Positions 1 to 64,000 of a stretch of 64,000 nt of DNA are shown here, in pieces (positions within the stretch are counted from its first letter, which is position 1; every line of letters begins with the position of its first letter). The stretch is from Microlunatus kandeliicorticis. Its GTDB lineage: Bacteria > Actinomycetota > Actinomycetes > Propionibacteriales > Propionibacteriaceae. The DNA lies in the NCBI RefSeq assembly GCF_014137855.1, contig NZ_JACGWT010000006.1, forward strand, positions 186,001 to 250,000, written 5' to 3'. The notes beneath the pieces are model-generated. The model searched no databases. It saw nothing but the letters and a program-made list of their open reading frames with translations, and had not been told where the DNA came from. A program made the translations under genes and the position numbers.

Positions 1-553
1 CGTACCGCAGCCGCCGCCGTGCGGCCCGCAGGCTGGTGGCGACGACGATGATCAGACAGATCAGCGCCGCGACCGCCAGCAGCATCCCGCCGTAGGCGGT
101 GACCAGCTCCCAGACCGTCGCGGGCACCAGCGACCAGCGCGCCGAGGCGTAGCCCCCGACGATGGTGACGACGTGCGCGAGCATCAGGTCGAACGACGTG
201 AAGCCCACCACCCGGTGGATCCGGGCCAGCCGGTCCCGCCCCCAGGCGTGCTCGAGGAACGGCAGCCGGGACATCAGCAGCACCTGGACGAGCAGCAGCT
301 CGGCCGACCACAGACCGGTGATCCGGCCGACCGAGGTGAGGCCGGTGACCCAGTGGGCCAGGTCGCGCACCCCGCCGTCGACCAGCCACCAGTAGGTGAC
401 CAGCAGCAGCCCGGCCCAGAGCGCCAGCCCGGTGAGCAGCCGGACGGTGCGGTCGGTGCGCGCGTCGGCGTCGAGCGGGCGTCCGGCGCCGACGGGCGGC
501 GTCACGGGCTCGGCTCGGGTCACCGGCCTCGCGCCGGCCCACGTCTGGGTCAC
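1..553 (-). CDS. Ferric reductase-like transmembrane protein (partial, N-terminal part)
   Basis: The gene runs off the left edge; 184 codons are visible from a GTG at 553, with GGAGG 12 bases upstream. After about 36 hydrophilic residues come four hydrophobic segments (roughly 37-59, 72-95, 115-135 and 152-174). The stretch WGRDRLARIHRVVGF and the following MLAHVV place histidines as in the haem-binding membrane domain of bacterial ferric reductase/flavocytochrome proteins (FRE/NOX superfamily). The missing C-terminus would be expected to carry the FAD/NAD(P)H reductase domain, but this cannot be seen. It is transcribed divergently from the isomerase-like gene at 728. The family call is fairly secure; the substrate (iron chelate or other) is unknown. 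Confidence 0.75.
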   Translation of the reverse strand, partial: MTQTWAGARPVTRAEPVTPPVGAGRPLDADARTDRTVRLLTGLALWAGLLLVTYWWLVDGGVRDLAHWVTGLTSVGRITGLWSAELLLVQVLLMSRLPFLEHAWGRDRLARIHRVVGFTSFDLMLAHVVTIVGGYASARWSLVPATVWELVTAYGGMLLAVAALICLIIVVATSLRAARRRLRY

Positions 554-727
554 GATATATCTCTACCTCCACGATCTAGGAGGATTCTGGGAGCACCGGC
601 TGGGCCGGGCCTCGCAGGGTCCTGTGGGTCTGCTGTGACCGCCGCCCAGGGGTCCGCCGTCCGCTGGCGCCGCGACCTCGACCGCCCCGGGCAAGCCGGT
701 GTCCGACCCGCTGGCTAGCGTCGGACC

Positions 728-1579
728 ATGGTCGACGCCACCGAGGTCACTCACGCTCTGCACGCCTGGTCGCTGCACCGCACCCTGGGCGGCTTCATCG
801 CCCCCCACGCCAATCCTGACGGCAGCGAGCAGCTGACGCCCACCCCGGCCGCCGCGGGGGCGCTCGAGCTGCTCGACCTGCCCGCCGAGCTGGTGGCGCG
901 GGGCTACGACACCGTCCAGATCTGCCACTTCCACCTGCCCAGCCGCGACCCGGGCTATCTGGCCGAGCTGCGGTCGGCGCTGGCCACGGCGGGCGTCCGG
1001 CTCGACGCTCTGCTCGTCGACGCCGGCGACCTGGTCCACCCGACCGATGCCGACGCCCACGAGGCCTGGATCGCCGGCTGGCTCGAGGACGCGGAGACCC
1101 TGGGAGCCACTAGGGCCCGGGTGATCGCCGGGCAGGCCGACCCGACGCCCGAACGGCTCGACGCCAGCGCCCGGCGGCTGGCCCGGCTCGCGGCGAGCAC
1201 CTCGGTCCGGCTGGTCACCGAGAACTGGATGGCGCTGCTGCCGTCGGCCGCCGAGGTGGTCCGGTTGCTCGAGACCGCGGGGGACGGCGTGGGACTGCTG
1301 GTCGACCTGGCCAACTGGACGGTGCCCGACCGCGACGCGCAGCTGGCCCGGATCGGCGGCCTGGCCGAGACCTCGCACGCCAAGTGCCGGACGACGCCCG
1401 ACGGCGCTCTGGACACCGAGAACTACCGCGGCGCTCTGCGCGCCGTCCTCGACGCCGGTTTCACCGGCCCGCTCTGCCTGGTCTACGACGGTCCCGACCC
1501 CGACGAGTGGGGCCAGCTCGCCGGCTGCCAGCGCGTGGTCGAGCAGGAGCTCGCGGTCGCCGTCCGACCCGGAGCCTGA
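728..1579 (+). CDS. Sugar phosphate isomerase/epimerase-like TIM-barrel protein
   Basis: 283 aa with an ATG start. The pattern of alternating beta strands and helices, with acidic and histidine residues near strand ends (QICHFHLPSRD, VTENWMALL, LLVDLANW, HAKCRT), matches the xylose-isomerase-like/AP endonuclease 2 TIM-barrel family. In that family Glu, Asp and His ligate a divalent metal for sugar or sugar-acid isomerisation. Here E161-type (TENW), D (LVDLAN), H (SHAK) and a late D/E are visible, so a metal site is plausible. No signal peptide is seen, so it is probably cytosolic. It stands alone, divergent from the ferric reductase-like gene, and ends just before a block of dispersed repeats. 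The exact substrate cannot be told. Confidence 0.8.
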   Translation: MVDATEVTHALHAWSLHRTLGGFIAPHANPDGSEQLTPTPAAAGALELLDLPAELVARGYDTVQICHFHLPSRDPGYLAELRSALATAGVRLDALLVDAGDLVHPTDADAHEAWIAGWLEDAETLGATRARVIAGQADPTPERLDASARRLARLAASTSVRLVTENWMALLPSAAEVVRLLETAGDGVGLLVDLANWTVPDRDAQLARIGGLAETSHAKCRTTPDGALDTENYRGALRAVLDAGFTGPLCLVYDGPDPDEWGQLAGCQRVVEQELAVAVRPGA

Positions 1580-1583
1580 GCCC

Positions 1584-1670
1584 GCGCACTGAGCCATTCG
1601 AAGCGCCCCACGTGCGCTGAGCCCTTACGTGCGCTGAGCCCTTACGTGCGCTGAGCCCGTCGAAGCGCCG
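1584..1670. repeat. Dispersed GCGCTGAGCC(TG)TCGAAGCGC-type repeat block with 17-bp tandem copies
   Basis: Between two convergent genes lie a degenerate copy (GCACTGAGCCATTCGAAGCGC) and then tandem 17-bp units ACGTGCGCTGAGCCCTT at 1610, 1627 and 1644, the last running into CCGTCGAAGCGCC. The same core, in the other orientation CTTCGACAGGCTCAG, recurs at 38653-38742 and 61878-61997. GCTT..AAGC can form a small stem. Nothing here codes for protein. Confidence 0.8.
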
Positions 1671-1713
1671 CCACGCGCGCCGGTGATCCGGGTCCGTGCG
1701 TCGAGGGCCGGGC

Positions 1714-2214
1714 TCAGGCGTCGGGTGTGCGATCGATGCTGAGGACGTTGACCACGACCGAGCCGGCGACGAGGCCCTGCTCCTCGAGGGCGTGCAGCAG
1801 CCGGAGCCGGAGGGTGCGGGCGATCACCCGGGCCTGGTGGCCGGCCCGGACCGAGACGTCCACCTCGACGTCGACGACGCCGTAGTGGTCGACCACCCGG
1901 GCGGAGCGGAACGGGACCCCGTCCGCGAAGGGGTGTGCGCCCGCGCGCAGCGACGGCTCGATCCGTGCCACGCCCGGCGTACCGGTGACCAGCTCGCTCA
2001 GGTGGGCAGCCAGGGCGGCCGGGGTCGGACGCACGACGCTCGTCCCCGCACCAGCAGGGCTTGGACCGGGCCGACGGACTGACGGCGCGATCCCCGTCGG
2101 GTCGAGGTGCCGGAGCGCGGGTCCCGGCTCACTGGTCGCGAGCGGCGCGCCCGACGGGCTGCTCGGGTCGTTGCGGGGGAAACGGTCGGAGGGGCGGAGT
2201 GACCGCTCACTCAT
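1714..2214 (-). CDS. Divergent Asp23/Gls24-like protein, last gene of the stress cluster
   Basis: 166 aa. The first ~60 residues are Pro/Ser/Arg-rich and look disordered. The C-terminal ~100 residues carry an Asp23-like pattern: an N-terminal helix (AALAAHLSELV), a strand with VVDHYGVVDVEVDVSV, and a final VVVNVLSID strand resembling the V-x-V-x-V-x-D end of the family. The start ATG at 2214 overlaps the stop of the upstream zinc-finger/Asp23 gene by 8 bases (ATGAGTGA), so translation is probably coupled. Asp23 proteins are cytosolic proteins bound to the membrane through AmaP and linked to cell-envelope stress. The homology is weaker than for the other copies in this cluster. Confidence 0.65.
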   Translation of the reverse strand: MSERSLRPSDRFPRNDPSSPSGAPLATSEPGPALRHLDPTGIAPSVRRPGPSPAGAGTSVVRPTPAALAAHLSELVTGTPGVARIEPSLRAGAHPFADGVPFRSARVVDHYGVVDVEVDVSVRAGHQARVIARTLRLRLLHALEEQGLVAGSVVVNVLSIDRTPDA

Positions 2215-2872
2215 CGTGCAGGTCCTGCACGCTGATGTCGATCTTCACCGGATCCATCCCCACCTCGTTCTCGACGGCCTCGCGGACGACCTGCCGCAGC
2301 TCGCTCGTGACCGCGGGGATCGACGCCGAGGCGGCGACACTGATCTGCAGCAACAGTGCCACACGCGCCGGACGCGGCTCCGGATCGGGTCCTGGGGTGG
2401 ACGTCGTCAAGCCGGTTCCGTCGGGCGCGACCGAGTCGTCGGCGACCGCATCGGACGCAACCCAGGGTCGCCGGCGGGGCAGCTCGATCCGCACCCGGCG
2501 CACCTCGACCCCGCGCACCGTGTCGCCCGCGCTCCGGACCACCGAGGCCAGGGCCTGCTCACTGACCGTCAGGTCGGCGGTCGGGCGGTGCGGCTCGGGC
2601 TCGTCGAGCGGCAGCCGCCGCCCGTGCCGCACCTCCGCGCGGGCGATGTCCATGATCCGCTCGAGCACCTGCGGGCTCGGCTGCAGCTCGGGGTCCTCGA
2701 CGTCACGACGCCGTTGCTCGGCGGTGACCTCGGCGAGCTGCGACAGGCTCGCGCGGGCGGCTCGGCAGTCCGGGCAGGTGCGTTCGTGGGCGTCCGGCGG
2801 CCGGTCGACACCGGCCCACACGTCGTCGATGTCGCGGCCGCAACCCAGGCGGGTCGACGTGCTCACCGCCAT
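2207..2872 (-). CDS. Zinc-finger (anti-sigma-type) / Asp23 fusion protein
   Basis: 221 aa. The N-terminus has C11, then HERTCPDC giving H29-x3-C33-x2-C36, the arrangement of the ZAS/zf-HC2 zinc-binding anti-sigma domain. A charged linker leads to an Asp23-like domain at about 95-221 with the typical end PVKIDISVQDLHDE. The ATG at 2872 overlaps the end of the ECF sigma factor gene (stop at 2863-2865), the usual position of a cognate anti-sigma gene. There is no membrane segment, unlike most anti-sigma factors. Inference: it may bind and hold the sigma factor and sense envelope state through the Asp23 part. An alternative is that the zinc finger is only structural. Confidence 0.8.
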   Translation of the reverse strand: MAVSTSTRLGCGRDIDDVWAGVDRPPDAHERTCPDCRAARASLSQLAEVTAEQRRRDVEDPELQPSPQVLERIMDIARAEVRHGRRLPLDEPEPHRPTADLTVSEQALASVVRSAGDTVRGVEVRRVRIELPRRRPWVASDAVADDSVAPDGTGLTTSTPGPDPEPRPARVALLLQISVAASASIPAVTSELRQVVREAVENEVGMDPVKIDISVQDLHDE

Positions 2873-3510
2873 GAGTCCATTCCCTTCGTGAGGTTCTGCC
2901 GGGCGCGTGCGATGCGACCGCGGACGGTCGAGAGCGGGAGGTTCATGGCGTAGGCGATCTCGGGATAGGTCAGTTCGTGCAGCTCGTGCAGCACCCAGCA
3001 GATCCGTTGGTCCTCCGGGAGGCCGGCGAGCAGGTCGGAGAGCCCCCGCAGCTGGGCGGACAGCTCCGCCGCCGAGGCCGGGTCGTCGTCGCGCGAGCCG
3101 AAGAGCGCCGCCCGGTCCCCGAGCACCTCGGCGAGCTCGTCGCCCTCGGCGGGATCGGTGCGGCGGCGGCCCCGGGTGCGGAGCACCGACAGGCACCGCC
3201 GCGTGACGATCTGGTAGATCCAGCTGTGGAAGGCCTCGGGATCGGTGAGGATCGGCAGCCGGCGCCAGGCCTGGACCAGGGCGTCCTGCAGGACGTCCTC
3301 GGCCTCTCCCCGATCGCCGAGCAGGCGGTACGCGAGTCGGAAGAGCGGCCCCTGGTAGCTGCGGGCGAGCTGCTCGAAGGCGTCGACGTCACCGTCCTGG
3401 GCGCGGCCGACGACGGTCGCCTCCCTGAGCTGCGCGGCACCATCGTCTCCCGTCCGCTCCTGCGTTCCCCTGGACTCGTCGGCCCCGTGACCGGATGGGC
3501 TGACGGTCAT
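2863..3510 (-). CDS. ECF (sigma-70 family) RNA polymerase sigma factor
   Basis: 215 aa. Sigma region 2 spans roughly 42-110, with the typical AYRLLGDRGEAEDVLQDA stretch for -10 recognition and core binding. Region 4 spans about 150-212, with the helix-turn-helix YPEIAYAMNLPLSTVRGRIARAR. The ~30-residue N-terminal extension is polar. It is overlapped by the zinc-finger/Asp23 gene downstream, which suggests sigma/anti-sigma coupling, and preceded 70 bases upstream by the histone-like gene. It probably directs the Asp23 cluster itself; no promoter consensus was verified. Confidence 0.93.
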   Translation of the reverse strand: MTVSPSGHGADESRGTQERTGDDGAAQLREATVVGRAQDGDVDAFEQLARSYQGPLFRLAYRLLGDRGEAEDVLQDALVQAWRRLPILTDPEAFHSWIYQIVTRRCLSVLRTRGRRRTDPAEGDELAEVLGDRAALFGSRDDDPASAAELSAQLRGLSDLLAGLPEDQRICWVLHELHELTYPEIAYAMNLPLSTVRGRIARARQNLTKGMDSWR

Positions 3511-3580
3511 CCGACCCTACTGTTCGCCCGTCCCGCCACGACGGCGGCAGACCCCCGCCCGCACTCCGTCGTGGTGGTCC

Positions 3581-3994
3581 TCATGCCCCGAGCTTCCGGA
3601 GCTTCTTCCGCGCCTCCTTACGAGCCTCCTTGGCCTGCCCGAGCCGCTCGTCGAGCTTGTCGAGCAGCTCCTCCGAGGCGCGGAGCGACTTCTTGACGTT
3701 GCGGGCCCGCTGGGCGTCGGCGGAGAGCTTCTGAGTCACCCGGGTCTCGAGCTTCTGGACGGTGGCCAGCTTCCGGTCGGCCTGCTCGAGCTGCTCGCGG
3801 GCCCGGGCCACCGCCTTCGGGTTGGCCACGGGCTGCGCCGACGTCTTCGCGGCCGGGCGCTTCGAGGCGGTCGTCGTTCCCGTGCTCGTGCCCGTGCTCT
3901 TGGTCGAGCTCTTCTTCGACGACGGCTTCGCGGCGGACGTCTTCTTCGCGGTGCTCTTCGTGCTCCTGCTGGCGGGCTTGGTCGCGGCGGCCAT
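3581..3994 (-). CDS. Lys/Ala/Ser/Thr-rich histone-like protein with C-terminal coiled coil
   Basis: 137 aa from the ATG at 3994, chosen because AGGAG lies 6 bases upstream. Residues ~1-60 are a low-complexity Ala/Lys/Ser/Thr tail resembling eukaryotic histone H1 and actinobacterial nucleoid-protein tails. Residues ~60-137 form a strongly helical, heptad-rich charged segment ending KEARKEARKKLRKLGA. No enzymatic motif is seen. It lies between the LEA-like Asp23 gene and the sigma factor in the same orientation. It may bind nucleic acid or act as a spacer/scaffold; the function is unknown. Confidence 0.7.
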   Translation of the reverse strand: MAAATKPASRSTKSTAKKTSAAKPSSKKSSTKSTGTSTGTTTASKRPAAKTSAQPVANPKAVARAREQLEQADRKLATVQKLETRVTQKLSADAQRARNVKKSLRASEELLDKLDERLGQAKEARKEARKKLRKLGA

Positions 3995-4042
3995 GATCAT
4001 CTCCTGTCGGTCGGTGTCGGTCTGCACGCGGTCGGTGTCGCG

Positions 4043-4981
4043 TCAGTGGTCGCGGCGCTCACCCTCGTGGTGGTCGCCCTCGTGGTGATCGTGCTCGAGG
4101 TGCCCGACCTCGTGGTGCTCGTGCTCGGCGTGCTCGCCCCCGGCGTGCTCGGTCTCCGCCGGGGCGACGGTCACGGTGCGGGTCTCGGTGACGGTCACCG
4201 TCTCCTGCGGCGTGTCCTGCAGCCGTTCGACGATCTCTGCGGCGAGATCGGCCGCCGGCTCGCTCGCCTCGGCGCGGCGCTCGTCGAGACGGTCGACGCC
4301 CGCGTCGATCGCCGCGGCCGCGGAGTCGGCGGCGTCGGCCGCCGCGTCCTTGGCCTCGGCGGCCTTCTCGGCGGCCACGTCCCGGGCCTCGGCGGTTTTC
4401 TCGGCCGCGGCGTCACGCGCCTGGCTCGCGGTCTCCCCTGCTCGCTCGGCGGCGTCGGACGCCGCCTGCTTGGCCTTGCGGGCCGAGTCGCCGGCAATCT
4501 GCCGCACCCGGTCCGCCTGCTCGGCGGCCAGCCGGCGCAGGTCCTCGTCCCAGCGGTCCTGCTGCTCCTGCGGAAGTTTGAGGTCGTCGACGGACACGTC
4601 GACCCGGACCACGTCGAGACCGGTGCGGGTGTGCACCGCGTCGCTCACCGCCTGGCGGACCCGGTCGCTGACCTCGGGGGCGGAGGTGCCGTAGTCGATC
4701 ACCAGACCGAGGTCGAGCGCGATCGCGCCCCGACCGACCTCGGCGCTCATCCCGGTGGCCGACACCAGCCGGGAGCCCTGCACCCGGCGCACCGACCCGC
4801 TGAGCCGGCGTCGGAGGGTGGACCCGAGATCGTGCACCCCCGGCACCGCCACGGCGGCGGCGCGGGCCGCCTCGAGAGCCTTGGTCTCGGGCTTGGGTGC
4901 CTCCTGGCCCACCGGGGCGAGTGCCGGTCGGGTCTCCTGCCGAACGTCCTGCGTCGTCTCCTGCCGGGTGGGGTCAGCCAT
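4043..4981 (-). CDS. Asp23-domain protein with Ala-rich coiled coil and His-rich C-terminal tail
   Basis: 312 aa with three parts. Residues ~35-145 are a good Asp23/Gls24 domain (ALDLGLVIDYGTSAPEVSD, then VVRVDVSVDDLKLP). Residues ~150-255 are an Ala/Lys/Glu-rich amphipathic repeat (AAEKTAEARDVAAEKAAEAK) of the type seen in LEA and apolipoprotein-like stress proteins. The last 34 residues contain 12 histidines and many acidic residues. Ordinary Asp23 proteins are about 120-180 aa, so this is an extended form. It sits between AmaP-like and histone-like genes. A role coating or protecting the membrane and binding metal through the tail is inference. Confidence 0.85.
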   Translation of the reverse strand: MADPTRQETTQDVRQETRPALAPVGQEAPKPETKALEAARAAAVAVPGVHDLGSTLRRRLSGSVRRVQGSRLVSATGMSAEVGRGAIALDLGLVIDYGTSAPEVSDRVRQAVSDAVHTRTGLDVVRVDVSVDDLKLPQEQQDRWDEDLRRLAAEQADRVRQIAGDSARKAKQAASDAAERAGETASQARDAAAEKTAEARDVAAEKAAEAKDAAADAADSAAAAIDAGVDRLDERRAEASEPAADLAAEIVERLQDTPQETVTVTETRTVTVAPAETEHAGGEHAEHEHHEVGHLEHDHHEGDHHEGERRDH

Positions 4982-5084
4982 CCGTCGGTCCTCCTTCCGG
5001 ACCCGTGAGGGTCCTGGTGTCGGCCGGAGCCGATCCGGCCGTTCGTCCTGCGTGTTGGGTGCTTGCTGGTCGTCGCGCGGAGCG

Positions 5085-5696
5085 TCAGACGGTGACCGCG
5101 CGCTCGCTGCGGCGGCCGCGGTCGACCTCGACCAGCACGCCGAACCGCTGCACCGGGGCTTCGAGCGCCTGACCGAGGCCGGCCGCGACCGTGCTCTCCA
5201 ACTGGCCCATCAGCCCGCTGAGATCGGCCCGGTCCGCGCAGGTCACCTTGAGGGTGAGCTCCGGCCGGTCGGCCGTGCCACGCAGCACCGCGGACGCGTC
5301 GGTGACGCCAGGGAACGCCTTGGTCTGGGTCTCGACCGCGTCGGTCAGCACCTTGGGTTCGCACCGGGTCAGCCCGTGCTCGGTCGAGTCGTGCAACCGG
5401 AACGGCCGGGCCTGGTTGGTGCGGGGCACCTGGGCGATCAGCCACGCCAGGCCGAGCAGCGCCAGCACCACGCCGACGAGGATGACCACCACGATCACCC
5501 AGCTCTGGTTCCAGACGCTGCCGCCGGGCAGCAGCTTGGTGCCGTCGGCCGGAGCCCGGAGGCTCAGCCCGGTGGCCCGGCCGATGCTGGGCAGCAGCCC
5601 GGCCCGGGCGATCCCGGCCACAGCGGCGGCGATGATCAGCACCAGGCCGATCACGGCGAGCCAGCCGCGGTTGAGTGCGGAAGCCGTCTGTCGCAT
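5085..5696 (-). CDS. amaP: AmaP-like alkaline-shock membrane anchor protein
   Basis: 203 aa. Two hydrophobic segments (about 12-33 and 66-88) bracket a short loop; the remaining ~110 residues are cytosolic and end in an Asp23-like strand pattern (RFGVLVEVDRGRR). This is the build of AmaP, which tethers Asp23 to the membrane in staphylococci. The ATG at 5696 shares one base with the stop of the upstream DUF6286-type gene (TGATG), so the two are coupled. Its partners are probably the neighbouring Asp23 proteins. The symbol is given by family resemblance only. Confidence 0.78.
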   Translation of the reverse strand: MRQTASALNRGWLAVIGLVLIIAAAVAGIARAGLLPSIGRATGLSLRAPADGTKLLPGGSVWNQSWVIVVVILVGVVLALLGLAWLIAQVPRTNQARPFRLHDSTEHGLTRCEPKVLTDAVETQTKAFPGVTDASAVLRGTADRPELTLKVTCADRADLSGLMGQLESTVAAGLGQALEAPVQRFGVLVEVDRGRRSERAVTV

Positions 5697-6271
5697 CAGA
5701 TCCCCCTCGTGTGGACGCTCACGCTGACCCGCGCGGCGGGCTGCACCCCCGCGGCGGAGAGCCGCTGGCTGACCGCCTGCTGCACCCGGTCGCGGAGCTG
5801 CCGCGCCTCGGCGTCGGTGGCGGTCGTGACGGCGACCCGGACGCGGTGTCCGCCGGCCGAGGCCGAGACCCGCTCCACGCCGTCGATCTCCTCGGCGGTG
5901 GCCGCGGCCAGCCGGGCCAGCCCGCGCTGCGAGATCACGAACTCGGTCTGGGCGGCGACCCCGGCGCCGCCGGCGGCCAGCCGGGCCGACGTGTAGCCGC
6001 CCGGGATGATCGCGGCCAGCAGCAGCACCAGACCGATCACGCCGACACCGATCACGATGCCCAGGAAGGCGCCGGAGCCCCAGGTCAGGCCGGCCAGGCC
6101 CTTCGCCCCGGAGCGCACCGGAGCGGCCCAGCTGCCGTCGATCAGGCGGAAGACGCCGGCCAGCACGGCCAGCACCCCCGCGGCCAGCAGCACCAGCGCG
6201 ACGATCGAGGCCGGTACGGTCCGGCTCGGGCGCCGACGCAGTCGGCGCGAGCGCGCGTCCGAGCGACTCAT
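5696..6271 (-). CDS. DUF6286-type membrane protein of the Asp23 cluster
   Basis: 191 aa. A basic N-terminus (RRLRRRPSR) is followed by two membrane segments (about 20-43 and 67-90). A soluble C-terminal domain follows with alternating strands and helices (EIDGVERVSASAGGHRVRV ... ARVSVSVHTRG) that resembles the Asp23 fold. Proteins of this shape regularly accompany Asp23 and AmaP genes in actinobacteria. It overlaps its upstream Asp23 neighbour by the ATGA at 6268-6271 and its downstream AmaP-like neighbour by one base. Its biochemical role is not established. Confidence 0.75.
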   Translation of the reverse strand: MSRSDARSRRLRRRPSRTVPASIVALVLLAAGVLAVLAGVFRLIDGSWAAPVRSGAKGLAGLTWGSGAFLGIVIGVGVIGLVLLLAAIIPGGYTSARLAAGGAGVAAQTEFVISQRGLARLAAATAEEIDGVERVSASAGGHRVRVAVTTATDAEARQLRDRVQQAVSQRLSAAGVQPAARVSVSVHTRGI

Positions 6272-6705
6272 CGCAGTTCCCTCCTGCCGTCCCGGCCCTC
6301 AGCGGCGCGCTCGGCGCCGGGGACGGCCAGGAACTCCACGTCGATGTCGACCCGCCGGACCTGGACGCCGGTGAGCCGGGCCACCCGCTCGGCGACGACG
6401 GACCGGATCTGGTCCGTGGCCCGTCGCAGCGAGGCCGGGTAGGCGATGCCGACGCTGATGGCCAGGTCGGCGGTGTTGGTCGCCGTCGACAGGTCGACGT
6501 CGACCTTGGGTCGTGCACTGCGGTCGGCCTTGGCCCCGATCCCGAGGAAGCCCCCGGAGGTGCCGTAGGAGACCCCGACCTCGGCGACGACCTGCGCGGC
6601 GATCTTCTCGACCACGCCGTCCGCCAGGACCAGTCGTCCGCGACGGGCGGCGTCCGAGGTCCCCCGGCCGGGGTGTCCGGCCAGGGCGGGCGCCGCGGTG
6701 CTCAT
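6268..6705 (-). CDS. Asp23/Gls24 family envelope stress protein
   Basis: 145 aa from the ATG at 6705. It begins with the classic GRLVLADGVVEKIAAQVVAE helix and continues with ADLAISVGIAYPASLRRATD, then GVQVRRVDIDVEFL, covering a complete Asp23 domain of the usual length. A GGFLGIG insert is present between the first helix and the first long strand. The start overlaps the stop of the small membrane protein gene (ATGA). It is a cytosolic protein expected to bind the membrane via the AmaP-like/DUF6286 proteins encoded next to it. Confidence 0.9.
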   Translation of the reverse strand: MSTAAPALAGHPGRGTSDAARRGRLVLADGVVEKIAAQVVAEVGVSYGTSGGFLGIGAKADRSARPKVDVDLSTATNTADLAISVGIAYPASLRRATDQIRSVVAERVARLTGVQVRRVDIDVEFLAVPGAERAAEGRDGRRELR

Positions 6706-6884
6706 CGCTTCTCGGTGCTGCGCCCGAGGACGCCCTGCACGTCGAGCCGGCCGTCGAGGACCAGACCGACCACCAGGCCGATCGCCCCGAAGACGGCGAC
6801 GATCACGAAGGACCCGAAGGTCCCGAAGGCGGCCGTCACCCCCAGCACCAGGCCGACGAACAAGGCCACTGTGACTCGCGACAT
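6702..6884 (-). CDS. Small (60 aa) two-helix membrane protein of the Asp23 operon
   Basis: 60 aa. Two hydrophobic helices (about 5-22 and 25-44) are separated by a short GTFG turn, followed by a polar tail LDGRLDVQGVLGRSTEKR. This matches the DUF2273-type small proteins that precede Asp23 genes in Gram-positive bacteria. The stop overlaps the next Asp23 start (ATGA). It is the first gene of the apparent operon 6884-5085. GAGGAAAC lies just upstream of the ATG. Confidence 0.78.
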   Translation of the reverse strand: MSRVTVALFVGLVLGVTAAFGTFGSFVIVAVFGAIGLVVGLVLDGRLDVQGVLGRSTEKR

Positions 6885-6976
6885 CTCGTTTCCTCCTCGC
6901 TCGACGACGTGCGTCGATCAGACTGCTCGTGGTCCGGTCACCAGGTGTTCGCCCGATCGCCATCCGGTGGTCACGG

Positions 6977-7016
6977 TCGGGTGATCATGACCGCAGGGTG
7001 GAGATCGGGTGATCAT
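6977..7016. promoter_or_regulatory. 12-bp direct repeat upstream of the Asp23/AmaP operon
   Basis: TCGGGTGATCAT occurs at 6977-6988 and again at 7005-7016, 28 bases apart start to start, 93-132 bases upstream of the small membrane protein gene. The spacing is close to three helix turns, as expected for two regulator contacts on one DNA face. The binding protein is unknown. Confidence 0.4.
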
Positions 7017-7076
7017 CGCGAGACTCGCGCGGTGACCGGGGTTTCGCGGGAGCGGCCCTTCGGGCCCTCCCTGCGC

Positions 7077-7107
7077 GGCCCGGACCGGTATCGAGCCGGT
7101 CCGGGCC
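7077..7107 (-). terminator. Hairpin after the first Asp23 gene
   Basis: GGCCCGGACCGG (7077-7088) pairs perfectly with CCGGTCCGGGCC (7096-7107) around a 7-base loop, 17 bases beyond the stop of the gene ending at 7125. There is no clear U-run, as is common in high-GC actinobacteria. Confidence 0.65.
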
Positions 7108-7124
7108 CAGGGATCAGCGCTGAG

Positions 7125-7643
7125 TCAGCGCAGCCCCTCCGACGAGGACGAGCCGGTGTCGGCGTCGTCGTCGTCCTCGGGCAGGTGGACGTCGGTCACG
7201 TTGACGTTCACGCCGACGACCTCGAGGCCGGTGCCGTACTCGACGGCGTTGATCACGTTCTCGCGGATCTGGTCGGCCACGTTCACGATGGAGACGCCGT
7301 AGTCGACGACGATCGCGATCTCGATGGCGGTCTGCCGCTCACCCTTCTCGACCGAGACCCCGCCGCTGACGTTGGTCTGGCCGCCGGGGATCCGCTGCGC
7401 GAGCTGGTTGATCGCGCGGCGCGCGGCGTTGCCCATGGCGAACACGCCCGGCACCTCGCGAGCGGCGATGCCGGCGATCTTGGCGACGACGGTGTCGGCG
7501 ATGCTGGTGTCACCGTGCTCGGTGTGCAGCGCGTCGAGCTCCTTCGGCTGCTGCTGCTCCTGGGCCTTCGCCTGCTCCTTGGCCGCCTTGGCCTCAGCCT
7601 GGCGACGCTCTTCACCCGTGGCCGGGACAACGGACTGCGACAT
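7125..7643 (-). CDS. Asp23/Gls24 family envelope stress protein (first copy of cluster)
   Basis: 172 aa from the ATG at 7643. A Gln/Lys/Glu-rich N-terminal helix (residues ~9-40) precedes a full Asp23 domain (SIADTVVAKIAGIAAREVPG, then AIEIAIVVDYGVSI, then VVGVNVNVTDVHLP). The C-terminus is an acidic run (EDDDDAD) with a Ser stretch. This is the copy most like canonical actinobacterial Asp23. It has its own upstream region and is separated from the next operon by a hairpin, so it may be expressed separately and most strongly. Confidence 0.92.
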   Translation of the reverse strand: MSQSVVPATGEERRQAEAKAAKEQAKAQEQQQPKELDALHTEHGDTSIADTVVAKIAGIAAREVPGVFAMGNAARRAINQLAQRIPGGQTNVSGGVSVEKGERQTAIEIAIVVDYGVSIVNVADQIRENVINAVEYGTGLEVVGVNVNVTDVHLPEDDDDADTGSSSSEGLR

Positions 7644-7771
7644 GTTCCGAACTCCTTCGCTGTGTGAGGACCTTGCACCCATGAAGACGCTCCCGGCGGG
7701 AGCTTCGTCACGGGCCGGCACGAACTTTTTCCGATCAGGTGTTGATCTTGGTGCCGGAGCTGAGACGAGGC

Positions 7772-8557
7772 TCAGCTCCGGGCGTGGGTGGCCAGCCGGT
7801 AGCCGAACGCGGCGATCGCCCCACCGACGAGCGGCGCGACGATGAACAGCCAGACCTGCGAGAGCGCGGCGGGACCGGCGAACCAGGCCACCCCGAGCGA
7901 ACGCGCCGGGTTGACCGAGGTGTTGGTGACCGGGATCGAGATCAGGTGGATCAGGGTCAGGGTCAGGCCGATCGCCACCGGAGCCCAGGAGAGCGCGCGA
8001 CGGGCCTCGGTGACCAGCAGGATGACCAGCACGAACACCGCGGTCAGCACGATCTCGGTGACCGCGCCCGAGGCGAGCGAGAACCCGCCGGGTGAGCGGT
8101 CGCCGTAACCGTTGCTGGCGAAGCCGGACCCGACCGGGTCGAAGCCCGGACGACCCGAGGCGATCAGGTAGAGCACACCGCCGGCGACGCTGGCCCCCAG
8201 CACCTGGGCGATCCAGTAGAGCGGCACCAGCTTCGGCTCGAGCCGTCCCGCGATCGCGGCACCGGTGGTCACCGCCGGGTTGAAGTGCCCGCCGGAGATC
8301 GGACCGACGGCGGCGGCCATCACCAGCACGGTGAGGCCGAAGGCGAGAGCCACGCCGACGTAGCCGACGCCCACCTCGATCTTGGTCGGGGTCTGCGCGG
8401 TGGCCGCGAAGATCGCGGTCCCGCAGCCGCCGAAGACGAGGACGAAGGTGCCGATCAGCTCGGCCCCGAGCTTGGCGGCCACCGACGGAGTGGGCTCGGC
8501 GGCAGCGGTCGGGGCGTTCCCGGCCGCAGCCGCACCGGCGTCAGTGCGGTTCTTCAT
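7772..8557 (-). CDS. aqpZ: Aquaporin (MIP family), AqpZ-like
   Basis: 261 aa, six membrane helices and two half-helices with the NPA boxes GGHFNPAVT and SVNPARS. The aromatic/arginine selectivity Arg follows the second NPA, as in water channels. The N-terminal ~25 residues are an Ala/Pro/Thr-rich cytosolic tail. It forms a tetrameric pore for water in the inner membrane. It is transcribed in the same direction as the Asp23 cluster with about 130 bases between, so co-regulation under osmotic or envelope stress is possible but not shown. Confidence 0.93.
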
Positions 8558-8720
8558 GAGTGTTCCTCCTGTTCTGCGGGTTCCGCTGGAACCCGCCGGG
8601 TGGGTGACTCCGTGGGTCGGGTCAGGACACCCGGGTGCGGCTCACCCGGGTGCGTGGACAGCCGTGACCGGAGCCCGGGACGCGAGGCGCTCCGGCTCCG
8701 GATCAGGCGCGCGCGACCGG

Positions 8721-9140
8721 TCAGCCGGCGACGCGGTGGATGAGGTCGGCGATGAAGGGCAGCACCTGGTGCGCCTGCGACACCGCCGCCGTGGCGGTGG
8801 CGACCAGCGGGTAGACCGAGACGATCAGCGAGACGACGCACGCGATCACCGCCGAGACCCAGGCGCGCACGAGCGACCGCGACGTCGCGGTGAGGACGAG
8901 CAGGGCCAGTGTGATCAGGTAGCCGAGGACCACCACCAGGGTGATCTTGCCGACCGGGACGCGCAGCATCCCACCGGTGACGCCCTCGCCGCTGCCGATC
9001 AGCCCGATCACCGAGATCAGCACGACGACCGACACGACCACGCCGAGGACTCCGACCCCGAAGGCCACCCAGACCCCGCGGGGACGTCCACCCAGACGCC
9101 GGTGACCGGTTCGCCCGGTGAACTGCCGACGTCGCACCAT
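8721..9140 (-). CDS. Small multi-pass membrane protein, unknown function
   Basis: 139 aa from the ATG at 9140 (GAGGAGTC upstream). A basic N-terminus (RRRQFTGRTGHRRLGGR) precedes four hydrophobic segments (about 23-47, 58-78, 86-105 and 108-125). A short C-terminus contains histidines (FIADLIHRVAG). No family motif is recognised. It lies between aquaporin and the acidic 76-aa protein in the same orientation. It is supported by coding bias and membrane topology only. Confidence 0.6.
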   Translation of the reverse strand: MVRRRQFTGRTGHRRLGGRPRGVWVAFGVGVLGVVVSVVVLISVIGLIGSGEGVTGGMLRVPVGKITLVVVLGYLITLALLVLTATSRSLVRAWVSAVIACVVSLIVSVYPLVATATAAVSQAHQVLPFIADLIHRVAG

Positions 9141-9343
9141 GATCCGACTCCTCCCGTCCGTCCCACCGGCCGCAGGGCGCGCGTCAGCGCCCGTCGGATC
9201 CGCGGCTTCCGGCCGACGGCCGGGCCCGCGGAGGGCGGTGGGTGTTCGCTGTGACATCAGTGAGGACGCCACGAGCCGGGTGGTCGTCACGCGGACCCGC
9301 GGACGGATTTCACGCGGGTTCCGGTGCAGGGGCCGAAAGCGCG

Positions 9344-9381
9344 CCGACCTGCCACCCGGTGCTCCTCGGGTGACAGGTCGG
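9344..9381 (-). terminator. Hairpin downstream of the 76-aa gene
   Basis: CCGACCTGCCACCCG (9344-9358) pairs with CGGGTGACAGGTCGG (9367-9381) with one mismatch and an 8-base loop, 27 bases beyond the stop at 9408. A factor-independent terminator is likely. Confidence 0.65.
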
Positions 9382-9407
9382 GGCGTTGCGAAAGGTGTGC
9401 GCGGGGC

Positions 9408-9638
9408 TCAGTCCTGCTGGTGCTCGGCCTCCACCTCGTCGTTGTGGACGTAGCCGGGTGCCCCGGGGCCACTGGGCGAGGGGCTGCCGTCTCCCCCGCC
9501 CGGCAGCTTGTCGCGGGCCGCCGCGGCCGCCTCGCCGATCTTCTGCTTGACGCGGTCGGCGGCGCCGCCGGTGTCCTGCTGCTCGTCGGAGGCCGTCCCG
9601 TCGGGGGTCTGCTCGGTGGACTCGTCGGGCTGCGTCAT
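9408..9638 (-). CDS. Small acidic hypothetical protein (76 aa)
   Basis: 76 aa with GGAGGTCGACC just before the ATG. It is rich in Glu, Asp, Gln, Gly and Pro with one short amphipathic helix (ADRVKQKIGEAAAAARDKL) of the CsbD/LEA-like type. No cysteine, membrane segment or enzymatic motif is seen. It is probably a small soluble, largely disordered stress-related protein. It is followed by a strong hairpin. The real function is unknown. Confidence 0.6.
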   Translation of the reverse strand: MTQPDESTEQTPDGTASDEQQDTGGAADRVKQKIGEAAAAARDKLPGGGDGSPSPSGPGAPGYVHNDEVEAEHQQD

Positions 9639-9713
9639 GGTCGACCTCCGTCGTCGGATCGCGGATTGGGTGCCTGGATCAGCTACCCCGCCGGTCAGTA
9701 CCTCACACCCCGG

Positions 9714-11021
9714 TCAGGCCCGGGCACCCGGCCCGGACCGTGGCGGGCGAGCCGCGGGCGGGAGGGTGACCGTGAAGACCGCACCGCCGCCGGGACGGTT
9801 GTCGGCGCGGACCGAGCCCCCGTACCGGGCGACGATCTCGCTGACCAGCGAGAGCCCGAGCCCGTAGTGACGGCGCGGACCGGTCTCGCCCCGCCGTTCG
9901 CCGCCGAACCGGTCGAAGATCTGGTCGAGCTGGTCGGCCCGGATCCCGGGCCCGTCGTCGGACACCACCACCCGGGGCCCCGGACCGCGGCGACCGGCCC
10001 GGCCGGCGCGCACCTCGACCTCGACCGCGCTCTCGGCGTGGTCGACGGCGTTGTCGATCAGCGCGGTCAGGGCGCGCAGCAGCGCCGCCCGCGAGGCCCG
10101 GACCACCAACGGCGACGCCGGCTCGCTCACCACCCGGAGTCGTACCCCGGCCTGCTGCGCCTGCCCGGTCGCGGCCGCCACCGCGGTGGCGGCGGTCGCG
10201 GCCAGGTCGACGTCCTCCGCGGGCGCGGCGCGGACGTCGGCGGAGAGCAGCAGCTCCTCGAGGATGGCGGTGAGGTTGGCTGCGTCCTGGACGAGGCCGT
10301 CGAGGTCGGCCAGCTCGGCGGGACGCGCCACGCCCGCGCGACCGTCACCCGCGCGGATCCGCCGGGCCAGCAGCTGCGCCCGGGTGCTGAGCAGGGTCAA
10401 CGGGGTGCGCAGCTCGTGGGCGGCGTCGGAGACGAAACGGCGCTGCATCCCGAGCGCCTCGACCAGCGGCGCCACCACCCGGCCGCCGAGCCAGGCCGAG
10501 GCGGCGGCGACCACCACGATCCCCGCCAGCCCGGCCACGATCATCGCCTGCACCAGCCGCCCCAGCTCCGAGCGGTCCTCGGAGAGGTCGAGCACGGCCT
10601 GGACGGTGTCGTCACCGGTGCGGACGGTACGGACGGCGTAGTGCCGCCCGTCGAGCTCCACCGTTCGCTGGTCGGTGACGCCGGTCCGGGCCACCGTGTC
10701 CATCACCGCCCGGTCGGGCAGGCCGGCCGGCATCGCCCCGTCGACGGCGAAGTGGTGGTCGTCGGAGACCGCGACCGAGACCGAGCGGATCCGGGCGTCG
10801 TCGCCGTCGGGCCGGTCAGGTCGGCCACCGTGGGCCGCGGCCACCGCCTCGTCGAGCACGTCGACGGTCTGGGCGTTCTGCCCGCGGACGACCTGCACCA
10901 CGACGATCGCCGCGAAGAGCGCCAGGATGGCCAGCAGCAGCGCAGCGGCCTGGGCCCCCAGGGTCCGGGACGCCCGGCGGAGCTCGGCGTCCGGGCGGGG
11001 CCGGACTCGTCGGCGCGTCAT
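9714..11021 (-). CDS. Two-component sensor histidine kinase
   Basis: 435 aa. A membrane helix (~20-45), an extracytoplasmic sensor of about 110 residues and a second membrane helix (~155-180) are followed by the dimerisation/phosphoacceptor helix SDAAHELRTPLTLL. An HATPase_c domain completes it, with the N box (LIDNAVDHAE), G1 box (VSDDGPGI), F region and G2 box (YGLGLSL). All catalytic boxes are present. The gene start overlaps the response regulator stop (ATGA at 11018-11021), so kinase and regulator are coupled. The signal is unknown; the sensor domain has no recognisable family. Confidence 0.93.
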   Translation of the reverse strand: MTRRRVRPRPDAELRRASRTLGAQAAALLLAILALFAAIVVVQVVRGQNAQTVDVLDEAVAAAHGGRPDRPDGDDARIRSVSVAVSDDHHFAVDGAMPAGLPDRAVMDTVARTGVTDQRTVELDGRHYAVRTVRTGDDTVQAVLDLSEDRSELGRLVQAMIVAGLAGIVVVAAASAWLGGRVVAPLVEALGMQRRFVSDAAHELRTPLTLLSTRAQLLARRIRAGDGRAGVARPAELADLDGLVQDAANLTAILEELLLSADVRAAPAEDVDLAATAATAVAAATGQAQQAGVRLRVVSEPASPLVVRASRAALLRALTALIDNAVDHAESAVEVEVRAGRAGRRGPGPRVVVSDDGPGIRADQLDQIFDRFGGERRGETGPRRHYGLGLSLVSEIVARYGGSVRADNRPGGGAVFTVTLPPAARPPRSGPGARA

Positions 11022-11692
11022 CGCTGACCGAGCTGGTAGCCGATCCCACGGACGGTGCGGACCGCCCCGCGGCCGAGCTTGCGGCGCAGGTAGTGGACGT
11101 AGGTGTCCACGACGCCGGGTTCGTCGGCCTGGGCGAAGACGGTCGAGAGCAGGGTGGCCCGGCTGAGCACCTGGCGCGGCTGACGCGCCAGGGTCGCCAG
11201 CAGGTCGCGTTCCCGCTCGGAGAGGTCCACGCGGGCGCCGTCGTCGAGCTGGACGACCCGGGTCTCGAGGTCGAGCCAGCCACCGGGCACCGCCAGCCCC
11301 TGCGCCTCCTCGCGGTGCCGCCGGGTGAGGGCGCGCAGCCGGGCCAGCAGCTCGTCGACGTCGAAGGGCTTGCCGAGGTAGTCCTCCGCTCCGGCGTCGA
11401 GGCCCTCGATCCGGTCGGTGACGAGGCCGAGCGCGGAGAGCACCAGCACCGGGGTGACCACCCCGCGCTGCCGGAGCCGACCCAGCAGGTCGAGCCCGTC
11501 GAGGGCGGGCAGCCCGCGATCGAGCACCATCAGGTCGTAGTCGCGGGTCAGGGCGAGGTGCAGGCCCCGCTGCCCGTCGAGCGCGGGTTCAACCTCGTAG
11601 CCCTCGTCGCTCAGCAGCTGGACGAGCATCGCGTTGAGCTGGCGGTCGTCCTCGACCAGCAGGAGCCGCGGCCTCACGGTGTCACTATGCAC
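11018..11692 (-). CDS. OmpR/PhoB-family response regulator
   Basis: 224 aa. The receiver domain (about 8-120) has the acidic pair LVEDD and the phosphoacceptor Asp in MVLDRGLP. The conserved Thr/Ser (LSALG) and Lys (LGKPFD) are also present. The winged-helix DNA-binding domain (about 130-222) ends with RRKLGRGAVRTVRGIGYQL, typical of OmpR proteins. It is the first gene of the two-gene operon with the histidine kinase. Targets are unknown; proximity to the Asp23 cluster and aquaporin makes an envelope or osmotic role possible. Confidence 0.95.
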   Translation of the reverse strand: MHSDTVRPRLLLVEDDRQLNAMLVQLLSDEGYEVEPALDGQRGLHLALTRDYDLMVLDRGLPALDGLDLLGRLRQRGVVTPVLVLSALGLVTDRIEGLDAGAEDYLGKPFDVDELLARLRALTRRHREEAQGLAVPGGWLDLETRVVQLDDGARVDLSERERDLLATLARQPRQVLSRATLLSTVFAQADEPGVVDTYVHYLRRKLGRGAVRTVRGIGYQLGQR

Positions 11693-11728
11693 GACCGGCG
11701 ACCCGTGGCGACGGCGCTGCTTCCCACC

Positions 11729-12196
11729 TCAGTTGCTCTGCCAGACCGCCTCGGCCCCGCTGTGGCCGACGAGCACCACCCAGACGAGCGTGCCCACCGC
11801 GGCGACCACGCCGAGCACCGCGGTGACCCCGGCGAGCCAGCGCGGCACCACCCGACCGCCGAGCGGACGCATGCCCGAGTAGCGCCAGGCCACCACGCCG
11901 ATCGCGGCCACCGCCAGCACGATCAGCCAGGGCAGCAGCCCGTCGGCCAGCTCGGAGTGCCTCTCGATCAGCGGGTTGGGCCCGAGCTTGTGCTCGAGGG
12001 TGTCGCCGGACTCGGTGGTCAGCGGGTACAGCACGATGGCCAGCAGCGAGAGCGCGGCCGGGCCCCAGGCGAACCACTGGCGGAACCGCGGCCAGAGGGT
12101 GGCCAGCAGCACGCTGACGGCGGCGGTCGGGATCAGCACCACGGTGGCGTGCACGATGAGCGGGTGGGCCGGCAGCCCGAAGATCGACGGGAACAT
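11729..12196 (-). CDS. DUF2231 family membrane protein
   Basis: 155 aa with four hydrophobic helices. The N-terminal FGLPAHPLIVHATVVLIP carries the conserved pair of histidines of DUF2231, and the C-terminal VLVGHSGAEAVW carries the third family motif. The conserved histidines suggest metal or haem binding within the membrane, but this is not established for the family. It is transcribed in the same direction as, and upstream of, the two-component system. Confidence 0.85.
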   Translation of the reverse strand: MFPSIFGLPAHPLIVHATVVLIPTAAVSVLLATLWPRFRQWFAWGPAALSLLAIVLYPLTTESGDTLEHKLGPNPLIERHSELADGLLPWLIVLAVAAIGVVAWRYSGMRPLGGRVVPRWLAGVTAVLGVVAAVGTLVWVVLVGHSGAEAVWQSN

Positions 12197-12301
12197 GGCG
12201 CCGATGCTCCGTGCCGAAGATCAGAGCTTTCTGTGAGCCGGTCGCGCCCGACGGGGCTGCCGCGGACGACCGCTCCTGCTCGACGGGTGCGGGTCGGCAC
12301 C

Positions 12302-12325
12302 CCGAGCCGATCATGATCGGCTCGG
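12302..12325. terminator. 24-bp perfect palindrome
   Basis: CCGAGCCGATCA is followed directly by its exact reverse complement. It lies 65 bases beyond the stop of the GNAT gene (12390) and 106 bases before the DUF2231 start. It is either a terminator for the upstream operon or an operator for the DUF2231 gene. Confidence 0.5.
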
Positions 12326-12389
12326 CGAGCCCTCTGCTGAACCCGCCGAGCCTGTGACCGGGACGTCTCCGCCGCCGGTCGTCGGCACC

Positions 12390-12959
12390 CTACGACAGCG
12401 GATCGCCCGGTTGCTGAGAGTCACGCCCGCACCACGCCGCCCACGCGGGGCGCTCGATCCGCAGCCGCCGGAAAGCGAAGCCGTCGGTCGCGTTTCGCGG
12501 CTCCGTCTCGGTCAGCCCGAGTCGCCGCAGGATGCGGAGGGACACCGGGTCGTCGCTCTCCGCCCACACCGCCCGGAAGGCGAGGACGTCGAAGGCGTAC
12601 GCCAGCCCGGCCTCCGCCGCCGCCGTCCCGAGACCGGCGCCCCAGCGATCCGAGGGGCCGATCAGATAGCCGAGCTCGCGCTCGTGCGCATCCCGTCCAT
12701 GCAGATCCACGTAGCCGACCAGATCCCCGGCGTGCACCACACCGAGCCGGAGCAGGTCGCGCGCCGGCGTCGCGACCTGACCGTGCCAGAACGCGCTGAG
12801 CTCGGGCCCCGGTCCGCGGCTCCAGCCGGCCCGGGACCGGAAGGTGTCGTCGGCTGCCCAGCCGACGAGGACGGGGACGTCGTCGACCTCCAGCGGCCGG
12901 AGGCACACCCGCGGCCGTTCAGCTCGGTGGCCGTCGGTCGTGACCAGGCGAGCCGTCAC
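12390..12959 (-). CDS. GNAT family N-acetyltransferase
   Basis: 189 aa from the GTG at 12959, which overlaps the stop of the upstream kinase gene (GTGA). It contains the RimJ-type GNAT layout: a first strand with VCLRPLEVDDVPVLVGW, a central GYVDLHGRDAHERELGYLIG, and an acetyl-CoA-binding loop DRWGAGLGTAAA in the Q/RxxGxG/A position. The end has the RILRRLGLTETE motif typical of ribosomal-protein-type acetyltransferases. It acetylates an amine on a protein or small molecule; the substrate is unknown. Confidence 0.88.
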   Translation of the reverse strand: MTARLVTTDGHRAERPRVCLRPLEVDDVPVLVGWAADDTFRSRAGWSRGPGPELSAFWHGQVATPARDLLRLGVVHAGDLVGYVDLHGRDAHERELGYLIGPSDRWGAGLGTAAAEAGLAYAFDVLAFRAVWAESDDPVSLRILRRLGLTETEPRNATDGFAFRRLRIERPAWAAWCGRDSQQPGDPLS

Positions 12960-13843
12960 GGGGCGAGCCGTTCGGCGATCGCGGTGGTGCGGCGCAACCC
13001 GTCGAGCTCCCAGCGGTCGGGTTGGCGACCAGCCGCCAGGTGGACGAACGCCAGACCCAGCAGCAACGACCACCACCGCAGCAGCAGCACCGGCCACTCG
13101 TCGTCGGCGAGCGGACGGGCCGCGTGGTAGGCGAGCAGCCGGTCGTCGTAGCGGCACCGCCAGACGTTGACCAGCTCCGCGGTCCGGTGGTCGACCGTGG
13201 CCAGCTCGAAGTCGAGCAGTCCGGTCAGCCGGCGACCGGTGAACAGCAGGTTGTGGGTGACGAAGTCGCCGTGCACCAGGTGACGCGGCCCTGCACCGAG
13301 ATCGCAACGGGCAGCCAGCTCACGGGCCTGACGGAGCCGCAACGTCAGCCAACGGCGGTCCTCCGCGTCACGGCAGGCGTCGATCACCGCCTCGGGATCC
13401 CGCCAGCTCAGCGCAGCGAGCTGGTCGAACGACCCGGGCTGCGGTCCGAGACCGGTCACCCCCTCGAGTCCGTGGAACTCGGCCAGCAGGCTGCCCCACC
13501 GCTCGGCCGAGAGGGTGTCCGGGACCGATCCGGGCAGGAATGCCTCGAGCGTCCACCAGCCGTCGCCGACCGAGACCGGCTCGGCGATCGGCTCGGCGGC
13601 GGGCCAGTCTCGGTCGCGCACGACCGACTGGGCTCGACGGCGCCAGTGCACCGCGGCCGCGTGGGTGTCCGGCGTCTGCCACGGCATTCGTAGTGTCTCC
13701 CGCAGGACCAGCGCCCGGCCGTCACGGCGGACCTGCCAGTTGCGGCTGGCGCGACCGCCGAGGGAACGCTCGACGGTGACCCCGAACGCCACGGCCACGG
13801 CACCGGGCACGGCGGGGGCCTGCGGGTCGGGGTCGGACGGCAC
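12956..13843 (-). CDS. APH-family phosphotransferase (aminoglycoside/choline kinase-like)
   Basis: 295 aa from a GTG at 13843; GGGAGG directly precedes it, so the true start could lie a few codons downstream. It has the Brenner motif HLVHGDFVTHNLLF (H-G-D-x4-N) and the metal-binding LLDFELA that replaces DFG in the APH fold. The N-terminal lobe is shorter than usual (RDGRALVLRETLR). It phosphorylates a small-molecule hydroxyl with ATP; the substrate is unknown. It is coupled to the downstream GNAT, an arrangement also seen in resistance or metabolite-modifying pairs. Confidence 0.8.
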   Translation of the reverse strand: MPSDPDPQAPAVPGAVAVAFGVTVERSLGGRASRNWQVRRDGRALVLRETLRMPWQTPDTHAAAVHWRRRAQSVVRDRDWPAAEPIAEPVSVGDGWWTLEAFLPGSVPDTLSAERWGSLLAEFHGLEGVTGLGPQPGSFDQLAALSWRDPEAVIDACRDAEDRRWLTLRLRQARELAARCDLGAGPRHLVHGDFVTHNLLFTGRRLTGLLDFELATVDHRTAELVNVWRCRYDDRLLAYHAARPLADDEWPVLLLRWWSLLLGLAFVHLAAGRQPDRWELDGLRRTTAIAERLAP

Positions 13844-13896
13844 CTCCCGAGTCTGACAGCGCCGATCAGTACCCCAGCGGAAGGGCCGGACGCCGG

Positions 13897-15681
13897 TCAG
13901 CGGTGAGCAGGGACCGCCTCGGCCGTCCCGCGCACGCCGTCCCGCGGCGCCGCCGGTCGCCACGCCTCGGCCACCGCGGCGAGGACGTCGCGCTGGGTGA
14001 CCCACCCGACGAGAGTGGCGCCCTGGGCGATCGGGACCGCGCCGAGGCCGTCGTCGATCAGCCGGATCGCCGTCGAGACCGGCGCGTCCGGCTCCAGCGG
14101 GTCGACCAGCCGGCAGAGGTCGAGCGGGTCGCTGTCCTCCCCCGCCGCCAGCGCGTCGAGGACCTGCCGGGTGTCGAGGACGCCGAGCAGCCGGTCGTCC
14201 CCGTCGACCACCGGAACCGTCGGTGTCGTCCCGGTGGCCAACCGGTCGGCCAGTTCGCGCAGACCGGTCCCGGCGCGCACCGGCTCCGGCGCCGGTCCCA
14301 TGATCATCTGCACCGGCCGGGTGGCCAGCTCGGGCTCCGCCGGTGCGTCGAGATCGATCCCCCGCCGGAGCAGCTTGCGGGTGTAGATGGTGTCGGCCGA
14401 CACCAGCCGGCTGACCGCCGTGGCCAGCACGATGGCCAGCATCAGCGGCAGGATGATCGAGTACTCACCGGTGAGCTCGAACATGATCACCACCGCGGTG
14501 ATCGGCGCCCGCGCGGCACCGGCGAACACAGCCCCCATGCCCACCAGTGCGTACGCCCCCACCGAGCCGCCCGCGCCCGGCAGCACCAGGTGGACGACGT
14601 CGCCGAACGCGGCACCGGCCATCGCGCCGCAGAACAGCCCCGGCGCGAACACCCCGCCCGAACCGCCGATCCCGATGGTCAGGCTGCAGGCGATCATCTT
14701 GCCGACCAGCAGCACCAACAGGAAGCCGATGGCGTACCCGCCGGCCACCGCCCGGCCGAGCACGGGATAGCCGACGCCGTAGAGCTGCGGCAGGGCGACC
14801 AGCACCCCGCCGAGCAGCAGACCACCGACCGCCGGCCGCAGCCACTCCGGGCCGCGCCAGACGTGGTCGCAGACGTCCTCGACCAGGTAGAGCACCCGGG
14901 AGAAGCCGACCCCGACGAGTCCGGCGACCACCCCGAGCAACGCGAACAGCGGGTACTGCACCAGGTGCCCGACCGTGAAGGCCGGCAACCGGAGGAACGG
15001 CTCGTCCCCGAGCGCCGCCCGCCCGATGACGCTGGCGGTCACCGAGGAGACCACCACGAGCCCGAACGCCTCGACCGTCCAGGCCCGGAGGATCAGCTCC
15101 ATCGCGAAGAACACCCCGGCCAGCGGCGCGTTGAAGGTGGCCGCGATCCCACCCGCGGCACCGCAGGCCACCAGCAGGCGGATCCGGGCCTCGTCGAGCC
15201 GGAACAGCTGGGCGAGCGACGACCCGAGCGCCGAGCCGATCTGGACGATCGGCCCCTCACGACCGACAGATCCGCCGCCCCCGATGCACAGCGCACTGGC
15301 CACCGCCTTGACCACCGCGACCTGGGGGCGGATCCGGCCCCCGGACCGCGCCACCGCCAGCATCACCTCGGGGACGCCGTGACCGCGGGCCTCGCGGGCG
15401 AACCGTTGGACGAGCGGCCCGTAGACCAGCCCGGCCAGCACCGGGGTGAGCAGCACGAACCAGCGCCCGAGGCCCGGCAGACCGGGGTGGGCGGCCCCGG
15501 GGTGGGCGGCGTAGTCGTCGAAGCCGGTCAGCAACCGGGTCAGGCCGAGGATCAGGTAGCGGAAGCCGACGGCGCCGAGACCGGCGCCGGCCCCGACCAG
15601 CAACGCGAGCCCGCCCAGCTCGACCCGCCGTCGGTACCGGCCGCCCCACGTCCACAGCGGCATCACCCGCGCCGTCGCCAT
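13897..15681 (-). CDS. ClC-type chloride channel/transporter with C-terminal CBS pair
   Basis: 594 aa from the ATG at 15681 (a GTG two codons upstream also fits the GAGGAGAGG site). The membrane part carries the ClC anion-pathway motifs GREGPIVQIG, with the gating glutamate, and GSGGVFAPGLF. A C-terminal cytosolic region of about 130 residues holds two CBS domains (PVVDGDDRLLGVLD and PIAQGATLVGWVTQRDVL). It is probably a Cl-/H+ antiporter regulated by adenine nucleotides. It is divergent from the MarR gene, with a palindromic site between them. Confidence 0.93.
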   Translation of the reverse strand: MATARVMPLWTWGGRYRRRVELGGLALLVGAGAGLGAVGFRYLILGLTRLLTGFDDYAAHPGAAHPGLPGLGRWFVLLTPVLAGLVYGPLVQRFAREARGHGVPEVMLAVARSGGRIRPQVAVVKAVASALCIGGGGSVGREGPIVQIGSALGSSLAQLFRLDEARIRLLVACGAAGGIAATFNAPLAGVFFAMELILRAWTVEAFGLVVVSSVTASVIGRAALGDEPFLRLPAFTVGHLVQYPLFALLGVVAGLVGVGFSRVLYLVEDVCDHVWRGPEWLRPAVGGLLLGGVLVALPQLYGVGYPVLGRAVAGGYAIGFLLVLLVGKMIACSLTIGIGGSGGVFAPGLFCGAMAGAAFGDVVHLVLPGAGGSVGAYALVGMGAVFAGAARAPITAVVIMFELTGEYSIILPLMLAIVLATAVSRLVSADTIYTRKLLRRGIDLDAPAEPELATRPVQMIMGPAPEPVRAGTGLRELADRLATGTTPTVPVVDGDDRLLGVLDTRQVLDALAAGEDSDPLDLCRLVDPLEPDAPVSTAIRLIDDGLGAVPIAQGATLVGWVTQRDVLAAVAEAWRPAAPRDGVRGTAEAVPAHR

Positions 15682-15715
15682 CGCCACGCCCACCTCTCCT
15701 CGCACACGCCAACTT

Positions 15716-15730
15716 TTGCATTGTGCAATG
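15716..15730. promoter_or_regulatory. Likely MarR operator between the ClC and MarR genes
   Basis: Two overlapping dyads, TTGCA-TTG-TGCAA (15716-15728) and CATTG-TG-CAATG (15719-15730), sit in the 86-bp divergent intergenic region. MarR proteins bind such AT-richer palindromes, and the local base composition stands out from the surrounding GC. Confidence 0.7.
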
Positions 15731-15767
15731 TTTGGTGTCAGCACGCCAGTCGGCCTAACCTCGTTCT

Positions 15768-16271
15768 GTGCCGAGCAGGAGGACGAACGCGCGCACGGTC
15801 GCGCCGCCGGTGACCGACGAGCTGGTCGACAGCGTGCTGGCCGCCTCGCGCGCGCTGGTCGCCCTGTCGGCGCGCTCGATCGCCACCGCCCCCGAGGTGA
15901 CGCTGCCCCAGTTCCGGATGCTGGTGGTGCTCGACAGCGGGGCGCGCAACCTGAGTGCGCTGGCCGAGGCCCTCGACGTGGCCCCGTCGACCGCGATGCG
16001 GATGGTCGACCGGCTGGTCGACGCCGGACTGGTGGAGCGGCGGGTGCAGCCCGAGGACCGCCGTCAGACCCTGTTGCGGCTCACCACCCGCGGACACCGC
16101 ACCGTGCAGAAGGTCACCGGCTACCGACGTCGCGAGCTGGCCACCGTGCTGGCCCAGGTCGACCCGGCGCAGCGGGAGGCCGTCGGCCAGGCGCTCACCG
16201 CCTTCGCCCACGCCGCCGAGACCGTCTGGGGCAGCGTCGCGACCGACGAGACCGTCGCCACCCTGCCCTGA
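15768..16271 (+). CDS. MarR family transcriptional regulator
   Basis: 167 aa with a GTG start. The winged helix-turn-helix is seen at LSALAEALDVAPSTAMRMVD, and the wing contains VQPEDRRQTLLRLTTRG, the DxR motif of MarR proteins. Flanking helices provide dimerisation. It is divergent from the ClC gene and probably autoregulates and controls that gene through the dyad at 15716-15730. The ligand is unknown (often phenolic or oxidant). Confidence 0.92.
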   Translation: MPSRRTNARTVAPPVTDELVDSVLAASRALVALSARSIATAPEVTLPQFRMLVVLDSGARNLSALAEALDVAPSTAMRMVDRLVDAGLVERRVQPEDRRQTLLRLTTRGHRTVQKVTGYRRRELATVLAQVDPAQREAVGQALTAFAHAAETVWGSVATDETVATLP

Positions 16272-16283
16272 GCGTCCTGCCGG

Positions 16284-17216
16284 TCAGCCGGTGGCGGCCG
16301 ACCGGATCGCCACAGCGACCAGCTGGCGCACCGGACCGGCCGGCGGGCGGGTGTCCCCGACCCAGACCGCCCGGAACGTCCGACGGGTGTCCAGGCCGGT
16401 GGTCGCCACCCGCACCAGGGACCCCGCGGCGAGATCCCGGTCGACGGTCGCCCGGCTGAGGAACGCGGGGGCCCCGCCGGCCAGCACCGACTCTCGCGCC
16501 GCGGTCGCCGTACTCACTTCGACCGCCGGCGCCACGCTCCGCAAGCCGTGCGCGGCCAGCGCCTGGTCGACCACCTCGCGGGTCCCCGACCCCGGCTCGC
16601 GTGAGGTCAGGGCGAGCGCGGCCACCTCGGCGGGACCGAGCGGGCGCCGCCGCCGGGCCAGCCGGTCCCCGGGGGCGACGACCAGCACGAGCTCGTCGTC
16701 CGCGATCTCGCAGGACCGCAGCTGACGGGGCCGCTCGGCTCCCTCGACGAAGCCGAGGTCGGCGCCGCCCGAGGCGACCAGCGCGACCACCTCGGCGCTG
16801 TTGGCGGCGCGCAGGCTGACCGAGGCGTCCGCGTCGTCCGTGCTGCGTTGCTGCCGGAAGACCGCGAGCCAGCGCGGCAGCAGGTGCTCGGCCACGGTCA
16901 TGCTCGCCGCGATCCGCAGCGTCCGGTCCCGTTCGTCGCGGAGCGCTCCGATCGCTGCGTCCACCTCACCGGCCACCGCCAGCAAGCGGGCGCTCCACTC
17001 GACCAGCACCCGGCCCGCGGCGGTCAGTCCGGTCCCCCGGGCGCCGCGGTGCAACAGCGGGACGCCGACCTGGCGCTCCATCCCGGCCAGTCGCTCGGAC
17101 GCCGACTGCTGGGTCAGCCCGACCGCGCGGGCGGCACCCCCGATGCTGCCGGTGCGGGCGACCTCGGTCAGCAACGCGAGCGACTCGAGCGGCGGCAGAT
17201 GCGGTCCCGGACCCAC
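16284..17216 (-). CDS. LysR family transcriptional regulator
   Basis: 310 aa with a GTG start. The N-terminal helix-turn-helix (SIGGAARAVGLTQQSASERLAG) is followed by a linker helix and a periplasmic-binding-type effector domain (about 95-300). The second effector half begins near RPLGPAEVAALALT. It is divergent from the TDT transporter gene, with an 8-bp inverted repeat in the 93-bp gap, so it most likely controls that exporter in response to its substrate. It converges on the MarR gene with only 12 bases between stops. Confidence 0.93.
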   Translation of the reverse strand: MGPGPHLPPLESLALLTEVARTGSIGGAARAVGLTQQSASERLAGMERQVGVPLLHRGARGTGLTAAGRVLVEWSARLLAVAGEVDAAIGALRDERDRTLRIAASMTVAEHLLPRWLAVFRQQRSTDDADASVSLRAANSAEVVALVASGGADLGFVEGAERPRQLRSCEIADDELVLVVAPGDRLARRRRPLGPAEVAALALTSREPGSGTREVVDQALAAHGLRSVAPAVEVSTATAARESVLAGGAPAFLSRATVDRDLAAGSLVRVATTGLDTRRTFRAVWVGDTRPPAGPVRQLVAVAIRSAATG

Positions 17217-17235
17217 AGGGTGACCCTACCCCTAC

Positions 17236-17254
17236 CCACAGGCCGTGCCTGTGG
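17236..17254. promoter_or_regulatory. Likely LysR operator between the LysR and TDT transporter genes
   Basis: CCACAGGC-CGT-GCCTGTGG is a perfect 8-3-8 inverted repeat. A second dyad CTACC-GGCT-GGTAG lies at 17274-17287, near the likely transporter promoter. Two sites of this kind (recognition and activation) fit the LysR mode of control. Confidence 0.65.
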
Positions 17255-17309
17255 ACGCACAGGGCGGCACCGGCTACCGGCTGGTAGGGACGAGCAGCAC
17301 GCTGGATCC

Positions 17310-18494
17310 ATGAGCACCGTCCGGACCCACGTGACCCCGCTGCCGGCCGTCCTCGAGCGGGTGAGCGACAGCACCGCCGGTACGACGGGCGAGGCGCCGG
17401 CGTCCCGGCTCACCGGCCTGTTCGCCCGGCTCGAGGGTCAGTCGCCGCTCGGGGCGATCACCCCCAACTGGTTCGCCTCGGTGATGGGCACCGGGATCGT
17501 GGCCAACGCGGCGGCGACCCTGCCCGTCCGGCTGCCCGGACTGCTCGACGTCGCCCGGGTGGTCTGGGCGCTCGACCTGGCCCTGCTCGTGATCATCTCC
17601 GCGGCCACTCTCGCGCACCGGCTCCGACACCCCGGCCGGCGCTACCTCGCCGACCCGGTGATGGCGCACTTCTACGGGGCACCGGCGATGGCGCTGATGA
17701 CCGTCGGGGCCGGCGCGGTGCTCGTCGGCGGCCCATGGCTCGGACACGAGCCGGCGCTGGTGCTCGACGCGGTGCTCTGGTCGGCCGGCACGCTGCTCGG
17801 GCTCGGCACCGCGGTGACGGTCCCCTACCGCGCGTTCACCGAACACCGCATCGGACCCGAGTCGGCGTTCGGCGGCTGGCTGATGCCGGTGGTGCCGCCG
17901 ATGGTCAGCGCGGCCACCGGGCCGCTGCTGCTCCCCCTGGTCACCGACCCGCAGACCCGCGCCACCCTGGTGCTGGCCTGTTACGCGATGTTCGGCCTCA
18001 CCCTGGTGGCCAGCCTGGTGATGATCACCCTGATCTGGCACCGCCTGGTCCACCACAAGCTCGGCGCGGCCGCAGCCGTCCCGACGCTGTGGATCGTGCT
18101 GGGACCGCTCGGCCAGTCGATCACCGCCGCCCACGTCCTCGGCGTCCAGGCACCGGCCGTCCTCCCGGCGCCGTACGGGCGGGCCTTCGAGGCGTTCGGG
18201 CTGGTGTACGGGGTGCCGGTCTGGGGCTTCGCGCTGCTCTGGGCGGCGCTGGCGCTCGCGGTGACCGTGCGGACCGTGCGGGCCGGGCTGCCGTTCAGCC
18301 TGACCTGGTGGTCGTTCACCTTCCCGGTGGGGACGGTGGTCACCGGCACCTCGGGACTCGCCGCCGCGACCGGGCTGCCGCTCTTCGCCGGAGCCGCGGT
18401 CGCGATCTACGTCGCGCTGGTGGCGGCGTGGCTGGTCGTCGCGGTGCGCACGGTGCGCGGCGTCTTCGACGGCCGTCTGCTGCGGGCGGTCTAA
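17310..18494 (+). CDS. TDT family (TehA/SLAC1-like) anion exporter
   Basis: 394 aa with an ATG start. The protein begins with ~55 cytosolic residues, then TPNWFASVMGTGIVANA, the typical first helix of the tellurite-resistance/dicarboxylate transporter family. About ten membrane helices follow, and the last region contains PFSLTWWSFTFPVGTVV, a family hallmark. Members carry anions such as sulfite, malate or halides. With a LysR regulator next door, sulfite or dicarboxylate export is plausible, but the substrate cannot be read from the sequence. Confidence 0.9.
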   Translation: MSTVRTHVTPLPAVLERVSDSTAGTTGEAPASRLTGLFARLEGQSPLGAITPNWFASVMGTGIVANAAATLPVRLPGLLDVARVVWALDLALLVIISAATLAHRLRHPGRRYLADPVMAHFYGAPAMALMTVGAGAVLVGGPWLGHEPALVLDAVLWSAGTLLGLGTAVTVPYRAFTEHRIGPESAFGGWLMPVVPPMVSAATGPLLLPLVTDPQTRATLVLACYAMFGLTLVASLVMITLIWHRLVHHKLGAAAAVPTLWIVLGPLGQSITAAHVLGVQAPAVLPAPYGRAFEAFGLVYGVPVWGFALLWAALALAVTVRTVRAGLPFSLTWWSFTFPVGTVVTGTSGLAAATGLPLFAGAAVAIYVALVAAWLVVAVRTVRGVFDGRLLRAV

Positions 18495-18510
18495 ACCGCG
18501 GACGTTGGAA

Positions 18511-18550
18511 CGGGGGTGATCCGCACCGACGTCGGTGCGGATCACCCCCG
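18511..18550. terminator. 40-bp perfect palindrome, bidirectional terminator
   Basis: The 20 bases 18511-18530 are followed immediately by their exact reverse complement 18531-18550. The element begins 16 bases after the TDT transporter stop and contains the stop codon (18542-18544) of the convergent HAD gene. Its position between convergent genes argues for termination in both directions. Confidence 0.8.
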
Positions 18551-19252
18551 CTGTTCGCCGGGGGCGGCGAGGATCCGGTCGACGGCGTCGGCGAGCCCGA
18601 GGACCCGTCCGTCGGCGTCCGGCGTGCGGACCAGGAGAGCCGGGATGCCGGCGGCGCGCGCACCGGCGACGTCGGCCACCGGGTTGTCCCCGACCATCCA
18701 CATCACCCGCGGGTCGCCGGCCACGTGCCGGGCCAGGACGTACATCGCGGGGTGCGGCTTCTCGTAGCCGGTGACGGCGGAGGTCAGCACCTGGTTGACC
18801 ACCCCGGCCAGCCCGAGCTGTTCGACCAGCACGGACAGCTCGGGGACGTGGTTGCTGAGCACCACGTTCTGCCAGCCGTGGGCCTGCAGCCGACGCAGCG
18901 CGGGCAAGACGTCCTCGTAGACCGTCCAGGCCGCCGGGTCCAGGTAGGCCGACCGCACCGCGGAGGCCGCCCGCCGCGCCGCGGGTTCGTCGATGCCGGC
19001 GTCGAGGTAGGTCTGCAGGAACAGCGACGCGTGGTGGCCCCACCACCGGTCAGGAGTGTCCAGGTGCGGGTGCGGCTGCTCGGGCGTGTGCCAGAGGAAG
19101 CCGTCGCGGAGTCCTTGGCGGAGCTGGTCGAGGCTGACCTGGTGCGTGGGGTCGACGGCGTCGAGGGCGGCCAGCAGCGCCCCGCGCCAACGGTCGGCCC
19201 GGAACGCCAGGGTGCCGTCGAAGTCCCACAGCACCGTCGGCGCGGCGGTCAC
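18542..19252 (-). CDS. HAD-superfamily hydrolase
   Basis: 236 aa from a GTG at 19252 with GGAG 6 bases upstream (a GTG at 19267 is possible). HAD motif I is LWDFDGTL with both catalytic aspartates near residue 10. Motif II Ser is in VVLSNH, motif III Lys in YEKPHPAMY, and motif IV in MVGDNPVADV. A helical cap (~25-95) places it with subclass I phosphatases. It is a Mg2+-dependent phosphatase, substrate unknown. It follows another HAD gene by 44 bases. Confidence 0.9.
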   Translation of the reverse strand: MTAAPTVLWDFDGTLAFRADRWRGALLAALDAVDPTHQVSLDQLRQGLRDGFLWHTPEQPHPHLDTPDRWWGHHASLFLQTYLDAGIDEPAARRAASAVRSAYLDPAAWTVYEDVLPALRRLQAHGWQNVVLSNHVPELSVLVEQLGLAGVVNQVLTSAVTGYEKPHPAMYVLARHVAGDPRVMWMVGDNPVADVAGARAAGIPALLVRTPDADGRVLGLADAVDRILAAPGEQRG

Positions 19253-19296
19253 CTGGGGCTCCGGCACGGCCGCGAGACTAGCCGCGGCCGCTGCGG

Positions 19297-19956
19297 TCAG
19301 CTCGGACGGGCCAGCGGGGTCTCGTCGAGGTGGTCGCGGAGCTCGGTCAGCGAGTCGAACACCCGGACCGCCCCCGCCTCCTCGAGCTCCTCGACCGAGA
19401 AGCCGCCCGAGCGGACCGCGATGGTCGGGATGTCGAGCTTCTTGGCCGCGAGCACGTCGTAGGTGGAGTCTCCGACCATCACGCCCGATCCGCCGCCGAC
19501 CTTGTCCAGCGCGGCGGCGACCAGATCGGGCGCCGGCTTGCTGGTCTCGGCGTCCTCCGACGTCGTCCAGGCGTCGGCGAGCCCCTTGCCGTCGATCAGG
19601 TCGAGGAACCGTTCGACGTGGTGGCGCTGACCCGAGCTGGCCAGCACCAGACGGAACCCGCGCTCCTTGACCTCGCAAAGCAGCTCGTGGGCACCCTCCA
19701 GCGCGGAGACCTCGTCGATCATCGGGTCGAACTCCTCCACCCAGGCGTCCCGCAGCGCGTCGCCGTGGACGCGTTCGACCTCCTGCTCCGCCAGGGTGGG
19801 GACGAAGGTGTCGCCGCCCATCCCGATCCCGCGGTGCAGCCGCCACAGCGGCCGGACGATGTCGAAGCGCCGGAACGCCCGGTACCAGGCCAGCGCGTGC
19901 TGGTAGTTGGTGTCGACGAGGGTGCCGTCGACGTCGAAGATCGCGGTGTCGGCCAT
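19297..19956 (-). CDS. HAD-superfamily phosphatase (beta-phosphoglucomutase/phosphoglycolate type)
   Basis: 219 aa. Motif I is IFDVDGTLVDTNYQHALAW, with a helical cap (~16-85), motif II VLASSG, motif III Lys in TSKPAPDL and motif IV MVGDSTYDVLAAKKL. The sequence is close in layout to small-sugar and glycolate phosphatases. It lies directly upstream of a second HAD gene, but the two differ in cap sequence and are not simple duplicates. Cytosolic; the substrate is unknown. Confidence 0.92.
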   Translation of the reverse strand: MADTAIFDVDGTLVDTNYQHALAWYRAFRRFDIVRPLWRLHRGIGMGGDTFVPTLAEQEVERVHGDALRDAWVEEFDPMIDEVSALEGAHELLCEVKERGFRLVLASSGQRHHVERFLDLIDGKGLADAWTTSEDAETSKPAPDLVAAALDKVGGGSGVMVGDSTYDVLAAKKLDIPTIAVRSGGFSVEELEEAGAVRVFDSLTELRDHLDETPLARPS

Positions 19957-20034
19957 ACCCTGCGGGTACCCGCGGCCGGCCCGGCGGAACCACTCCGACC
20001 GGTCGGGATCGGCTGACCCGACGTGTCGCGCGGT

Positions 20035-22209
20035 TCAGGCGAGCGGCGCTGCGCCGGTGACCCAGTCCACCAATCGGGTGGCGAAGTCCGCGTAGGCGGC
20101 AGGACCCCAGCTGGCGGTGGGCGCATGGCCCTCCCCGGGGTAGCGCCGCAGCTCCGCGGACCGGCCGAGGCGGCGCAGGCCGGTGAACAGCTGTTCGGCC
20201 TGGGCCTCCTCACCCGGCAGCCCCGGCCCGCCCACGCCGATCAGCACCGGCGCGTCGACGCGGTCGAGGAACAGGTAGGGGCTGTTGACCACCCAGGTCT
20301 CGGGATCGGCCCACGGCGGTACCCCGAGCCGGCCCTGGCCGCTCTCCCACAGACCGTCGAGCGTCCGGCCCTCGGGGTACATCGCGCCGTACGAGGCGAT
20401 CGGGTTGATCAGAGGCGCCGAGACGGCCGCCGCACAGAAGGTCTCCGGCATCGTGACGAGCAGGCTCAGCGTGGTGTAGCTGCCGTAGCTGTTGCCGACC
20501 ACCGCCACCCGGCGACGGTCGACGGGCAGCACGTCGGGCAACCGATCGAGGACCTCGCGGACCATCGGTGCGAACTGCCGCATCGGGTCGCGGTCGGTCA
20601 TCGGCAGGTCCGGGAAGGCGACGGCCCAGCCCCGCGAGGTCAGCAGGCCCGGCTCGACGATGCCGTTGTCCGGCTCGTACCGCTCGACCAGCTCCGAGGC
20701 GCGCGCATTGCCGCCGTAGACACTGATCACCAGCGGCCAGCCGTCGGCCGGGGGTGAGCCGAGCGGCACCAGGAGGCCGACGCCGGGCCGACTCCGGACG
20801 TCACCCCGGACTCGCTGCACGGTGTGGTGCCGGGGTAGCCCGGGGTTGAGCGCCGCCAGCCTGCGCAGTCCCCCGCCGCTCGCGAGCCACAGCTCACCGG
20901 GTTGTTCGGCGGAGGTCATCAGGAACACCCCCGCCGACGGCCCACCGCCGACGTGCAGAGCCGAGGCGGAGATCGAACCGGGGTGGACGGCCACGGTGTC
21001 GCGACGGCCGCGGACGAGATCGATCCGGTCGAGCGCGACCTGTCCGTCGGTGTTCCGGACACTGAGGAGCGCACCGTGATCATCGGTCACGATGCCGGAG
21101 CCGTCCGGCTCGACCAACCACTGCTCGACCTCGCCGACCGGGGTCGGGACCTCGACCGGGTCACCGCCGGAGACCGGGACGGCGACGAAGCCGTGACCCT
21201 CCTGGTGCCGGACGACCGTGGCGGCGTCGAGCCACCGGGGAGCCTGGTAGTCGGAGACGCCGGAATCGGTGCCGTGCGGGCCTTGTGCGCTCGTGCCTCC
21301 GGTGAGCCGCCGGGCGCCGGTGCCGTCGGCGGCGGCGACCCACAGCTCGTCGGCCCGCCGACGACCGGTGACCAAGTAGGCGAGCGCCGATCCGTCCGGT
21401 GACCACGACCAGCCCAGCCCGTACTGCTGGGCGATCTCCTCGGCCAGCGTCGTCCGTGCTCCGGAGACGAGGTCGATCACCACCAGAGCGAACCGCAGCT
21501 CGTGCCCTGCGGTGTCCACCCGGGTCACGCGCAGCCCGCCGACGCGACGGCCGTCGGGTGAGACCTGCCAGCTGCGGACGGTCCAGTCCTCGGCCAGCAC
21601 CCGGACGTCACCATCGGTCCCGACCAGTGTGAGGTCGGAGGCGTCGAGCAGCGTCCGCGCGCGGGCGTCGTCCGGATCGTCCTGTGACCGCAGCACGCTC
21701 GGGGTGCGTGGGGTGTCCGTCGGATCGGTCCGGGGGCGCCGGGTCTCGACGAGCAGCGCCGTCCCACCGAGCGCCCACTGGGGCCGCTCGAACGGGTACT
21801 GGCTGCCCACCCTCACGGCGAAGTCGCGCACCGCGCCGTCCGTGGCGTCCCAGACCGCCAGGGTGGCGGGGTGACCGTCGCGGTGCACGCAGGCGGCGAG
21901 CCGGCGGCCGTCCGGTGACCAGTGGCCGCCCCAGCTCGTGCTCCACGCCGCGAACGGTTCGAACCGACTGCCGTCGTCGGTCCGCCACACCCGCACCCGC
22001 TGCCCAGCCGTCATCTGCTCGGGCAGGTCGTCGCCGTGGGCGCCAGGCCGACCGGCCGGTGAACGCGAGCCGCTGCGGATGCGCACCGTCATGGCCAGCA
22101 GGGCTCCGTCCATGCCGAGCGTCGGCAGCGCGGCACGGTCGGGCCGGACGACATCGAGCAGGTTTTCGACCCGCATCGGCGTCGACGGACGGGCAACGGG
22201 TTCCGGCAC
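20035..22209 (-). CDS. S9-family (prolyl oligopeptidase-like) peptidase or alpha/beta hydrolase
   Basis: 724 aa with a GTG start. Residues ~1-460 look like a beta-propeller built of repeats such as GLGWSWSPDGSALAYLV and WQVSPDGRRVGGL. The C-terminal alpha/beta hydrolase domain has the nucleophile elbow VVGNSYGSYT and a terminal GEGHAP histidine. Where S9 enzymes normally show HGxxDxxVP, the sequence reads GVGGPGLPGEEAQ, so the usual catalytic Asp is not visible. No signal peptide is evident. It is probably a cytosolic peptidase or esterase, but activity is uncertain because of the missing Asp. Confidence 0.82.
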   Translation of the reverse strand: MPEPVARPSTPMRVENLLDVVRPDRAALPTLGMDGALLAMTVRIRSGSRSPAGRPGAHGDDLPEQMTAGQRVRVWRTDDGSRFEPFAAWSTSWGGHWSPDGRRLAACVHRDGHPATLAVWDATDGAVRDFAVRVGSQYPFERPQWALGGTALLVETRRPRTDPTDTPRTPSVLRSQDDPDDARARTLLDASDLTLVGTDGDVRVLAEDWTVRSWQVSPDGRRVGGLRVTRVDTAGHELRFALVVIDLVSGARTTLAEEIAQQYGLGWSWSPDGSALAYLVTGRRRADELWVAAADGTGARRLTGGTSAQGPHGTDSGVSDYQAPRWLDAATVVRHQEGHGFVAVPVSGGDPVEVPTPVGEVEQWLVEPDGSGIVTDDHGALLSVRNTDGQVALDRIDLVRGRRDTVAVHPGSISASALHVGGGPSAGVFLMTSAEQPGELWLASGGGLRRLAALNPGLPRHHTVQRVRGDVRSRPGVGLLVPLGSPPADGWPLVISVYGGNARASELVERYEPDNGIVEPGLLTSRGWAVAFPDLPMTDRDPMRQFAPMVREVLDRLPDVLPVDRRRVAVVGNSYGSYTTLSLLVTMPETFCAAAVSAPLINPIASYGAMYPEGRTLDGLWESGQGRLGVPPWADPETWVVNSPYLFLDRVDAPVLIGVGGPGLPGEEAQAEQLFTGLRRLGRSAELRRYPGEGHAPTASWGPAAYADFATRLVDWVTGAAPLA

Positions 22210-22239
22210 CCGCTCAACCTAGGCCGATGCCCTGCGCTC

Positions 22240-22259
22240 GGCTGAGGGCTGCCTCAGCC
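22240..22259. terminator. Hairpin overlapping the stop of the GNAT gene at 22254
   Basis: GGCTGAGG-GCTG-CCTCAGCC is a perfect 8-bp stem with a 4-base loop. It contains the stop codon of the minus-strand GNAT gene and precedes the S9 peptidase gene. Confidence 0.6.
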
Positions 22260-22883
22260 TGTACCGAGGGCGAAGGTCTTCTGCATCACGGCCTGGACGA
22301 CCACGCCACTGACCGACTCCACGCGCCTCCGGAGCGCAGGATCACCGGGCTCGTCGAGCCACAGCTGGGGGTGTCCCTCCCAGCACGACAGTCGCACGGT
22401 GTGCCCGGCGAGCACCCCGTCGACGAGCATCTCGATCACGGCGCTCGGGTCAGCGATCCTCGGGTCGACCTGGATGAGCCACCGGCCGGTGTACCCGCAC
22501 CGACGGTAAAAGGCGAGGGCCTCGTCAACGCTGCCCAGCGTGACACGGTCCGCTCCTCGAGCCGCGAGGAGACCCTCGGTCTCCTGCAGAAGCCGGCGCC
22601 CGACCCCTCGCCCGCGCCACGAGTCGCGGACGGCGACCACAGTGATGACGTCGACCCCGTCGCTCGCCACGCAGCCGACGACCTCCTCGCCGGCGCACGC
22701 CATCGCCAGCAGACCGGGATCCGCGCGAAACGATGCCTCGAGCTGGGACCGTCTCCTCCGCCACGGGGTGCCCGCTCCCCACGCGGCGTCGAACACAGCC
22801 AGTGCGGCGTCGACGTCCCGTCCCGTACACCCCCTGCGGAACTCGAGATCCTGAGGATCGTCGGGGCCGCCGCCGCAGGTCAC
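22254..22883 (-). CDS. GNAT family N-acetyltransferase
   Basis: 209 aa from the GTG at 22883, overlapping the upstream GNAT stop (GTGA). The acetyl-CoA-binding motif is seen as VVAVRDSWRGRGVGRRLLQE, followed by DRVTLGSVDEALAFYRRCGY, the usual end of motif A/B where a Tyr acts as general acid. The C-terminal ~45 residues (WEGHPQLWLDEPGD...) are an extension beyond the standard domain. It is coupled to a second GNAT gene, perhaps acting on related substrates. Confidence 0.87.
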   Translation of the reverse strand: MTCGGGPDDPQDLEFRRGCTGRDVDAALAVFDAAWGAGTPWRRRRSQLEASFRADPGLLAMACAGEEVVGCVASDGVDVITVVAVRDSWRGRGVGRRLLQETEGLLAARGADRVTLGSVDEALAFYRRCGYTGRWLIQVDPRIADPSAVIEMLVDGVLAGHTVRLSCWEGHPQLWLDEPGDPALRRRVESVSGVVVQAVMQKTFALGTG

Positions 22884-23443
22884 GGTCCGACCCGTCCGTG
22901 GAGGTGCATGTCGTGCCACCCGTCGGCATGCAGCCCGGCGGCGCGCCGGGTGCCCTCTGCCGCGAAGCCGACGCTGAGAGCGACCCGGCAGGACGGCTCG
23001 TTCCTGGTCGAGTGCTGGAGCTCGACGCGGTGAAAGCCGGTGCGGAAGGCCCAGGCGACGGCGGCTTCCAGGGCTCGCGGAGCAACGCCGCGACCGCGCG
23101 CGGTCGGAACCGTCCAGTAGGCGGCCTCGGCCGTCCCGCCCGCAAGGTTGAGCCTGAGCGTCATCCGCCCGGCGAAGAGGGTTTCTTGCTCGACCGCCCA
23201 ACTGGCCCGCCGCGCCTCCTGCCAGGCTGCCTGTTCGGAGGCGACCCAGGCCCGAGCCTCGTCCGCGTCCATCGTGCGTGTATGCCAGTGCCGGATCGCT
23301 GGGTCGGCGTAGGCCGTCACCAGCGAACCCACGTCGGACACTCGCCACGGTCGCAACGCGAGGCTGCCGTCGACAAGGATCGGTTGTGGGGTGCCGACGA
23401 CAGCACGCGGGTCGACCACTGGCTCGATCTCGGCTGGCACCAC
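22880..23443 (-). CDS. RimJ/RimL-type GNAT N-acetyltransferase
   Basis: 187 aa. The start of the fold is LALRPWRVSDVGSLVTAYADP. The acetyl-CoA-binding part is AAYWTVPTARGRGVAPRALE, and VELQHSTRNEPSCRVALSVGF is the typical N/S-x-x-S RimJ motif. It probably acetylates a protein N-terminus or a small amine. It forms an operon with the GNAT at 22254-22883 and is divergent from the HD-domain gene by about 60 bases. Confidence 0.88.
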   Translation of the reverse strand: MVPAEIEPVVDPRAVVGTPQPILVDGSLALRPWRVSDVGSLVTAYADPAIRHWHTRTMDADEARAWVASEQAAWQEARRASWAVEQETLFAGRMTLRLNLAGGTAEAAYWTVPTARGRGVAPRALEAAVAWAFRTGFHRVELQHSTRNEPSCRVALSVGFAAEGTRRAAGLHADGWHDMHLHGRVGP

Positions 23444-23504
23444 CGCATCGTCGCACCCTCGCTCGGCCCACCGACGTGCGCAGACGGCCGGCGGTCACGA
23501 GAAT

Positions 23505-24491
23505 GTGCTGGTGATCATCACCGCGGACACGTCGGGTTCGAACGGGGTGTACGTCGACCCGGTCTGGCGGGTCGAGGTGGCGCTCACACCGGTGGAACAG
23601 GCCCTGCTCCGGACGTGGTGGGTGCGGCGGCTCGGCTTCGTGAGCCACGCCGGGGCGGCGGTGATCACCACGGCGCAGACGTACACCCGGCTCGAGCACT
23701 CGCTCGGGTTGCTCGCGCTGGTCGCCCACTTCCGTCCCGATGATCACGTGGCACGCGTGGCCGCACTGGTGCACGACGTCGGGCACCTGCCGTTCAGCCA
23801 CACCCTCGAGCACCTCGGCGGACTGGACCACCACGAGCTCGGCGCCGCGCGGATCCGCGACCTCGCGCCGGTCCTGCAGGCCCACGGGTACGACGCGGAG
23901 ACGGTGATCGCCGTGGTCGACGGGGTCCGCCCGTCCGGTCTGCGTGGATCAGGCCCCGGCCTGCGACTCGACCACCTGGAATCGTTCGTCCGCAGCGGTC
24001 ACGCTCACGGGCGCACCGGGGAGCCGCCGCGCGAGACCCTGGAACGGCTCCGGCTGATCGACGGCGTGATCGACACCGACGCCGCCACGGCCGGCTACCT
24101 GCGCGCGTTGATCATCGCCGAAGCGCACGCGCAGACCGCCGACGCCAACCTCGTCCCGGTCGCGGTGCTCCGCGAGCTGGCCGGCCGCGTGCTGGACCCG
24201 GCCGACCCGTCGCGGCGCGATCAGATCGCTGCGCTGACCGACGACGGTCTCTGGTCGCTGCTGCTCGGCGGTCCGGCCACCCGGGACGACGCCGAGCGGC
24301 TCCGTCGAGCCCCGTGGTCGTGGCGCACCGACCCGACAGCGGACGGCGGGCTGGAGGTGCGCAAGACGCGCTACTACCTCGAGCTGCCCACGGTCGACGG
24401 CGTCTCGATGCCGCCGCTCGTCCCTGCCGAGGTCGGCCTTCCCGAGCTGCCGTACTCCGTCCGCGTGGTGGCCGAGCCAGTGTCCTCCTGA
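23505..24491 (+). CDS. HD-domain phosphohydrolase (dNTPase/SAMHD1-like)
   Basis: 328 aa from a GTG at 23505 (another GTG two codons on is equally possible). The metal-binding HD pattern is clear: H in RLEHSLGLLAL, then LVHDVGHLPFSHTLEHL, then LDHHELGA and a later Asp in LRLDHLESF. This spacing resembles dGTPase and SAMHD1-type enzymes that hydrolyse dNTPs. It is shorter than SAMHD1 and lacks a SAM domain. It is probably cytosolic. The substrate could also be another phosphate ester or nucleotide. Confidence 0.88.
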   Translation: MLVIITADTSGSNGVYVDPVWRVEVALTPVEQALLRTWWVRRLGFVSHAGAAVITTAQTYTRLEHSLGLLALVAHFRPDDHVARVAALVHDVGHLPFSHTLEHLGGLDHHELGAARIRDLAPVLQAHGYDAETVIAVVDGVRPSGLRGSGPGLRLDHLESFVRSGHAHGRTGEPPRETLERLRLIDGVIDTDAATAGYLRALIIAEAHAQTADANLVPVAVLRELAGRVLDPADPSRRDQIAALTDDGLWSLLLGGPATRDDAERLRRAPWSWRTDPTADGGLEVRKTRYYLELPTVDGVSMPPLVPAEVGLPELPYSVRVVAEPVSS

Positions 24492-24689
24492 TCATGGTCC
24501 ACCGGTGATCATGGAGCGCACGATGCCGGACCGCCGATGATCGACCGCGCCGCCCGAACCGGGACGGCCGCCGGGAGGGCGACACCTCCGGCAGACTTCC
24601 GTCCGTCCGGCTGACCCGTCCCGAGGAGCTGACCGTGAACCGTCCGAGTGTCCCCGCCGCGGCGGGCCGACCGCACCGCTGAGGTCGCC

Positions 24690-25409
24690 GTGCGCATCCT
24701 CGTCGTCAACGTCAACACCACCGCGTCCATGACCGCGGGCATCGGCGCGCAGGCCGCCCGCGTCGCCGCGCCGGGCACCGAGATCGTGCCGCTCACGCCG
24801 CGGTTCGGCGCCGAGTCGGTCGAAGGGAACCTCGAGAGCTACCTCGCCGCGGTCGGGGTGATGGACCGGGTGCTCTCCTACGACCAGCCCTACGACGCGG
24901 TCATCCAGGCCGGCTACGGCGAGCACGGGCGGGAGGGGTTGCAGGAGCTGCTCGACGTCCCGGTCGTCGACATCACCGAGGCCGCGGCCTCGACCGCGAT
25001 GTACCTCGGTCACCGCTACAGCGTCGTCACCACGCTGGACCGGACGGTGCCCTTAATCGAGGACCGGCTGCTGCTGGCCGGTCTGGACCGCCGGTGCGCC
25101 TCCGTCCGGTCGACCGGTCTGGGTGTGCTTGAGCTCGAGTCCGATCCCGAGCGCGCGGTCGAGGCGATCGTGGCCCAGGCCGAGGCGGCGGTGCACGAGG
25201 ACCGTGCCGAGGTCATCTGCCTGGGGTGCGGCGGGATGGCCGAGCTGGAGACCGCGGTGCGCGAACGGACCGGAGTTCCGGTGGTCGACGGGGTCGCCGC
25301 GGCGGTGACCGTCGCCGAGTCGCTCGTCCGGCTCGGGCTGTCGACGTCGAAGGTACGCACCTACGCGCCACCCCGGCCCAAGCGCATCGACGGCTGGCCG
25401 CTCGCCTGA
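24690..25409 (+). CDS. Asp/Glu/hydantoin racemase superfamily protein
   Basis: 239 aa from a GTG at 24690 with GAGG 5 bases upstream. The start VRILVVNVNTTASMTAGI is the hallmark of the hydantoin/allantoin racemase and Asp/Glu racemase superfamily. The second catalytic Cys is present in ICLGCGGMAEL. The first, normally in a VxxxCFGDPG stretch, is replaced: the sequence reads AVIQAGYGEHGREG. A two-base racemase mechanism would therefore be compromised, so a decarboxylase- or isomerase-like reaction is possible. It is convergent with the epimerase gene. Confidence 0.82.
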   Translation: MRILVVNVNTTASMTAGIGAQAARVAAPGTEIVPLTPRFGAESVEGNLESYLAAVGVMDRVLSYDQPYDAVIQAGYGEHGREGLQELLDVPVVDITEAAASTAMYLGHRYSVVTTLDRTVPLIEDRLLLAGLDRRCASVRSTGLGVLELESDPERAVEAIVAQAEAAVHEDRAEVICLGCGGMAELETAVRERTGVPVVDGVAAAVTVAESLVRLGLSTSKVRTYAPPRPKRIDGWPLA

Positions 25410-25429
25410 GTCCACTGCCTCAGGCGAGC
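25400..25429. terminator. Bidirectional terminator between racemase-like and epimerase genes
   Basis: GCTCGCCTGAG (25400-25410) pairs perfectly with CTCAGGCGAGC (25419-25429) around an 8-base loop. The stop codons of both convergent genes lie inside the stem. Confidence 0.8.
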
Positions 25430-26352
25430 CCGAGCTCCCGCAGGCTCGCGACGGTCTCCGTGATGGTCTCGATCGCGGACCGGGGACGGAAGCCGAGCTC
25501 GGCCTTGGCGCGGTCGTTGCGAATGATCAACGGCGGCGGGTCCTCCCCCTCGGCCTCGGTCACCTCCACGCCGATCACCTGCGCGACCTCACGGAAGGTC
25601 ATCGTCGGGCCGTCGGCGAGCAGCAGGTAGCGCCGGCCCGCTGCCGACGCCGTCCGCATCGCCGCCAGATGGGCGCTCGCGAGATCGCGGACGTCCACGA
25701 TCCCGAACCGCTGGCGCGGGACGACCGACAGCGACCCGTCGAGCATGCCGGTGAAGAACGCCAGCGACGACCGGGCGGCCGCGGTCAGGGTCGGGCCGGC
25801 CACCCAGGTCGGGTTGAGGACGACCAGCTCGAGCCCGCCACCCTCGTCGCGGACGAAGTCCCACGCCGCGCGCTCGGCGACCGCCTTGGACAGCGGGTAG
25901 GCCGGCAGGCCCGGCGTCTCCGGGTCGGTCCAGTCGCTCTCGTCGTAGTCCCGGACCGCCTTCGGGGTGTACCCGACCGCGGCGAAGGACGAGGTCAGCA
26001 CGACCCGCCGGGTCCCGGCGTCACGGGCGGCGCGCAGCACCCGCAGCGCCCCGTCCCGGGCCGGCACCACGACGGCGTCGCGGTCGGCCGTCTGGACCAT
26101 GGGTGAGGCCACGTGGTGCACCTCCGCGACCCCGTCGAGCGCCGCGGCCCAGCCGGCGTCCTCGGTCAGCGACGCCTCGACGAAGGAGAGCCCGTCGGCG
26201 CCGACGCCCGCCCGCCGGACGGCGTCGCGAACCTCGTCGGCCCGGTCGAGCGAGCGCACGGTCGTGCGCACCGGCATACCGGAGGCGAGCAGGTCGGCGA
26301 TCAACCGGGTGGCGACGTAGCCGGTCCCGCCGGTGACCAGGGTGTCGGTCAT
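25420..26352 (-). CDS. NAD(P)-dependent epimerase/dehydratase (extended SDR, DFR-like)
   Basis: 310 aa. The Rossmann motif is TLVTGGTGYVATRLIADLL (GxxGxxG). The active-site Tyr-Lys lies in PAYPLSKAVAE, with a catalytic Ser in VVLTSSFAAVGY. HHVASP resembles the NAD-binding strand-4 motif of dihydroflavonol-reductase-like enzymes. It reduces or oxidises a carbonyl/hydroxyl substrate that cannot be identified. Its ATG overlaps the stop of the MerR gene (ATGA), which suggests that the pair responds to a toxic carbonyl or similar inducer. Confidence 0.92.
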   Translation of the reverse strand: MTDTLVTGGTGYVATRLIADLLASGMPVRTTVRSLDRADEVRDAVRRAGVGADGLSFVEASLTEDAGWAAALDGVAEVHHVASPMVQTADRDAVVVPARDGALRVLRAARDAGTRRVVLTSSFAAVGYTPKAVRDYDESDWTDPETPGLPAYPLSKAVAERAAWDFVRDEGGGLELVVLNPTWVAGPTLTAAARSSLAFFTGMLDGSLSVVPRQRFGIVDVRDLASAHLAAMRTASAAGRRYLLLADGPTMTFREVAQVIGVEVTEAEGEDPPPLIIRNDRAKAELGFRPRSAIETITETVASLRELGLA

Positions 26353-26789
26353 CGGATGCTCTCCTCGAGCCGGGGCAGGATCGCTTCGAGCGCGGCGCGC
26401 GCCGCCTGCTCGTCGGCCCGGTCCGCGCGGTCGCGCGCGTCCCAGAGCTCCGCCTTGGTCCGCAGGTAGTCCAGGTGCACCGTGAGGGTGGCGATCTGCT
26501 GCTCGACCCGCGCGGCGTGGCGCACCATCAGGTCGCGCTGCTCGCCCGCGGCGGCCCGGCCCCGGGCCCGGTTGGCCTGGTAGGTCCGCATGTCGTCGAT
26601 CCCGACTCCCATCGCCCGCAGGCAGGCGAGCACCTGCGCGTCGTCGAGGTCGCGGTCGGCGTAGCGCCGGTGCCCGCTGCGGTCGTCCCGTGCGATGGGG
26701 CCGAGCAGCCCGACGTCCTCGTAGTAGCGCAGCGTCGGTTCCGGCAGACCGCTCTGCCGCGACACGTCCTGGATGGTCCATGTGGTCAC
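26349..26789 (-). CDS. MerR family transcriptional regulator
   Basis: 146 aa with a GTG start. The N-terminal winged helix-turn-helix (TIQDVSRQSGLPEPTLRYYED) is followed by the signature RDDRSGHRRYADRDLDD. A long C-terminal coiled coil for dimerisation follows (about 75-145), without cysteines, so it is not a metal or redox sensor of the classic types. It is the first gene of a two-gene operon with the SDR epimerase and probably autoregulates via the dyad at 26806-26823. Confidence 0.93.
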   Translation of the reverse strand: MTTWTIQDVSRQSGLPEPTLRYYEDVGLLGPIARDDRSGHRRYADRDLDDAQVLACLRAMGVGIDDMRTYQANRARGRAAAGEQRDLMVRHAARVEQQIATLTVHLDYLRTKAELWDARDRADRADEQAARAALEAILPRLEESIR

Positions 26790-26805
26790 GCCGCTAGCTG
26801 ACCAG

Positions 26806-26826
26806 ACCTCAAGCGCTTGAAGTCAA
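26806..26826 (-). promoter_or_regulatory. MerR-type operator/promoter
   Basis: Read on the minus strand, TTGACT (26826-26821) is followed by TCAAGCGCTTGA. The dyad ACCTCAAGC/GCTTGAAGT (26806-26823, one mismatch) lies just inside the -35 box, the location MerR regulators use with a long spacer. The -10 box is weak (near 26796-26801), and the GTG start is only 17 bases from the dyad. Confidence 0.65.
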
Positions 26827-26869
26827 GGGCGGATCCGGACCGGACCAGCGCCACTCGTGCGGTGGGGAT

Positions 26870-26916
26870 GGTGGAGCTTAGGGGATTCGAACCCCTGACC
26901 TTTTCCATGCCATGGA
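26870..26916. repeat. attL, 47-bp copy of the tRNA-Ala 3' end
   Basis: The sequence is identical to 33573-33619 and contains the T-arm (GGGATTCGAACCCC) and anticodon region of tRNA-Ala on the minus strand. It lacks the 5' half, so it is not a functional tRNA gene. Confidence 0.93.
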
Positions 26917-26998
26917 CTCCGGAGAAGCGTCGGCGATGCCGCTTCACACTCAAATTTGTGCACTGACAGGTGTCTGGATGTAGTCAGATGCGGGGTCG

Positions 26999-27021
26999 TA
27001 GTCACCCAGTTGGTCACCCAG
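26999..27021. promoter_or_regulatory. Left arm-type integrase site (two GTCACCCAG copies)
   Basis: GTCACCCAG at 27001 and 27013, separated by 3 bases and preceded by TA. The same 23-bp arrangement with one mismatch occurs at 33504-33526 beside attR. Paired sites at each end of an integrated element fit arm-binding sites of the tyrosine integrase. Confidence 0.7.
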
Positions 27022-27349
27022 TGGCCATTCGGCGGCGCTTATTCGAACAGTCCCAGCCAGATCTGGCGCGCCGCCATTTTCGTCGCTTGGCGCGGCCGAT
27101 CCTCCGCCATGGTGAAGGATCGCCCTTAGGCTCTCCTCGCGGCTACGACTGCCAATCGAGTGGCGACGAGGCAGCCGAGGCCGGATCGTCGAACCGAGCC
27201 GGATCCCCCACCAGCTCGATTCCCTGTGCGAAACGTACACCTGGGGTGGCCCGGCAGTGCTGTCAGCCAGAATCTAAGGCAGCCAGCTGGTGGTCGAACC
27301 TGCATCCGTTGGTCAGTGATGGGCACGGGTGCTATAGCTCGGAGTTTGG

Positions 27350-27435
27350 TGCCTCTCGACCGGCGCGGGCCGCAGCGGAGCGAGGACCCGCGCGGCGCGG
27401 CGAGCGCAGCGAGCCGCCTTGATCCATGAGAGGCA
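27350..27435. repeat. Long imperfect hairpin inside the element
   Basis: TGCCTCTC (27350-27357) pairs with GAGAGGCA (27428-27435). The 70 bases between are a GC-rich segment with internal complementarity (CGGCGCGGGCC / GGACCCGCGCGG) and GAGCGxAGCGAG motifs. It could be a terminator, an origin structure or a protein-binding site. Confidence 0.45.
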
Positions 27436-27525
27436 AATTCAGCAGAGGCGCGTGGAGCCCGTCGACCTCGAGCGGCGCACCACCACAAGTCGACTGCACG
27501 GTCTTGCACTCGCGCGACGCTAGCT

Positions 27526-27539
27526 CTACATTAAAGTAG
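27526..27539. promoter_or_regulatory. Candidate ArsR operator
   Basis: CTACATT directly followed by AAAGTAG is a 7+7 dyad with one mismatch, AT-rich in a GC-rich context, 33 bases upstream of the ArsR start. Confidence 0.5.
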
Positions 27540-27572
27540 TTACTTGAACGTCGGGATGAAGGGCGGGCCTGG

Positions 27573-27923
27573 ATGAGTGTCGGCGCAGTACCGGCGGCGG
27601 CGATGACCTTTGCTGCGTTGGGTGATCCAGTGCGCTTGGCCATCGTGGACAAGCTGAGCGAGGGCGAGGCGACGGTCGGTCAGCTCGCCGCACTTTTCCC
27701 GATCACCTTCCAGGCTGTCTCTCAGCAGATACGCAAGCTGGAACAGGCCGGCATCGTCACTCGGAACCGCGACGGTCGCCACCAGCGCGTCCGCCTGGAG
27801 GTAGCACCCCTCGGCGAAGCAGCCCATTGGATGGAGGCGCGTCGTCAGCGGCTTGAGCAGCGTTACCAACGACTCGACGCCGTCCTCGAGGAGCTACTCG
27901 AACAAGAGCGGACCACCGATTGA
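27573..27923 (+). CDS. ArsR-family winged-helix regulator (cargo of the element)
   Basis: 116 aa with an ATG start. The fold AALGDPVRLAIVDKLSEGEA and the recognition helix region ITFQAVSQQIRKLEQAGIV are typical of the ArsR subgroup paired with SRPBCC/AHSA1 proteins. The wing is RNRDGRHQRVRLEV. No metal-binding CxC is present. It is followed after 74 bases by an SRPBCC gene. It probably represses the pair and is released by an unknown ligand. Codon use is less GC-biased than in chromosomal neighbours. Confidence 0.88.
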   Translation: MSVGAVPAAAMTFAALGDPVRLAIVDKLSEGEATVGQLAALFPITFQAVSQQIRKLEQAGIVTRNRDGRHQRVRLEVAPLGEAAHWMEARRQRLEQRYQRLDAVLEELLEQERTTD

Positions 27924-27997
27924 CCGGGGCATCCCGCGGACCACATACATCTTGCGTTGAGCACGAGCCTCAGCGCCTAAGTAAGGAGGAACACCTC

Positions 27998-28552
27998 ATG
28001 GCCAAAGAACAGCTTGCGACGGCCGACCTGGACGCGGATCGGCCCGATGGGACGACCGGCCACGACATCCGCGAGCCCGGGCTGACCGAGCACGTCAGAG
28101 TTGGTGAGCAGAGCATCCGCCACCGCCGGGAGTTCCGAGCGCCGGCCCGGCTGGTACAGCGAACTCACACCGACCCGGACCTCTTCACGCGGTGGATGGG
28201 ACCACGGGGCACGACCGTTCGGCTGGACCGCTTCGATGTCGTGACTGGTGGCGCATTCCGTTACGTCGTCGAGGCTGCGAACGGGTCGAGCTGGGCGTTC
28301 CGAGGTTCGTATCACGTGGTGCAAGAGGGGCTCCTGGTCCATACGTGGGAGTTCGAGGACGAGCCTGGAGTGACCCTGGAAACGGTCCGTTTCATTGAGC
28401 TGGACGGCGGGAGAAGTGCCTTGGAGATTGTCTCGACGTATAGGAGCCGCGACGCTTGCGACGCCATGCTCGAATCCGGGATGGACGCCGGCATGGATGA
28501 GGACTTCGAACGACTTGACGCTGTTCTCGCTGATCAGGCTCTCGCCGACTGA
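27998..28552 (+). CDS. SRPBCC/AHSA1-domain protein (cargo of the element)
   Basis: 184 aa from the ATG at 27998, chosen because AAGGAGG lies 8 bases upstream. After a ~35-residue charged leader the AHSA1-type domain begins (HRREFRAPARLVQRTHTDPDLFTRWMGPRG). It then shows FDVVTGGAFRYVVEAANG and HTWEFEDEPGVTLETVRFIE. Such START-like proteins bind hydrophobic ligands or act as enzymes on them. With the ArsR gene it forms a widespread two-gene module of unknown physiological role. Confidence 0.85.
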   Translation: MAKEQLATADLDADRPDGTTGHDIREPGLTEHVRVGEQSIRHRREFRAPARLVQRTHTDPDLFTRWMGPRGTTVRLDRFDVVTGGAFRYVVEAANGSSWAFRGSYHVVQEGLLVHTWEFEDEPGVTLETVRFIELDGGRSALEIVSTYRSRDACDAMLESGMDAGMDEDFERLDAVLADQALAD

Positions 28553-29337
28553 GCTTCGCGAACCTTGGGGCCGTGCCGCGTTTGCTAGCTGAGCATCTCA
28601 GTTGAGTACTGGCGGCCTCTGACCTTTGCTCGAAGCTCCCCGTGACGTGCCGCCTAATGATGTCTCGCGCTAGCTCGTTATGTAGACCGACCCTCTATGC
28701 GATATGGACGCGGCCCGGCCACTTGAAGTCGGCCGGGCCAATATCTCGTCGCCGCCCGTGTTGACGCCGCTCCCCCGATGCTGACTGACAAACAGATCAG
28801 GGCGGGGCTGCTTCGTGAGCAAAGGCTTTCGACCTCGAGAGTGTTCGAACTGTACGCCCGGCGCGCCCAAGTACCTAGAGCCAGGCCGGTTTGTTCCGAA
28901 TAGAGGCTCCGGGGCTGGTGCAGCGAACCGGCGGCCGCCGAGGATGGTGACGACCCTTCTGATCAAATGAGCCGGTGGCGGATGCGCATCTGCTTCCTCC
29001 TGAGGCTCGATGCGGGTAGGACTCCTGCACGCTGGGCTCAGACCGGGGTTGCAGCGGCGTCGGATCGGTGTCTTGAGCTGGTGTGCGCTGAGCCGGCGCC
29101 GCTGCCTCACAGCCCGAACCGGTTTGCGGCCGAGTTCGGGGGGTAACGCTTAGCCGAGCGCTCGTTCTGGACACAGGTTCGGGCGGCTCAGACGAGGGCT
29201 TGGTACAGCAGCGCGCCCGGCCCTCGTTTCAGTTTCCGACCTACTAGTGCGGGGCTTTCTGAGGCGCAGCCTGCGACTTTATCGAATGGAAGCGCTAGAA
29301 GTTGTGCGGCTGATTGCCACAGGGCTTTCATAGGGGC
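28553..29337. other. 785-base gap without a supported gene
   Basis: Lower-GC sequence between the SRPBCC gene and Lsr2. The minus-strand frames at 28670-29110 and 28875-29174 have no recognisable motif or ribosome site. A hairpin at 28712-28739 is the only clear structure. It may be the remains of lost element genes. Confidence 0.6.
28712..28739. terminator. Hairpin downstream of the SRPBCC gene
   Basis: GGCCCGGCC (28712-28720) and GGCCGGGCC (28731-28739) form a perfect 9-bp stem with a 10-base loop. The AATAT that follows on the plus strand ends the GC-rich block. Confidence 0.6.
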
Positions 29338-29682
29338 ATGGCACAGAAGATCGTGACGCTTCTCTCCGACGATATTGACGGAACCGAGAGCGACGACATC
29401 AAGACCGTCACCTTGAGCTTCGAGGGCCGGTCGGTTGAAGTTGACCTGACACCGAAGAACTACGACAAGCTGGCCAAGGCCGTTCGCCCCTACCTCGAGG
29501 CCGGACGGCGCGTCGCCGCCGGGGGTGGGCGTTCCGGTGGCCGCCGTTCCTCGACGCGCAGTACTTCGGGCGGTAGCGATACCCAGAAGATCCGCGAGTG
29601 GGCTGAGGCAAACGGCGTCGAGGTCTCGTCTCGCGGCCGGATCAGTGCGGCCGTGCGCGAACAGTACGAGGCGGCCCACTGA
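29338..29682 (+). CDS. lsr2: Lsr2-family nucleoid protein
   Basis: 114 aa from the ATG at 29338. The N-terminal dimerisation domain starts AQKIVTLLSDDIDGTESDD. A Gly/Arg/Ser-rich linker (~64-84) leads to the DNA-binding helix pair IREWAEANGVEVSSRGRIS, with the RGR motif that inserts into the minor groove of AT-rich DNA. Lsr2 is the actinobacterial H-NS analogue that silences foreign DNA. Here it is encoded on the mobile element itself, so it may silence the element or modulate the host copy. Length and domains are normal. Confidence 0.95.
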   Translation: MAQKIVTLLSDDIDGTESDDIKTVTLSFEGRSVEVDLTPKNYDKLAKAVRPYLEAGRRVAAGGGRSGGRRSSTRSTSGGSDTQKIREWAEANGVEVSSRGRISAAVREQYEAAH

Positions 29683-29696
29683 CCTAGCGCGATCAG

Positions 29697-29737
29697 AGCC
29701 CAGCTTTACGGTCTTGCATCGACCGCGAGGCTGGGCT
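29697..29737 (+). terminator. Hairpin downstream of lsr2
   Basis: AGCCCAGC (29697-29704) pairs with GCTGGGCT (29730-29737) around a 25-base loop, 14 bases after the lsr2 stop. A weak terminator. Confidence 0.45.
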
Positions 29738-29954
29738 TCGCGCTGCCGCGTCGGCGGCATGTCGGGGTGTCGTTTGTTTTGCACTGGTCTCTGTCGGCTT
29801 TGGATCGGGTGAGTCATCTGGGGCATCAGACCCGACGGAGATTGCCTACCTCGGCCCTAAATCTCTTGCGCAGGAGTGTGATCTCCATCACATTAAGTTT
29901 GGTCGGGCGGGTCAGCAAGCCGGTTTGCGGTTGTTTCTCGTTGTTGTGTGTTGG

Positions 29955-30003
29955 CGTTCGTTGACGTGCGTTCCTGTCCATGGACGTTCGTGGAAGTTCG
30001 GTC
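29955..30003. repeat. Iteron-like direct repeats
   Basis: The 19-base stretches starting CGTTCGTTGACGTGCG (29955-29973) and CGTTCGTGGAAGTTCG (29985-30003) match at 15 of 19 positions and are 30 bases apart. They could bind the replication initiator or a regulator. Confidence 0.4.
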
Positions 30004-30233
30004 AGTTTGACGCTGGAACGTGGATGCTGGTGGCTGTCCGCCTGGGTGGCCGTTTTGCGGGTCCTGTTTTGTCGGTGGGCGATGTGCATACTGGTGATCA
30101 GCAAGGCCGCCCCACACCCCAGCAAGATCAACAATCTTTGGCCACGGCCCACCCTCAGACCTCCTTCTTCGTGTGTGGCGTCAGATATATGAGTGATTTC
30201 GGCGTTGATCGACTCCGGACGCCGATCATGATC

Positions 30234-30252
30234 AGACCAGCTCGGCTGGTCT
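30234..30252. promoter_or_regulatory. Inverted repeat upstream of the initiator gene
   Basis: AGACCAGC-TCG-GCTGGTCT is a perfect 8-3-8 inverted repeat 74 bases before the initiator ATG. A candidate operator for control of replication. Confidence 0.5.
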
Positions 30253-30261
30253 CCCCGAACG

Positions 30262-30310
30262 GGATGTGCCGCACGGCATGGAGTCGAAGCTAGGACCGTG
30301 CGGCACATCC
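30262..30310. promoter_or_regulatory. 15-bp perfect inverted repeat just before the initiator gene
   Basis: GGATGTGCCGCACGG (30262-30276) and CCGTGCGGCACATCC (30296-30310) flank a 19-base loop. The right arm ends 4 bases before the GGAG ribosome site of the initiator gene, so the stem could control translation or act as the replication nick region. Confidence 0.6.
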
Positions 30311-30325
30311 TTCGGAGTGTGCGTG

Positions 30326-31957
30326 ATGTCGACCCAGCCGCTCGACCAAGATCAACACCGCCAACCAGCTGACGCTGCTCCAGCGTCGAAGTGGCCGGTG
30401 ATCACCGTCGACATGGCTTATGAGGTCGCAGTCGCGCACAAGGTGTGCGTGCGGCCGCTGATCCGCCGGGTCATCGACCAGGAAACCGGGACCGAGTCGA
30501 AGGTCGCGCTGCCGTGCGGATCGACCCGCGAAGACGTCTGCCCCTCGTGTGCGGACAAGGCGAGGAGGCTTCGGATGCAGCAGTGCGCCGAGGGCTGGCA
30601 CCGCACCGACGAACCAGAACGCCAGCCAAACCGTGACCCGAGCTTTGCCGACACAGGAGAGGGCGAGGCTGGGTCTGAGTATTCGGCTGCAGCTGGTGAT
30701 CGTCGGGTGCGGTCGACCCGTCGCCGCCAGGACGCTGCGGACCTGCCCCGGGTGCCGGTGGAGGACCGCACGGTCGGGCGGACGTTCGAGTCGCCAGACG
30801 GGAAGGTCTACCGGCCCTCGATGTTCCTCACCCTGACCCTGCCCTCCTACGGCCGGGTCAAGCCGAACGGGGCGCCGCTGGATCCGGCCCGCTATGACTA
30901 CCGTCGGGCCGCACTCGACGCCCTGCACTTTCCGCGGCTGGTTGACCGGTTCTGGCAGAACCTGCGCCGGTGCGCCGGCTACCGGGTCCAGTACTTCGCC
31001 GCGGTCGAACCGCAGAAACGGCTAGCGCCGCATCTGCACGCGGCGGTGCGGGGTGCGATCCCGCGGGCCGTCATCCGCCAGGTCGTCTCGGCCACCTATC
31101 TGCAGTTGTGGTGGCCCCGCTTCGACCGCCCGATGTACGTCCACCGCACCCCGGTGTGGAGCGGCGATGGCTACTGCGATCCCGACACCGGGCTGATGTT
31201 GCCCACCTGGCACGAAGCCCTCGACCAGCTCGACCAGGCCGACGACCCCGACGATGGCCGCTCGGGGTTGGGTGCTTCACATGTGATGCGGTTCGGCCGG
31301 CAACTCGACCTGGCCGGGATCATCGCACCGTCCGAGGACGCCGACCGGGCGGTCCGGTACCTGACGAAGTACCTCGCCAAGTCCGTGGCGGGCACCTTCG
31401 CCCATCCCGGCAACGCCGACAAGCTCGACGATGGTGACCGATTCGACGCCGACTACGTGGCGCACATCGATCGGCTGCACGCCGAGCTGCGCTATCTGCC
31501 GTGCTCCGAGCACTGCGCGAACTGGCTCCGGTTCGGCGTCCAGCCCAAGCATCCGGGTCCGGGTCTGCGGCCGGGTGAGTGTGGGAGCAAAGCCCATGAT
31601 CGTGAGCACCTCGGCCTCGGTGGCCGCCGCGTCCTCGTCTCGCGGCAGTGGTCGGGCAAGACGTTGCGTGAGCACCGCGGTGACCGAGCTGCCGTGGTGC
31701 GGGAGGCTCTGCTGGAGTCCGGGATCGTGGCCCCGGAGATTGAACGCCTCGCTGCTTCGGTCACGATGCCCGATGGCACACCCCGGTATGTCTGGACCGA
31801 CACGCTCGCGGATCCCACCACCTACGCGATGGTCATCAAGGGCTCGGTCGTGGAACGCTCGATTTGGCGAGCCCAGTACGAACCCGCGAAGCAGGCCCGG
31901 GCTGCTGGGCAGTCTCGTTCGGCAACCGGATCAGACCCCGACGTTCCTGACGGCTGA
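30326..31957 (+). CDS. RepSA-like rolling-circle replication initiator
   Basis: 543 aa from the ATG at 30326, with GGAG 8 bases upstream. The N-terminal part has a Cys motif (CGSTREDVCPSCADKARRLR) and the strand FLTLTLPSYGRVK. The central HUH-type metal site is KRLAPHLHAAVRGAIPRAV. A downstream RYLTKYLAKS holds candidate catalytic tyrosines followed by Lys. This combination is found in the initiators of pSAM2-type elements, which nick the excised circle to start replication. A second Cys/His stretch (LPCSEHCANW) may bind zinc. Confidence 0.85.
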   Translation: MSTQPLDQDQHRQPADAAPASKWPVITVDMAYEVAVAHKVCVRPLIRRVIDQETGTESKVALPCGSTREDVCPSCADKARRLRMQQCAEGWHRTDEPERQPNRDPSFADTGEGEAGSEYSAAAGDRRVRSTRRRQDAADLPRVPVEDRTVGRTFESPDGKVYRPSMFLTLTLPSYGRVKPNGAPLDPARYDYRRAALDALHFPRLVDRFWQNLRRCAGYRVQYFAAVEPQKRLAPHLHAAVRGAIPRAVIRQVVSATYLQLWWPRFDRPMYVHRTPVWSGDGYCDPDTGLMLPTWHEALDQLDQADDPDDGRSGLGASHVMRFGRQLDLAGIIAPSEDADRAVRYLTKYLAKSVAGTFAHPGNADKLDDGDRFDADYVAHIDRLHAELRYLPCSEHCANWLRFGVQPKHPGPGLRPGECGSKAHDREHLGLGGRRVLVSRQWSGKTLREHRGDRAAVVREALLESGIVAPEIERLAASVTMPDGTPRYVWTDTLADPTTYAMVIKGSVVERSIWRAQYEPAKQARAAGQSRSATGSDPDVPDG

Positions 31958-31983
31958 CCAGTGATCCGAGGGGCTGCGTGTCT

Positions 31984-32122
31984 GCTTCGGCCTCCCCGAC
32001 CACTGCGAAGTCTGGTCTCCGACCGGCTGGTCAAGGGTGAGCGAAGCGAATCCAACGGACACGAAGTGCCCTTGACGAGCCGGTCGGAGACCGCACCATC
32101 ACCCACTCGGGGAGGCCGAAGC
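31984..32122. repeat. Nested inverted repeats between initiator and excisionase-like genes
   Basis: Outer arms GCTTCGGCCTCCCCGA (31984-31999) and its exact complement (32107-32122) enclose 24-base inner arms 32014-32037 and 32069-32092, which match at 23 of 24 positions. The loop of 31 bases contains GAGCGAAGCGAA. The whole 139-base element can form a large cruciform. Its role could be termination, a single- or double-strand origin, or transfer. Confidence 0.75.
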
Positions 32123-32157
32123 CCGGCGTCCCCCGGTCGAGAGGCGAGTTTGACGTC

Positions 32158-32355
32158 ATGGTTAGACAGACGCGGTTGATAGCTCCGATCCTCTACGAGG
32201 TCGATGAGGCGGCGGAGGCATTGCGCCTGAGCCGGTCGCGGATCTATGAGCTCATTCGTTCCGGACAGCTGGAGTCGGTGAAAGCCGGGCGTCGGCGGTT
32301 GGTGCCGGTGGCCGCCCTGCAGGCATACGTTGCCTCATTGGGAGCAGCAGTATGA
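32158..32355 (+). CDS. xis: Excisionase-like helix-turn-helix protein
   Basis: 65 aa with an ATG start. The helix-turn-helix YEVDEAAEALRLSRSRIYEL followed by the wing GQLESVKAGRRRLVPVAAL is typical of the excisionase/AlpA family DNA-binding domain. Its stop overlaps the integrase ATG (ATGA at 32352-32355), the standard xis-int coupling in actinomycete integrative elements. It is expected to bend att DNA and favour excision. Confidence 0.9.
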   Translation: MVRQTRLIAPILYEVDEAAEALRLSRSRIYELIRSGQLESVKAGRRRLVPVAALQAYVASLGAAV

Positions 32356-33506
32356 CGCGACGGGCTCGCGGCGATGGCGGGCTGCGATGGGACGAGCGCC
32401 GCCAGCGTTGGATCGCGACCGTGACTACGGGTTACGACAGCCGCGGGAAGCGTGTGGTGCGGAAGGCGAGCGGTCGGTCACGGACCGAGGCGTCCTCGAA
32501 GCTGCGAGCCATGGTGCGCGACCAGGAGAACGGGGTCCTCCTAGCCAGGGACTTCTACACTGTCGGTGAGGCTGTCGAGGACTTTTTGAACTTCGGTCTC
32601 CCTCGCCAGGATGCTGCCACGGTCCGGACGCACCGGAGTTTGGCGCACCGCCACCTTCTTCCTCACCTCGGCCGTCGCCGGCTACGGGCGCTGACTGCAG
32701 GCGAGATCGAGGCCTGGCTCTCGACCCTCGCGCCGTCGTTGAGTACCGACACGCTTCGCCGGCTGCATGGCTGTTTGAACCGTTCGGTACGTCGGGCGAT
32801 GGCTCGGGATCTGGTGAGCCGGAACGTGGTCGAGCTGGTGAGTGTGCCGAACGGGCGTACGGGTCGGCCGTCGAAGTCGCTGACGCCGCAGCAGGTCGAC
32901 GCGGCGCTGACGGTGACGGCGTCGGATCGACTGCACGGCTACATCGTGTTGTCGTTGTTGACGGGGGCGCGGACGGAGGAGATGCGGGCGTTGCGGTGGG
33001 AGCACGTGCATCTCGACGAGGTGGATGGCGTGCCGCCCCACATGGAGGTGTGGCGTTCGGTCCGTTCGGGCGGCGATACGAAGACGCGGCGGAGCCGGCG
33101 GACGTTGGCACTGCCGGGTCGAGCGGTGGAGGTGCTGCGCCGGGAGCGGGTGCGTCAGCTCGAGGACCGGCTTGCGGCCGGTGATCGGTGGCAGGAGTCC
33201 GGTCTGGTGTTCACGACGTCGGTGGGGACCGCGATGGATTCAGCCAACGTGCGTCGTGGTCTGCGTCGGGCGTTGTCGCTGGTGGATGGGATCGATCCGG
33301 ACGACTGGACTCCCCGGGAGCTGAGGCACTCGTTCGTCTCGGTGCTTTCCGATGCGGGCGTGCCGTTGGAGGAGATCTCGCGGTTGGTGGGTCACAGCGG
33401 GACCACGGTGACTGAGTTGGTGTATCGCCATCAGCTTCGGCCGGTGATCCAGACTGGAGCGACGGTGATGGATCAGTTGTTTGGCGTGGACGCTGCGGGG
33501 ACTTAG
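32352..33506 (+). CDS. int: Tyrosine recombinase (integrase) of the element
   Basis: 384 aa. An AP2-like arm-binding domain (GLRWDERRQRWIATVTTGYD) precedes a core-binding domain (~70-165). The catalytic domain has Arg in TGARTEEMRAL, Lys in GGDTKTRRSRR, RELRHSFVS (Arg II), His in LVGHSGTT and the nucleophile Tyr in ELVYRHQL. The first His of the usual HxxR box is Arg here, as in many actinobacterial integrases. It lies adjacent to attR, and its TAG stop overlaps the right arm-type site. Confidence 0.95.
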   Translation: MTRRARGDGGLRWDERRQRWIATVTTGYDSRGKRVVRKASGRSRTEASSKLRAMVRDQENGVLLARDFYTVGEAVEDFLNFGLPRQDAATVRTHRSLAHRHLLPHLGRRRLRALTAGEIEAWLSTLAPSLSTDTLRRLHGCLNRSVRRAMARDLVSRNVVELVSVPNGRTGRPSKSLTPQQVDAALTVTASDRLHGYIVLSLLTGARTEEMRALRWEHVHLDEVDGVPPHMEVWRSVRSGGDTKTRRSRRTLALPGRAVEVLRRERVRQLEDRLAAGDRWQESGLVFTTSVGTAMDSANVRRGLRRALSLVDGIDPDDWTPRELRHSFVSVLSDAGVPLEEISRLVGHSGTTVTELVYRHQLRPVIQTGATVMDQLFGVDAAGT

Positions 33507-33526
33507 TCACCCAGTTAGTCACCCAG
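33504..33526. promoter_or_regulatory. Right arm-type integrase site
   Basis: GTCACCCAG at 33506 and 33518 with 3 bases between and TA in front, 22 of 23 positions identical to 26999-27021. It overlaps the integrase stop codon and lies 47 bases from attR. Confidence 0.7.
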
Positions 33527-33535
33527 CGCTGGTTG

Positions 33536-33555
33536 CACTCAGATGGCGCTGAGTG
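33536..33555 (+). terminator. Integrase terminator
   Basis: CACTCAG-ATGGCG-CTGAGTG is a perfect 7-bp stem followed by TTTCCCC, 30 bases after the integrase stop. Confidence 0.7.
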
Positions 33556-33572
33556 TTTCCCCTTGTCAGATG

Positions 33573-33619
33573 GGTGGAGCTTAGGGGATTCGAACCCCTG
33601 ACCTTTTCCATGCCATGGA
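33573..33619. repeat. attR, overlapping tRNA-Ala
   Basis: 47 bases identical to attL; they form the 3' part (T-arm, variable loop and most of the anticodon arm) of the intact tRNA-Ala gene on the minus strand. Confidence 0.93.
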
Positions 33620-33647
33620 AACGCGCTACCAACTGCGCCAAAGCCCC
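33575..33647 (-). tRNA. tRNA-Ala (GGC anticodon)
   Basis: 73 nt. The acceptor stem GGGGCTT/AAGCTCC has the G3:U70 wobble that identifies alanine tRNAs. The anticodon loop ATGGCAT is closed by TTTCC/GGAAA, and the T-arm carries the standard GTTCGAATC loop. The CCA end is not encoded. It lies downstream of the rsfS-phosphatase operon and serves as the integration target of the adjacent element. Confidence 0.97.
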
Positions 33648-33720
33648 AGCTGTGCACCGTCCGGTCTCCCGAACGGCCCGAATGAGTCTAACGGGTGAGG
33701 CCGGGGAGAGTGAAATCCGG

Positions 33721-34362
33721 TCAGGCCACCCGGTCCTCGGGGGCCGGCATCCCGGTCTCGGGCGCGGTGGCGTTGTACTCGCGGACCAGCCAGTGGCCGA
33801 GCCGGTGCCGCTCGAGGTTGATCCAGCCGCAGTTGCGCATGCCGCCGAACCGGTTGGGTTCGAGGTCGAGGAACCGCGCCATCCCGACCCGGCCCGCCAA
33901 CCCGTGCATCACCGCGACGACCACCGCGTCGTCGTCGGCCGCCCCGACGATCTCGGTCAGGGCAGCCGCCACCCGGTCGGCGACCTCGCCGGCGGTCTCC
34001 CCCGTCGCCGACCGGCGGAAGTCGGCGCCGAGGTGGTGGTCGTGGACGTGGCCCGGGTCCTGCTGCTCCACCGTGGCGACGGTCAGTCCCTCCCAGGACC
34101 CGACGTCGATCTCCCGCAGCCGGCGGTCGTAGGTCACGGTCAGCCCGGTGACGCGGGCCAGCGCGTCCGCGGTCTCGGCCGCGCGCGAGAGGTCGCTGGC
34201 CACGATCGCGGTCGGCCCGAGCGCGGCGATCCGCGGTGCGGCGGCCGCGGCCTGACCTCGTCCGACCTCGTCGAGCGGGATGTCGGCCTGGCCCTGGAAC
34301 CGCCCGGTGGCGTTCCACGCGGTCCGGCCGTGCCGCCAGATGATCAGCCGGGCGGCGGTCAC
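33721..34362 (-). CDS. Histidine phosphatase family protein
   Basis: 213 aa with a GTG start overlapping the rsfS stop (GTGA). The catalytic motif is IIWRHGRTAWNATGRFQG (RHG), with the second Arg in VASDLSRAAETA, Glu in REIDVGSWEG and the second His in VVAVMHGLAG. Members dephosphorylate phosphoglycerate-like or nucleotide substrates. In actinobacteria this gene often follows rsfS and precedes tRNA-Ala, as here. The substrate is not determined. Confidence 0.93.
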   Translation of the reverse strand: MTAARLIIWRHGRTAWNATGRFQGQADIPLDEVGRGQAAAAAPRIAALGPTAIVASDLSRAAETADALARVTGLTVTYDRRLREIDVGSWEGLTVATVEQQDPGHVHDHHLGADFRRSATGETAGEVADRVAAALTEIVGAADDDAVVVAVMHGLAGRVGMARFLDLEPNRFGGMRNCGWINLERHRLGHWLVREYNATAPETGMPAPEDRVA

Positions 34363-34766
34363 CAGGTCGGTCCGGCCGCGTCCTGCGCGGACGGCCGGGC
34401 GAGGTGCTGGTCGAGCTGCAGGTCGATCTCCGGGCAGTCGTGCCAGAGCCGTTCGAGGGCGTAGAACGCGCGCTCCTCGCTGTGCTGCACGTGCACGACC
34501 AGCTCGTAGTAGTCGAGCAGCACCCAGCGCTGCTGGCGGTCGCCCTCGCGGCGCAACGGCTTGGCGTCGAGTCCGCGGAGCGCCTCCTCGACGCCGTCGA
34601 CGACCGCGCCGACCTGGCGTTCGTTGGTCGCGGTGATCACCAGGAAGACGTCGGTGATCGCGAGCTGCTCGGAGACGTCGTAGGCGACGATGTCGCTCCC
34701 CAGCTTGTCGGAGGCGGCCTGCGCGGCCGCCCTCGTCAGCTCGACGGCGTGGTCGGTGGCGGTCAG
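34359..34766 (-). CDS. rsfS: Ribosomal silencing factor RsfS, apparent CTG start
   Basis: 135 aa. The protein contains [35 protein letters not shown] and a C-terminal [14 protein letters not shown], the full RsfS/Iojap domain that binds uL14 on the 50S subunit and blocks joining in poor nutrition. The family usually begins M-T-A-T; here the matching codons are CTG ACC GCC ACC. No ATG, GTG or TTG lies in position, while GAGGGGA sits 7 bases upstream of the CTG. The CTG overlaps the nadD stop (CTGA). Confidence 0.9.
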
Positions 34767-35491
34767 GATCGGCTCCCCTCGAGATGGTCGTGCGGCTGGG
34801 TCTGCTGGTCGTAGAGCGGCGTGCTGATCATCGGCGGCTCGGCGTACAGGCCGCGCTTGGCGATGTACTGGACGATCCCGTCGGGCACGAGGTACCAGAT
34901 CGGGTCGCCCTGTCCTACCCGCGCGCGGCAGGCCGTGGACGAGATCGACAGCGCCGGGATCTCCAGCAGGGTGATGCGGTCGGCCGGCATCGCGTCGATC
35001 GCCGGCCGGGTCAGCTCCACCCCCGGCCGGGTGCAGCCGACGAAGTGCGCGAGCCGGAACAGCTCGTCGACCCGGCGCCAGCTGAACATCTGGGCGAGCG
35101 CGTCCGCGCCGGTGATGAAGAACATCTCGACGTCGTCGCCGCGCTCGGCGCGCAGGTCGGTCAGGGTGTCGTAGGTGTAGGTGACGCCCGGCCGGTCGAT
35201 GTCGACGCGGCTGACGCTGAACCGCGGGTTCGACGCGGTGGCGATCACCGTCATCAGATAGCGGTCCTCGGCGCCGGACACCTCGCGGTCGGTCTTCTGC
35301 CACGGCTGCCCGGTGGGGACGAAGACCACCTCGTCGAGCGCGAACCGGCTGGCGACCTCGCTGGCCGCCACCAGGTGCCCGTGGTGGATGGGGTCGAAGG
35401 TGCCACCCATCACCCCGAGCCGATAGCGCCGCCCGGCGCTGGCCCGGGGATCGCGGACGAGCCCGGTCGGCCGCGGTGGGATCACCGGCAC
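34763..35491 (-). CDS. nadD: Nicotinate-nucleotide adenylyltransferase
   Basis: 242 aa with a GTG start and a ~25-residue N-terminal extension. The nucleotidyltransferase motif [19 protein letters not shown] carries the HxGH signature, and [10 protein letters not shown] is the second (ISxTxxR) motif. It adenylates nicotinate mononucleotide in NAD synthesis. It lies in the conserved order proA - small protein - nadD - rsfS. The stop overlaps the rsfS start. Confidence 0.97.
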
Positions 35492-35510
35492 GATGCGGTT
35501 CCTCCGCTCC

Positions 35511-35657
35511 TCAGCTGTGCGGCCGGCCCTTGCCCGCGGCGAGGGTGATCAGCAGCAGCGACACGAGGATGCCGAAGGCGATCAGCCCGAACGCCCACGG
35601 CGGCAGCGGCAGCTCCGTCTCGAGGGCCGTCTGCAGAACGGTCAGGCCAACAGTCAT
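35511..35657 (-). CDS. 48-aa single-pass membrane protein upstream of nadD
   Basis: 48 aa from an ATG at 35657. The N-terminal part [20 protein letters not shown] is followed by one hydrophobic helix (about 23-41, [18 protein letters not shown]) and a basic end KGRPHS. Codon use is typical of the chromosome, and the gene is in line with proA and nadD (24 bases after the proA stop is its ATG, 19 bases separate its stop from nadD). Short open frames of this shape are found between proA and nadD in other actinobacteria. The function is unknown. Confidence 0.75.
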
Positions 35658-35681
35658 GGCCGCAGCCTACCGCCGGAGCTC

Positions 35682-36941
35682 TCACGCCCGGGTCTGGCCA
35701 GTGCCGGTGATCACGTACTTCGTCGACGTCATCTCGGGCAGCGCCATCGGACCGCGGGCGTGCAGCTTCTGGGTGGAGATGCCGATCTCGGCGCCGAAGC
35801 CGAACTCGCCGCCGTCGACGAACCGGCTGGACGCGTTGACCAGCACGGCGGCGGCGTCGATCTCCGCGGTGAACCGGCCGGCCGCGGCGGTCGAGTCGGT
35901 GACGATGGTCTCGGAGTGGCCGGTGCTCCAGCGGCGAATGTGGTCGATCGCCGCGTCGAGGTCGTCGACGACGCCGACGGCGATCTCGAGGGCGTGGTAC
36001 TCGGTGGCCCAGTCCTGCTCGGTGACCGCGACGGTGGCCAGGTCGCCCGCGTGCGGCCGGGTGCGCTCGTCGACGTGCAGCACGACGCCGGCCTCGGCGA
36101 GCCGGGCCAGCGCGGTGGGCAGGAAATCGGCGGCGGCGTCGGCGTGGACGAGCAGGGTCTCGACGGCGTTGCAGACGCTCGGACGCTGCACCTTGGCGTT
36201 GAGCAGGATCGCGGTGGCCGTCTCGAGGTCGGCGCCGGCGTCGACGTAGAGGTGACAGTTGCCCACCCCGGTCTCGATCACCGGGACCACGCTGTTGCGG
36301 ACCACGGTCTCGATGAGGTCGGCGCCGCCGCGCGGGATCAGCACGTCGACCAGCCCGCGGGCGGCCATCAGCTCGGCGGTCACCTCGCGCGGCCCGGGGA
36401 CGAGCTGGACGACGTCGGCGGGCAGCCCGGCGTCGACCACGCCGGCCCGGAGCGCCTCGACCACGGCCGCGTTCGACGCCGCGGCCGAGGACGAGCCCCG
36501 GAGCAGCACCGCGTTGCCCGACTTGAGCGCGATCCCGGCCGCGTCGGCGGTCACGTTCGGCCGGGCCTCGTAGATGATCCCGACCACGCTGAACGGCACC
36601 CGCACCTGCTGGATCCGGACGCCCTGGGCGGTGGTCCAGCCGCGGACGACGTCCCCGACGGGGTCGGCCAGCCCGGCCAGCGCCCGCAGCCCGTCGACCA
36701 TCTGCTCGACCCGCGTCGGGGTCAGCCGCAACCGGTCGACCAGCCCGGCGTGGGTGCCGGCGGTCTCGGCCCGGGCCACGTCGTCGGCGTTGGCCTCGAG
36801 CACCGCGGTCTCGGCCTTGGCCAGCGCGTCGGCCATCGCGTGCAGCGCGGCGTCCTTCACCCCGCGGGTCGCGGTGGCCAGCGCCCGCGACGCCTCGCGG
36901 GCGGCCAGCGCCCGCTCGCGGACGGAGAGCTCGGTGGTCAT
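35682..36941 (-). CDS. proA: Gamma-glutamyl phosphate reductase
   Basis: 419 aa. It is an aldehyde-dehydrogenase fold with the catalytic Cys in [14 protein letters not shown]. The NADPH-binding and substrate loops are [14 protein letters not shown] and [12 protein letters not shown], and the C-terminal motif is [15 protein letters not shown]. It reduces gamma-glutamyl phosphate to the semialdehyde in proline synthesis. It is complete and normal in length. Its usual partner proB is not adjacent but about 18.5 kb away at 55438, in the same orientation. Confidence 0.97.
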
Positions 36942-37201
36942 GCGGAAACCCTACGCAGCCGACCCGGTAGATCGTGCGGCTCGAAGCCCCGGTGGACGGC
37001 TCGGGGGCCATCGGGAGCCATCGAGCCGCAGGATCAACCGGGTTGCTCGCGGGACACCGTCACTGACGGCAGGAACCGACCGCTCGGTCGGAACAGGCGC
37101 GGTCCGTCAGGCGTGGCGGCGAGCGCATTGCCGATCGAGCGGTCAGATCCTGCCCGTTCGGCGGGCAAACCCGGTCGCGTCGGGCGGCGCCGACGCCTAC
37201 G

Positions 37202-38113
37202 GTGACGCCGGTGGACCCCGACCGGCTGATGGCGCTGCTCCCGGCGCTGCTGGCCCGGGCGTGGGACACCGCTCCCCTCGCGCTCGGCCCGCTGCCGGCC
37301 GGGATGAACTCGGTGGTGGCCCGGGTGGACCTGCCCGACGGCAGCTGGGTGGCCAAGTGGGCCCCCGACGCGACCGCCGACGCGCTCGACCACGGCTCGG
37401 CGATCGCCGAACGACTGGCCCGGCACGGGCTGCTGACCGGGGCTCCGCGGCGGACCACCGCGGGCGAGCTGTCCGCCGCGGCGGCGGACGGCCGAGTGGC
37501 CCTGCTCGCCTTCGTCGACGGCGTCGAGCTCACCGGGGAGACCGCCGAGGAGCAGCGGGCGATGGCCGAGGCACTCGCCCGGGTGCACGCGGCCGAGCAC
37601 CGGGTCCGCGACGACGCCCGCGCCCGGCCGTTCCTGCGCGGCTGGTGGTCGGAACCGGCCGCCGAGCCGGCCTGGCTGGCGCCGCTGCTCGCCGACCTGC
37701 TCGACCGTTACGACGCGCTGCCGCCGCTCGGGTGGGGTGTGGTCCACGCCGACCCGGCTCCGGAGGCGTTCCTGCGCACCCGGTCGGGTGAGGTCGGGAT
37801 CATCGACTGGAGCGCCGGGCAGGACGGTCCGCTCGTCTACGACGTCGCGTCGGCGCTGATGTACCTCGGCGGGCGCGAGCGCGGCGCGGCGTTCCTCGAC
37901 CGCTACCGGGAGATCGGTCCGCTGCCGCCGGGTGAGCTCGACGCCCACCTCGACCTCTTCGGCTTGCTCCGGGCGGGGGTCCAGGCCGAGTACTTCGCCG
38001 GGCGGCTCGCCGCGGACGACCGGACCGGGATCGACGGCCCAGAGGGCAACCTCGAAGGTTTCGCCGACGCCCGGGCGATGCTCGCCTCGTTCGGGCTGGA
38101 GACCCGCGGATGA
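37202..38113 (+). CDS. APH-fold phosphotransferase-like protein lacking the Brenner Asn
   Basis: 303 aa with a GTG start. The N-lobe (LPDGSWVAKWAPD) has the ATP-binding Lys, and the metal-binding motif is IIDWSAGQDG. The Brenner box reads VVHADPAPEAFL: H-x-D is present, but the Asn normally four residues after Asp is missing. Catalysis may be altered or lost. The stop overlaps the start of the small ATPase gene (ATGA), and the pair is plus-strand in an otherwise mixed region. The substrate is unknown. Confidence 0.75.
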   Translation: MTPVDPDRLMALLPALLARAWDTAPLALGPLPAGMNSVVARVDLPDGSWVAKWAPDATADALDHGSAIAERLARHGLLTGAPRRTTAGELSAAAADGRVALLAFVDGVELTGETAEEQRAMAEALARVHAAEHRVRDDARARPFLRGWWSEPAAEPAWLAPLLADLLDRYDALPPLGWGVVHADPAPEAFLRTRSGEVGIIDWSAGQDGPLVYDVASALMYLGGRERGAAFLDRYREIGPLPPGELDAHLDLFGLLRAGVQAEYFAGRLAADDRTGIDGPEGNLEGFADARAMLASFGLETRG

Positions 38114-38643
38114 CCACGCTGTGGCTGGTCGTCGGGCTGCCGGGCGCCGGCAAGACCACCACCGCGCGACGGCTGGCCGCGGAGCGCCGGGCGCTCCGGT
38201 TCACCCCGGACGAGTGGATGCTGCCGCTCTTCGGACGGGAGTTCGCCGACGAGGCCTGGGCCGCGAAGCGCGACCTGGTCGAGGCCCGACTGATCACCGT
38301 GGCGCGCCAGGCCCTGCGTCTCGGAACCGACGTGGTGCTCGACTTCGGCTTCTGGGGACGCGAGGAACGCGAGGCGCTCGGCTGGCTGGCCGCCCGGCAC
38401 GACGCCGTCGCGGAGGTGGTCTATCTGCCGGTCGACCCGGCGACCCAGCTCGAGCGGGTCCGGCGGCGGTCGGCGGAGCACCCGGACACCAACTTCACGA
38501 TGACCGCGGCCGACCTCGAGACGTGGCGTGAGCAGTTCGAGGAGCCGGACGCGGCCGAGCTGGCCAGGGTGCCGTTCCGGGCCGAGGTCGACTGGGCGGG
38601 CTGGATCCGCGATCGCTGGCCGGGAGCGCTCGACCCGATCTAA
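38110..38643 (+). CDS. P-loop kinase-like ATPase (AAA_33/zeta-toxin-like fold)
   Basis: 177 aa. The Walker A motif LVVGLPGAGKTTTARRLAAE starts at residue ~6. DEWMLPLFGREF and DVVLDFGFWGREER are the usual second and third motifs of small-molecule kinases, with LERVRRRSAEHP as the lid arginines. The family includes polynucleotide, chloramphenicol and sugar-peptide kinases. It is coupled to the APH-like gene upstream, so the two may modify the same substrate or be a kinase with its partner. Confidence 0.85.
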   Translation: MTTLWLVVGLPGAGKTTTARRLAAERRALRFTPDEWMLPLFGREFADEAWAAKRDLVEARLITVARQALRLGTDVVLDFGFWGREEREALGWLAARHDAVAEVVYLPVDPATQLERVRRRSAEHPDTNFTMTAADLETWREQFEEPDAAELARVPFRAEVDWAGWIRDRWPGALDPI

Positions 38644-38652
38644 GGGGTGCCG

Positions 38653-38742
38653 GCGCTTCGACAGGCTCAGCGCGCGGAACCAGCGCTTCGACAAGCTCAG
38701 CGCGCGGAACCAGCGCTTCGACAAGCTCAGCGGGCGGAGCTC
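38653..38742. repeat. Three 30-bp tandem copies of the dispersed CTTCGACAAGCTCAG repeat
   Basis: Units start with GCGCTTCGACA at 38653, 38683 and 38713, each with CGCGCGGAACCA between cores. The last unit ends at the stop of the siderophore-interacting protein gene. It is convergent-intergenic, as are the other two blocks in this window. Confidence 0.9.
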
Positions 38743-39544
38743 AGAGGCGGTGGCGGTCCAACAGGTCGTCGAGGTCGTCGGCGACGGCCTCGGGGTCACG
38801 GACGCCGGTCTCCACCTCGGCGTAGAGCGCGGCCACCCGGTCGGCGACCGCGCGGTAGCGGTCGGCATGACCGGGGTCGCGGCGCTGCCAGTAGCCCGAC
38901 ACCGCGTAGCGGTGGGGCGGCCAGCCGGCGGCGCGGAGCCGGCGTCGGACCGCCCGTGCGGCCGGGACCTCCGCCCCCAGCCACAGGTAGCCGGGACCGT
39001 CGGGCAGCTCCAGTCCGTCGACCGTGGCGGCCAGTGCGCTGGGCTCGGCGAGATCCGGGCGGAAGACCCGGACCACGGTGGCTCCGGCCGGCTCGGGCGC
39101 CGGCACGTCGGCGTCGTCGGTCTCGAGCACCAGCAGCAGCCGGCGACCCGGCGGCGACCCGGCCACGATCCGCCGGGCGGCGGGCAGTCCGGTGTGGTCG
39201 GCGACCACGACCTCCCAGCGCGCGTCGCGTGGAGGACGGTGCCGTCCCGCGGGCTGCGAGACCAGCACCCGGTGCCCCGCCGCGGCCCGACCGGCCCAGC
39301 GGCCCGCGGGTCCGGGGCTGTGGTGGGCCAGCTCGAGGGTAAGCGGATCGACGTCGACCACGCTGTAGAGGCGGCGCGGGCCGTCCCCGCCGGACCGGCC
39401 ACCCGGTCCCGGCACCCACAGGTGCACCCACTCGTCGGCCAGCCCGGTGCTCCGCCAGCCCGGTGCGTCGAGCACGACCGTGGTCGCGTCCGACCGCCGA
39501 CGCACGGCGACCACGCGAGCCGGATGCGGACGGGGGACGAACAC
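38741..39544 (-). CDS. Siderophore-interacting protein (FAD-dependent ferric-siderophore reductase family)
   Basis: 267 aa. The N-terminal FAD-binding barrel (RRLYSVVDVDPLTLELAHHS) and the C-terminal SIP domain are clear. The C-terminal domain ends GYLWLGAEVPAARAVRRRLR and AVSGYWQRRD, the hallmark of ViuB/SIP proteins. These reduce Fe3+-siderophores in the cytosol to free iron. No siderophore uptake genes are adjacent. The length is normal. Confidence 0.92.
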   Translation of the reverse strand: MFVPRPHPARVVAVRRRSDATTVVLDAPGWRSTGLADEWVHLWVPGPGGRSGGDGPRRLYSVVDVDPLTLELAHHSPGPAGRWAGRAAAGHRVLVSQPAGRHRPPRDARWEVVVADHTGLPAARRIVAGSPPGRRLLLVLETDDADVPAPEPAGATVVRVFRPDLAEPSALAATVDGLELPDGPGYLWLGAEVPAARAVRRRLRAAGWPPHRYAVSGYWQRRDPGHADRYRAVADRVAALYAEVETGVRDPEAVADDLDDLLDRHRL

Positions 39545-39600
39545 GCAGGCATCCTCCCGAACCGGTGCTGTGGACGACGGCCGACGATACGCTCGCGGCC

Positions 39601-40347
39601 GTGACGAGTGAGGCCACGCCCGGGCGGGCCACCGACTCGGTGGCCGAGGACGAGCGCGAGCGGATCGAGGCGGACGTCGAGTTCGCCGCCGCCGAGCGGC
39701 TGACCTTCTTCTCCGACGCCGTGGTGGCGATCGCGCTGACCCTGCTGGCGCTCGAGCTGCCGGTGCCCGAGGGTGACTCGATCAGGGAGGTCCTCCGTGG
39801 CCTCCAGGACGGGATCGGCGAGTACATCGCGTTCGCGATCAGTTTCGCGGTGATCTCCGGGCACTGGAGGAACCACCACCGGGTGTTCCGCTACGTCGCC
39901 CGCGTCGACCGCCGGTTCATCCAGCTCAACCTGCTCTGGCTGTTCCTGGTGGTGATCACCCCGTGGAGCACCCGGTTGCTCAGCGACGGCGAGATCAACA
40001 TCCTCCGGTTCGGGCAGTACGCCGCCATCCAGACCGTCGAGTTCTCGTTGCTGGCGATCATGATCAACGTGCTCATCCGCAGCGACATGCTCCGGCCCGG
40101 CACCGACCCCGCCCGGCTCGAGGAGTCACTGCACCGGGTGGTCCCGGTCGCCGTCGGCTTCGGGCTCTCCATCGCCTGCTATCCGCTGCTCGTCCTGCTC
40201 GGCCTCAGCCCTTATCTGTCGTACGCGCTCTGGGGGGTGCTGCCGACGGTGGTGGGTTTCGCCGGCCGGGCGCTCCGCCGGCAGCCGACGGCGCAGCTGC
40301 CCGACGGCCCCACCCGGCCGCCGAAGCGGTACCGCGGCAACCGCTGA
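39601..40347 (+). CDS. TMEM175-family (DUF1211) potassium channel-like protein
   Basis: 248 aa with a GTG start. The first membrane helix carries FFSDAVVAIALTLLALEL, the FSDxxxAIxxTL pore motif of prokaryotic TMEM175 channels. Six helices are predicted (about 35-52, 78-95, 107-125, 140-160, 178-198 and 205-220). A ~30-residue acidic N-terminus precedes the first. Bacterial members form tetramers selective for K+ over Na+. It is divergent from the siderophore-interacting protein gene by 56 bases. Confidence 0.9.
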   Translation: MTSEATPGRATDSVAEDERERIEADVEFAAAERLTFFSDAVVAIALTLLALELPVPEGDSIREVLRGLQDGIGEYIAFAISFAVISGHWRNHHRVFRYVARVDRRFIQLNLLWLFLVVITPWSTRLLSDGEINILRFGQYAAIQTVEFSLLAIMINVLIRSDMLRPGTDPARLEESLHRVVPVAVGFGLSIACYPLLVLLGLSPYLSYALWGVLPTVVGFAGRALRRQPTAQLPDGPTRPPKRYRGNR

Positions 40348-40404
40348 GGTCGGCAGACCGAGCGCGCCCGGGCTCCGGGCCCGCTGGGGTCAGCCGAGCC
40401 GGGG

Positions 40405-40971
40405 TCAGGCGAAGTAGTAGACGGCCAGCACGATCAGCACCACCAGCGCGGCGACCAGTCCGAGCGCCACCGGTCGCGGCAGCCCGTTGTTCTGCTGGAC
40501 CACGCCGGGCTGAGGCTCGGGAACGTCGACCGCGGAGGAGGGATAGCCCGGGGCCGCGGACACCGGCGGGCCGGAAGGGACCGTCGGCATCGCCGCGGCC
40601 GGGGTCGCTCCCAGCGGAGGCGGCGGGAAGTCCGGTGCCGCGGGCGACCCGGTGGGCGGCGGGTACCCCGCCGGCCCCGCCGGGTCGGTGTTCCCCGAGC
40701 CGGCGGACGACAGCGCTCGGATGACCAGGTCGAGCCACTGGTCGACCTCGGCCTCGTGGTACCCGCGGAGACGGGCCCGCGAGAATTGCACCCGTTCGAC
40801 CTGCTCGGGACCGATGGTCGGCGGGTCCGCGGCGGTGGCTCGGTCGAGGGTGTCGATGAAGGCGTCGACCTCGGCGGGCTCGTACCCGCCGAAGGGCATC
40901 ACGCTGAACCGCGGCTCGGGGATCTGCACGACCGGCACGCTACGCGCCGGCCGGGCCGTCGCGGTGGTCAC
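40405..40971 (-). CDS. DivIVA-like-motif membrane protein
   Basis: 188 aa from the GTG at 40971, which overlaps the ogt stop (GTGA); a GTG at 40938 is an alternative. Two short DivIVA-type motifs are seen: GYEPAEVDAFIDTLDRA and GYHEAEVDQWLDLVIRA. A long Pro/Gly/Ala-rich linker (~95-160) and one C-terminal membrane helix (about 168-187) follow. The protein would be tail-anchored with the motifs in the cytosol. It might localise to curved or septal membrane; the function is unknown. Confidence 0.75.
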   Translation of the reverse strand: MTTATARPARSVPVVQIPEPRFSVMPFGGYEPAEVDAFIDTLDRATAADPPTIGPEQVERVQFSRARLRGYHEAEVDQWLDLVIRALSSAGSGNTDPAGPAGYPPPTGSPAAPDFPPPPLGATPAAAMPTVPSGPPVSAAPGYPSSAVDVPEPQPGVVQQNNGLPRPVALGLVAALVVLIVLAVYYFA

Positions 40972-41456
40972 CAGAGCGTCGGTGGCAGCGCCTCCTCGTG
41001 TTCGAGCAGCCAGAGCTTGGTCTCGCGCTCCCGGCCGCGGTCGCCACCGGAGAAGCCGCCGAGCCCGTCGGCCGCCAGCACCCGGTGGCACGGGATCACC
41101 AGCGGCACCGGGTTCGACCCCATCACCGCGCCGACCGCGCGCGGCGGCAGCCCGGTCCCGCTCCGCCGGGCCAGCTCGCCGTAGGTCACCGTCTCTCCCC
41201 AGGCGACGGTCTCGGCCAGCGCGGTCAGCACCGCCCGGGTCGCGGGTTCCAGCCGGCTCAGGTCGTAGCCGAGGGCGAACCGACGGTGCTCGCCGGTGAA
41301 GTAACGCCGCAGCTCCTCGACCGCCGCCTGGGCGTGGTCACCGCCCACCACGGCGTCGGCCGGGCGCCGCATCCCCCAACCGACCCGGTGCAACCCGGCC
41401 GCGTCGGCGAGCACGCCGATCGTCCCGACCGGGCTGGGCAGGCTGGCGAACTCCAC
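40968..41456 (-). CDS. ogt: Methylated-DNA-protein-cysteine methyltransferase (Ogt)
   Basis: 162 aa with a GTG start. The alkyl-acceptor motif is VPLVIPCHRVLAADG (PCHRV), with the helix-turn-helix ELARRSGTGLPPRAVGAVMG before it. The RNase-H-like N-terminal domain (~1-75) is normal. It removes the methyl from O6-methylguanine in a suicide reaction. It is translationally coupled to the DivIVA-like gene. Confidence 0.95.
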   Translation of the reverse strand: MEFASLPSPVGTIGVLADAAGLHRVGWGMRRPADAVVGGDHAQAAVEELRRYFTGEHRRFALGYDLSRLEPATRAVLTALAETVAWGETVTYGELARRSGTGLPPRAVGAVMGSNPVPLVIPCHRVLAADGLGGFSGGDRGRERETKLWLLEHEEALPPTLW

Positions 41457-41502
41457 CCGGGCAGTGTGCCGCAGCCCGCCGACAGCCGCTCGCGTCCGGG
41501 AC

Positions 41503-43263
41503 TCAGTCGGACAGGGCGCGGAACTCGGCGCGGCGCTGGGCCTGCAGCTGCGGGTCGGGCACCGGCAGCGAGGCCAGCAGCCGCCGGGTGTACGGGTGTT
41601 CGGGGGCGCCGAGGATCTGTTCGCCGGTCCCCTCCTCGACCAGCCGGCCGCGGTGCAGCACCGCGATCCGGTCGGACAGCAGGTCGACCACCGCGAGGTC
41701 GTGGCTGATGAACAGGGCGGCGAACCCGAGCTCGCGCTGCAGCTCGGTGAACAGTTCGAGCACCCGGGCCTGGACCGACACGTCGAGCGCGGAGGTCGGC
41801 TCGTCGGCGATCAGCAGCCGCGGCCGCAGCACCAGCGCCCGGGCCAGGCTGGCCCGCTGCCGCTGTCCTCCGCTGAGCTCGTGCGGGAACCGGTCGCCGT
41901 AGCTCGCCGGCAGCTGCACCGCCTCGAGCATCTCGTCGACCCGCGCGCGGGCCGCCGCCAGATGGCGCCCGCCACCGTGGATGATCAACGGCTCGGCCAC
42001 CGCCTCGGCGATCGTGAGCTGCGGGTTGAAGCTCGAGGCCGGGTCCTGGAAGACGAAGCCGAGGTCGCGACGGTGCGGGCGCAGGGCGCGTTCGCGGGCG
42101 CCGTTCAGTTCGGTGCCGAGCACCCGCAGCGACCCGCCGGTGACCGCGGTCAGCCCGGCCACCGCGCGGGCGATGGTGGTCTTGCCCGAGCCGCTCTCAC
42201 CGACCAGGCCGAGCACCTCGCCGGGACCGACCGTGAACGAGACCCCGTCGACGGCGAGGAAGCCGGGCCGCCCCAGCCGCCCCGGGTACTGGATCCGCAG
42301 GTCGGTCGCGCTGATCACCGGACCGCTGGGGGTCGTCTCCCCCGCCGCGGCAGCGCGCTCGGCGCGCTCGGCCCGCTCGCCGGCCCGCACCCGGGCGCGT
42401 TCGCCGCCCTGCCCGACCGACGGGACCGCGGCCAGCAGCCGCTGGGTGTACTCCTCCTGCGGGTGGGCGAACAGGGTGACCGCGTCGGCCTGCTCCACCA
42501 CCCGCCCCTGGTACATCACCGCGACCCGGTCGGCGAGGTCGGCGACCACCCCGAGGTTGTGGGTGATCAACAGGATCGAGGCGCCGAACTCGTCGCGGCA
42601 CCGGCGCAGCAGGTCGAGGATCTCGGCCTGCACGGTGACGTCGAGGGCGGTGGTCGGCTCGTCGGCGATGATCAGCCCCGGGTCGAGCACCAGCGCCATG
42701 GCGATGACGATCCGCTGCTTCTGCCCGCCGGAGAACTGGTGCGGGTAGTGGTCGACCCGCCGGTGCGGGTCGGGGATCCCCACCCGGCCGAGGATGTCGA
42801 CGGCCCGCGCCCTGGCCTCGGACCGGCTCAGCCGCCCCGACGCGTGCGCCCGCAGCCCCTCGGCGATCTGCCAGCCGACGGTGAAGACCGGGTTGAGCGC
42901 GGTGGACGGCTCCTGGAAGACCATCGCCGCGTCGGTGCCCCGGAGCTGGCGGAGCCGGTTCCGCGAGACCCGGACGACGTCGTCGGCCCGGCCGCCGTCG
43001 CGCCCGGACAGCATGATCACGCCGGACGAGGTCGCGGTCTGCGGGAGCAGCCCGAGCACCGACTTGGCCGTGACCGTCTTGCCGCTGCCCGACTCGCCGA
43101 CCACGGCCAGCACCTCGCCGCGGCCGACGCTGAGGCTCACCCCGTCGACCGCGCGAACCGGGCCGGCGTCGCTGGCGAAGGTGATCGCGAGGTCGCGGAC
43201 CTCGAGCACCGGGTCGGACACCGGGTGGTCCGAGTCGTCCGAGCGGTCGTGCACCGTGCTCAT
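41503..43263 (-). CDS. Fused oligopeptide ABC transporter ATPase (DppD-DppF-type)
   Basis: 586 aa with two complete nucleotide-binding domains. The first has Walker A GESGSGKTVTAKS, signature FSGGQKQRIVIAMAL and Walker B LIIADEPTTALD. The second has GESGSGKTTIARA, LSGGQRQRASLARAL and LLIADEPTSALD. They are joined by an Arg/Glu/Ala-rich linker (~270-300). Both end with the oligopeptide-type C-terminal motif (PQEEYTQRLLAAVP and PEHPYTRRLLASLP). It is coupled to the permease gene (overlap 43260-43263) and powers import of the substrate bound by the 45392 lipoprotein. Confidence 0.96.
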   Translation of the reverse strand: MSTVHDRSDDSDHPVSDPVLEVRDLAITFASDAGPVRAVDGVSLSVGRGEVLAVVGESGSGKTVTAKSVLGLLPQTATSSGVIMLSGRDGGRADDVVRVSRNRLRQLRGTDAAMVFQEPSTALNPVFTVGWQIAEGLRAHASGRLSRSEARARAVDILGRVGIPDPHRRVDHYPHQFSGGQKQRIVIAMALVLDPGLIIADEPTTALDVTVQAEILDLLRRCRDEFGASILLITHNLGVVADLADRVAVMYQGRVVEQADAVTLFAHPQEEYTQRLLAAVPSVGQGGERARVRAGERAERAERAAAAGETTPSGPVISATDLRIQYPGRLGRPGFLAVDGVSFTVGPGEVLGLVGESGSGKTTIARAVAGLTAVTGGSLRVLGTELNGARERALRPHRRDLGFVFQDPASSFNPQLTIAEAVAEPLIIHGGGRHLAAARARVDEMLEAVQLPASYGDRFPHELSGGQRQRASLARALVLRPRLLIADEPTSALDVSVQARVLELFTELQRELGFAALFISHDLAVVDLLSDRIAVLHRGRLVEEGTGEQILGAPEHPYTRRLLASLPVPDPQLQAQRRAEFRALSD

Positions 43264-44258
43264 CGCGTCGCTCCGTCCCGGACCCGCGCCCGCCGCCGCA
43301 ACCGCGGGTCGGCCAGGTCGTTGAGGCTCTCGCCGATCAGGGTGATGCCGAGCACGATCAGCACGATGGCCAGCCCGGGCCAGATCGCGGTCCACCAGAT
43401 GCCGCTGGTGACGTCGGCGATCGACTTGTTGAGGTCGTAGCCCCACTCCGAGGCCGCGGTCGGCTCGATGCCGAAGCCGAGGAAACCGAGCCCGGCCAGG
43501 GTGAGGATGGCCTCGGAGGAGTTGAGCGTGAAGATCAGCGGCAGCGTCCGGGTCGCGTTGCGGAACACGTGGACGCCGATGATCCGCGAGGTCGGCGCGC
43601 CGATCACCTTGGCCGCCTCGACGAACGCCTCGCTCTTGATCCGCGTCGTCTCGGCGCGGATCACCCGGAAGTACTGCGGGATGTAGACCACGGTGATCGA
43701 GATCGCGGCCGCGAAGATCCCGCCCCACTTGCTCGACTGCCCACCCGAGATGACGATCGACATGACGATGGCCAGCAGCAGCGTCGGGAACGCGTAGACC
43801 GCGTCGCAGACCACCACGAGCACCCGGTCGAGCCAGCCGCCGAGGTAGCCTGAGACCAGCCCCAGGGCGATTCCGACGAAGATCGACAACAGCACCGCGA
43901 CGACGATCACCTCGAGCGCGGTCTGGGTGCCCCAGATCACCCGGGAGAAGACGTCGTAGCCCCCCACGGTGGTGCCGAGCAGGTGGTCGCCACCCGGCGC
44001 CTGCTGGGTCGGGAAGGCGCCGCGGGCGTCGGACAGCTGGGCGTAGCCGTAGGGCGCAATCACCGGCGCGAACACCGCGACCAGCACGAACACCGCGGTG
44101 ATCACCACCCCGATCACCAGCATCACCCGCTGGACGCCGACGCTCTCGCGGAGCTGGCGGACCACCGGCAGCCGGCGCCAGCTGAACCGCGGCCGCCGCC
44201 GCAGCGCGTTGGTCCCGTCGCCCGGGGCGACGCCCGGGGTCGCCGTCTCCGCGCTCAT
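43260..44258 (-). CDS. Oligopeptide ABC transporter permease (DppC-type)
   Basis: 332 aa from the ATG at 44258. A cytosolic N-terminus (~1-40) is followed by a membrane helix (~45-68), a periplasmic loop (HLLGTTVGGYDVFSRVIWG, the OppC_N motif) and five further helices. The EAA loop is FVEAAKVIGAPTSRIIGVHV. It pairs with the DppB-type permease in the transmembrane pore. The start and stop overlap with its neighbours on both sides. Confidence 0.95.
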   Translation of the reverse strand: MSAETATPGVAPGDGTNALRRRPRFSWRRLPVVRQLRESVGVQRVMLVIGVVITAVFVLVAVFAPVIAPYGYAQLSDARGAFPTQQAPGGDHLLGTTVGGYDVFSRVIWGTQTALEVIVVAVLLSIFVGIALGLVSGYLGGWLDRVLVVVCDAVYAFPTLLLAIVMSIVISGGQSSKWGGIFAAAISITVVYIPQYFRVIRAETTRIKSEAFVEAAKVIGAPTSRIIGVHVFRNATRTLPLIFTLNSSEAILTLAGLGFLGFGIEPTAASEWGYDLNKSIADVTSGIWWTAIWPGLAIVLIVLGITLIGESLNDLADPRLRRRARVRDGATR

Positions 44259-45343
44259 CAGTACCGGATCCTCGGGTCGATCAGGGCGGCGATCACGTCG
44301 ACCACGAAGTTGGTCACCGCGACGATCACCGCGAGCAGCACGACGATGCCCTGGACGGCGACGAAGTCGCGCGCCTGCAGGTACTCGACCAGCTGGAAGC
44401 CGAGCCCGCGCCACTCGAAGGTGGTCTCGGTCAGCACCGCACCGCCGAGCATCAGCGCGATCTGCAGCCCCATCACGGTGATGATCGGGATCAGCGCCGG
44501 ACGGTAGGCGTGCTTGCGGACCAGCCGCAGCTCGCCGACCCCCCGCGAGCGGGCGGCGTCGACGTAGTCCATCCCGAGGGTGCCGATGATGTTGGTCCGG
44601 ACCAGCCGGAGGAAGATCCCGGCGGTCAGCAGCCCGAGCGCGACCGCGGGCAGCACCGCGTGCCGGAGCACGTCCGGCACCGCGTCCGCATCACCCGAGC
44701 TGATCGCGTCGATCAGGTAGATCCCGGTCCGGTTCGGCAGCAGCTGCAGGGTGAGCTCGGTGGAGGTGCTGGCCCGGCCGGACACCGGCAGGATCCCCAG
44801 CCAGGTGGAGAAGACGAGCTTGAGCAGCAGGCCGGCGAAGAACACCGGCGTGGCGTAGCAGAGGATCGCGAAGACCCGCAGCACCGCATCGGGCCAGCGG
44901 TCGCGGAGGTAGCCGGCCACCATCCCGAGCGGGATCCCGATCACCAGCGCCACGACCAGCGCGTAGACGGTGAGCTCGAGGGTGGCGCTGCCGTAGGTGG
45001 TGAGCACCTGGGTGACCGGCCGGTTGTCGCTGATGGTGGTGCCGAAGTCGCCGCGGAGCAGGTGCGACAGGTAGTCGCCGTACTGCACGAGCAGCGGCCG
45101 GTCGTAGCCGGCCGCCCTGACCCGCGCGGCGAGCTCGGCCGGCGGCAGCCGACCCCCGAGCGCGGCGGTGATCGGGTCACCGGTGGTGCGCCCGAGCAGG
45201 AACACCAGGGTCACCAGGATGAACACGGTCGGGATGATCAACAGGAACCTGACCACCAGGTAGCGGCCGAGCCCGCCGCCCGCCGACCGGCTGGTCGGCG
45301 TGACGGCGGGCACGGTCTCCTCGGTCAGCGCGGTGGTCGACAC
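44258..45343 (-). CDS. Oligopeptide ABC transporter permease (DppB-type)
   Basis: 361 aa. The first helix (about 27-49) is followed by the periplasmic DppB-type loop (LLVQYGDYLSHLLRGDFGTT). The remaining helices contain the EAA loop YVDAARSRGVGELRLVRKHA, and the end is IDPRIRY. It is the second gene of the four-gene transporter operon, 48 bases downstream of the binding-protein stop. Confidence 0.95.
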   Translation of the reverse strand: MSTTALTEETVPAVTPTSRSAGGGLGRYLVVRFLLIIPTVFILVTLVFLLGRTTGDPITAALGGRLPPAELAARVRAAGYDRPLLVQYGDYLSHLLRGDFGTTISDNRPVTQVLTTYGSATLELTVYALVVALVIGIPLGMVAGYLRDRWPDAVLRVFAILCYATPVFFAGLLLKLVFSTWLGILPVSGRASTSTELTLQLLPNRTGIYLIDAISSGDADAVPDVLRHAVLPAVALGLLTAGIFLRLVRTNIIGTLGMDYVDAARSRGVGELRLVRKHAYRPALIPIITVMGLQIALMLGGAVLTETTFEWRGLGFQLVEYLQARDFVAVQGIVVLLAVIVAVTNFVVDVIAALIDPRIRY

Positions 45344-45391
45344 CGGCGGCGACTCCTCGTCGGTCGTGGGACGGGCGGCTCGGCGGCGGGC

Positions 45392-47056
45392 TCAGCTCGC
45401 CTTGGACAGCGCCCCGTAGCGGAACTTGAACGACGCATCGAGGGTCTTGTCGGCTCCGCTCACGCTCGAGGCGACCACGGCCACCTGCGCGCCCTGGAGC
45501 ATCGGCAGCGTGGACAGGTCCTTGGCCTCGTCGGTCTGGATCTGCTCGATCAGCGCGGTCCGCTTCGCCTTGTCCTTGGTGCTGACCTGCTCGGTGATCA
45601 ACTTCTGGATCGCCGGGTTGTCGTAGTGGTTGGCGAGGAAGTTGTCCTTGCTGAAGAACGGCGTCAGGTAGTTGTCGGCGTCGGAGTAGTCCGGGAACCA
45701 GCCGAGCTGGTAGACGGGGTAGACGTCCTTGACCCGGTCCTTGGAGTACTGCACGTACTCGGTGGACTGCAGGTCGACCTTGAACAGGCCGCTCGACTCG
45801 AGCTGGTTCTTGATCTGGCCGTACTCGTCACCCGAGCTCGGGCCGTAGTGGTCGGTGTTGTACTGCAGCTTGAGCTCGACCGGGGTGGTGACCCCGGCGT
45901 CGGTCAGCGTCTGCTTGGCCTTGTCGGCGTCCGGCCCGCCCTGGCCGTTGCCGTAGAGCGACTTGAGCGCCTCGTTCGCGCCGGTCAGCCCCTTCGGGAC
46001 GAAGGAGTAGAGCGGGGTGTAGGTGCCCTTGTAGACGCCCTGCGCGATCGCGTCGCGGTCGATCAGGTCGGCCATCGCCTGCCGGACGGCCAGCGCCTTG
46101 CCGGCGTCGGCGTCGTCGGTCTTGGCCCCGTAGGGCATGGTGTCGAAGTTGAAGACCAGGTAGCGGATCTCCCCGCCCGGTCCGTCGACGACCTTGACCT
46201 TGCTGTCGCTGCGGAGGCTGGCGATGTCGGTGGCCGAGAGGCTGCGGAAGGCCACGTCGATCGCGTTGCTGGCCACGTCGAGCTTGAGGTTCGAGGCGTC
46301 CGAGTAGTACTTGACGTTGACCGTGCCGGTGGCGGCCGGCCCGAGCAGCCCCTGGTAGCCGGAGTAGGCCTTGTACTGCACCAGGTTGTTGAAGTTGTAG
46401 CTGGTGATCGTGTACTGCCCGGCGAAGGCGTTGGCCTTGACGATGTCGGCGTCCGGGGTGAGCTTGTCGGCGCTGAACGACTGCTCGTCCACGATCGGGC
46501 CGGCCGGGCTGGACAGCACCTGCGGGAACGTCTGGTCGTTGGGCGCCTTGAGGGTGAACACCACCGTGGTCGGGTCCGGGGCGGCCACGCTCTTGAGGTT
46601 GCCGAGCAGCGACGACGGGCCGTTGGGGTCGGCGATCTTGAGCTGGCGGTCGAAGGTGAACTTCACGTCCGAGGACGTCAGGTCGTTGCCGTTGGCCCAC
46701 TTCAGGTTCGGCTTCAGCTTCACCGTGTAGGTGGTGGGGGTGGTGAACGAGGCCGAGGTGGCGATGTCCGGCTTGACGTCCGGGCTGCCGTAGGGCGTGT
46801 TCATCAGGAACGGGAAGACCTGGTTCATCACCGCGAACGAGCCGTTGTCGTAGGAGCCGGCCGGGTCGAGGACGGTCACCTTGTCGGTGGTGCCGATGGT
46901 CAGCGTGCCCCCGCTGCCGCCGCTCGAGCCGCTGCCCCCGCTGCTGCTCGACCCGCCCCCGCAGGCCGCGAGGACCAGCGAGGCGGCGACCGCGGCCGCG
47001 GCCAGACCGAGAGCCGCGACGGGACGGCGGCGCGACGGGGTGATCGGTGGTGTCAT
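45392..47056 (-). CDS. Extracellular oligopeptide-binding lipoprotein (SBP family 5)
   Basis: 554 aa from the ATG at 47056 (AGGAG 5 bases upstream). The signal peptide ends at the lipobox LVLAACGGG, followed by a Ser/Gly linker. The mature domain has LKPNLKWANGNDLTSSDVKF, the SBP_bac_5 signature, and YNTDHYGPSSGDEY further on. The protein is anchored outside the membrane and delivers peptides or related cationic solutes to the permeases encoded downstream. It is the first gene of the operon. Confidence 0.95.
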   Translation of the reverse strand: MTPPITPSRRRPVAALGLAAAAVAASLVLAACGGGSSSSGGSGSSGGSGGTLTIGTTDKVTVLDPAGSYDNGSFAVMNQVFPFLMNTPYGSPDVKPDIATSASFTTPTTYTVKLKPNLKWANGNDLTSSDVKFTFDRQLKIADPNGPSSLLGNLKSVAAPDPTTVVFTLKAPNDQTFPQVLSSPAGPIVDEQSFSADKLTPDADIVKANAFAGQYTITSYNFNNLVQYKAYSGYQGLLGPAATGTVNVKYYSDASNLKLDVASNAIDVAFRSLSATDIASLRSDSKVKVVDGPGGEIRYLVFNFDTMPYGAKTDDADAGKALAVRQAMADLIDRDAIAQGVYKGTYTPLYSFVPKGLTGANEALKSLYGNGQGGPDADKAKQTLTDAGVTTPVELKLQYNTDHYGPSSGDEYGQIKNQLESSGLFKVDLQSTEYVQYSKDRVKDVYPVYQLGWFPDYSDADNYLTPFFSKDNFLANHYDNPAIQKLITEQVSTKDKAKRTALIEQIQTDEAKDLSTLPMLQGAQVAVVASSVSGADKTLDASFKFRYGALSKAS

Positions 47057-47357
47057 GAACGCTCCTGGGGCATCTCTGGCGTGGTGTCGGCTCGGCCGCA
47101 GGATGTCGCGGACCGGGTCCCGTCGCCGCGGGGATCTCCGCCGGGCGTCGGGTGCGCCGCGAGGAATCCTCGCACGGATCCTGAGAAATCGCTCAGCGAC
47201 CGGCGGTCCGCCGAGAGTTGTGGCGGAGTTGTGACCGAGCGGCAACCTGACCGGAACCCGCGCCGTCCGACCCGGTTGCAGCCCGTTCCGGCGGTGCGGT
47301 GTGATGGACGCTCCCCCGGCCCGATGCCGGGACCGCCCCCGTCTCGAGGAGGAGACC
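47057..47357. other. Divergent promoter region between binding protein and dehydrogenase genes
   Basis: About 300 bases, no gene. Two small dyads are visible: GCGAGGA-A-TCCTCGC (47159-47173) and CTGAG-AAATCG-CTCAG (47181-47196). They lie between two divergent transcription units and are candidates for regulator binding. The remainder is featureless GC-rich sequence. Confidence 0.5.
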
Positions 47358-48896
47358 GTGTCCGCGTCCGCGACCGACCACCCGGTGCTCGATCTCAAGG
47401 AGGCCGGCCGCGACGGCGCCGTCGCGCCCGACGGGGTGCTGCTGCCCGACTACGACCGCGACGGCCTGCACGCCGGGATCGTGCACTTCGGCGTCGGCGG
47501 CTTCCACCGCGCCCACCAGGCGATGTACCTGGACCGGCTGCTGCGTGATCCCGACACCTACGCCGAGGCCAGCCGGTGGGCGATCTGCGGCGTCGGGGTG
47601 ATGCCGCCGGACCTGCGGATGCGCGACGCGCTGCGCGACCAGCACGGTCTCTACACGCTCGTGGAGAAGAGCCCGGACGGCGAGCAGAGGGTGATCGTCG
47701 TCGGCTCGATCGTCGACTTCCGCTACGCCCCCGACGACCCCGAGGCGGTGATCGAGAAGATCGCCGACGCCGGCACCCGGATCGTCTCGCTGACCGTCAC
47801 CGAGGGCGGCTACAACATCCACAACGTCACCGGTGAGTTCGACCCGAAGAACCCGAAGATCACCGCCGAGGTGGAGGCGATCGGCCGCGGCGAGGCACCG
47901 ACGAGCGTGTTCGGGCTGGTGTGCGAGGCGCTCCGGCGGCGGCGCGACCGCGGCACCGGGCCGCTGACGATCATGTCCTGCGACAACATCCAGGGCAACG
48001 GCGAGACCGCGAAGGGGAGCTTCGGCGGGTTCGCCCGGCTGCTCGACGCGGCCACCGGCGACGACCTGGCCGCCTGGATCGACGCCGAGATCCCCTTCCC
48101 CAACTCGATGGTCGACCGGATCACCCCGGCCACCACCCCGGACGACATCGAGGCGCTGGAGCGCGAGCACCACGTCCGCGACGCCTGGCCGGTGGTCTGC
48201 GAGGACTTCGACCAGTGGGTGCTCGAGGACCACTTCGTCGACGGCCGCCCGCCCTACGAGAAGGTCGGGGTGCAGGTCGTGGACGACGTGATGCCCTACG
48301 AGCTGATGAAGCTCCGGCTGCTCAACGCCGGCCACCAGGCGCTCGGCTACTTCGGCTACCTGTCCGGGCACCGCTACGTCAACGACGCGGCCACCGACCA
48401 GCCGCTGGCCACCTTCGTCCGGGCCTACATGGACGAGGAGGCGACGCCCACGCTGCGTCCGGTGGACGAGGACCTCGACGCCTACAAGGACACCCTGCTG
48501 GCCCGGTTCGCCAACTCCCACGTCCGCGACACCGTCCAGCGGCTCTGCCTGGAGGGCTCGGACCGGATCCCCAAGTTCCTGCTGCCGGTGGTCCGCGAGC
48601 AGCTCGCCGAGGGCGGCCACGGCGAGGTCCGGCGCTCGGCCGCGGTGGTGGCCAGCTGGGCCCGCTACTGCGAGGGCGTCGACGAGCAGGGCGAGCCGAT
48701 CGAGATCAACGACCGGATCGCCGACACCCTGCGCGAGTACGCGGGCCGGCAGGACGAGGACGAGCTGGCCTTCCTGCGCAACAGCGACCTGTTCGGCGAC
48801 CTGGTCGACGACGAGCGCTTCACCGCGCCCTACCTCGAGACGTTGCGTTCGCTCAAGAGCGTGGGGGCGAAGGAGACGGTCCGCTCGCTGGTCTGA
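47358..48896 (+). CDS. Mannitol dehydrogenase family oxidoreductase
   Basis: 512 aa from a GTG with GAGGAGGAGACC upstream. The NAD-binding N-terminus is IVHFGVGGFHRAHQAMYLD. The polyol long-chain dehydrogenase signature is LMKLRLLNAGHQALGY, holding the catalytic Lys, Asn and His. SMVDRITPATTPDD is the typical family segment that precedes it. The enzyme oxidises mannitol to fructose, or a hexonate such as fructuronate/mannonate. No sugar transporter or kinase is adjacent, so the substrate is uncertain. Confidence 0.94.
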   Translation: MSASATDHPVLDLKEAGRDGAVAPDGVLLPDYDRDGLHAGIVHFGVGGFHRAHQAMYLDRLLRDPDTYAEASRWAICGVGVMPPDLRMRDALRDQHGLYTLVEKSPDGEQRVIVVGSIVDFRYAPDDPEAVIEKIADAGTRIVSLTVTEGGYNIHNVTGEFDPKNPKITAEVEAIGRGEAPTSVFGLVCEALRRRRDRGTGPLTIMSCDNIQGNGETAKGSFGGFARLLDAATGDDLAAWIDAEIPFPNSMVDRITPATTPDDIEALEREHHVRDAWPVVCEDFDQWVLEDHFVDGRPPYEKVGVQVVDDVMPYELMKLRLLNAGHQALGYFGYLSGHRYVNDAATDQPLATFVRAYMDEEATPTLRPVDEDLDAYKDTLLARFANSHVRDTVQRLCLEGSDRIPKFLLPVVREQLAEGGHGEVRRSAAVVASWARYCEGVDEQGEPIEINDRIADTLREYAGRQDEDELAFLRNSDLFGDLVDDERFTAPYLETLRSLKSVGAKETVRSLV

Positions 48897-48910
48897 GCCC
48901 GCGAGCGGGC
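48897..48910 (+). terminator. Short GC hairpin after the dehydrogenase gene
   Basis: GCCCGC-GA-GCGGGC lies directly after the stop codon. It is short (6 bp) and without a U-run, so termination is only possible. Confidence 0.35.
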
Positions 48911-48997
48911 GCCGGGAACTGTCGGAAGGAACGTCTAGGGTCGCCAGCAATCGAACACGAGAACGAATCCGCCAGCCGCACCCGAAGGAGCACCCCG

Positions 48998-50080
48998 ATG
49001 ACCCGCACCCCCGCCACCCGCCGACCGCTGGCCTGCATCCTCGGTCCGGACGTCCTGCTCCGGTTGGCCGAGAACGCCTCCCCCGAGGACCGGCTCCGGC
49101 TGATGCGTTCGCTCGCCCTCGACCACAGCTTCCGGTCCGCGCGGGTCGAGCGCGGACTGCGGGCCCGGCTGGCCGGTGCAGCGGGGCCGGCCGCCGGGTC
49201 GACCCCGGGGCGACCGAACCGGGCGATCTACGACCAGCACAACTCCGACGCGACGACACCGGGCACCCTGGTCCGCGCCGAGGGCCAGCCCGCCGTCGAG
49301 GACGGCTCGGTCAACCAGGCCTACGACAACTTCGGCTTCACCTACGCGCTCTACTGGGACGTCTTCCAGCGCGACTCGATCGACGGCCGCGGCCAGCGGA
49401 TCGAGGGGCTGGTGCACTACGGCCAGGCCTACGACAACGCCTTCTGGGACGGCGAGGGACACATGTTCTTCGGCGACGGCGACGGCCGGCTGCTGACCGA
49501 CACCACCAAGGGGCTCGACGTGATCGGCCACGAGCTGACCCACGGCGTCACCCAGAACACCGCCAACCTGACCTACCAGGACCAGGCCGGCGCGCTCAAC
49601 GAGTCGGTCTCGGACGTCTTTGGGTCGCTGGTCAAGCAATACCACCTGCAGCAGAGCGCCGAGGCCGCCGACTGGCTGATCGGCGCCGACATCGTCGGGC
49701 CCGAGCTCGCACCGGCGCTGCGCTCGATGAAGGCCCCGGGGACCGCCAACAGCCAGGACACCCAGCCCGCCACCATGGACGGCTACGTCCGGACCAGCGA
49801 CGACAACGGCGGCGTCCACACCAACAGCGGCATCCCCAACCACGCCTTCTACGTGATCGCCACCACCATCGGCGGCAACGCCTGGGAGGCCCCCGGGAGG
49901 ATCTGGTACGCCACCCTCAACGACCCCGACCTGCAGCCGTCGGCGACCTTCGCCGACTTCGCGGCGGTGACGCTCAAGCAGGCCAAGGCGATCTTCGGCG
50001 ACACCAGCGCCGAGGCGCAGGGGGTCCAGTCGGGGTGGGAGGCGGTCAAGGTCGCCCCGGCCCCGGGCTCGACCGCGTGA
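48998..50080 (+). CDS. M4-family metalloprotease, protealysin-like, no signal peptide
   Basis: 360 aa from the ATG at 48998 (GAAGGAGC upstream). The zinc site is DVIGHELTHGVTQ with the third ligand in ALNESVSDVFG. The catalytic-support His lies near NGGVHTNSGIPNHAFY. The ~70-residue N-terminal propeptide (ILGPDVLLRLAENASPEDRL) is of the short protealysin type, not the long secreted thermolysin type, and no signal peptide is present. It is probably an intracellular or atypically exported neutral protease. The gene overlaps the start of the next one. Confidence 0.93.
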   Translation: MTRTPATRRPLACILGPDVLLRLAENASPEDRLRLMRSLALDHSFRSARVERGLRARLAGAAGPAAGSTPGRPNRAIYDQHNSDATTPGTLVRAEGQPAVEDGSVNQAYDNFGFTYALYWDVFQRDSIDGRGQRIEGLVHYGQAYDNAFWDGEGHMFFGDGDGRLLTDTTKGLDVIGHELTHGVTQNTANLTYQDQAGALNESVSDVFGSLVKQYHLQQSAEAADWLIGADIVGPELAPALRSMKAPGTANSQDTQPATMDGYVRTSDDNGGVHTNSGIPNHAFYVIATTIGGNAWEAPGRIWYATLNDPDLQPSATFADFAAVTLKQAKAIFGDTSAEAQGVQSGWEAVKVAPAPGSTA

Positions 50081-50733
50081 GCGCGCAGGACGAGGACCTT
50101 TGGCCGCGGATCGCCGCCAACCGACGCCGGGCGGCCGACCTGCTCGCCGACCTCGACGACGCCGGCTGGCGCACGCAGAGTCTCTGCGGAGCCTGGACCG
50201 TGCAGGACCTGGCCGGCCACCTGCTGATGCCGATCGAGGCGTCCTTCCCCAGGGCGATCATCCGCACCGTGCTGGCCCGGGGCGACTTCGACCGCGTGAC
50301 CGACGCGATCAGCCGCGAGCTGGCGACCGCTCCCCGGGACGAACTGGTGCGCCGGCTCCGCGACGGGGCCGACGTGCGCCGGAGCCCTCCGTTCGTCGGG
50401 GCGCTGGGGCCGATGGTCGACAGCTGCATCCACCTGCGGGACGCCGCGCGGCCGCTCGGGTCGTGCACCGACGCCCCGATCGACGACTGGCGGATCGTCC
50501 TCGACTTCCTGGTCGGCCCGAAGGCCCGGACCGGCTTCGTGCCCCGCGGCCGCCTGGACGGTCTGGCGCTCCGCGCGACTGACCAGGAGTGGGTGCACGG
50601 CAGCGGGCGCGAGGTTGCCGGTCCGAGCGAGGCCTTGGCGATGGCGGCCGCCGGCCGACCGGCCGCGCTGGCCGAGCTGACGGGACCCGGGATGGCCGTC
50701 CTGCGCGACCGGCTCAGCCAACCGCGCGGGTGA
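50077..50733 (+). CDS. Maleylpyruvate isomerase N-terminal domain (DinB-like) protein
   Basis: 218 aa with a GTG overlapping the protease stop (GTGA). It begins LWPRIAANRRRAADLLADLD and SLCGAWTVQDLAGHLLMP, the mycothiol-dependent maleylpyruvate isomerase N-terminal/DinB-like four-helix bundle. His and Asp residues (GHLL, DSCIHLRDA) could bind a divalent metal. Such proteins often act in thiol-dependent detoxification in actinobacteria. The coding region overlaps the convergent DUF1801 gene by 20 bases. Confidence 0.85.
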   Translation: MSAQDEDLWPRIAANRRRAADLLADLDDAGWRTQSLCGAWTVQDLAGHLLMPIEASFPRAIIRTVLARGDFDRVTDAISRELATAPRDELVRRLRDGADVRRSPPFVGALGPMVDSCIHLRDAARPLGSCTDAPIDDWRIVLDFLVGPKARTGFVPRGRLDGLALRATDQEWVHGSGREVAGPSEALAMAAAGRPAALAELTGPGMAVLRDRLSQPRG

Positions 50734-51271
50734 TGAGCTCGGCGATCCGGTCGAAGTCCTTCTCCGTCGGCTCGGTCAGGGCGTAGGCGGTCGGCCACAT
50801 CGCGCCGTCGTCGAGTCGGGCCGCGTCGTTGAACCCCAGGGTGGCGTAGCGGGCGCCGAACTTCGAGGCCGGCTGGAGGAAGAAGACCACCTTGCCGTCG
50901 CGGGCGTAGGCCGGCATCCCGTACCAGGTGCGCGGGTCCAGGTCGGGGGCGACCTCGGTGACGATCGCGTGCAGCCGCTCGGCCAGCGCTCGTTCGTCCG
51001 GGGCGAGCTCGGCGATCTTGTCGAACAGCGCCTGCCGCTCGGCCGCCTTCTTGTCGCCGCCACCGCTGGCCCGCTTGCGCTCGGCGGCGTACTCCTTCAT
51101 CGCCGCCCGCTCCTCGGCGGTCAACCCGACCGAGCTGCTCTTCCGTCCCGCGGTCTTCGCCGGGGTCTTCGCCGTGGTCTTGGTCGTGGCCTTCGCAGCG
51201 CCGGACTTCTTCGCGGCGGACTTCTTCGCGGCGGACGTGCTGGTCGCGGCGGACTTCTTGGCCGGTGCCAT
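50714..51271 (-). CDS. DUF1801-type protein with Lys/Ala-rich N-terminal tail
   Basis: 185 aa. Residues ~1-48 are a Lys/Ala/Ser/Thr low-complexity tail (KKSAAKKSGAAKATTKTTAK) like histone H1. Residues ~70-185 resemble the DUF1801/YdhG fold (WYGMPAYARDGKVVFFLQPAS, LGFNDAARLDDG). The tail suggests nucleic-acid or polyanion binding, as in the histone-like protein at 3581-3994. The last 20 bases of the reading frame overlap those of the convergent gene at 50077-50733. Confidence 0.8.
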   Translation of the reverse strand: MAPAKKSAATSTSAAKKSAAKKSGAAKATTKTTAKTPAKTAGRKSSSVGLTAEERAAMKEYAAERKRASGGGDKKAAERQALFDKIAELAPDERALAERLHAIVTEVAPDLDPRTWYGMPAYARDGKVVFFLQPASKFGARYATLGFNDAARLDDGAMWPTAYALTEPTEKDFDRIAELITRAVG

Positions 51272-51519
51272 CGGTCGGGTTCCCTTCTCGCGGTGGGCAG
51301 CAGCCTAGGGGCGGTCCGCACGGGTTGTCTGCGCTCCGCAGGGTCGCGCTGCGGCGGGGACGGCGGCCTCGGCGTGATCCTGCGAGAGCGATCGCTACCG
51401 AGTCCCATGGGGATCCGTGCCGGGATCCGTGGCGGGCACGGATGTGCCACCCCCACCGCTCGCGGAACCGTCGGGACAGCCGGTCACCGGGACTGGCGAC
51501 GACAGGTCGGGAGGCCGTC

Positions 51520-52392
51520 ATGAGCACCACGCAGATCACCACCGAGACCATCCCCGCGACCACCGCGGACCCCGCTCCCCAGCCGAGCGGGCCGGACCTG
51601 GGAGCGGTCAAGGCCAAGCAGCGCACGGCCTGGCAGTCCGGCGACTACCCGCGGGTCGGCAACACCCTGCAGCCCATCGCCGAGCGGCTGGTCGGCGCCG
51701 CCGCGGTCCACGCCGGCGAGCGGGTGCTCGACCTGGCCTGCGGCCAGGGCAACGCCGCGCTCGCCGCGGCCCGCCGGTTCGCACTGGCCACCGGCGTCGA
51801 CTACGCCCCGAACCTGCTCGAGCAGGGCCGGGCGCGGGCCGCCGCCGAGCAGCTGCCGGTCCGCTTCACCGAGGGCGACGCCGAGGCACTGCCCTGCGAC
51901 GACGGTGACTGGGACGTCGTGCTCAGCACGGTCGGGGTGATGTTCGCGCCCGACCAGCAGCGGGCCGCCGACGAGGTCGTCCGGGTCACCCGGCCCGGCG
52001 GCCGGATCGGGCTGGCCAGCTGGACGCCGGACAGCCTGGTCGGAGCGATGTTCGCGGTGAACGGGCGGTACGCGCCGCCGCCGGCCGGGCTGGTCTCACC
52101 GATGCGCTGGGGTACGCCCGAACGGCTGGCCGAGCTGTTCGGCGACCGGGTGGTGTGGACGTCGCTGCGGATCCGCACGTTCGACTTCTGCTTCCGCGAC
52201 GCCGAGCACTTCGCCGCGACCTTCCTCGACCACTACGGCCCGATCACCACCCTGGCCGCCGGGCTCGACGAGCCGACCCGGGACCGCTTCGCCGCCGACC
52301 TCGCGGAGGTGGCCACCCGGTTCGACGTCAGCACCGACGCGACGCTGGTCGCGTCGAGCCGCTACCTGGAGGCGGTCGGCGTCCGACGCTGA
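51520..52392 (+). CDS. SAM-dependent methyltransferase (class I)
   Basis: 290 aa from an ATG with GGGAGG 5 bases upstream. The SAM-binding motif is VLDLACGQGNAALAAARRF (E/DxGxGxG type), followed by TGVDYAPNLLEQGRARAAAE and a motif II/III region LPCDDGDWDVVLSTVGVMF. It belongs with UbiE/COQ5-like small-molecule methyltransferases (Methyltransf_11). The N-terminal ~30 residues are Thr/Pro-rich. The substrate is unknown. It is convergent with the large regulator. Confidence 0.92.
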   Translation: MSTTQITTETIPATTADPAPQPSGPDLGAVKAKQRTAWQSGDYPRVGNTLQPIAERLVGAAAVHAGERVLDLACGQGNAALAAARRFALATGVDYAPNLLEQGRARAAAEQLPVRFTEGDAEALPCDDGDWDVVLSTVGVMFAPDQQRAADEVVRVTRPGGRIGLASWTPDSLVGAMFAVNGRYAPPPAGLVSPMRWGTPERLAELFGDRVVWTSLRIRTFDFCFRDAEHFAATFLDHYGPITTLAAGLDEPTRDRFAADLAEVATRFDVSTDATLVASSRYLEAVGVRR

Positions 52393-52487
52393 TCGGTGTC
52401 CGGGGCTGACCGGCGTCCAGGCCACCCACCGGAGCCGGGCCGGCTGTGCTCGGGCGGCTCGGGCGGCCCGTGCCCGGCCCGGGCGGC

Positions 52488-55349
52488 TCAGGCCAGCCGC
52501 TCGGCGAGCCGGCGGCTCCGGGCCGCCTGGTAGGGGCACCCGGCCGCGGAGAGCACCGGCGCCTCCCGGGCGACCGCGCTCGGGTCGCCGGCGGCGAACG
52601 CGGTGGCCCGCCGGACCAGCGCCTCGGCGATCCGGTTGCCGACCGCCACCGCCCCGGCCCGGGTCAGCCGGTCGGCGGCGTCGGCGACGCCGGCCAGCAC
52701 CGACGCCTCCGCCCAGAGGGCGGCGTGCCAGGGCCGCCAGAGCCCGTCGTGCCACCCGACCAGCTGTTCCGGGGTCAGGGTCGACGCCGCCAGCGCCTCC
52801 TCGGGCCGGCCCTGGTCGAGCAGCCGGAGCGCGTCGAAGGTCTCCTCGCAGCGCCGGTCGCGGTCGGCCAGCGCCGGGGTGAGCAGCGCGTCGTGGACGG
52901 CCCGCCAGGTCTCCTCGGCGTCGGTGTCGCCCCGGAGCGCCGCCACCGTCATCGCGGCGTAGACGCCGCGGTTCTGGTCACCGTCGGTGGGACGCCCGGC
53001 CAGTTCCCAGCCCTCGCGGAACGCCGCCGCGTTCGCCGAGGTGGCCTGCCAGTCGCCGGCGAGCGCGGTCACCACCATCAGCCGGCCGGCGGCGATGTGG
53101 CTGTTCTCGCTGTAGAAGGGCAGCCCGGCCACCCGCTCCGCGTACCGGCGGGCGGCGGCCAGGTCGCCGACGCCGATGGCCGAGTCGGTGGCCATGTTGA
53201 ACCCGTCGGAGAACTCGAGGCCGTTCTCGGGCCGGACCTCGAGTCCGTCGAGCAGCTCGGCGCGGCGCTCGGTGGTGGCCGCGGCGGCCACCACCCGACC
53301 GCGGCGCAGCTCGGTCGCCATCAGCAGGTCGAGCGCCACGCAGGCGGTCACCGGGTCCCCGGCGGCCTCGGCACCCGCGCGGGCGCGGTCGGCGTCCTGC
53401 CCGGTCGCCGGGTCGTCCTGCGGCTGTTGGTAGGCGCGGGCGACGAGCAGCGCGGCCGCGAGCGCCGGGTCGTCCGGGGTCCACCGTTCCGCCTCGGTCA
53501 GCGCCGCCAGCACCTCCTCCGGCGCCGGCGGGCGGGTGATCAGCCCGGGACCGCGACCGACCAGCTGACCCCAGCGGGCCACCGCCTCGGCCGCCTCGCG
53601 GTCGGCGCCCGTGTCGTGCAGCGCGGCGGCCGCGGCGCGGAAGAGTCGCAGGGCCTCGTCGCCGAAGTGGCGGGTCTCGGCGGCGCCGGCGGCGGCCCGG
53701 AGCGCCCGTCCGGCGGCCAGGGTGCCCGGCTCGGACGCCGCCGCCTGCTCGAAGCGCCGCTGCGCCGCCTCGGGCCGCCCCCGGAGGAACAGCAGCTCGC
53801 CGAGCAGCCGCAGCACCGGCCCGGTGCGCCCCCGCGCGCCGAGCGCGACCAGCCCGGCGCCGGGGGCGGCCGCGGCCCGCAGTTCGTCGACGACGCGGTC
53901 GGTGCCGGCCCGCCACCCCAACCCGGTCGGACGTCCGCCCGGCGGCACCTGCTCCCGGAGGCGTCGACCGCTGGACAGCGCCCACTCCGCGTGCCGGAGA
54001 CGGAGTTCGGGCAGCGCACCGGCCGACGCGGCCTGCTCGTCGGCGTACTGCCGGATCGTCTCGAGCATCCGGTAGCGCGGCCCGCTCCCCTCCGTCGCGA
54101 CGGTGGTCAGCAGACTCCGGTCGCAGAGCCGGGCCAGCCGGACCGCAGTCGGGACCCCGTCCCGTCCCGCAGCCTCGCCCTCGCCCGCGTCGGCCTCGAC
54201 GTCGAGCGCGGCGGCGTCGACGGCGGTGAACGGCGCCGCGAACCGGGCGGCCGCACAGAGCGTCCGCCGCTCCGCCGGGTCGAGCAGCTCCCAGCTCCAG
54301 GCCAGGGTGGCCCGCAGCGAGCGGTGCCGGCCGTCGGCCCGGGCCCCGCCGCTGAGCAGGTCGAGCCGGCGCCCGATCGCCGCCTCCAACCCGTCGAGGC
54401 CCAGTCCGGGGAGCCGGGCGGCGGCCAGCTCGATGGCCAGCGCCATCCCGTCGAGGCGGTCGCACAACCGGCCGATCCGCTCGCCCGCCTCGGTGCCGGC
54501 GAGCTCGGCCTCGTCGACGCCGGCGCTGACCGCGCGCTGCCGGAACAGCTCGACCGCGTCGCCGGTGGCCACCGAGAGGCCGGGCACCGGGCAGACGCGC
54601 TCGGCGGGCAGCAGCAGCCGTTCCCGGCTGGTCGCCAGCACCACCAGCCGCGGGCAGCGGTCGAGCAGGGTCTCGAGCAGCGTGGTGACCCCGCCGAGCA
54701 GGTGCTCGCAGTTGTCGAGCAGCAGCAGCGCCCGGCGGTCGCGCAGCCGGTCGACCAGCGTCTCGCGCGGCGTCCGCCCGGGTTGCTCACCGAGCCCCAG
54801 CGCGTCAGCGACGGCCCGGTCGACCACCCGTTCGTCGGTGACCGGGACCAGGTCGACGTACCAGGCCCCGTCGGGGTGCCGGCCCGCGGCCAGCCGGTCG
54901 GCGACGACCCGCAGCGCCAGTCGGGTCTTGCCCACCCCGCCGGGCCCGACCGCGGTGACCAGCCGGTGCGTCCCGAGGGCCGCGTCGAGCGAGGCCCGCT
55001 CGCCGTTCCGGCCGACGAACGAGCTCGCCGGCTGCGGCCAGTCGATCACCGGGGGCACTCCGCCGGCTGACCCGGGCGGGTCCGAGGACGCAGACGCAGA
55101 GTGGGTCGGGGACGCTCCGCGGTCCACCAGCTCCGGCCGCTCGGACGCCAACCGGGCCAGCGCCCGCCGGTCGGTGACCCCGAGCTTGCGGAGCATCGAG
55201 GTGACGTGGCTCTCGACCGTCCGCACCGAGATCACCAGCCGGTCCGCGATCTCGGCGTTGCTCAGGTGTCCGAGGACGGCCGCCAGCACCTCGCGCTCGC
55301 GCGCGGACAGGCCCTCGCCCACGCGGGGCTCGTGCGCTGGTCGGTCCAT
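52488..55349 (-). CDS. Large ATP-binding regulator with N-terminal LuxR-type helix-turn-helix
   Basis: 953 aa. Residues ~14-68 are a LuxR-type domain (LSAREREVLAAVLGHLSNAE, then VISVRTVESHVTSMLRKLGV). Residues ~105-430 are a STAND/NB-ARC-type ATPase with Walker A AVGPGGVGKTRLALR and Walker B ALLLLDNCEHLLGG. It then has a winged-helix-like part and ~500 residues of TPR-like helices rich in Ala/Arg/Glu. It is the reverse of the common C-terminal-HTH layout. Such proteins switch on ATP and ligand binding; the target genes are unknown. Confidence 0.93.
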   Translation of the reverse strand: MDRPAHEPRVGEGLSAREREVLAAVLGHLSNAEIADRLVISVRTVESHVTSMLRKLGVTDRRALARLASERPELVDRGASPTHSASASSDPPGSAGGVPPVIDWPQPASSFVGRNGERASLDAALGTHRLVTAVGPGGVGKTRLALRVVADRLAAGRHPDGAWYVDLVPVTDERVVDRAVADALGLGEQPGRTPRETLVDRLRDRRALLLLDNCEHLLGGVTTLLETLLDRCPRLVVLATSRERLLLPAERVCPVPGLSVATGDAVELFRQRAVSAGVDEAELAGTEAGERIGRLCDRLDGMALAIELAAARLPGLGLDGLEAAIGRRLDLLSGGARADGRHRSLRATLAWSWELLDPAERRTLCAAARFAAPFTAVDAAALDVEADAGEGEAAGRDGVPTAVRLARLCDRSLLTTVATEGSGPRYRMLETIRQYADEQAASAGALPELRLRHAEWALSSGRRLREQVPPGGRPTGLGWRAGTDRVVDELRAAAAPGAGLVALGARGRTGPVLRLLGELLFLRGRPEAAQRRFEQAAASEPGTLAAGRALRAAAGAAETRHFGDEALRLFRAAAAALHDTGADREAAEAVARWGQLVGRGPGLITRPPAPEEVLAALTEAERWTPDDPALAAALLVARAYQQPQDDPATGQDADRARAGAEAAGDPVTACVALDLLMATELRRGRVVAAAATTERRAELLDGLEVRPENGLEFSDGFNMATDSAIGVGDLAAARRYAERVAGLPFYSENSHIAAGRLMVVTALAGDWQATSANAAAFREGWELAGRPTDGDQNRGVYAAMTVAALRGDTDAEETWRAVHDALLTPALADRDRRCEETFDALRLLDQGRPEEALAASTLTPEQLVGWHDGLWRPWHAALWAEASVLAGVADAADRLTRAGAVAVGNRIAEALVRRATAFAAGDPSAVAREAPVLSAAGCPYQAARSRRLAERLA

Positions 55350-55437
55350 CGGCCCGCCCTCGACTCGCGACCGCGGGCGGTCCGGGTCGCACCGGGCGAA
55401 CCGCCCCAGGAAGCGCTCAGGCTAGCGCCGGGCGGCC

Positions 55438-56580
55438 TCAGCGGGCCAGCACCACCAGGGCGTCGCGGTGCACCACGGTGCGGTCGTAGCCCTCGCCGAG
55501 CTCGGCGACCAGGTCGGCGGTGTGCCGGCCCAGCAGCACCGGGAGCTCCTGCGCGTCGTAGTTGACCAGACCGCGGGCGACCACCGCCCCGTCCGGACCG
55601 CAGAGGTTGACCGGGTCACCGGCGCTGAAGCTGCCGCGGACCTCGACCACCCCGGCCGGGAGCAGCGACGCCTTGCGCCGGACCAGCGCGTTCACCGCAC
55701 CGGCGTCGAGGATCAGCGCACCCCGCGCGTCGGTGGCGTGGGCCAGCCAGAGCAGCCGGGTGGGCCGACGCTTCCCGGTCGGGTGGAACAGGGTGCCGAC
55801 GTCGTCGCCGGCCAGCGCCGCGGCGGCCTGGTCGGCCCGGGCCAGCACCACCGGGATGCCCGCGGAGGTGGCGATCCCGGCCGCGCTGATCTTGGTGGTC
55901 ATCCCGCCGGTCCCGACGCCGGCGGACCCGGCCACGCTGGTGTCGATCGCGGCCAGCTCGTCGGGGCCATGCACCTCGTCGATCCGCCGGGCGCCGGGCA
56001 GCCGCGGGTTCGCGGTGTAGAGCGCGTCGACGTCGCTGAGCAGCACCAGCGCGTCGGCGTGCACCAGGTGGGCGACCAACGCGGCCAGCCGGTCGTTGTC
56101 GCCGAACCGGATCTCCTGGGTGGCCACGGTGTCGTTCTCGTTGACCACCGGCACCACGCCGAGCTCGAGCAGCCGGCCGAACGTCCGGTAGGCGTTGCGG
56201 TAATTGGACTTGCGGGTGACGTCGTCGACGGTCAGCAGCACCTGCCCGACCTCGAGACCGCGTGCGCCGAACAGGCTGGTGTAGCGACCGACCAGCAGCC
56301 CCTGGCCGACGGAGGCGGCCGCCTGCTGGGTGGCCAGGTCACGCGGCCGGGCGGAAAGTCCGAGCGGGCTCAGTCCGGCGGCGATCGCCCCGGAGCTGAC
56401 CAGCACCACCTCGCGTCCGGCCAGCCGGAGTCCGGCCAGGGTGTCGACGAGCGCACCGATCCGGTCGGGGTCGATGCCGCCGGCCGCGGTGGTCAGCGAG
56501 CTCGAGCCGACCTTGACCACCACCCGGTGTGCCGTGGCCACGGCCCGGCGACCGCTCCCCTCAGTCGTCGGGGTCGTCAT
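55438..56580 (-). CDS. proB: Glutamate 5-kinase
   Basis: 380 aa from the ATG at 56580, chosen over an upstream start because obg ends within this region. The amino-acid kinase motif is [18 protein letters not shown], and [20 protein letters not shown] is the glutamate-binding loop. [14 protein letters not shown] is the nucleotide loop, and a C-terminal PUA domain (~285-370) follows. It makes gamma-glutamyl phosphate for proline synthesis. The start overlaps the last 20 bases of obg. Its partner proA lies 18.5 kb away. Confidence 0.97.
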
Positions 56581-58033
56581 CCCCGTAGTCCCAGTTGGCC
56601 CCGACATCGGGTTCGGCCTGGTAGGCGGCGTCGCGCTCGCGACGCCGCTGCACCGACGGACGGTCGGTGATCAGGCGCTGGTCCTCGCCGCGACGGCTGA
56701 GGATCTCGGCGCCGATCTCGACCTGCGGCTTGAAGTCGAACACCACCGGGTCGGCGCCACCGATGGCCACGCCGTCGCCGGCGCGGGCGCCGAGCTCGAG
56801 CAACCGGTCCTCGACGCCGAGCCGGTTGAGCCGGTCGGCCAGGTACCCGACCGCCTCCTCGTTGCCGAAGTCGGTCTGGCGGACCCAGCGTTCGGGCTTC
56901 TCGCCGTGCACCCGCCACAGCTCGTTCTCCCGGGTGACGGTGAACGCGGCCGTTCCACCGCGGCGCGACCCGACCGGCTCGGGCCGGAGCACGGTCCGCG
57001 GCGCGGCGGGCGCCGGGCGCTCGGCCCGCCGCCGGGCCACCAGCTCGGCGAGCGCGTAGGTCAGCTGTCGGAGGCCCGCCCCGCTCTTGGTCGACACCGC
57101 GAAGACGGGCAGCCCGCGGGCTTCCACCTCGGCCCGGACGATCTCGGCCAGCTCGGCGGCGTCGGGGATGTCGACCTTGTTGAGCACCACGACCCGGGGC
57201 CGGTCCTCGAGCCCGCCGTGGGCGGTCAGCTCGGCCTCGATCACGTCGAGGTCGGTCAGCGGGTCACGCCCGGGCAGGTAGGTGGCGGTGTCGATCACGT
57301 GCACCAGTGCGGCGCACCGCTCGATGTGCCGGAGGAAGTCGTGGCCGAGCCCGCGGCCCTCGCTGGCCCCCTCGATCAGCCCGGGGACGTCGGCGACGGT
57401 GTAGGTGACGTCGCCGGCCACCACGACGCCGAGGTTGGGCACCAGGGTGGTGAAGGGGTAGTCGGCGATCTTGGGCCGGGCGCGGGAGATGGCCGCCACC
57501 AGCGAGGACTTGCCGGCGCTGGGGAAGCCGACCAGGCCCACGTCGGCGACCACCTTGAGCTCGAGCGTGACCGTCCGGGTCTCGCCCTCCTCGCCGAGCA
57601 GGGCGAAGCCGGGTGCCTTGCGGGCGGCGGTGGCCAGCGCGGCGTTGCCGAGCCCACCCCGGCCGCCGTGGGCGACGACGAACTCGGTCTGCTCACCGGT
57701 CAGGTCGACCAGCTGCTCGCCGGTCTCCGCGTCGGTCACCACGGTCCCCTCGGGGACGGCGAGGACGATGTCCTCGCCGTTGGCGCCGTGCTGGTCGTCA
57801 CCCTTGCCGGGTACGCCGTGCCCGGCGCGCCGTCGCGACTGGCGGTGGTAGTCGACCAGCGTGGTCAGCCCGGGGTCGACCCGCAGGATGACCGACCCGC
57901 CGTGGCCGCCGTTGCCGCCGTCCGGGCCACCGAGCGGCTTGAACTTCTCCCGGCGCACCGAGGCGCAGCCGTGTCCGCCGTTGCCGCCGGCCACGTGCAG
58001 GGTGACGGAGTCGACGAAGGTCGGGATGGCCAT
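56561..58033 (-). CDS. obg: GTPase Obg/CgtA
   Basis: 490 aa. The Gly-rich OBG fold ([20 protein letters not shown] and [12 protein letters not shown]) is followed by the G domain: G1 [13 protein letters not shown]3 [10 protein letters not shown]4 VVLNKVD and G5 [10 protein letters not shown]-terminal OCT domain (~345-425) and an acidic tail complete it. It acts in 50S maturation and stringent response. It is in the usual place after rpmA, separated by a hairpin, and overlaps proB. Confidence 0.97.
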
Positions 58034-58085
58034 CGTCGTCCTCCTGTCGTCCCGGCCCGGTCGAGGGAGCGGGCTGGGAAATGCC

Positions 58086-58122
58086 GCGAGGGCGGACCGG
58101 ATCGTGTCCGGTCCGCCCTCGC
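58086..58122. terminator. 16-bp perfect hairpin between rpmA and obg
   Basis: GCGAGGGCGGACCGGA (58086-58101) pairs exactly with TCCGGTCCGCCCTCGC (58107-58122) around the loop TCGTG, starting 19 bases after the rpmA stop. A terminator or attenuator that could reduce obg expression relative to rplU-rpmA. Confidence 0.75.
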
Positions 58123-58141
58123 TGAGTTTGTCGGGTGCTGC

Positions 58142-58420
58142 TTACTCGGCGCCGACGGTGGCCGGAGCCTCCGCCGGGACGATGTTGACCACGCGCCGAC
58201 CGCGCTTGGTGCCGAACTCCACCGCGCCCGGGATCAGCGCGAAGAGGGTGTCGTCACCGCCGCGGCCGATGCCCACACCCGGGTGGAAGTGGGTGCCGCG
58301 CTGGCGGACGATGATCTCGCCGGCGTTGACCTGCTGGCCGCCGAAGCGCTTGACGCCGAGCCGCTGGGAGTTGGAGTCACGACCGTTGCGGGTCGAGGAC
58401 GCGCCCTTCTTGTGTGCCAT
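58142..58420 (-). CDS. rpmA: 50S ribosomal protein bL27
   Basis: 92 aa. [20 protein letters not shown] is the universal start of bL27, followed by [20 protein letters not shown]. The N-terminus begins directly after Met without the cleavable extension seen in firmicutes. The short C-terminus is acidic and Ala-rich. It sits near the peptidyl-transferase centre. It lies 12 bases after rplU. Confidence 0.98.
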
Positions 58421-58432
58421 CTCGCTTCTCCC

Positions 58433-58741
58433 TCAGCTCTCGATCCCGGTGACCCGGACCTGGGTGTACTTCTGCCGGTGGCCCTGGCGCTTCTTGTAGC
58501 CGGTCTTGTTCTTGAACTTCTGGATCCGGATCTTCGGACCCTTGGTCTCGGCCAGCACCTCGGCGGTGACGGACACCTTGCCGAGGTCGGTCGCCGCGGA
58601 GGTGACGGTCTCGCCGTCGACCAGCAGCAGCGGCTGGAGCGACACGCTGTCGCCCGCCCCCTGCGTGATGCGGTCGATCTCGATGACGTCGCCGACGGCG
58701 ACCTTGTGCTGGCGGCCGCCACTGCGCACGATCGCGTACAC
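58433..58741 (-). CDS. rplU: 50S ribosomal protein bL21
   Basis: 102 aa. [20 protein letters not shown] and [20 protein letters not shown] are diagnostic of bL21. It binds 23S rRNA domain VI. It is the first gene of the rplU-rpmA-obg-proB block. The ~150-base leader upstream contains the AT-richer stretch TAACCTAGACCC (minus strand), which is a likely promoter -10 region. Confidence 0.98.
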
Positions 58742-58947
58742 GACTGACCCTCTTCCTGGTGACTACCCTGACGTCCTGCTGTTTCGGTGGTCCTGCACGC
58801 CGTGCCCGGCTCGACGACTGCTCGCAAGCGGAGGGCGCAGAACAGGGCACGCCGGAGCGCGCACCGAGGGTCTAGGTTACGCGGCGGGCCGGGCGGGAGC
58901 AAACCCGCCGCCCGGCCGGGTGCGGCGGGGGCGGCTACGGTGTCCGC

Positions 58948-59718
58948 GTGCTCGCCCGGATCGCCGCCACCGCCTACCTCACGCCGCTGCGCGAGGGCGG
59001 GTCGCTGCCCGGGGTGATGGAGGCCGACGACCTCGGAACCTATGTGGTCAAGTTCAGCGCGGCGGGCCAGGGCACCAAGGCGCTGGTGGCCGAGATCGTG
59101 GTCGGGGAGCTGGCCCGGCGGCTGGACCTCGCCGTCCCGCGGCTGGCCCTGATCGACGTCGACGCCGAGATCGGCCGCCGGGAGCCCGACGAGGAGGTCC
59201 AGGAGCTGGTAGCGGCGAGCGCCGGGCTCAACCTGGCCGTCGACTTCCTGCCGGGGGCGATCGGGTTCGACCGCTCGTTCGAGGTCGAGCGCGACCTCGC
59301 GTCCCGGATCGTCTGGCTGGACGCGCTGGTGGCCAACGTCGACCGCAGCGCCCGCAACACCAACCTGCTGGTCTGGCACCGGGTGCTGCACGTCATCGAC
59401 CACGGTGCCTGTCTGCGGTTCCACCACAGCTGGGGCCGGCCGGAGCAGTTCTCCCGGGCCGCCTACCGCTACGACGACCACGTACTGGTGCCGCGGGGTC
59501 GGCCGCGCGACGTCCACGATGAGCTCGCCGCCCGGGTGACGCCGGCGCTGCTCGACGAGGTGACCGCGCTGGTCCCGGACGTCTGGCTCGAGCCGGACCC
59601 ACTGCGCCCCGATCCGAACGCCCCGGCCACCCCGGAGCTGGCCCGGGCCGCCTACCGCGACTACCTGCTGGCCCGGCTCGCGGCGGCCGACGCCTGGCTG
59701 CCGGAGGACTCGGCGTGA
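58948..59718 (+). CDS. HipA-like kinase (short form)
   Basis: 256 aa with a GTG start. It has the ATP-binding Lys in YVVKFSAAGQGTKALVAEI, the catalytic loop VANVDRSARNTNLLV (D-x-x-x-x-x-N) and the metal-binding Asp in HVIDHGACLRFHH. The fold is that of HipA C-terminal kinases, but the length is little over half of HipA (~440 aa) and no HipB-type helix-turn-helix is adjacent. Instead, its stop overlaps the start of a DUF3037 gene (59715-59718), a recurrent pairing. Confidence 0.85.
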   Translation: MLARIAATAYLTPLREGGSLPGVMEADDLGTYVVKFSAAGQGTKALVAEIVVGELARRLDLAVPRLALIDVDAEIGRREPDEEVQELVAASAGLNLAVDFLPGAIGFDRSFEVERDLASRIVWLDALVANVDRSARNTNLLVWHRVLHVIDHGACLRFHHSWGRPEQFSRAAYRYDDHVLVPRGRPRDVHDELAARVTPALLDEVTALVPDVWLEPDPLRPDPNAPATPELARAAYRDYLLARLAAADAWLPEDSA

Positions 59719-60110
59719 GCGGCGGGTCGACGGAGGCCCGGGTGGCCTTCCAGTACGCGGTGATCCGGGCGGTGCCGCGGGTCGAGCGCGGCGAGTTCGT
59801 CAACATCGGGGTGCTCCTCTACTGCCAGACCCACGACTTCCTGCGCGCCGCGGTGGCCGTCGACGAGACCCGGGTGCGCTGTCTGGACCCGGGGGCCGAC
59901 CTGGTGGGGATCCACACCGCCGCGGACTCGCTGGTCGCCGCCTGCTCCGAGCCGGTGGGCATCGCCCGGGAGAACGCCGGTCTGGCCACCCGGTTCGGGA
60001 TGCTCACCGCCCCCCGGAGCACGGTGGTGCAGCCGTCCCCGGTGCACGCGGGTGTCACCGCCGATCCGGCGGCCACCCTCGACCTGCTGCTGCACCGGCT
60101 GGTCCGCTGA
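59715..60110 (+). CDS. DUF3037 protein paired with the HipA-like kinase
   Basis: 131 aa. The N-terminus FQYAVIRAVPRVERGEFVNIGVLLYCQ is the DUF3037 signature (R/K-x-x-P-x-x-x-R-x-E-F-x-N-x-G-V-x-x). The remainder is a mixed alpha/beta fold with no recognised catalytic residues. It is co-encoded with the kinase, with a 4-base overlap. It could be the kinase partner, a substrate or a regulator. No function is established. Confidence 0.82.
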   Translation: MSGGSTEARVAFQYAVIRAVPRVERGEFVNIGVLLYCQTHDFLRAAVAVDETRVRCLDPGADLVGIHTAADSLVAACSEPVGIARENAGLATRFGMLTAPRSTVVQPSPVHAGVTADPAATLDLLLHRLVR

Positions 60111-60123
60111 TCGGCTGACCGGC

Positions 60124-60145
60124 GCCGGAGGTCGCGACCGCCGGC
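60124..60145. terminator. Hairpin between convergent DUF3037 and exchanger genes
   Basis: GCCGGAGGTCG (60124-60134) pairs with CGACCGCCGGC (60135-60145) with one mismatch and no loop. It begins 14 bases after one stop and ends 9 bases before the other. Confidence 0.55.
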
Positions 60146-60153
60146 CGAGCGGC

Positions 60154-61428
60154 TCAGCGGTGGCCGACGGGCTCCGGCTCGCGGACCGCCTCCGAGGAGG
60201 CCGCGGTGTCCGGGCTCCCCGTCTCGGCACGCAGCGCGGCCGAGCGCCGGAACGGCGCGGCCAGGGTGGCCAGGATGGTCCGCCGGTGCACCACCAGCAC
60301 GACCAGCGCGATCGCCGCGTAGACCGCCGAGACGATCAGCCGGCCGTGGGTGCCGGGGATGGCGAACTGGACGGCGAACAGGGCCAGCAGGGTGATCGCG
60401 GCCCAGCGCGGGAAGCGCAGCGCCAGCAGGATGGCCACCCCGAGCACGGTCTGGGTCGCGGTGAGCAGGAACTCCTCGACCTGCCGCGGGTCGAGCGCGA
60501 GCGAGGTCGACCCGCCGCCGAGCAGGTAGGCGATCGGCAGGCTGCCGATCAGCAGCGTCCACTGGTTGACCTTGGCCGAGATCAGCATGCCGAGCGCGGC
60601 GCCCGGCTTGCCGCGGACCGCGAACAGGATCGCCACGATGAACTCGGGGGCTTCGGAGGCGAGCGGGGCCAGCCACTGCACCAGCAGGAACTGGTCGATG
60701 CCGAGCGCGGTGCCGCTGCCGATCAGCGCCTCGGCGAACGGCTCGGCACTGAGCAGGATCACGCCGGCCGCGACCACGAACATCGCGACCGTCACCGGCC
60801 GGCGGCGGTTCGACGGCAGCGCGGCGAGCCGGGCGGCCGGGCCGACCAGCTCGTGCTCCTCGACGTCGTCGGCGGTGCTCACCCGCACCAGGTAGAAGAC
60901 GAAGAAGGCCAGCAGCACCACCCCGAGCACCACGTGGATCTGCCCGGTCAACGGGATGAGGAAGGCCATCAGCGAGGCGATGGCCAGGAAGCCCAGCTCC
61001 ATCCGGTAGCGCGGGTCCAGCACCACCGCGCGGACCGGCCGGCCGGCCCTGCGCGAGGCGATGACCAGCGAGACCAGCACCACGCTGGTCCAGCCGAGAC
61101 CCAGCAGCAGCCGGTTCGACCCGGTCATGTTGGCCGCGGCGAACTGGACGTAGTCGGGGTTGCCGCCGGCGGTGTAGGCGAAGTAGAGGTCGACGGCGTA
61201 CTCGGGGAGCACGGCGATCACCGCGAGGACGGCGATGGCCAGCCCGCCGGAGATGTCCACCTCGGCGGTCTCGGCCGCCCAGGCCAGCACGAACGAAGCC
61301 GCCACCACGGCGGCACCGAAGACCAGCAGCGCGACGGGCGCCGGCAGGTGCAGTCCGCCGGCCCGGACCACCACGGCCGGGAGGGCGACCAGCAGACAGA
61401 GCAGAACGGGGCGGAGAGCTCTGGTCAT
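60154..61428 (-). CDS. CaCA-family (Ca2+/Na+:H+) exchanger-like membrane protein
   Basis: 424 aa from the ATG at 61428. About ten to twelve membrane helices form two related halves. The first half contains AVLAVIAVLPEYAVDLYFAY, and the second contains LAPLASEAPEFIVAILFAV, the acidic-residue alpha repeats (ExxxxD / SEAPE) of the cation/Ca2+ exchanger superfamily. The C-terminal ~40 residues are polar. It is divergent from an ArsR regulator with a large dyad between, so expression probably responds to a metal or related signal. Confidence 0.9.
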   Translation of the reverse strand: MTRALRPVLLCLLVALPAVVVRAGGLHLPAPVALLVFGAAVVAASFVLAWAAETAEVDISGGLAIAVLAVIAVLPEYAVDLYFAYTAGGNPDYVQFAAANMTGSNRLLLGLGWTSVVLVSLVIASRRAGRPVRAVVLDPRYRMELGFLAIASLMAFLIPLTGQIHVVLGVVLLAFFVFYLVRVSTADDVEEHELVGPAARLAALPSNRRRPVTVAMFVVAAGVILLSAEPFAEALIGSGTALGIDQFLLVQWLAPLASEAPEFIVAILFAVRGKPGAALGMLISAKVNQWTLLIGSLPIAYLLGGGSTSLALDPRQVEEFLLTATQTVLGVAILLALRFPRWAAITLLALFAVQFAIPGTHGRLIVSAVYAAIALVVLVVHRRTILATLAAPFRRSAALRAETGSPDTAASSEAVREPEPVGHR

Positions 61429-61442
61429 GCCGACCATCCTGC

Positions 61443-61478
61443 CGACACTTTGATGATTGCGCAAATGAGCAGGTGTCG
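61443..61478. promoter_or_regulatory. 36-bp dyad between the exchanger and ArsR genes
   Basis: CGACAC (61443-61448) and GTGTCG (61473-61478) and the inner palindrome TTGCGCAA (61457-61464) share one centre of symmetry at 61460.5. Probably an ArsR operator controlling both divergent genes. Confidence 0.7.
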
Positions 61479-61531
61479 AAACGTCGTGAGGCGGATCACA
61501 CCGGGCGGAGGGCGGCGGCGAGAATGGGACG

Positions 61532-61873
61532 GTGATGCCTGAACCGAGCCGACCCCAGCTGGACGTGGCGGCCCGGACCTTCGCCCTGCTGGCCGCCCCG
61601 GTCCGACTGCACCTGGTCGCCCTGGCCGCCGCGGGCGAGTACGACGTCGGCACGCTCAGCGAGCACGTCGGGGTCTCGATCGCCACCACCAGCCAGCACC
61701 TGACCAAGCTGCGGCTGGCCGGCGTGATCAGCGCCCGCCGGGACGGACGCCGGCAGATCTACACCGTCGACGACCCGCACGTGCTGACCATGGTCGAGCA
61801 GATCTTCGAGCACATCGCCCCCGACGGCACCCTCGCCCCCGACCCGCCGCTCGAGGACCGCCACCGGCGCTGA
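61532..61873 (+). CDS. ArsR-family metalloregulator-like protein
   Basis: 113 aa; GTG at 61532 or ATG at 61535. The winged helix begins TFALLAAPVRLHLVALAAAG, with recognition helix EHVGVSIATTSQHLTKLRLAG and wing SARRDGRRQIYTVDD. A C-terminal HVLTMVEQIFEHIAPD helix carries His and Glu in the alpha-5 position used for metal sensing by SmtB/CzrA/NmtR-type regulators. No Cys is present, favouring a Zn/Ni/Co-type sensor. It is divergent from the exchanger gene. Confidence 0.9.
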   Translation: MMPEPSRPQLDVAARTFALLAAPVRLHLVALAAAGEYDVGTLSEHVGVSIATTSQHLTKLRLAGVISARRDGRRQIYTVDDPHVLTMVEQIFEHIAPDGTLAPDPPLEDRHRR

Positions 61874-61877
61874 CCGG

Positions 61878-61997
61878 CCCTTCGACAGGCTGAGGGCACG
61901 TTCTCGGCGCGCTTCGACAGGCTCAGCGCGCGTTCTCGGCGCGCTTCGACAGCGCTCCGCGCGCCTCCTGGACGTGCGCTGAGCCTGTCGAAGCGCG
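61878..61997. repeat. Dispersed TTCGACAGGCTCAG repeat, several units including one inverted
   Basis: Three direct units start CTTCGACAG (61880, 61912 and 61944), with GTTCTCGGC spacers. A further inverted unit GCGCTGAGCCTGTCGAAGCGC ends the block. It is the third block of this repeat family in the window, again intergenic. Confidence 0.9.
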
Positions 61998-62034
61998 TTT
62001 GCTCGTGAAGTCGCAGGACCAAACTTGAAAATAG

Positions 62035-62057
62035 ATCTTTCGAAAGATACCTTTCGA
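62035..62057 (+). promoter_or_regulatory. Operator/promoter of the ArsR-MFS operon
   Basis: ATCTTTCGAAAGAT (62035-62048) is a perfect 14-bp palindrome, and a further half-site CTTTCGA is at 62051-62057. The AT-rich block ends only 3 bases before the ATG, so the transcript is probably leaderless and the ArsR protein blocks the promoter directly. Confidence 0.75.
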
Positions 62058-62060
62058 TTT

Positions 62061-62666
62061 ATGACCCCACGCCGGCCCGAGATCGTCGAGGACCACGGCC
62101 TGCCGTTGCGCCGACTGCGCAGCCCCGAGCAGCTCCGCGCGCTGGCCCACCCGCGACGGATGCAGCTGATCGACCTGCTGGTCGCCGAGGGCCCGCTGAC
62201 CGCGAGCGAGTGCGCGGCCCGGCTCGAGGACTCGGCGGCCTCCTGCTCGTACCACCTGCGGCAGCTGGCCCGCTTCGGCTTCGTCGAGGAGGCCGACGGC
62301 GGGCAGGGGCGCAACCGGCCCTGGCGCTTCGTGCCGGTGGGCAACCGGATCGAGACCTCCGAGGACGCCACCCCGGCCGAGCGCTCGGCGCGCGAGTCGG
62401 TCGAGAACGTCCTCGACGGCCGCGCGGACGACCGCATCCGGCGGTGGCGGGCGCACCGGGCCGCCGACCCGTGGCGGGACGCCGCCGAGGCCTCCGACTA
62501 CACGCTGCGGCTGACCGAGGACGAGCTGCGCACCCTGGGCGAGCAGATCGCCGCGCTGCTGATGCCGCTGCAGCGCCGCACCTTCGACGGCGAGGCCCCG
62601 GCCGACGCCCGGCTGGTCGACGTCTTCACCTACCTGCTCCCCCGTCCGGAGGACCGTCGTGCGTGA
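62061..62666 (+). CDS. ArsR-type winged-helix regulator of the MFS gene
   Basis: 201 aa from the ATG at 62061 (a TTG at 62025 would lie inside the operator). The winged helix (LRALAHPRRMQLIDLLVAEG, SECAARLEDSAASCSYHLRQ) is of the HTH_20 subgroup. It is followed by a ~110-residue C-terminal region with Arg/Asp-rich helices and a TYLLPRP end. The 8-base overlap with the MFS gene shows coupling. It presumably represses the operon through the palindrome at 62035 until an inducer binds. Confidence 0.9.
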   Translation: MTPRRPEIVEDHGLPLRRLRSPEQLRALAHPRRMQLIDLLVAEGPLTASECAARLEDSAASCSYHLRQLARFGFVEEADGGQGRNRPWRFVPVGNRIETSEDATPAERSARESVENVLDGRADDRIRRWRAHRAADPWRDAAEASDYTLRLTEDELRTLGEQIAALLMPLQRRTFDGEAPADARLVDVFTYLLPRPEDRRA

Positions 62667-63900
62667 ACTGCTCCGGCACCGCGACTTCCGGCTGCTGCTG
62701 GCCGGCCAGACCTGCTCGATGTTCGGCGACTGGACGCTGCTGCTGGTCTTCGGGATCTGGGCCAAGACCCTGACCGGGAGCAACGCCGTCGCCGGCCTGA
62801 TGATCTTCGCGATGGCCGCGCCCGGGCTGCTCGGGCCGGTCGGCGGCGTGCTCGTCGACCGGCTCCCCCGCCGGTCGGTGATGATCATCCTCAACCTGCT
62901 CAGCGCGGCCGCGGTGCTGAGCCTGTGGTTCGTCCACGACCGCCGGCAGCTGTGGCTGCTGGTGCTGGTCGCGGTCTGCTACGGGCTGAGCTCGGTGGTC
63001 TTCAACGCGGCGATGGCCGGGCTGGTCCAGGCGATGCTGCCGACGGGCCTGGTCGGCCCCGCGAACGGCGCGCTGGCCACCGTCCGGCAGGGGTTGAGGC
63101 TGATCGGCCCGCTGATCGGGGCCGGGCTGTTCGCGGCGGTCGGGGGCCGCTGGGTGGCCACCGTCGACGCAGCCACCTTCGTGCTGTCCACCTTGGCGCT
63201 GCTGGCGCTCCGGCACCGCGAGGTCCGCGCCGCCCGCGCCGCGGTCGCGTTCCGGGCCGAGCTGCTGGCGGGGCTCGACCACCTCTGGCGGACTCCGGTG
63301 CTGCGCCGGCTGGCCACCAGCACCGTGGTCTGGGCGGTCGCCTTCGGGCTGACCGAGGCGGCGGTCTACGCCCTCGTCTCCGACGGGCTGCACCGTCCGC
63401 CGGAGTTCGTCGGCGTGCTGGTGAGCGCCCAGGGCGTCGGCGCGGTGATCGGCGGGATCGCCGTCACCGCGGCGATCCGGCGGACGCCCGAGCCGGTGCT
63501 CCTGATCATCGGACTGGCGCTGATGACCGTCGGCGCCGGGCTCTGCACCGTCCCGGCGCTGCCCGCGGCGGTGGCCGGCTTCGCGGTCTTCGGGCTCGGG
63601 ATGCCGCTGCTCACCGTCGCCGCCGGCACGCTGCTGCAGCGACGGACCCCGAACGCGATCATGGGCCGGGTGGCCAGCGGGTACGAGGTGGTCTCCTCGG
63701 TGCCCTACACCGCCTTCATCGCGGTCGGCGCGCTGCTGGTCGGGGTCTGGCCCTACCAGGTGATCATCGGGTTGGTGGCGGTCGGCTGCGCCGCCGCGGC
63801 CCTGTCGCTGCTCGCCGGCCGTCGGGACTGGACGAACCCGTCCGCCGACGCCCCGACGACACCGGAGCCGGCGGCGGACGTCACTACAGTGAGCCGGTGA
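62659..63900 (+). CDS. MFS transporter (drug-efflux type)
   Basis: 413 aa with a GTG start and GGAGGA 5 bases upstream. Twelve membrane helices are predicted. It opens RDFRLLLAGQTCSMFGDWTL, the pattern of the MFS_3/EntS-like exporter group, and the loop 2-3 motif reads GGVLVDRLPRRSVM. The polar tail (~395-413) is short. It probably extrudes a hydrophobic drug or siderophore-like compound under control of the upstream ArsR protein. The stop overlaps the start of the next gene. Confidence 0.93.
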   Translation: MRELLRHRDFRLLLAGQTCSMFGDWTLLLVFGIWAKTLTGSNAVAGLMIFAMAAPGLLGPVGGVLVDRLPRRSVMIILNLLSAAAVLSLWFVHDRRQLWLLVLVAVCYGLSSVVFNAAMAGLVQAMLPTGLVGPANGALATVRQGLRLIGPLIGAGLFAAVGGRWVATVDAATFVLSTLALLALRHREVRAARAAVAFRAELLAGLDHLWRTPVLRRLATSTVVWAVAFGLTEAAVYALVSDGLHRPPEFVGVLVSAQGVGAVIGGIAVTAAIRRTPEPVLLIIGLALMTVGAGLCTVPALPAAVAGFAVFGLGMPLLTVAAGTLLQRRTPNAIMGRVASGYEVVSSVPYTAFIAVGALLVGVWPYQVIIGLVAVGCAAAALSLLAGRRDWTNPSADAPTTPEPAADVTTVSR

Positions 63901-64000
63901 GCACCGGACCGGCCCCGCACCGCGTCCGGACGGTGGTGGTGCTCGGTCTGCTGTCCACCTTCGGCCCGCTGTCGCTCGACCTCTACCTGCCGTCACTGCC
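63897..64000 (+). CDS. Bcr/CflA-type drug resistance MFS transporter (partial, N-terminus)
   Basis: Only 34 codons are visible before the window ends. A GTG at 63897 overlaps the upstream stop (GTGA). The first membrane helix, VVVLGLLSTFGPLSLDLYLP, carries the LDxYLPSLP motif diagnostic of Bcr/CflA drug-resistance transporters. It would be the third gene of the ArsR-MFS operon. Confidence 0.8.
   Translation, partial: MSTGPAPHRVRTVVVLGLLSTFGPLSLDLYLPSL

Follow-up and report, generated by a model that had tools for sequence, protein, structure and literature searches.

The Asp23 cluster and its sigma gene

The window analysed here, a stretch of 64,000 nucleotides, belongs to the genome of Microlunatus kandeliicorticis, a 4.3-Mb draft in 9 contigs. 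Its minus strand carries a cluster of ten genes, which are described in the order in which they follow one another on that strand. The first is a canonical asp23 gene (7125..7646, 173 aa, start codon chosen manually), whose product matches the Pfam Asp23 family at 97.3 bits. It is followed by an ORF of 60 aa (6702..6884), hydrophobic by eye, by a second Asp23-family protein of 145 aa (6268..6705, 38 bits against a cut-off of 28, start chosen manually), and by a DUF6286 protein of 191 aa (5696..6271, 82.8 bits against a cut-off of 35). Next comes an AmaP-like membrane anchor of 203 aa (5085..5696, start chosen manually), which scores 48 bits against anchor_AmaP and thus falls below the cut-off of 55. 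Relatives of this anchor and of the 60-aa small protein are found in most asp23 clusters of the genus genomes compared.

Two further genes separate the amaP-like gene from the sigma gene. One encodes a third Asp23 protein of 312 aa (4043..4981, Pfam E 8.7e-15), with an Ala/Lys/Glu-rich, LEA-like stretch that matches LEA_4 below the Pfam cut-off, and with a His-rich tail as a possible metal-binding site. The other, just 5' of the sigma gene, encodes a Lys/Ala-rich protein of 137 aa (3581-3994) with weak matches to coiled-coil families only.

The sigma gene itself (2863..3510) encodes an ECF sigma factor of 215 aa whose regions 2 and 4 are both recognized by Pfam above the cut-off (Sigma70_r2, E 2.7e-16; Sigma70_r4_2, E 7.8e-13), with NCBIfam matches as well. 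The gene that follows (2207..2872, ATG at 2872, stop at 2207) encodes a fusion protein of 221 aa, in which a putative zinc anti-sigma domain with C11, H29, C33 and C36 precedes an Asp23-fold domain at about residues 100-219. The two genes overlap by 10 nt (2863..2872, minus strand, ATGGCGGTGA), a stretch shared by the Trp-Arg-stop of the sigma gene and the Met-Ala start of the fusion; since it is doubly constrained, its conservation should not be taken as a sign of protein function. The initial annotation had described an ECF sigma gene overlapping a downstream gene, which the ORFs, the Pfam matches and the 10-nt overlap bear out, and it had placed the four Cys and His residues correctly in the 221-aa reading frame.

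A third gene (1714..2214, minus strand, 166 aa) overlaps the fusion gene by 8 nt and completes the pair operon. Its product matches no Pfam or NCBIfam family above the cut-off, and hhalign assigns it to the asp23 family at 75% and to sigma factors at 0.1%, which marks it as a divergent Asp23-like protein. A relative of it lies directly after the fusion gene in 33 of the 60 sigma-fusion pairs collected in this work and in 12 of 12 pairs from a set of named genomes. One may speculate that the third gene product either partners the sensor domain or competes with it.

The zinc part of the fusion protein

The four residues had been taken for the zinc motif of the ZAS anti-sigma factors, and this claim holds in part. 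The H-x3-C-x2-C motif is present in the window fusion (H29, C33, C36), but the fourth ligand, a Cys, stands 18 residues before the His, whereas the ZAS definition places this ligand, a Cys or His, 23-26 residues ahead of the motif (PMC4960319). The corresponding spacing is 18-22 residues in 46 of 47 relatives measured and 29 in the remaining one.

An alignment of the window protein with 22 relatives, 23 members in all, shows no variation at C11, H29, C33 or C36. Over a wider set, all four ligands (CHCC) are retained in 49 of 61 members when judged by alignment column, and in 46 of 60 by a stricter pattern. The 12 other members of the 61 lack anywhere from one ligand to all four and keep both the sigma pair and the Asp23 part; their forms are CDCC (2), CECC (1), CRCC (1), a single Cys (7) and that of L084 (1), the N-terminus of which is unlike those of the other members. 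Loci with replaced or reduced ligands and a retained pair (L091-L094, L096-L098, L111, L113, L114, L118) come mostly from one actinobacterial family (f39), and a Microbacterium plasmid (L207) carries a similar form.

The relationship of this part to known anti-sigma domains was assessed by profile comparison. When 48 motif-bearing N-termini of the fusion family were aligned by hhalign to 34 zf-HC2 domains encoded in 13 genomes of the genus, a match of 91.7% was obtained, in which Cys, His, Cys and Cys of the fusion are paired with Cys, His, Cys and Cys of zf-HC2. As both sets had been selected for the motif, the control kept the motif columns fixed and shuffled the rest, and none of 200 such shuffles scored as high as the actual match. 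With smaller sets the same comparison gave 22%. The zf-HC2 domains of the genus are themselves tied to characterized structures, for ten reference domains match PDB entry 3hug (which we take to be RslA), RsrA, RsiW and DdvA at E <= 5e-7, and ChrR at E 0.013.

Neither Pfam (zf-HC2 included) nor NCBIfam recognizes an anti-sigma family in the window fusion, and among ten relatives one reaches E 0.078 with Pfam zf-HC2 and one E 0.0086 with an NCBIfam anti-sigma family, far below the cut-off. PDB sequence searches with the fusion alignments returned no meaningful match. Foldseek with the N-terminal model returned 13 weak matches (best E 3.1), with no anti-sigma structure among them. The model of this region contains four predicted helices, at residues 15-20, 28-32, 34-59 and 67-83.

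Class I anti-sigma factors include mixed groups with and without zinc (PMC7406223). Given that ligands are absent in 12 of the 61 members, zinc in the fusion family is more likely to have a structural role than to be a universal sensor.

The Asp23 part of the fusion protein

Pfam alone gives a weak indication of the C-terminal domain, as PF03780 (Asp23) scores 27.3 bits on the window fusion against a cut-off of 28 and covers the C-terminal half only; at E <= 1 it matches all 13 members of one sequence set (A4). The assignment made in the initial annotation is nevertheless sustained by two other lines of evidence. An hhalign comparison of the Asp23 part with the canonical Asp23 proteins encoded in these clusters reaches 97.1%, and in the structure predicted by AlphaFold (13-row alignment, mean pLDDT 79.4, pTM 0.53) a b-a-b-b-a-b domain follows the four helices. 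In a Foldseek search with the full model, the best 50 of 957 matches are led by C-terminal domains of MamM, in alignments that span about the length of the Asp23 part. Judging from model and sequence only, the fusion protein appears to be without a membrane helix. Since the Asp23 part is kept in those 12 of 61 members that have lost zinc ligands, it is the likelier sensor rather than the zinc site.

Distribution and association with asp23

For a wider comparison, 76 loci (20 + 56) were fetched that had been selected by a match to the fusion or to its Asp23 part. In 57 of them we found 60 sigma-fusion pairs, with the sigma gene directly before the fusion gene; the overlap is 10 nt in 54 pairs, 22 nt in three and 4 nt in three. 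Most of the 19 loci without a pair had been fetched on a match to the Asp23 part only, and this count includes L071, which was scored as having no pair though it carries a single sigma-Asp23 frame (see below). A canonical asp23 gene lies within the locus for 55 of the 60 pairs. The nearest asp23 is on the same strand in 19, and the pair and asp23 occur in both same-strand and divergent arrangements. Named carriers include Microlunatus, Arthrobacter, Nocardia and Acaricomes; three of the 12 named pairs are repeats of other genomes in the sample. In the genome of M. kandeliicorticis there are three asp23 loci, and a separate pair accompanies each of them.

The near-whole fusion profile is matched at E <= 2.9e-20 by 39 of 394 genomes of the class, the genome studied here included, with 43 matches in all. 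Among the matches listed outside the class in the phylum sample (296, E <= 1e-10), all but one cover the Asp23 part only; the exception, G685, covers profile positions 34-197. Four plasmid records also match the fusion, three from Streptomyces and one from Microbacterium, with the annotation 'Asp23/Gls24 family', and a gene annotated as 'RNA polymerase sigma factor' lies directly before the fusion relative in the two plasmids whose surroundings were retrieved. The family label 'Streptomyces-like' used below is presumed from such named plasmid relatives. In the Streptomyces-like loci L072-L081, L083 and L085-L089, a protein consisting of helix 4 plus an Asp23 part is encoded near asp23, with no paired sigma gene.

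Presence and absence of the fusion were compared within 20 genomes of the genus. All ten genomes with a fusion have asp23, and none of the ten taken as lacking it does, a group that includes some incomplete drafts and one genome (G013) with a marginal fusion match at E 6.5e-4. Outside the genus, asp23 was found in one of ten genomes from other members of the family taken as lacking the fusion, and there the cluster is cut by the contig end; this set contains G026, with a marginal match at E 6.0e-4, and leaves out G031. In many soil actinobacteria, a sigma gene thus adjoins the gene of a small, probably zinc-binding protein whose other half resembles a subunit of the coat lining the cell membrane, and the sequences suggest that this sigma factor activates the coat genes.

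A promoter-like motif upstream of asp23

An ECF-type promoter is predicted upstream of the canonical asp23 gene of the window (7681..7711, minus strand, GTGACG - 16 nt - CGTCTT). The pattern GTGACG-N15/16-CGTCTT was first seen by eye upstream of asp23 genes of the genus and was scored afterwards, so the consensus is a post hoc one. A first open motif count had put TGACG-N16-CGTC at the top for asp23 upstreams (13 of 86), a noisy result given that shuffles reached up to 10. The scoring model was trained on 12 sites of the genus, and its 1% threshold was calibrated on 3000 stretches of 300 nt drawn at random from the same loci.

In the training group, 13 of 17 asp23 upstreams pass, a figure that is not independent of the model. 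Of the held-out asp23 upstreams that bear a pair, 15 of 47 pass, and these are unevenly distributed: 6/6 in Arthrobacter, several being near copies of few sequences, 5/10 in the f39 family, 2/5 in f6/f7, 1/9 in the Streptomyces-like pair loci, 1/5 in other members of the order, 0/3 in Nocardia, Acaricomes and a MAG, and 0/9 in f20. Seven loci (L039, L071, L082, L084, L099, L127, L128) stand outside these groups, L127 and L128 being repeat genomes of the training group. Upstream of the sigma genes, 2 of 68 stretches pass. By a simpler consensus count, all ten f39 upstreams carry the motif, against a null of 0.12. The motif thus appears good in the genus, in Arthrobacter and in f39.

A comparison of asp23 loci with and without a pair was possible among the Streptomyces-like loci. 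None of 16 loci without a pair (15 genomes) passes the model, and as the pair loci of the same kind score 1/9, the two figures do not differ. The simpler consensus count gives 4/9 for pair loci (null 0.20) and 2/16 for the others (null 0.11), and the half-site GTGACG occurs no more than 200 nt away from asp23 in 4/9 and 0/16, respectively. An open 6-mer search between the same two sets chose another word, which 18 of 500 label shuffles equalled. A looser Streptomyces-like pattern, with 8/9 against 0/16, was given no weight because it was written after the pair loci had been seen. The promoter contrast between loci with and without a pair is therefore weak.

The pattern is also found elsewhere in the genomes. 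A search of nine genomes of the genus returned 99 matches against 18 for the reversed control, and in the genome of M. kandeliicorticis 11 matches (control 0), two of them at asp23 (C6 and C2). Several matches recur near letter for letter across genomes and resemble coding sequence. We infer that the sigma factor of the window may recognize the GTGACG/CGTCTT promoter.

Natural fusion of a sigma factor with an Asp23-like domain

In two of 120 genomes of the f20 family (G219 and G795), which represent two species of one genus, a single frame combines sigma regions with the helix-4 stretch and with an Asp23-like domain (L071, 4965-6491, and L209, 1474-2982, both on the minus strand). The two frames are 71% identical, and neither has a zinc motif between its sigma and Asp23-like parts. 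In the G219 frame, Pfam recognizes Sigma70_r2 and Sigma70_r4_2 above and DUF6286 below the cut-off, with no Pfam match to Asp23; the Asp23-like part of the two frames is detected by the fusion-family profile only, at E 5e-18 and 1e-16. Of all the observations, this natural fusion hints most strongly that the sigma factor and the Asp23 domain cooperate. As the zinc domain is absent from it, that domain would not be needed everywhere. The helix at 67-83 of the fusion protein persists in the single frame, which would fit helix 4 as a sigma contact.

The fit between partners was also examined in five genomes that carry the pair in two or three copies. By distance data, the actual pairing is the best of 96 (0.87, with the next at 0.85 and a mean of 0.10), a result that linkage alone could explain.

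Relation to known systems

The initial annotation had presented the zinc-finger/Asp23 fusion as a candidate new class of anti-sigma factor, and this claim to novelty does not hold. A 2022 review, citing Casas-Pastor 2021, describes the sigma groups ECF286 and ECF292 as adjoining soluble Asp23 proteins that are predicted to be anti-sigma factors, with examples in Streptomyces and Mycolicibacterium (PMC8999054). The ECF sigma gene of the window likewise adjoins an Asp23-family protein that is a candidate anti-sigma factor. The passages that describe those groups name no zinc domain, promoter or fusion (PMC8999054). Our searches of the open-licence literature turned up no account of the zinc/Asp23 architecture, of the promoter or of a single-chain fusion.

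With the class I ZAS factors (RsrA, RslA, ChrR, RsiW) the window fusion shares the H-x3-C-x2-C motif with an upstream Cys, an adjoining ECF sigma gene and four predicted helices; unlike them, it has its upstream Cys at 18 instead of 23-26 residues and a C-terminal Asp23 domain, and several relatives lack zinc ligands. ChrR combines a zinc anti-sigma domain with a cupin sensor domain (PMC8999054) and is similar in being a soluble protein of two domains with the sensor at the C-terminus, but the sensor proposed here is an Asp23 domain.

Asp23 proteins are widespread in Gram-positive bacteria, and the mechanisms by which they function are described as unresolved (PMC6954212). In Staphylococcus aureus, Asp23 polymerises and is tethered by AmaP, and cells that lose asp23 or amaP turn on cell-wall stress genes (PMC6954212). 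The actinobacterial cluster resembles this system in its Asp23 proteins and AmaP-type anchor, and it differs in that it includes a sigma gene of its own together with a candidate regulator that resembles a coat subunit.

A proposed coat-sensing anti-sigma factor and its alternatives

Given the promoter motif at asp23, the co-occurrence within the genus and the single-frame fusion, the pair is tied to the Asp23 coat. We consider, with moderate confidence, that it probably consists of an ECF sigma factor and a soluble anti-sigma factor dedicated to the Asp23/AmaP coat operon, with the Asp23 domain sensing the coat. The initial annotation had proposed that such sensing could run through binding of the Asp23 domain to the AmaP-anchored coat. 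Its anti-sigma reading and the coat link are strengthened by the conserved gene overlap, the promoter motif at asp23, the co-occurrence and the natural fusion, and binding to the coat would be one way to realize them.

In such a system, the zinc domain and helix 4 would hold the sigma factor, by analogy with class I anti-sigma factors, in which helix 4 contacts sigma region 2 and helix 1 contacts region 4 (PMC7406223). The Asp23 domain would act as a coat-like subunit that reports the state of the coat, the simplest means being that it binds Asp23-family proteins or the coat anchored by AmaP. A disturbance of the coat, or the availability of free partners, would release the sigma factor, which would then drive asp23-amaP transcription from the GTGACG/CGTCTT promoter. 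Wherever the pair follows amaP in the same orientation, the sigma factor would in addition boost its own level. A sensor of coat state is favoured by what is known from S. aureus, where Asp23 forms a tethered polymer and its loss evokes a stress response. Binding, inhibition, promoter recognition, and the signal with its direction, are what we infer from sequence.

An alternative that we regard as unlikely places the input in the zinc site. As in RsrA, thiol stress would oxidise C11, C33 and C36, zinc would be lost and the sigma factor freed, and the Asp23 domain would merely position the protein at the coat. Such a role is consistent with the retention of CHCC in 49 of 61 members and with the finding that the N-terminal Cys of the RsrA CHCC is required for the redox response (PMC4960319). 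Against it, 12 of 61 members keep the pair with one to all ligands gone, the promoter model passes 5 of 10 asp23 upstreams in the ligand-poor, mostly f39 group, and the zinc may be structural, as in RsiW (PMC7406223). Redox as the main input was demoted on account of the ligands missing in those 12 members.

It is still less probable that the fusion protein belongs to the coat and partners the sigma factor without inhibiting it. In that case it would bring the sigma factor to the membrane or aid it, and activity would be fixed by the expression of the sigma gene alone. The zinc-less sigma-Asp23 frame, in which a sigma factor itself carries an Asp23-like domain, would suit this role, but the zinc part of the fusion protein resembles anti-sigma domains and the gene order is typical of anti-sigma factors. 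That the pair controls something else and lies beside asp23 by mere synteny is very improbable, for even with just 15 of 47 held-out asp23 upstreams passing the model and further matches of the pattern in the genome, the co-occurrence of asp23 and pair in the genus, the presence of both same-strand and divergent arrangements around asp23 and the single-frame sigma-Asp23 fusion all speak against it.

Implications for Asp23 biology

Within the preferred reading of a coat-sensing anti-sigma factor, a more specific possibility can be put forward tentatively: the anti-sigma factor may be a modified coat subunit, so that the amount of free sigma factor depends directly on the assembly state of the coat, and in one genus the sigma factor and the coat-like sensor may have become a single polypeptide. 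If true, the coat would govern its own synthesis via a counterfeit subunit that joins, or is displaced from, the Asp23 polymer at the membrane.

The analysis provides a testable wiring for Asp23, with a dedicated sigma factor, a coat-like anti-sigma candidate and a predicted coat-operon promoter. It also suggests a function for sigma groups that have hitherto been described by their gene neighbourhood. More generally, this may be a case in which a structure regulates its own genes via a look-alike subunit, and by which the cell may sense its own coat.
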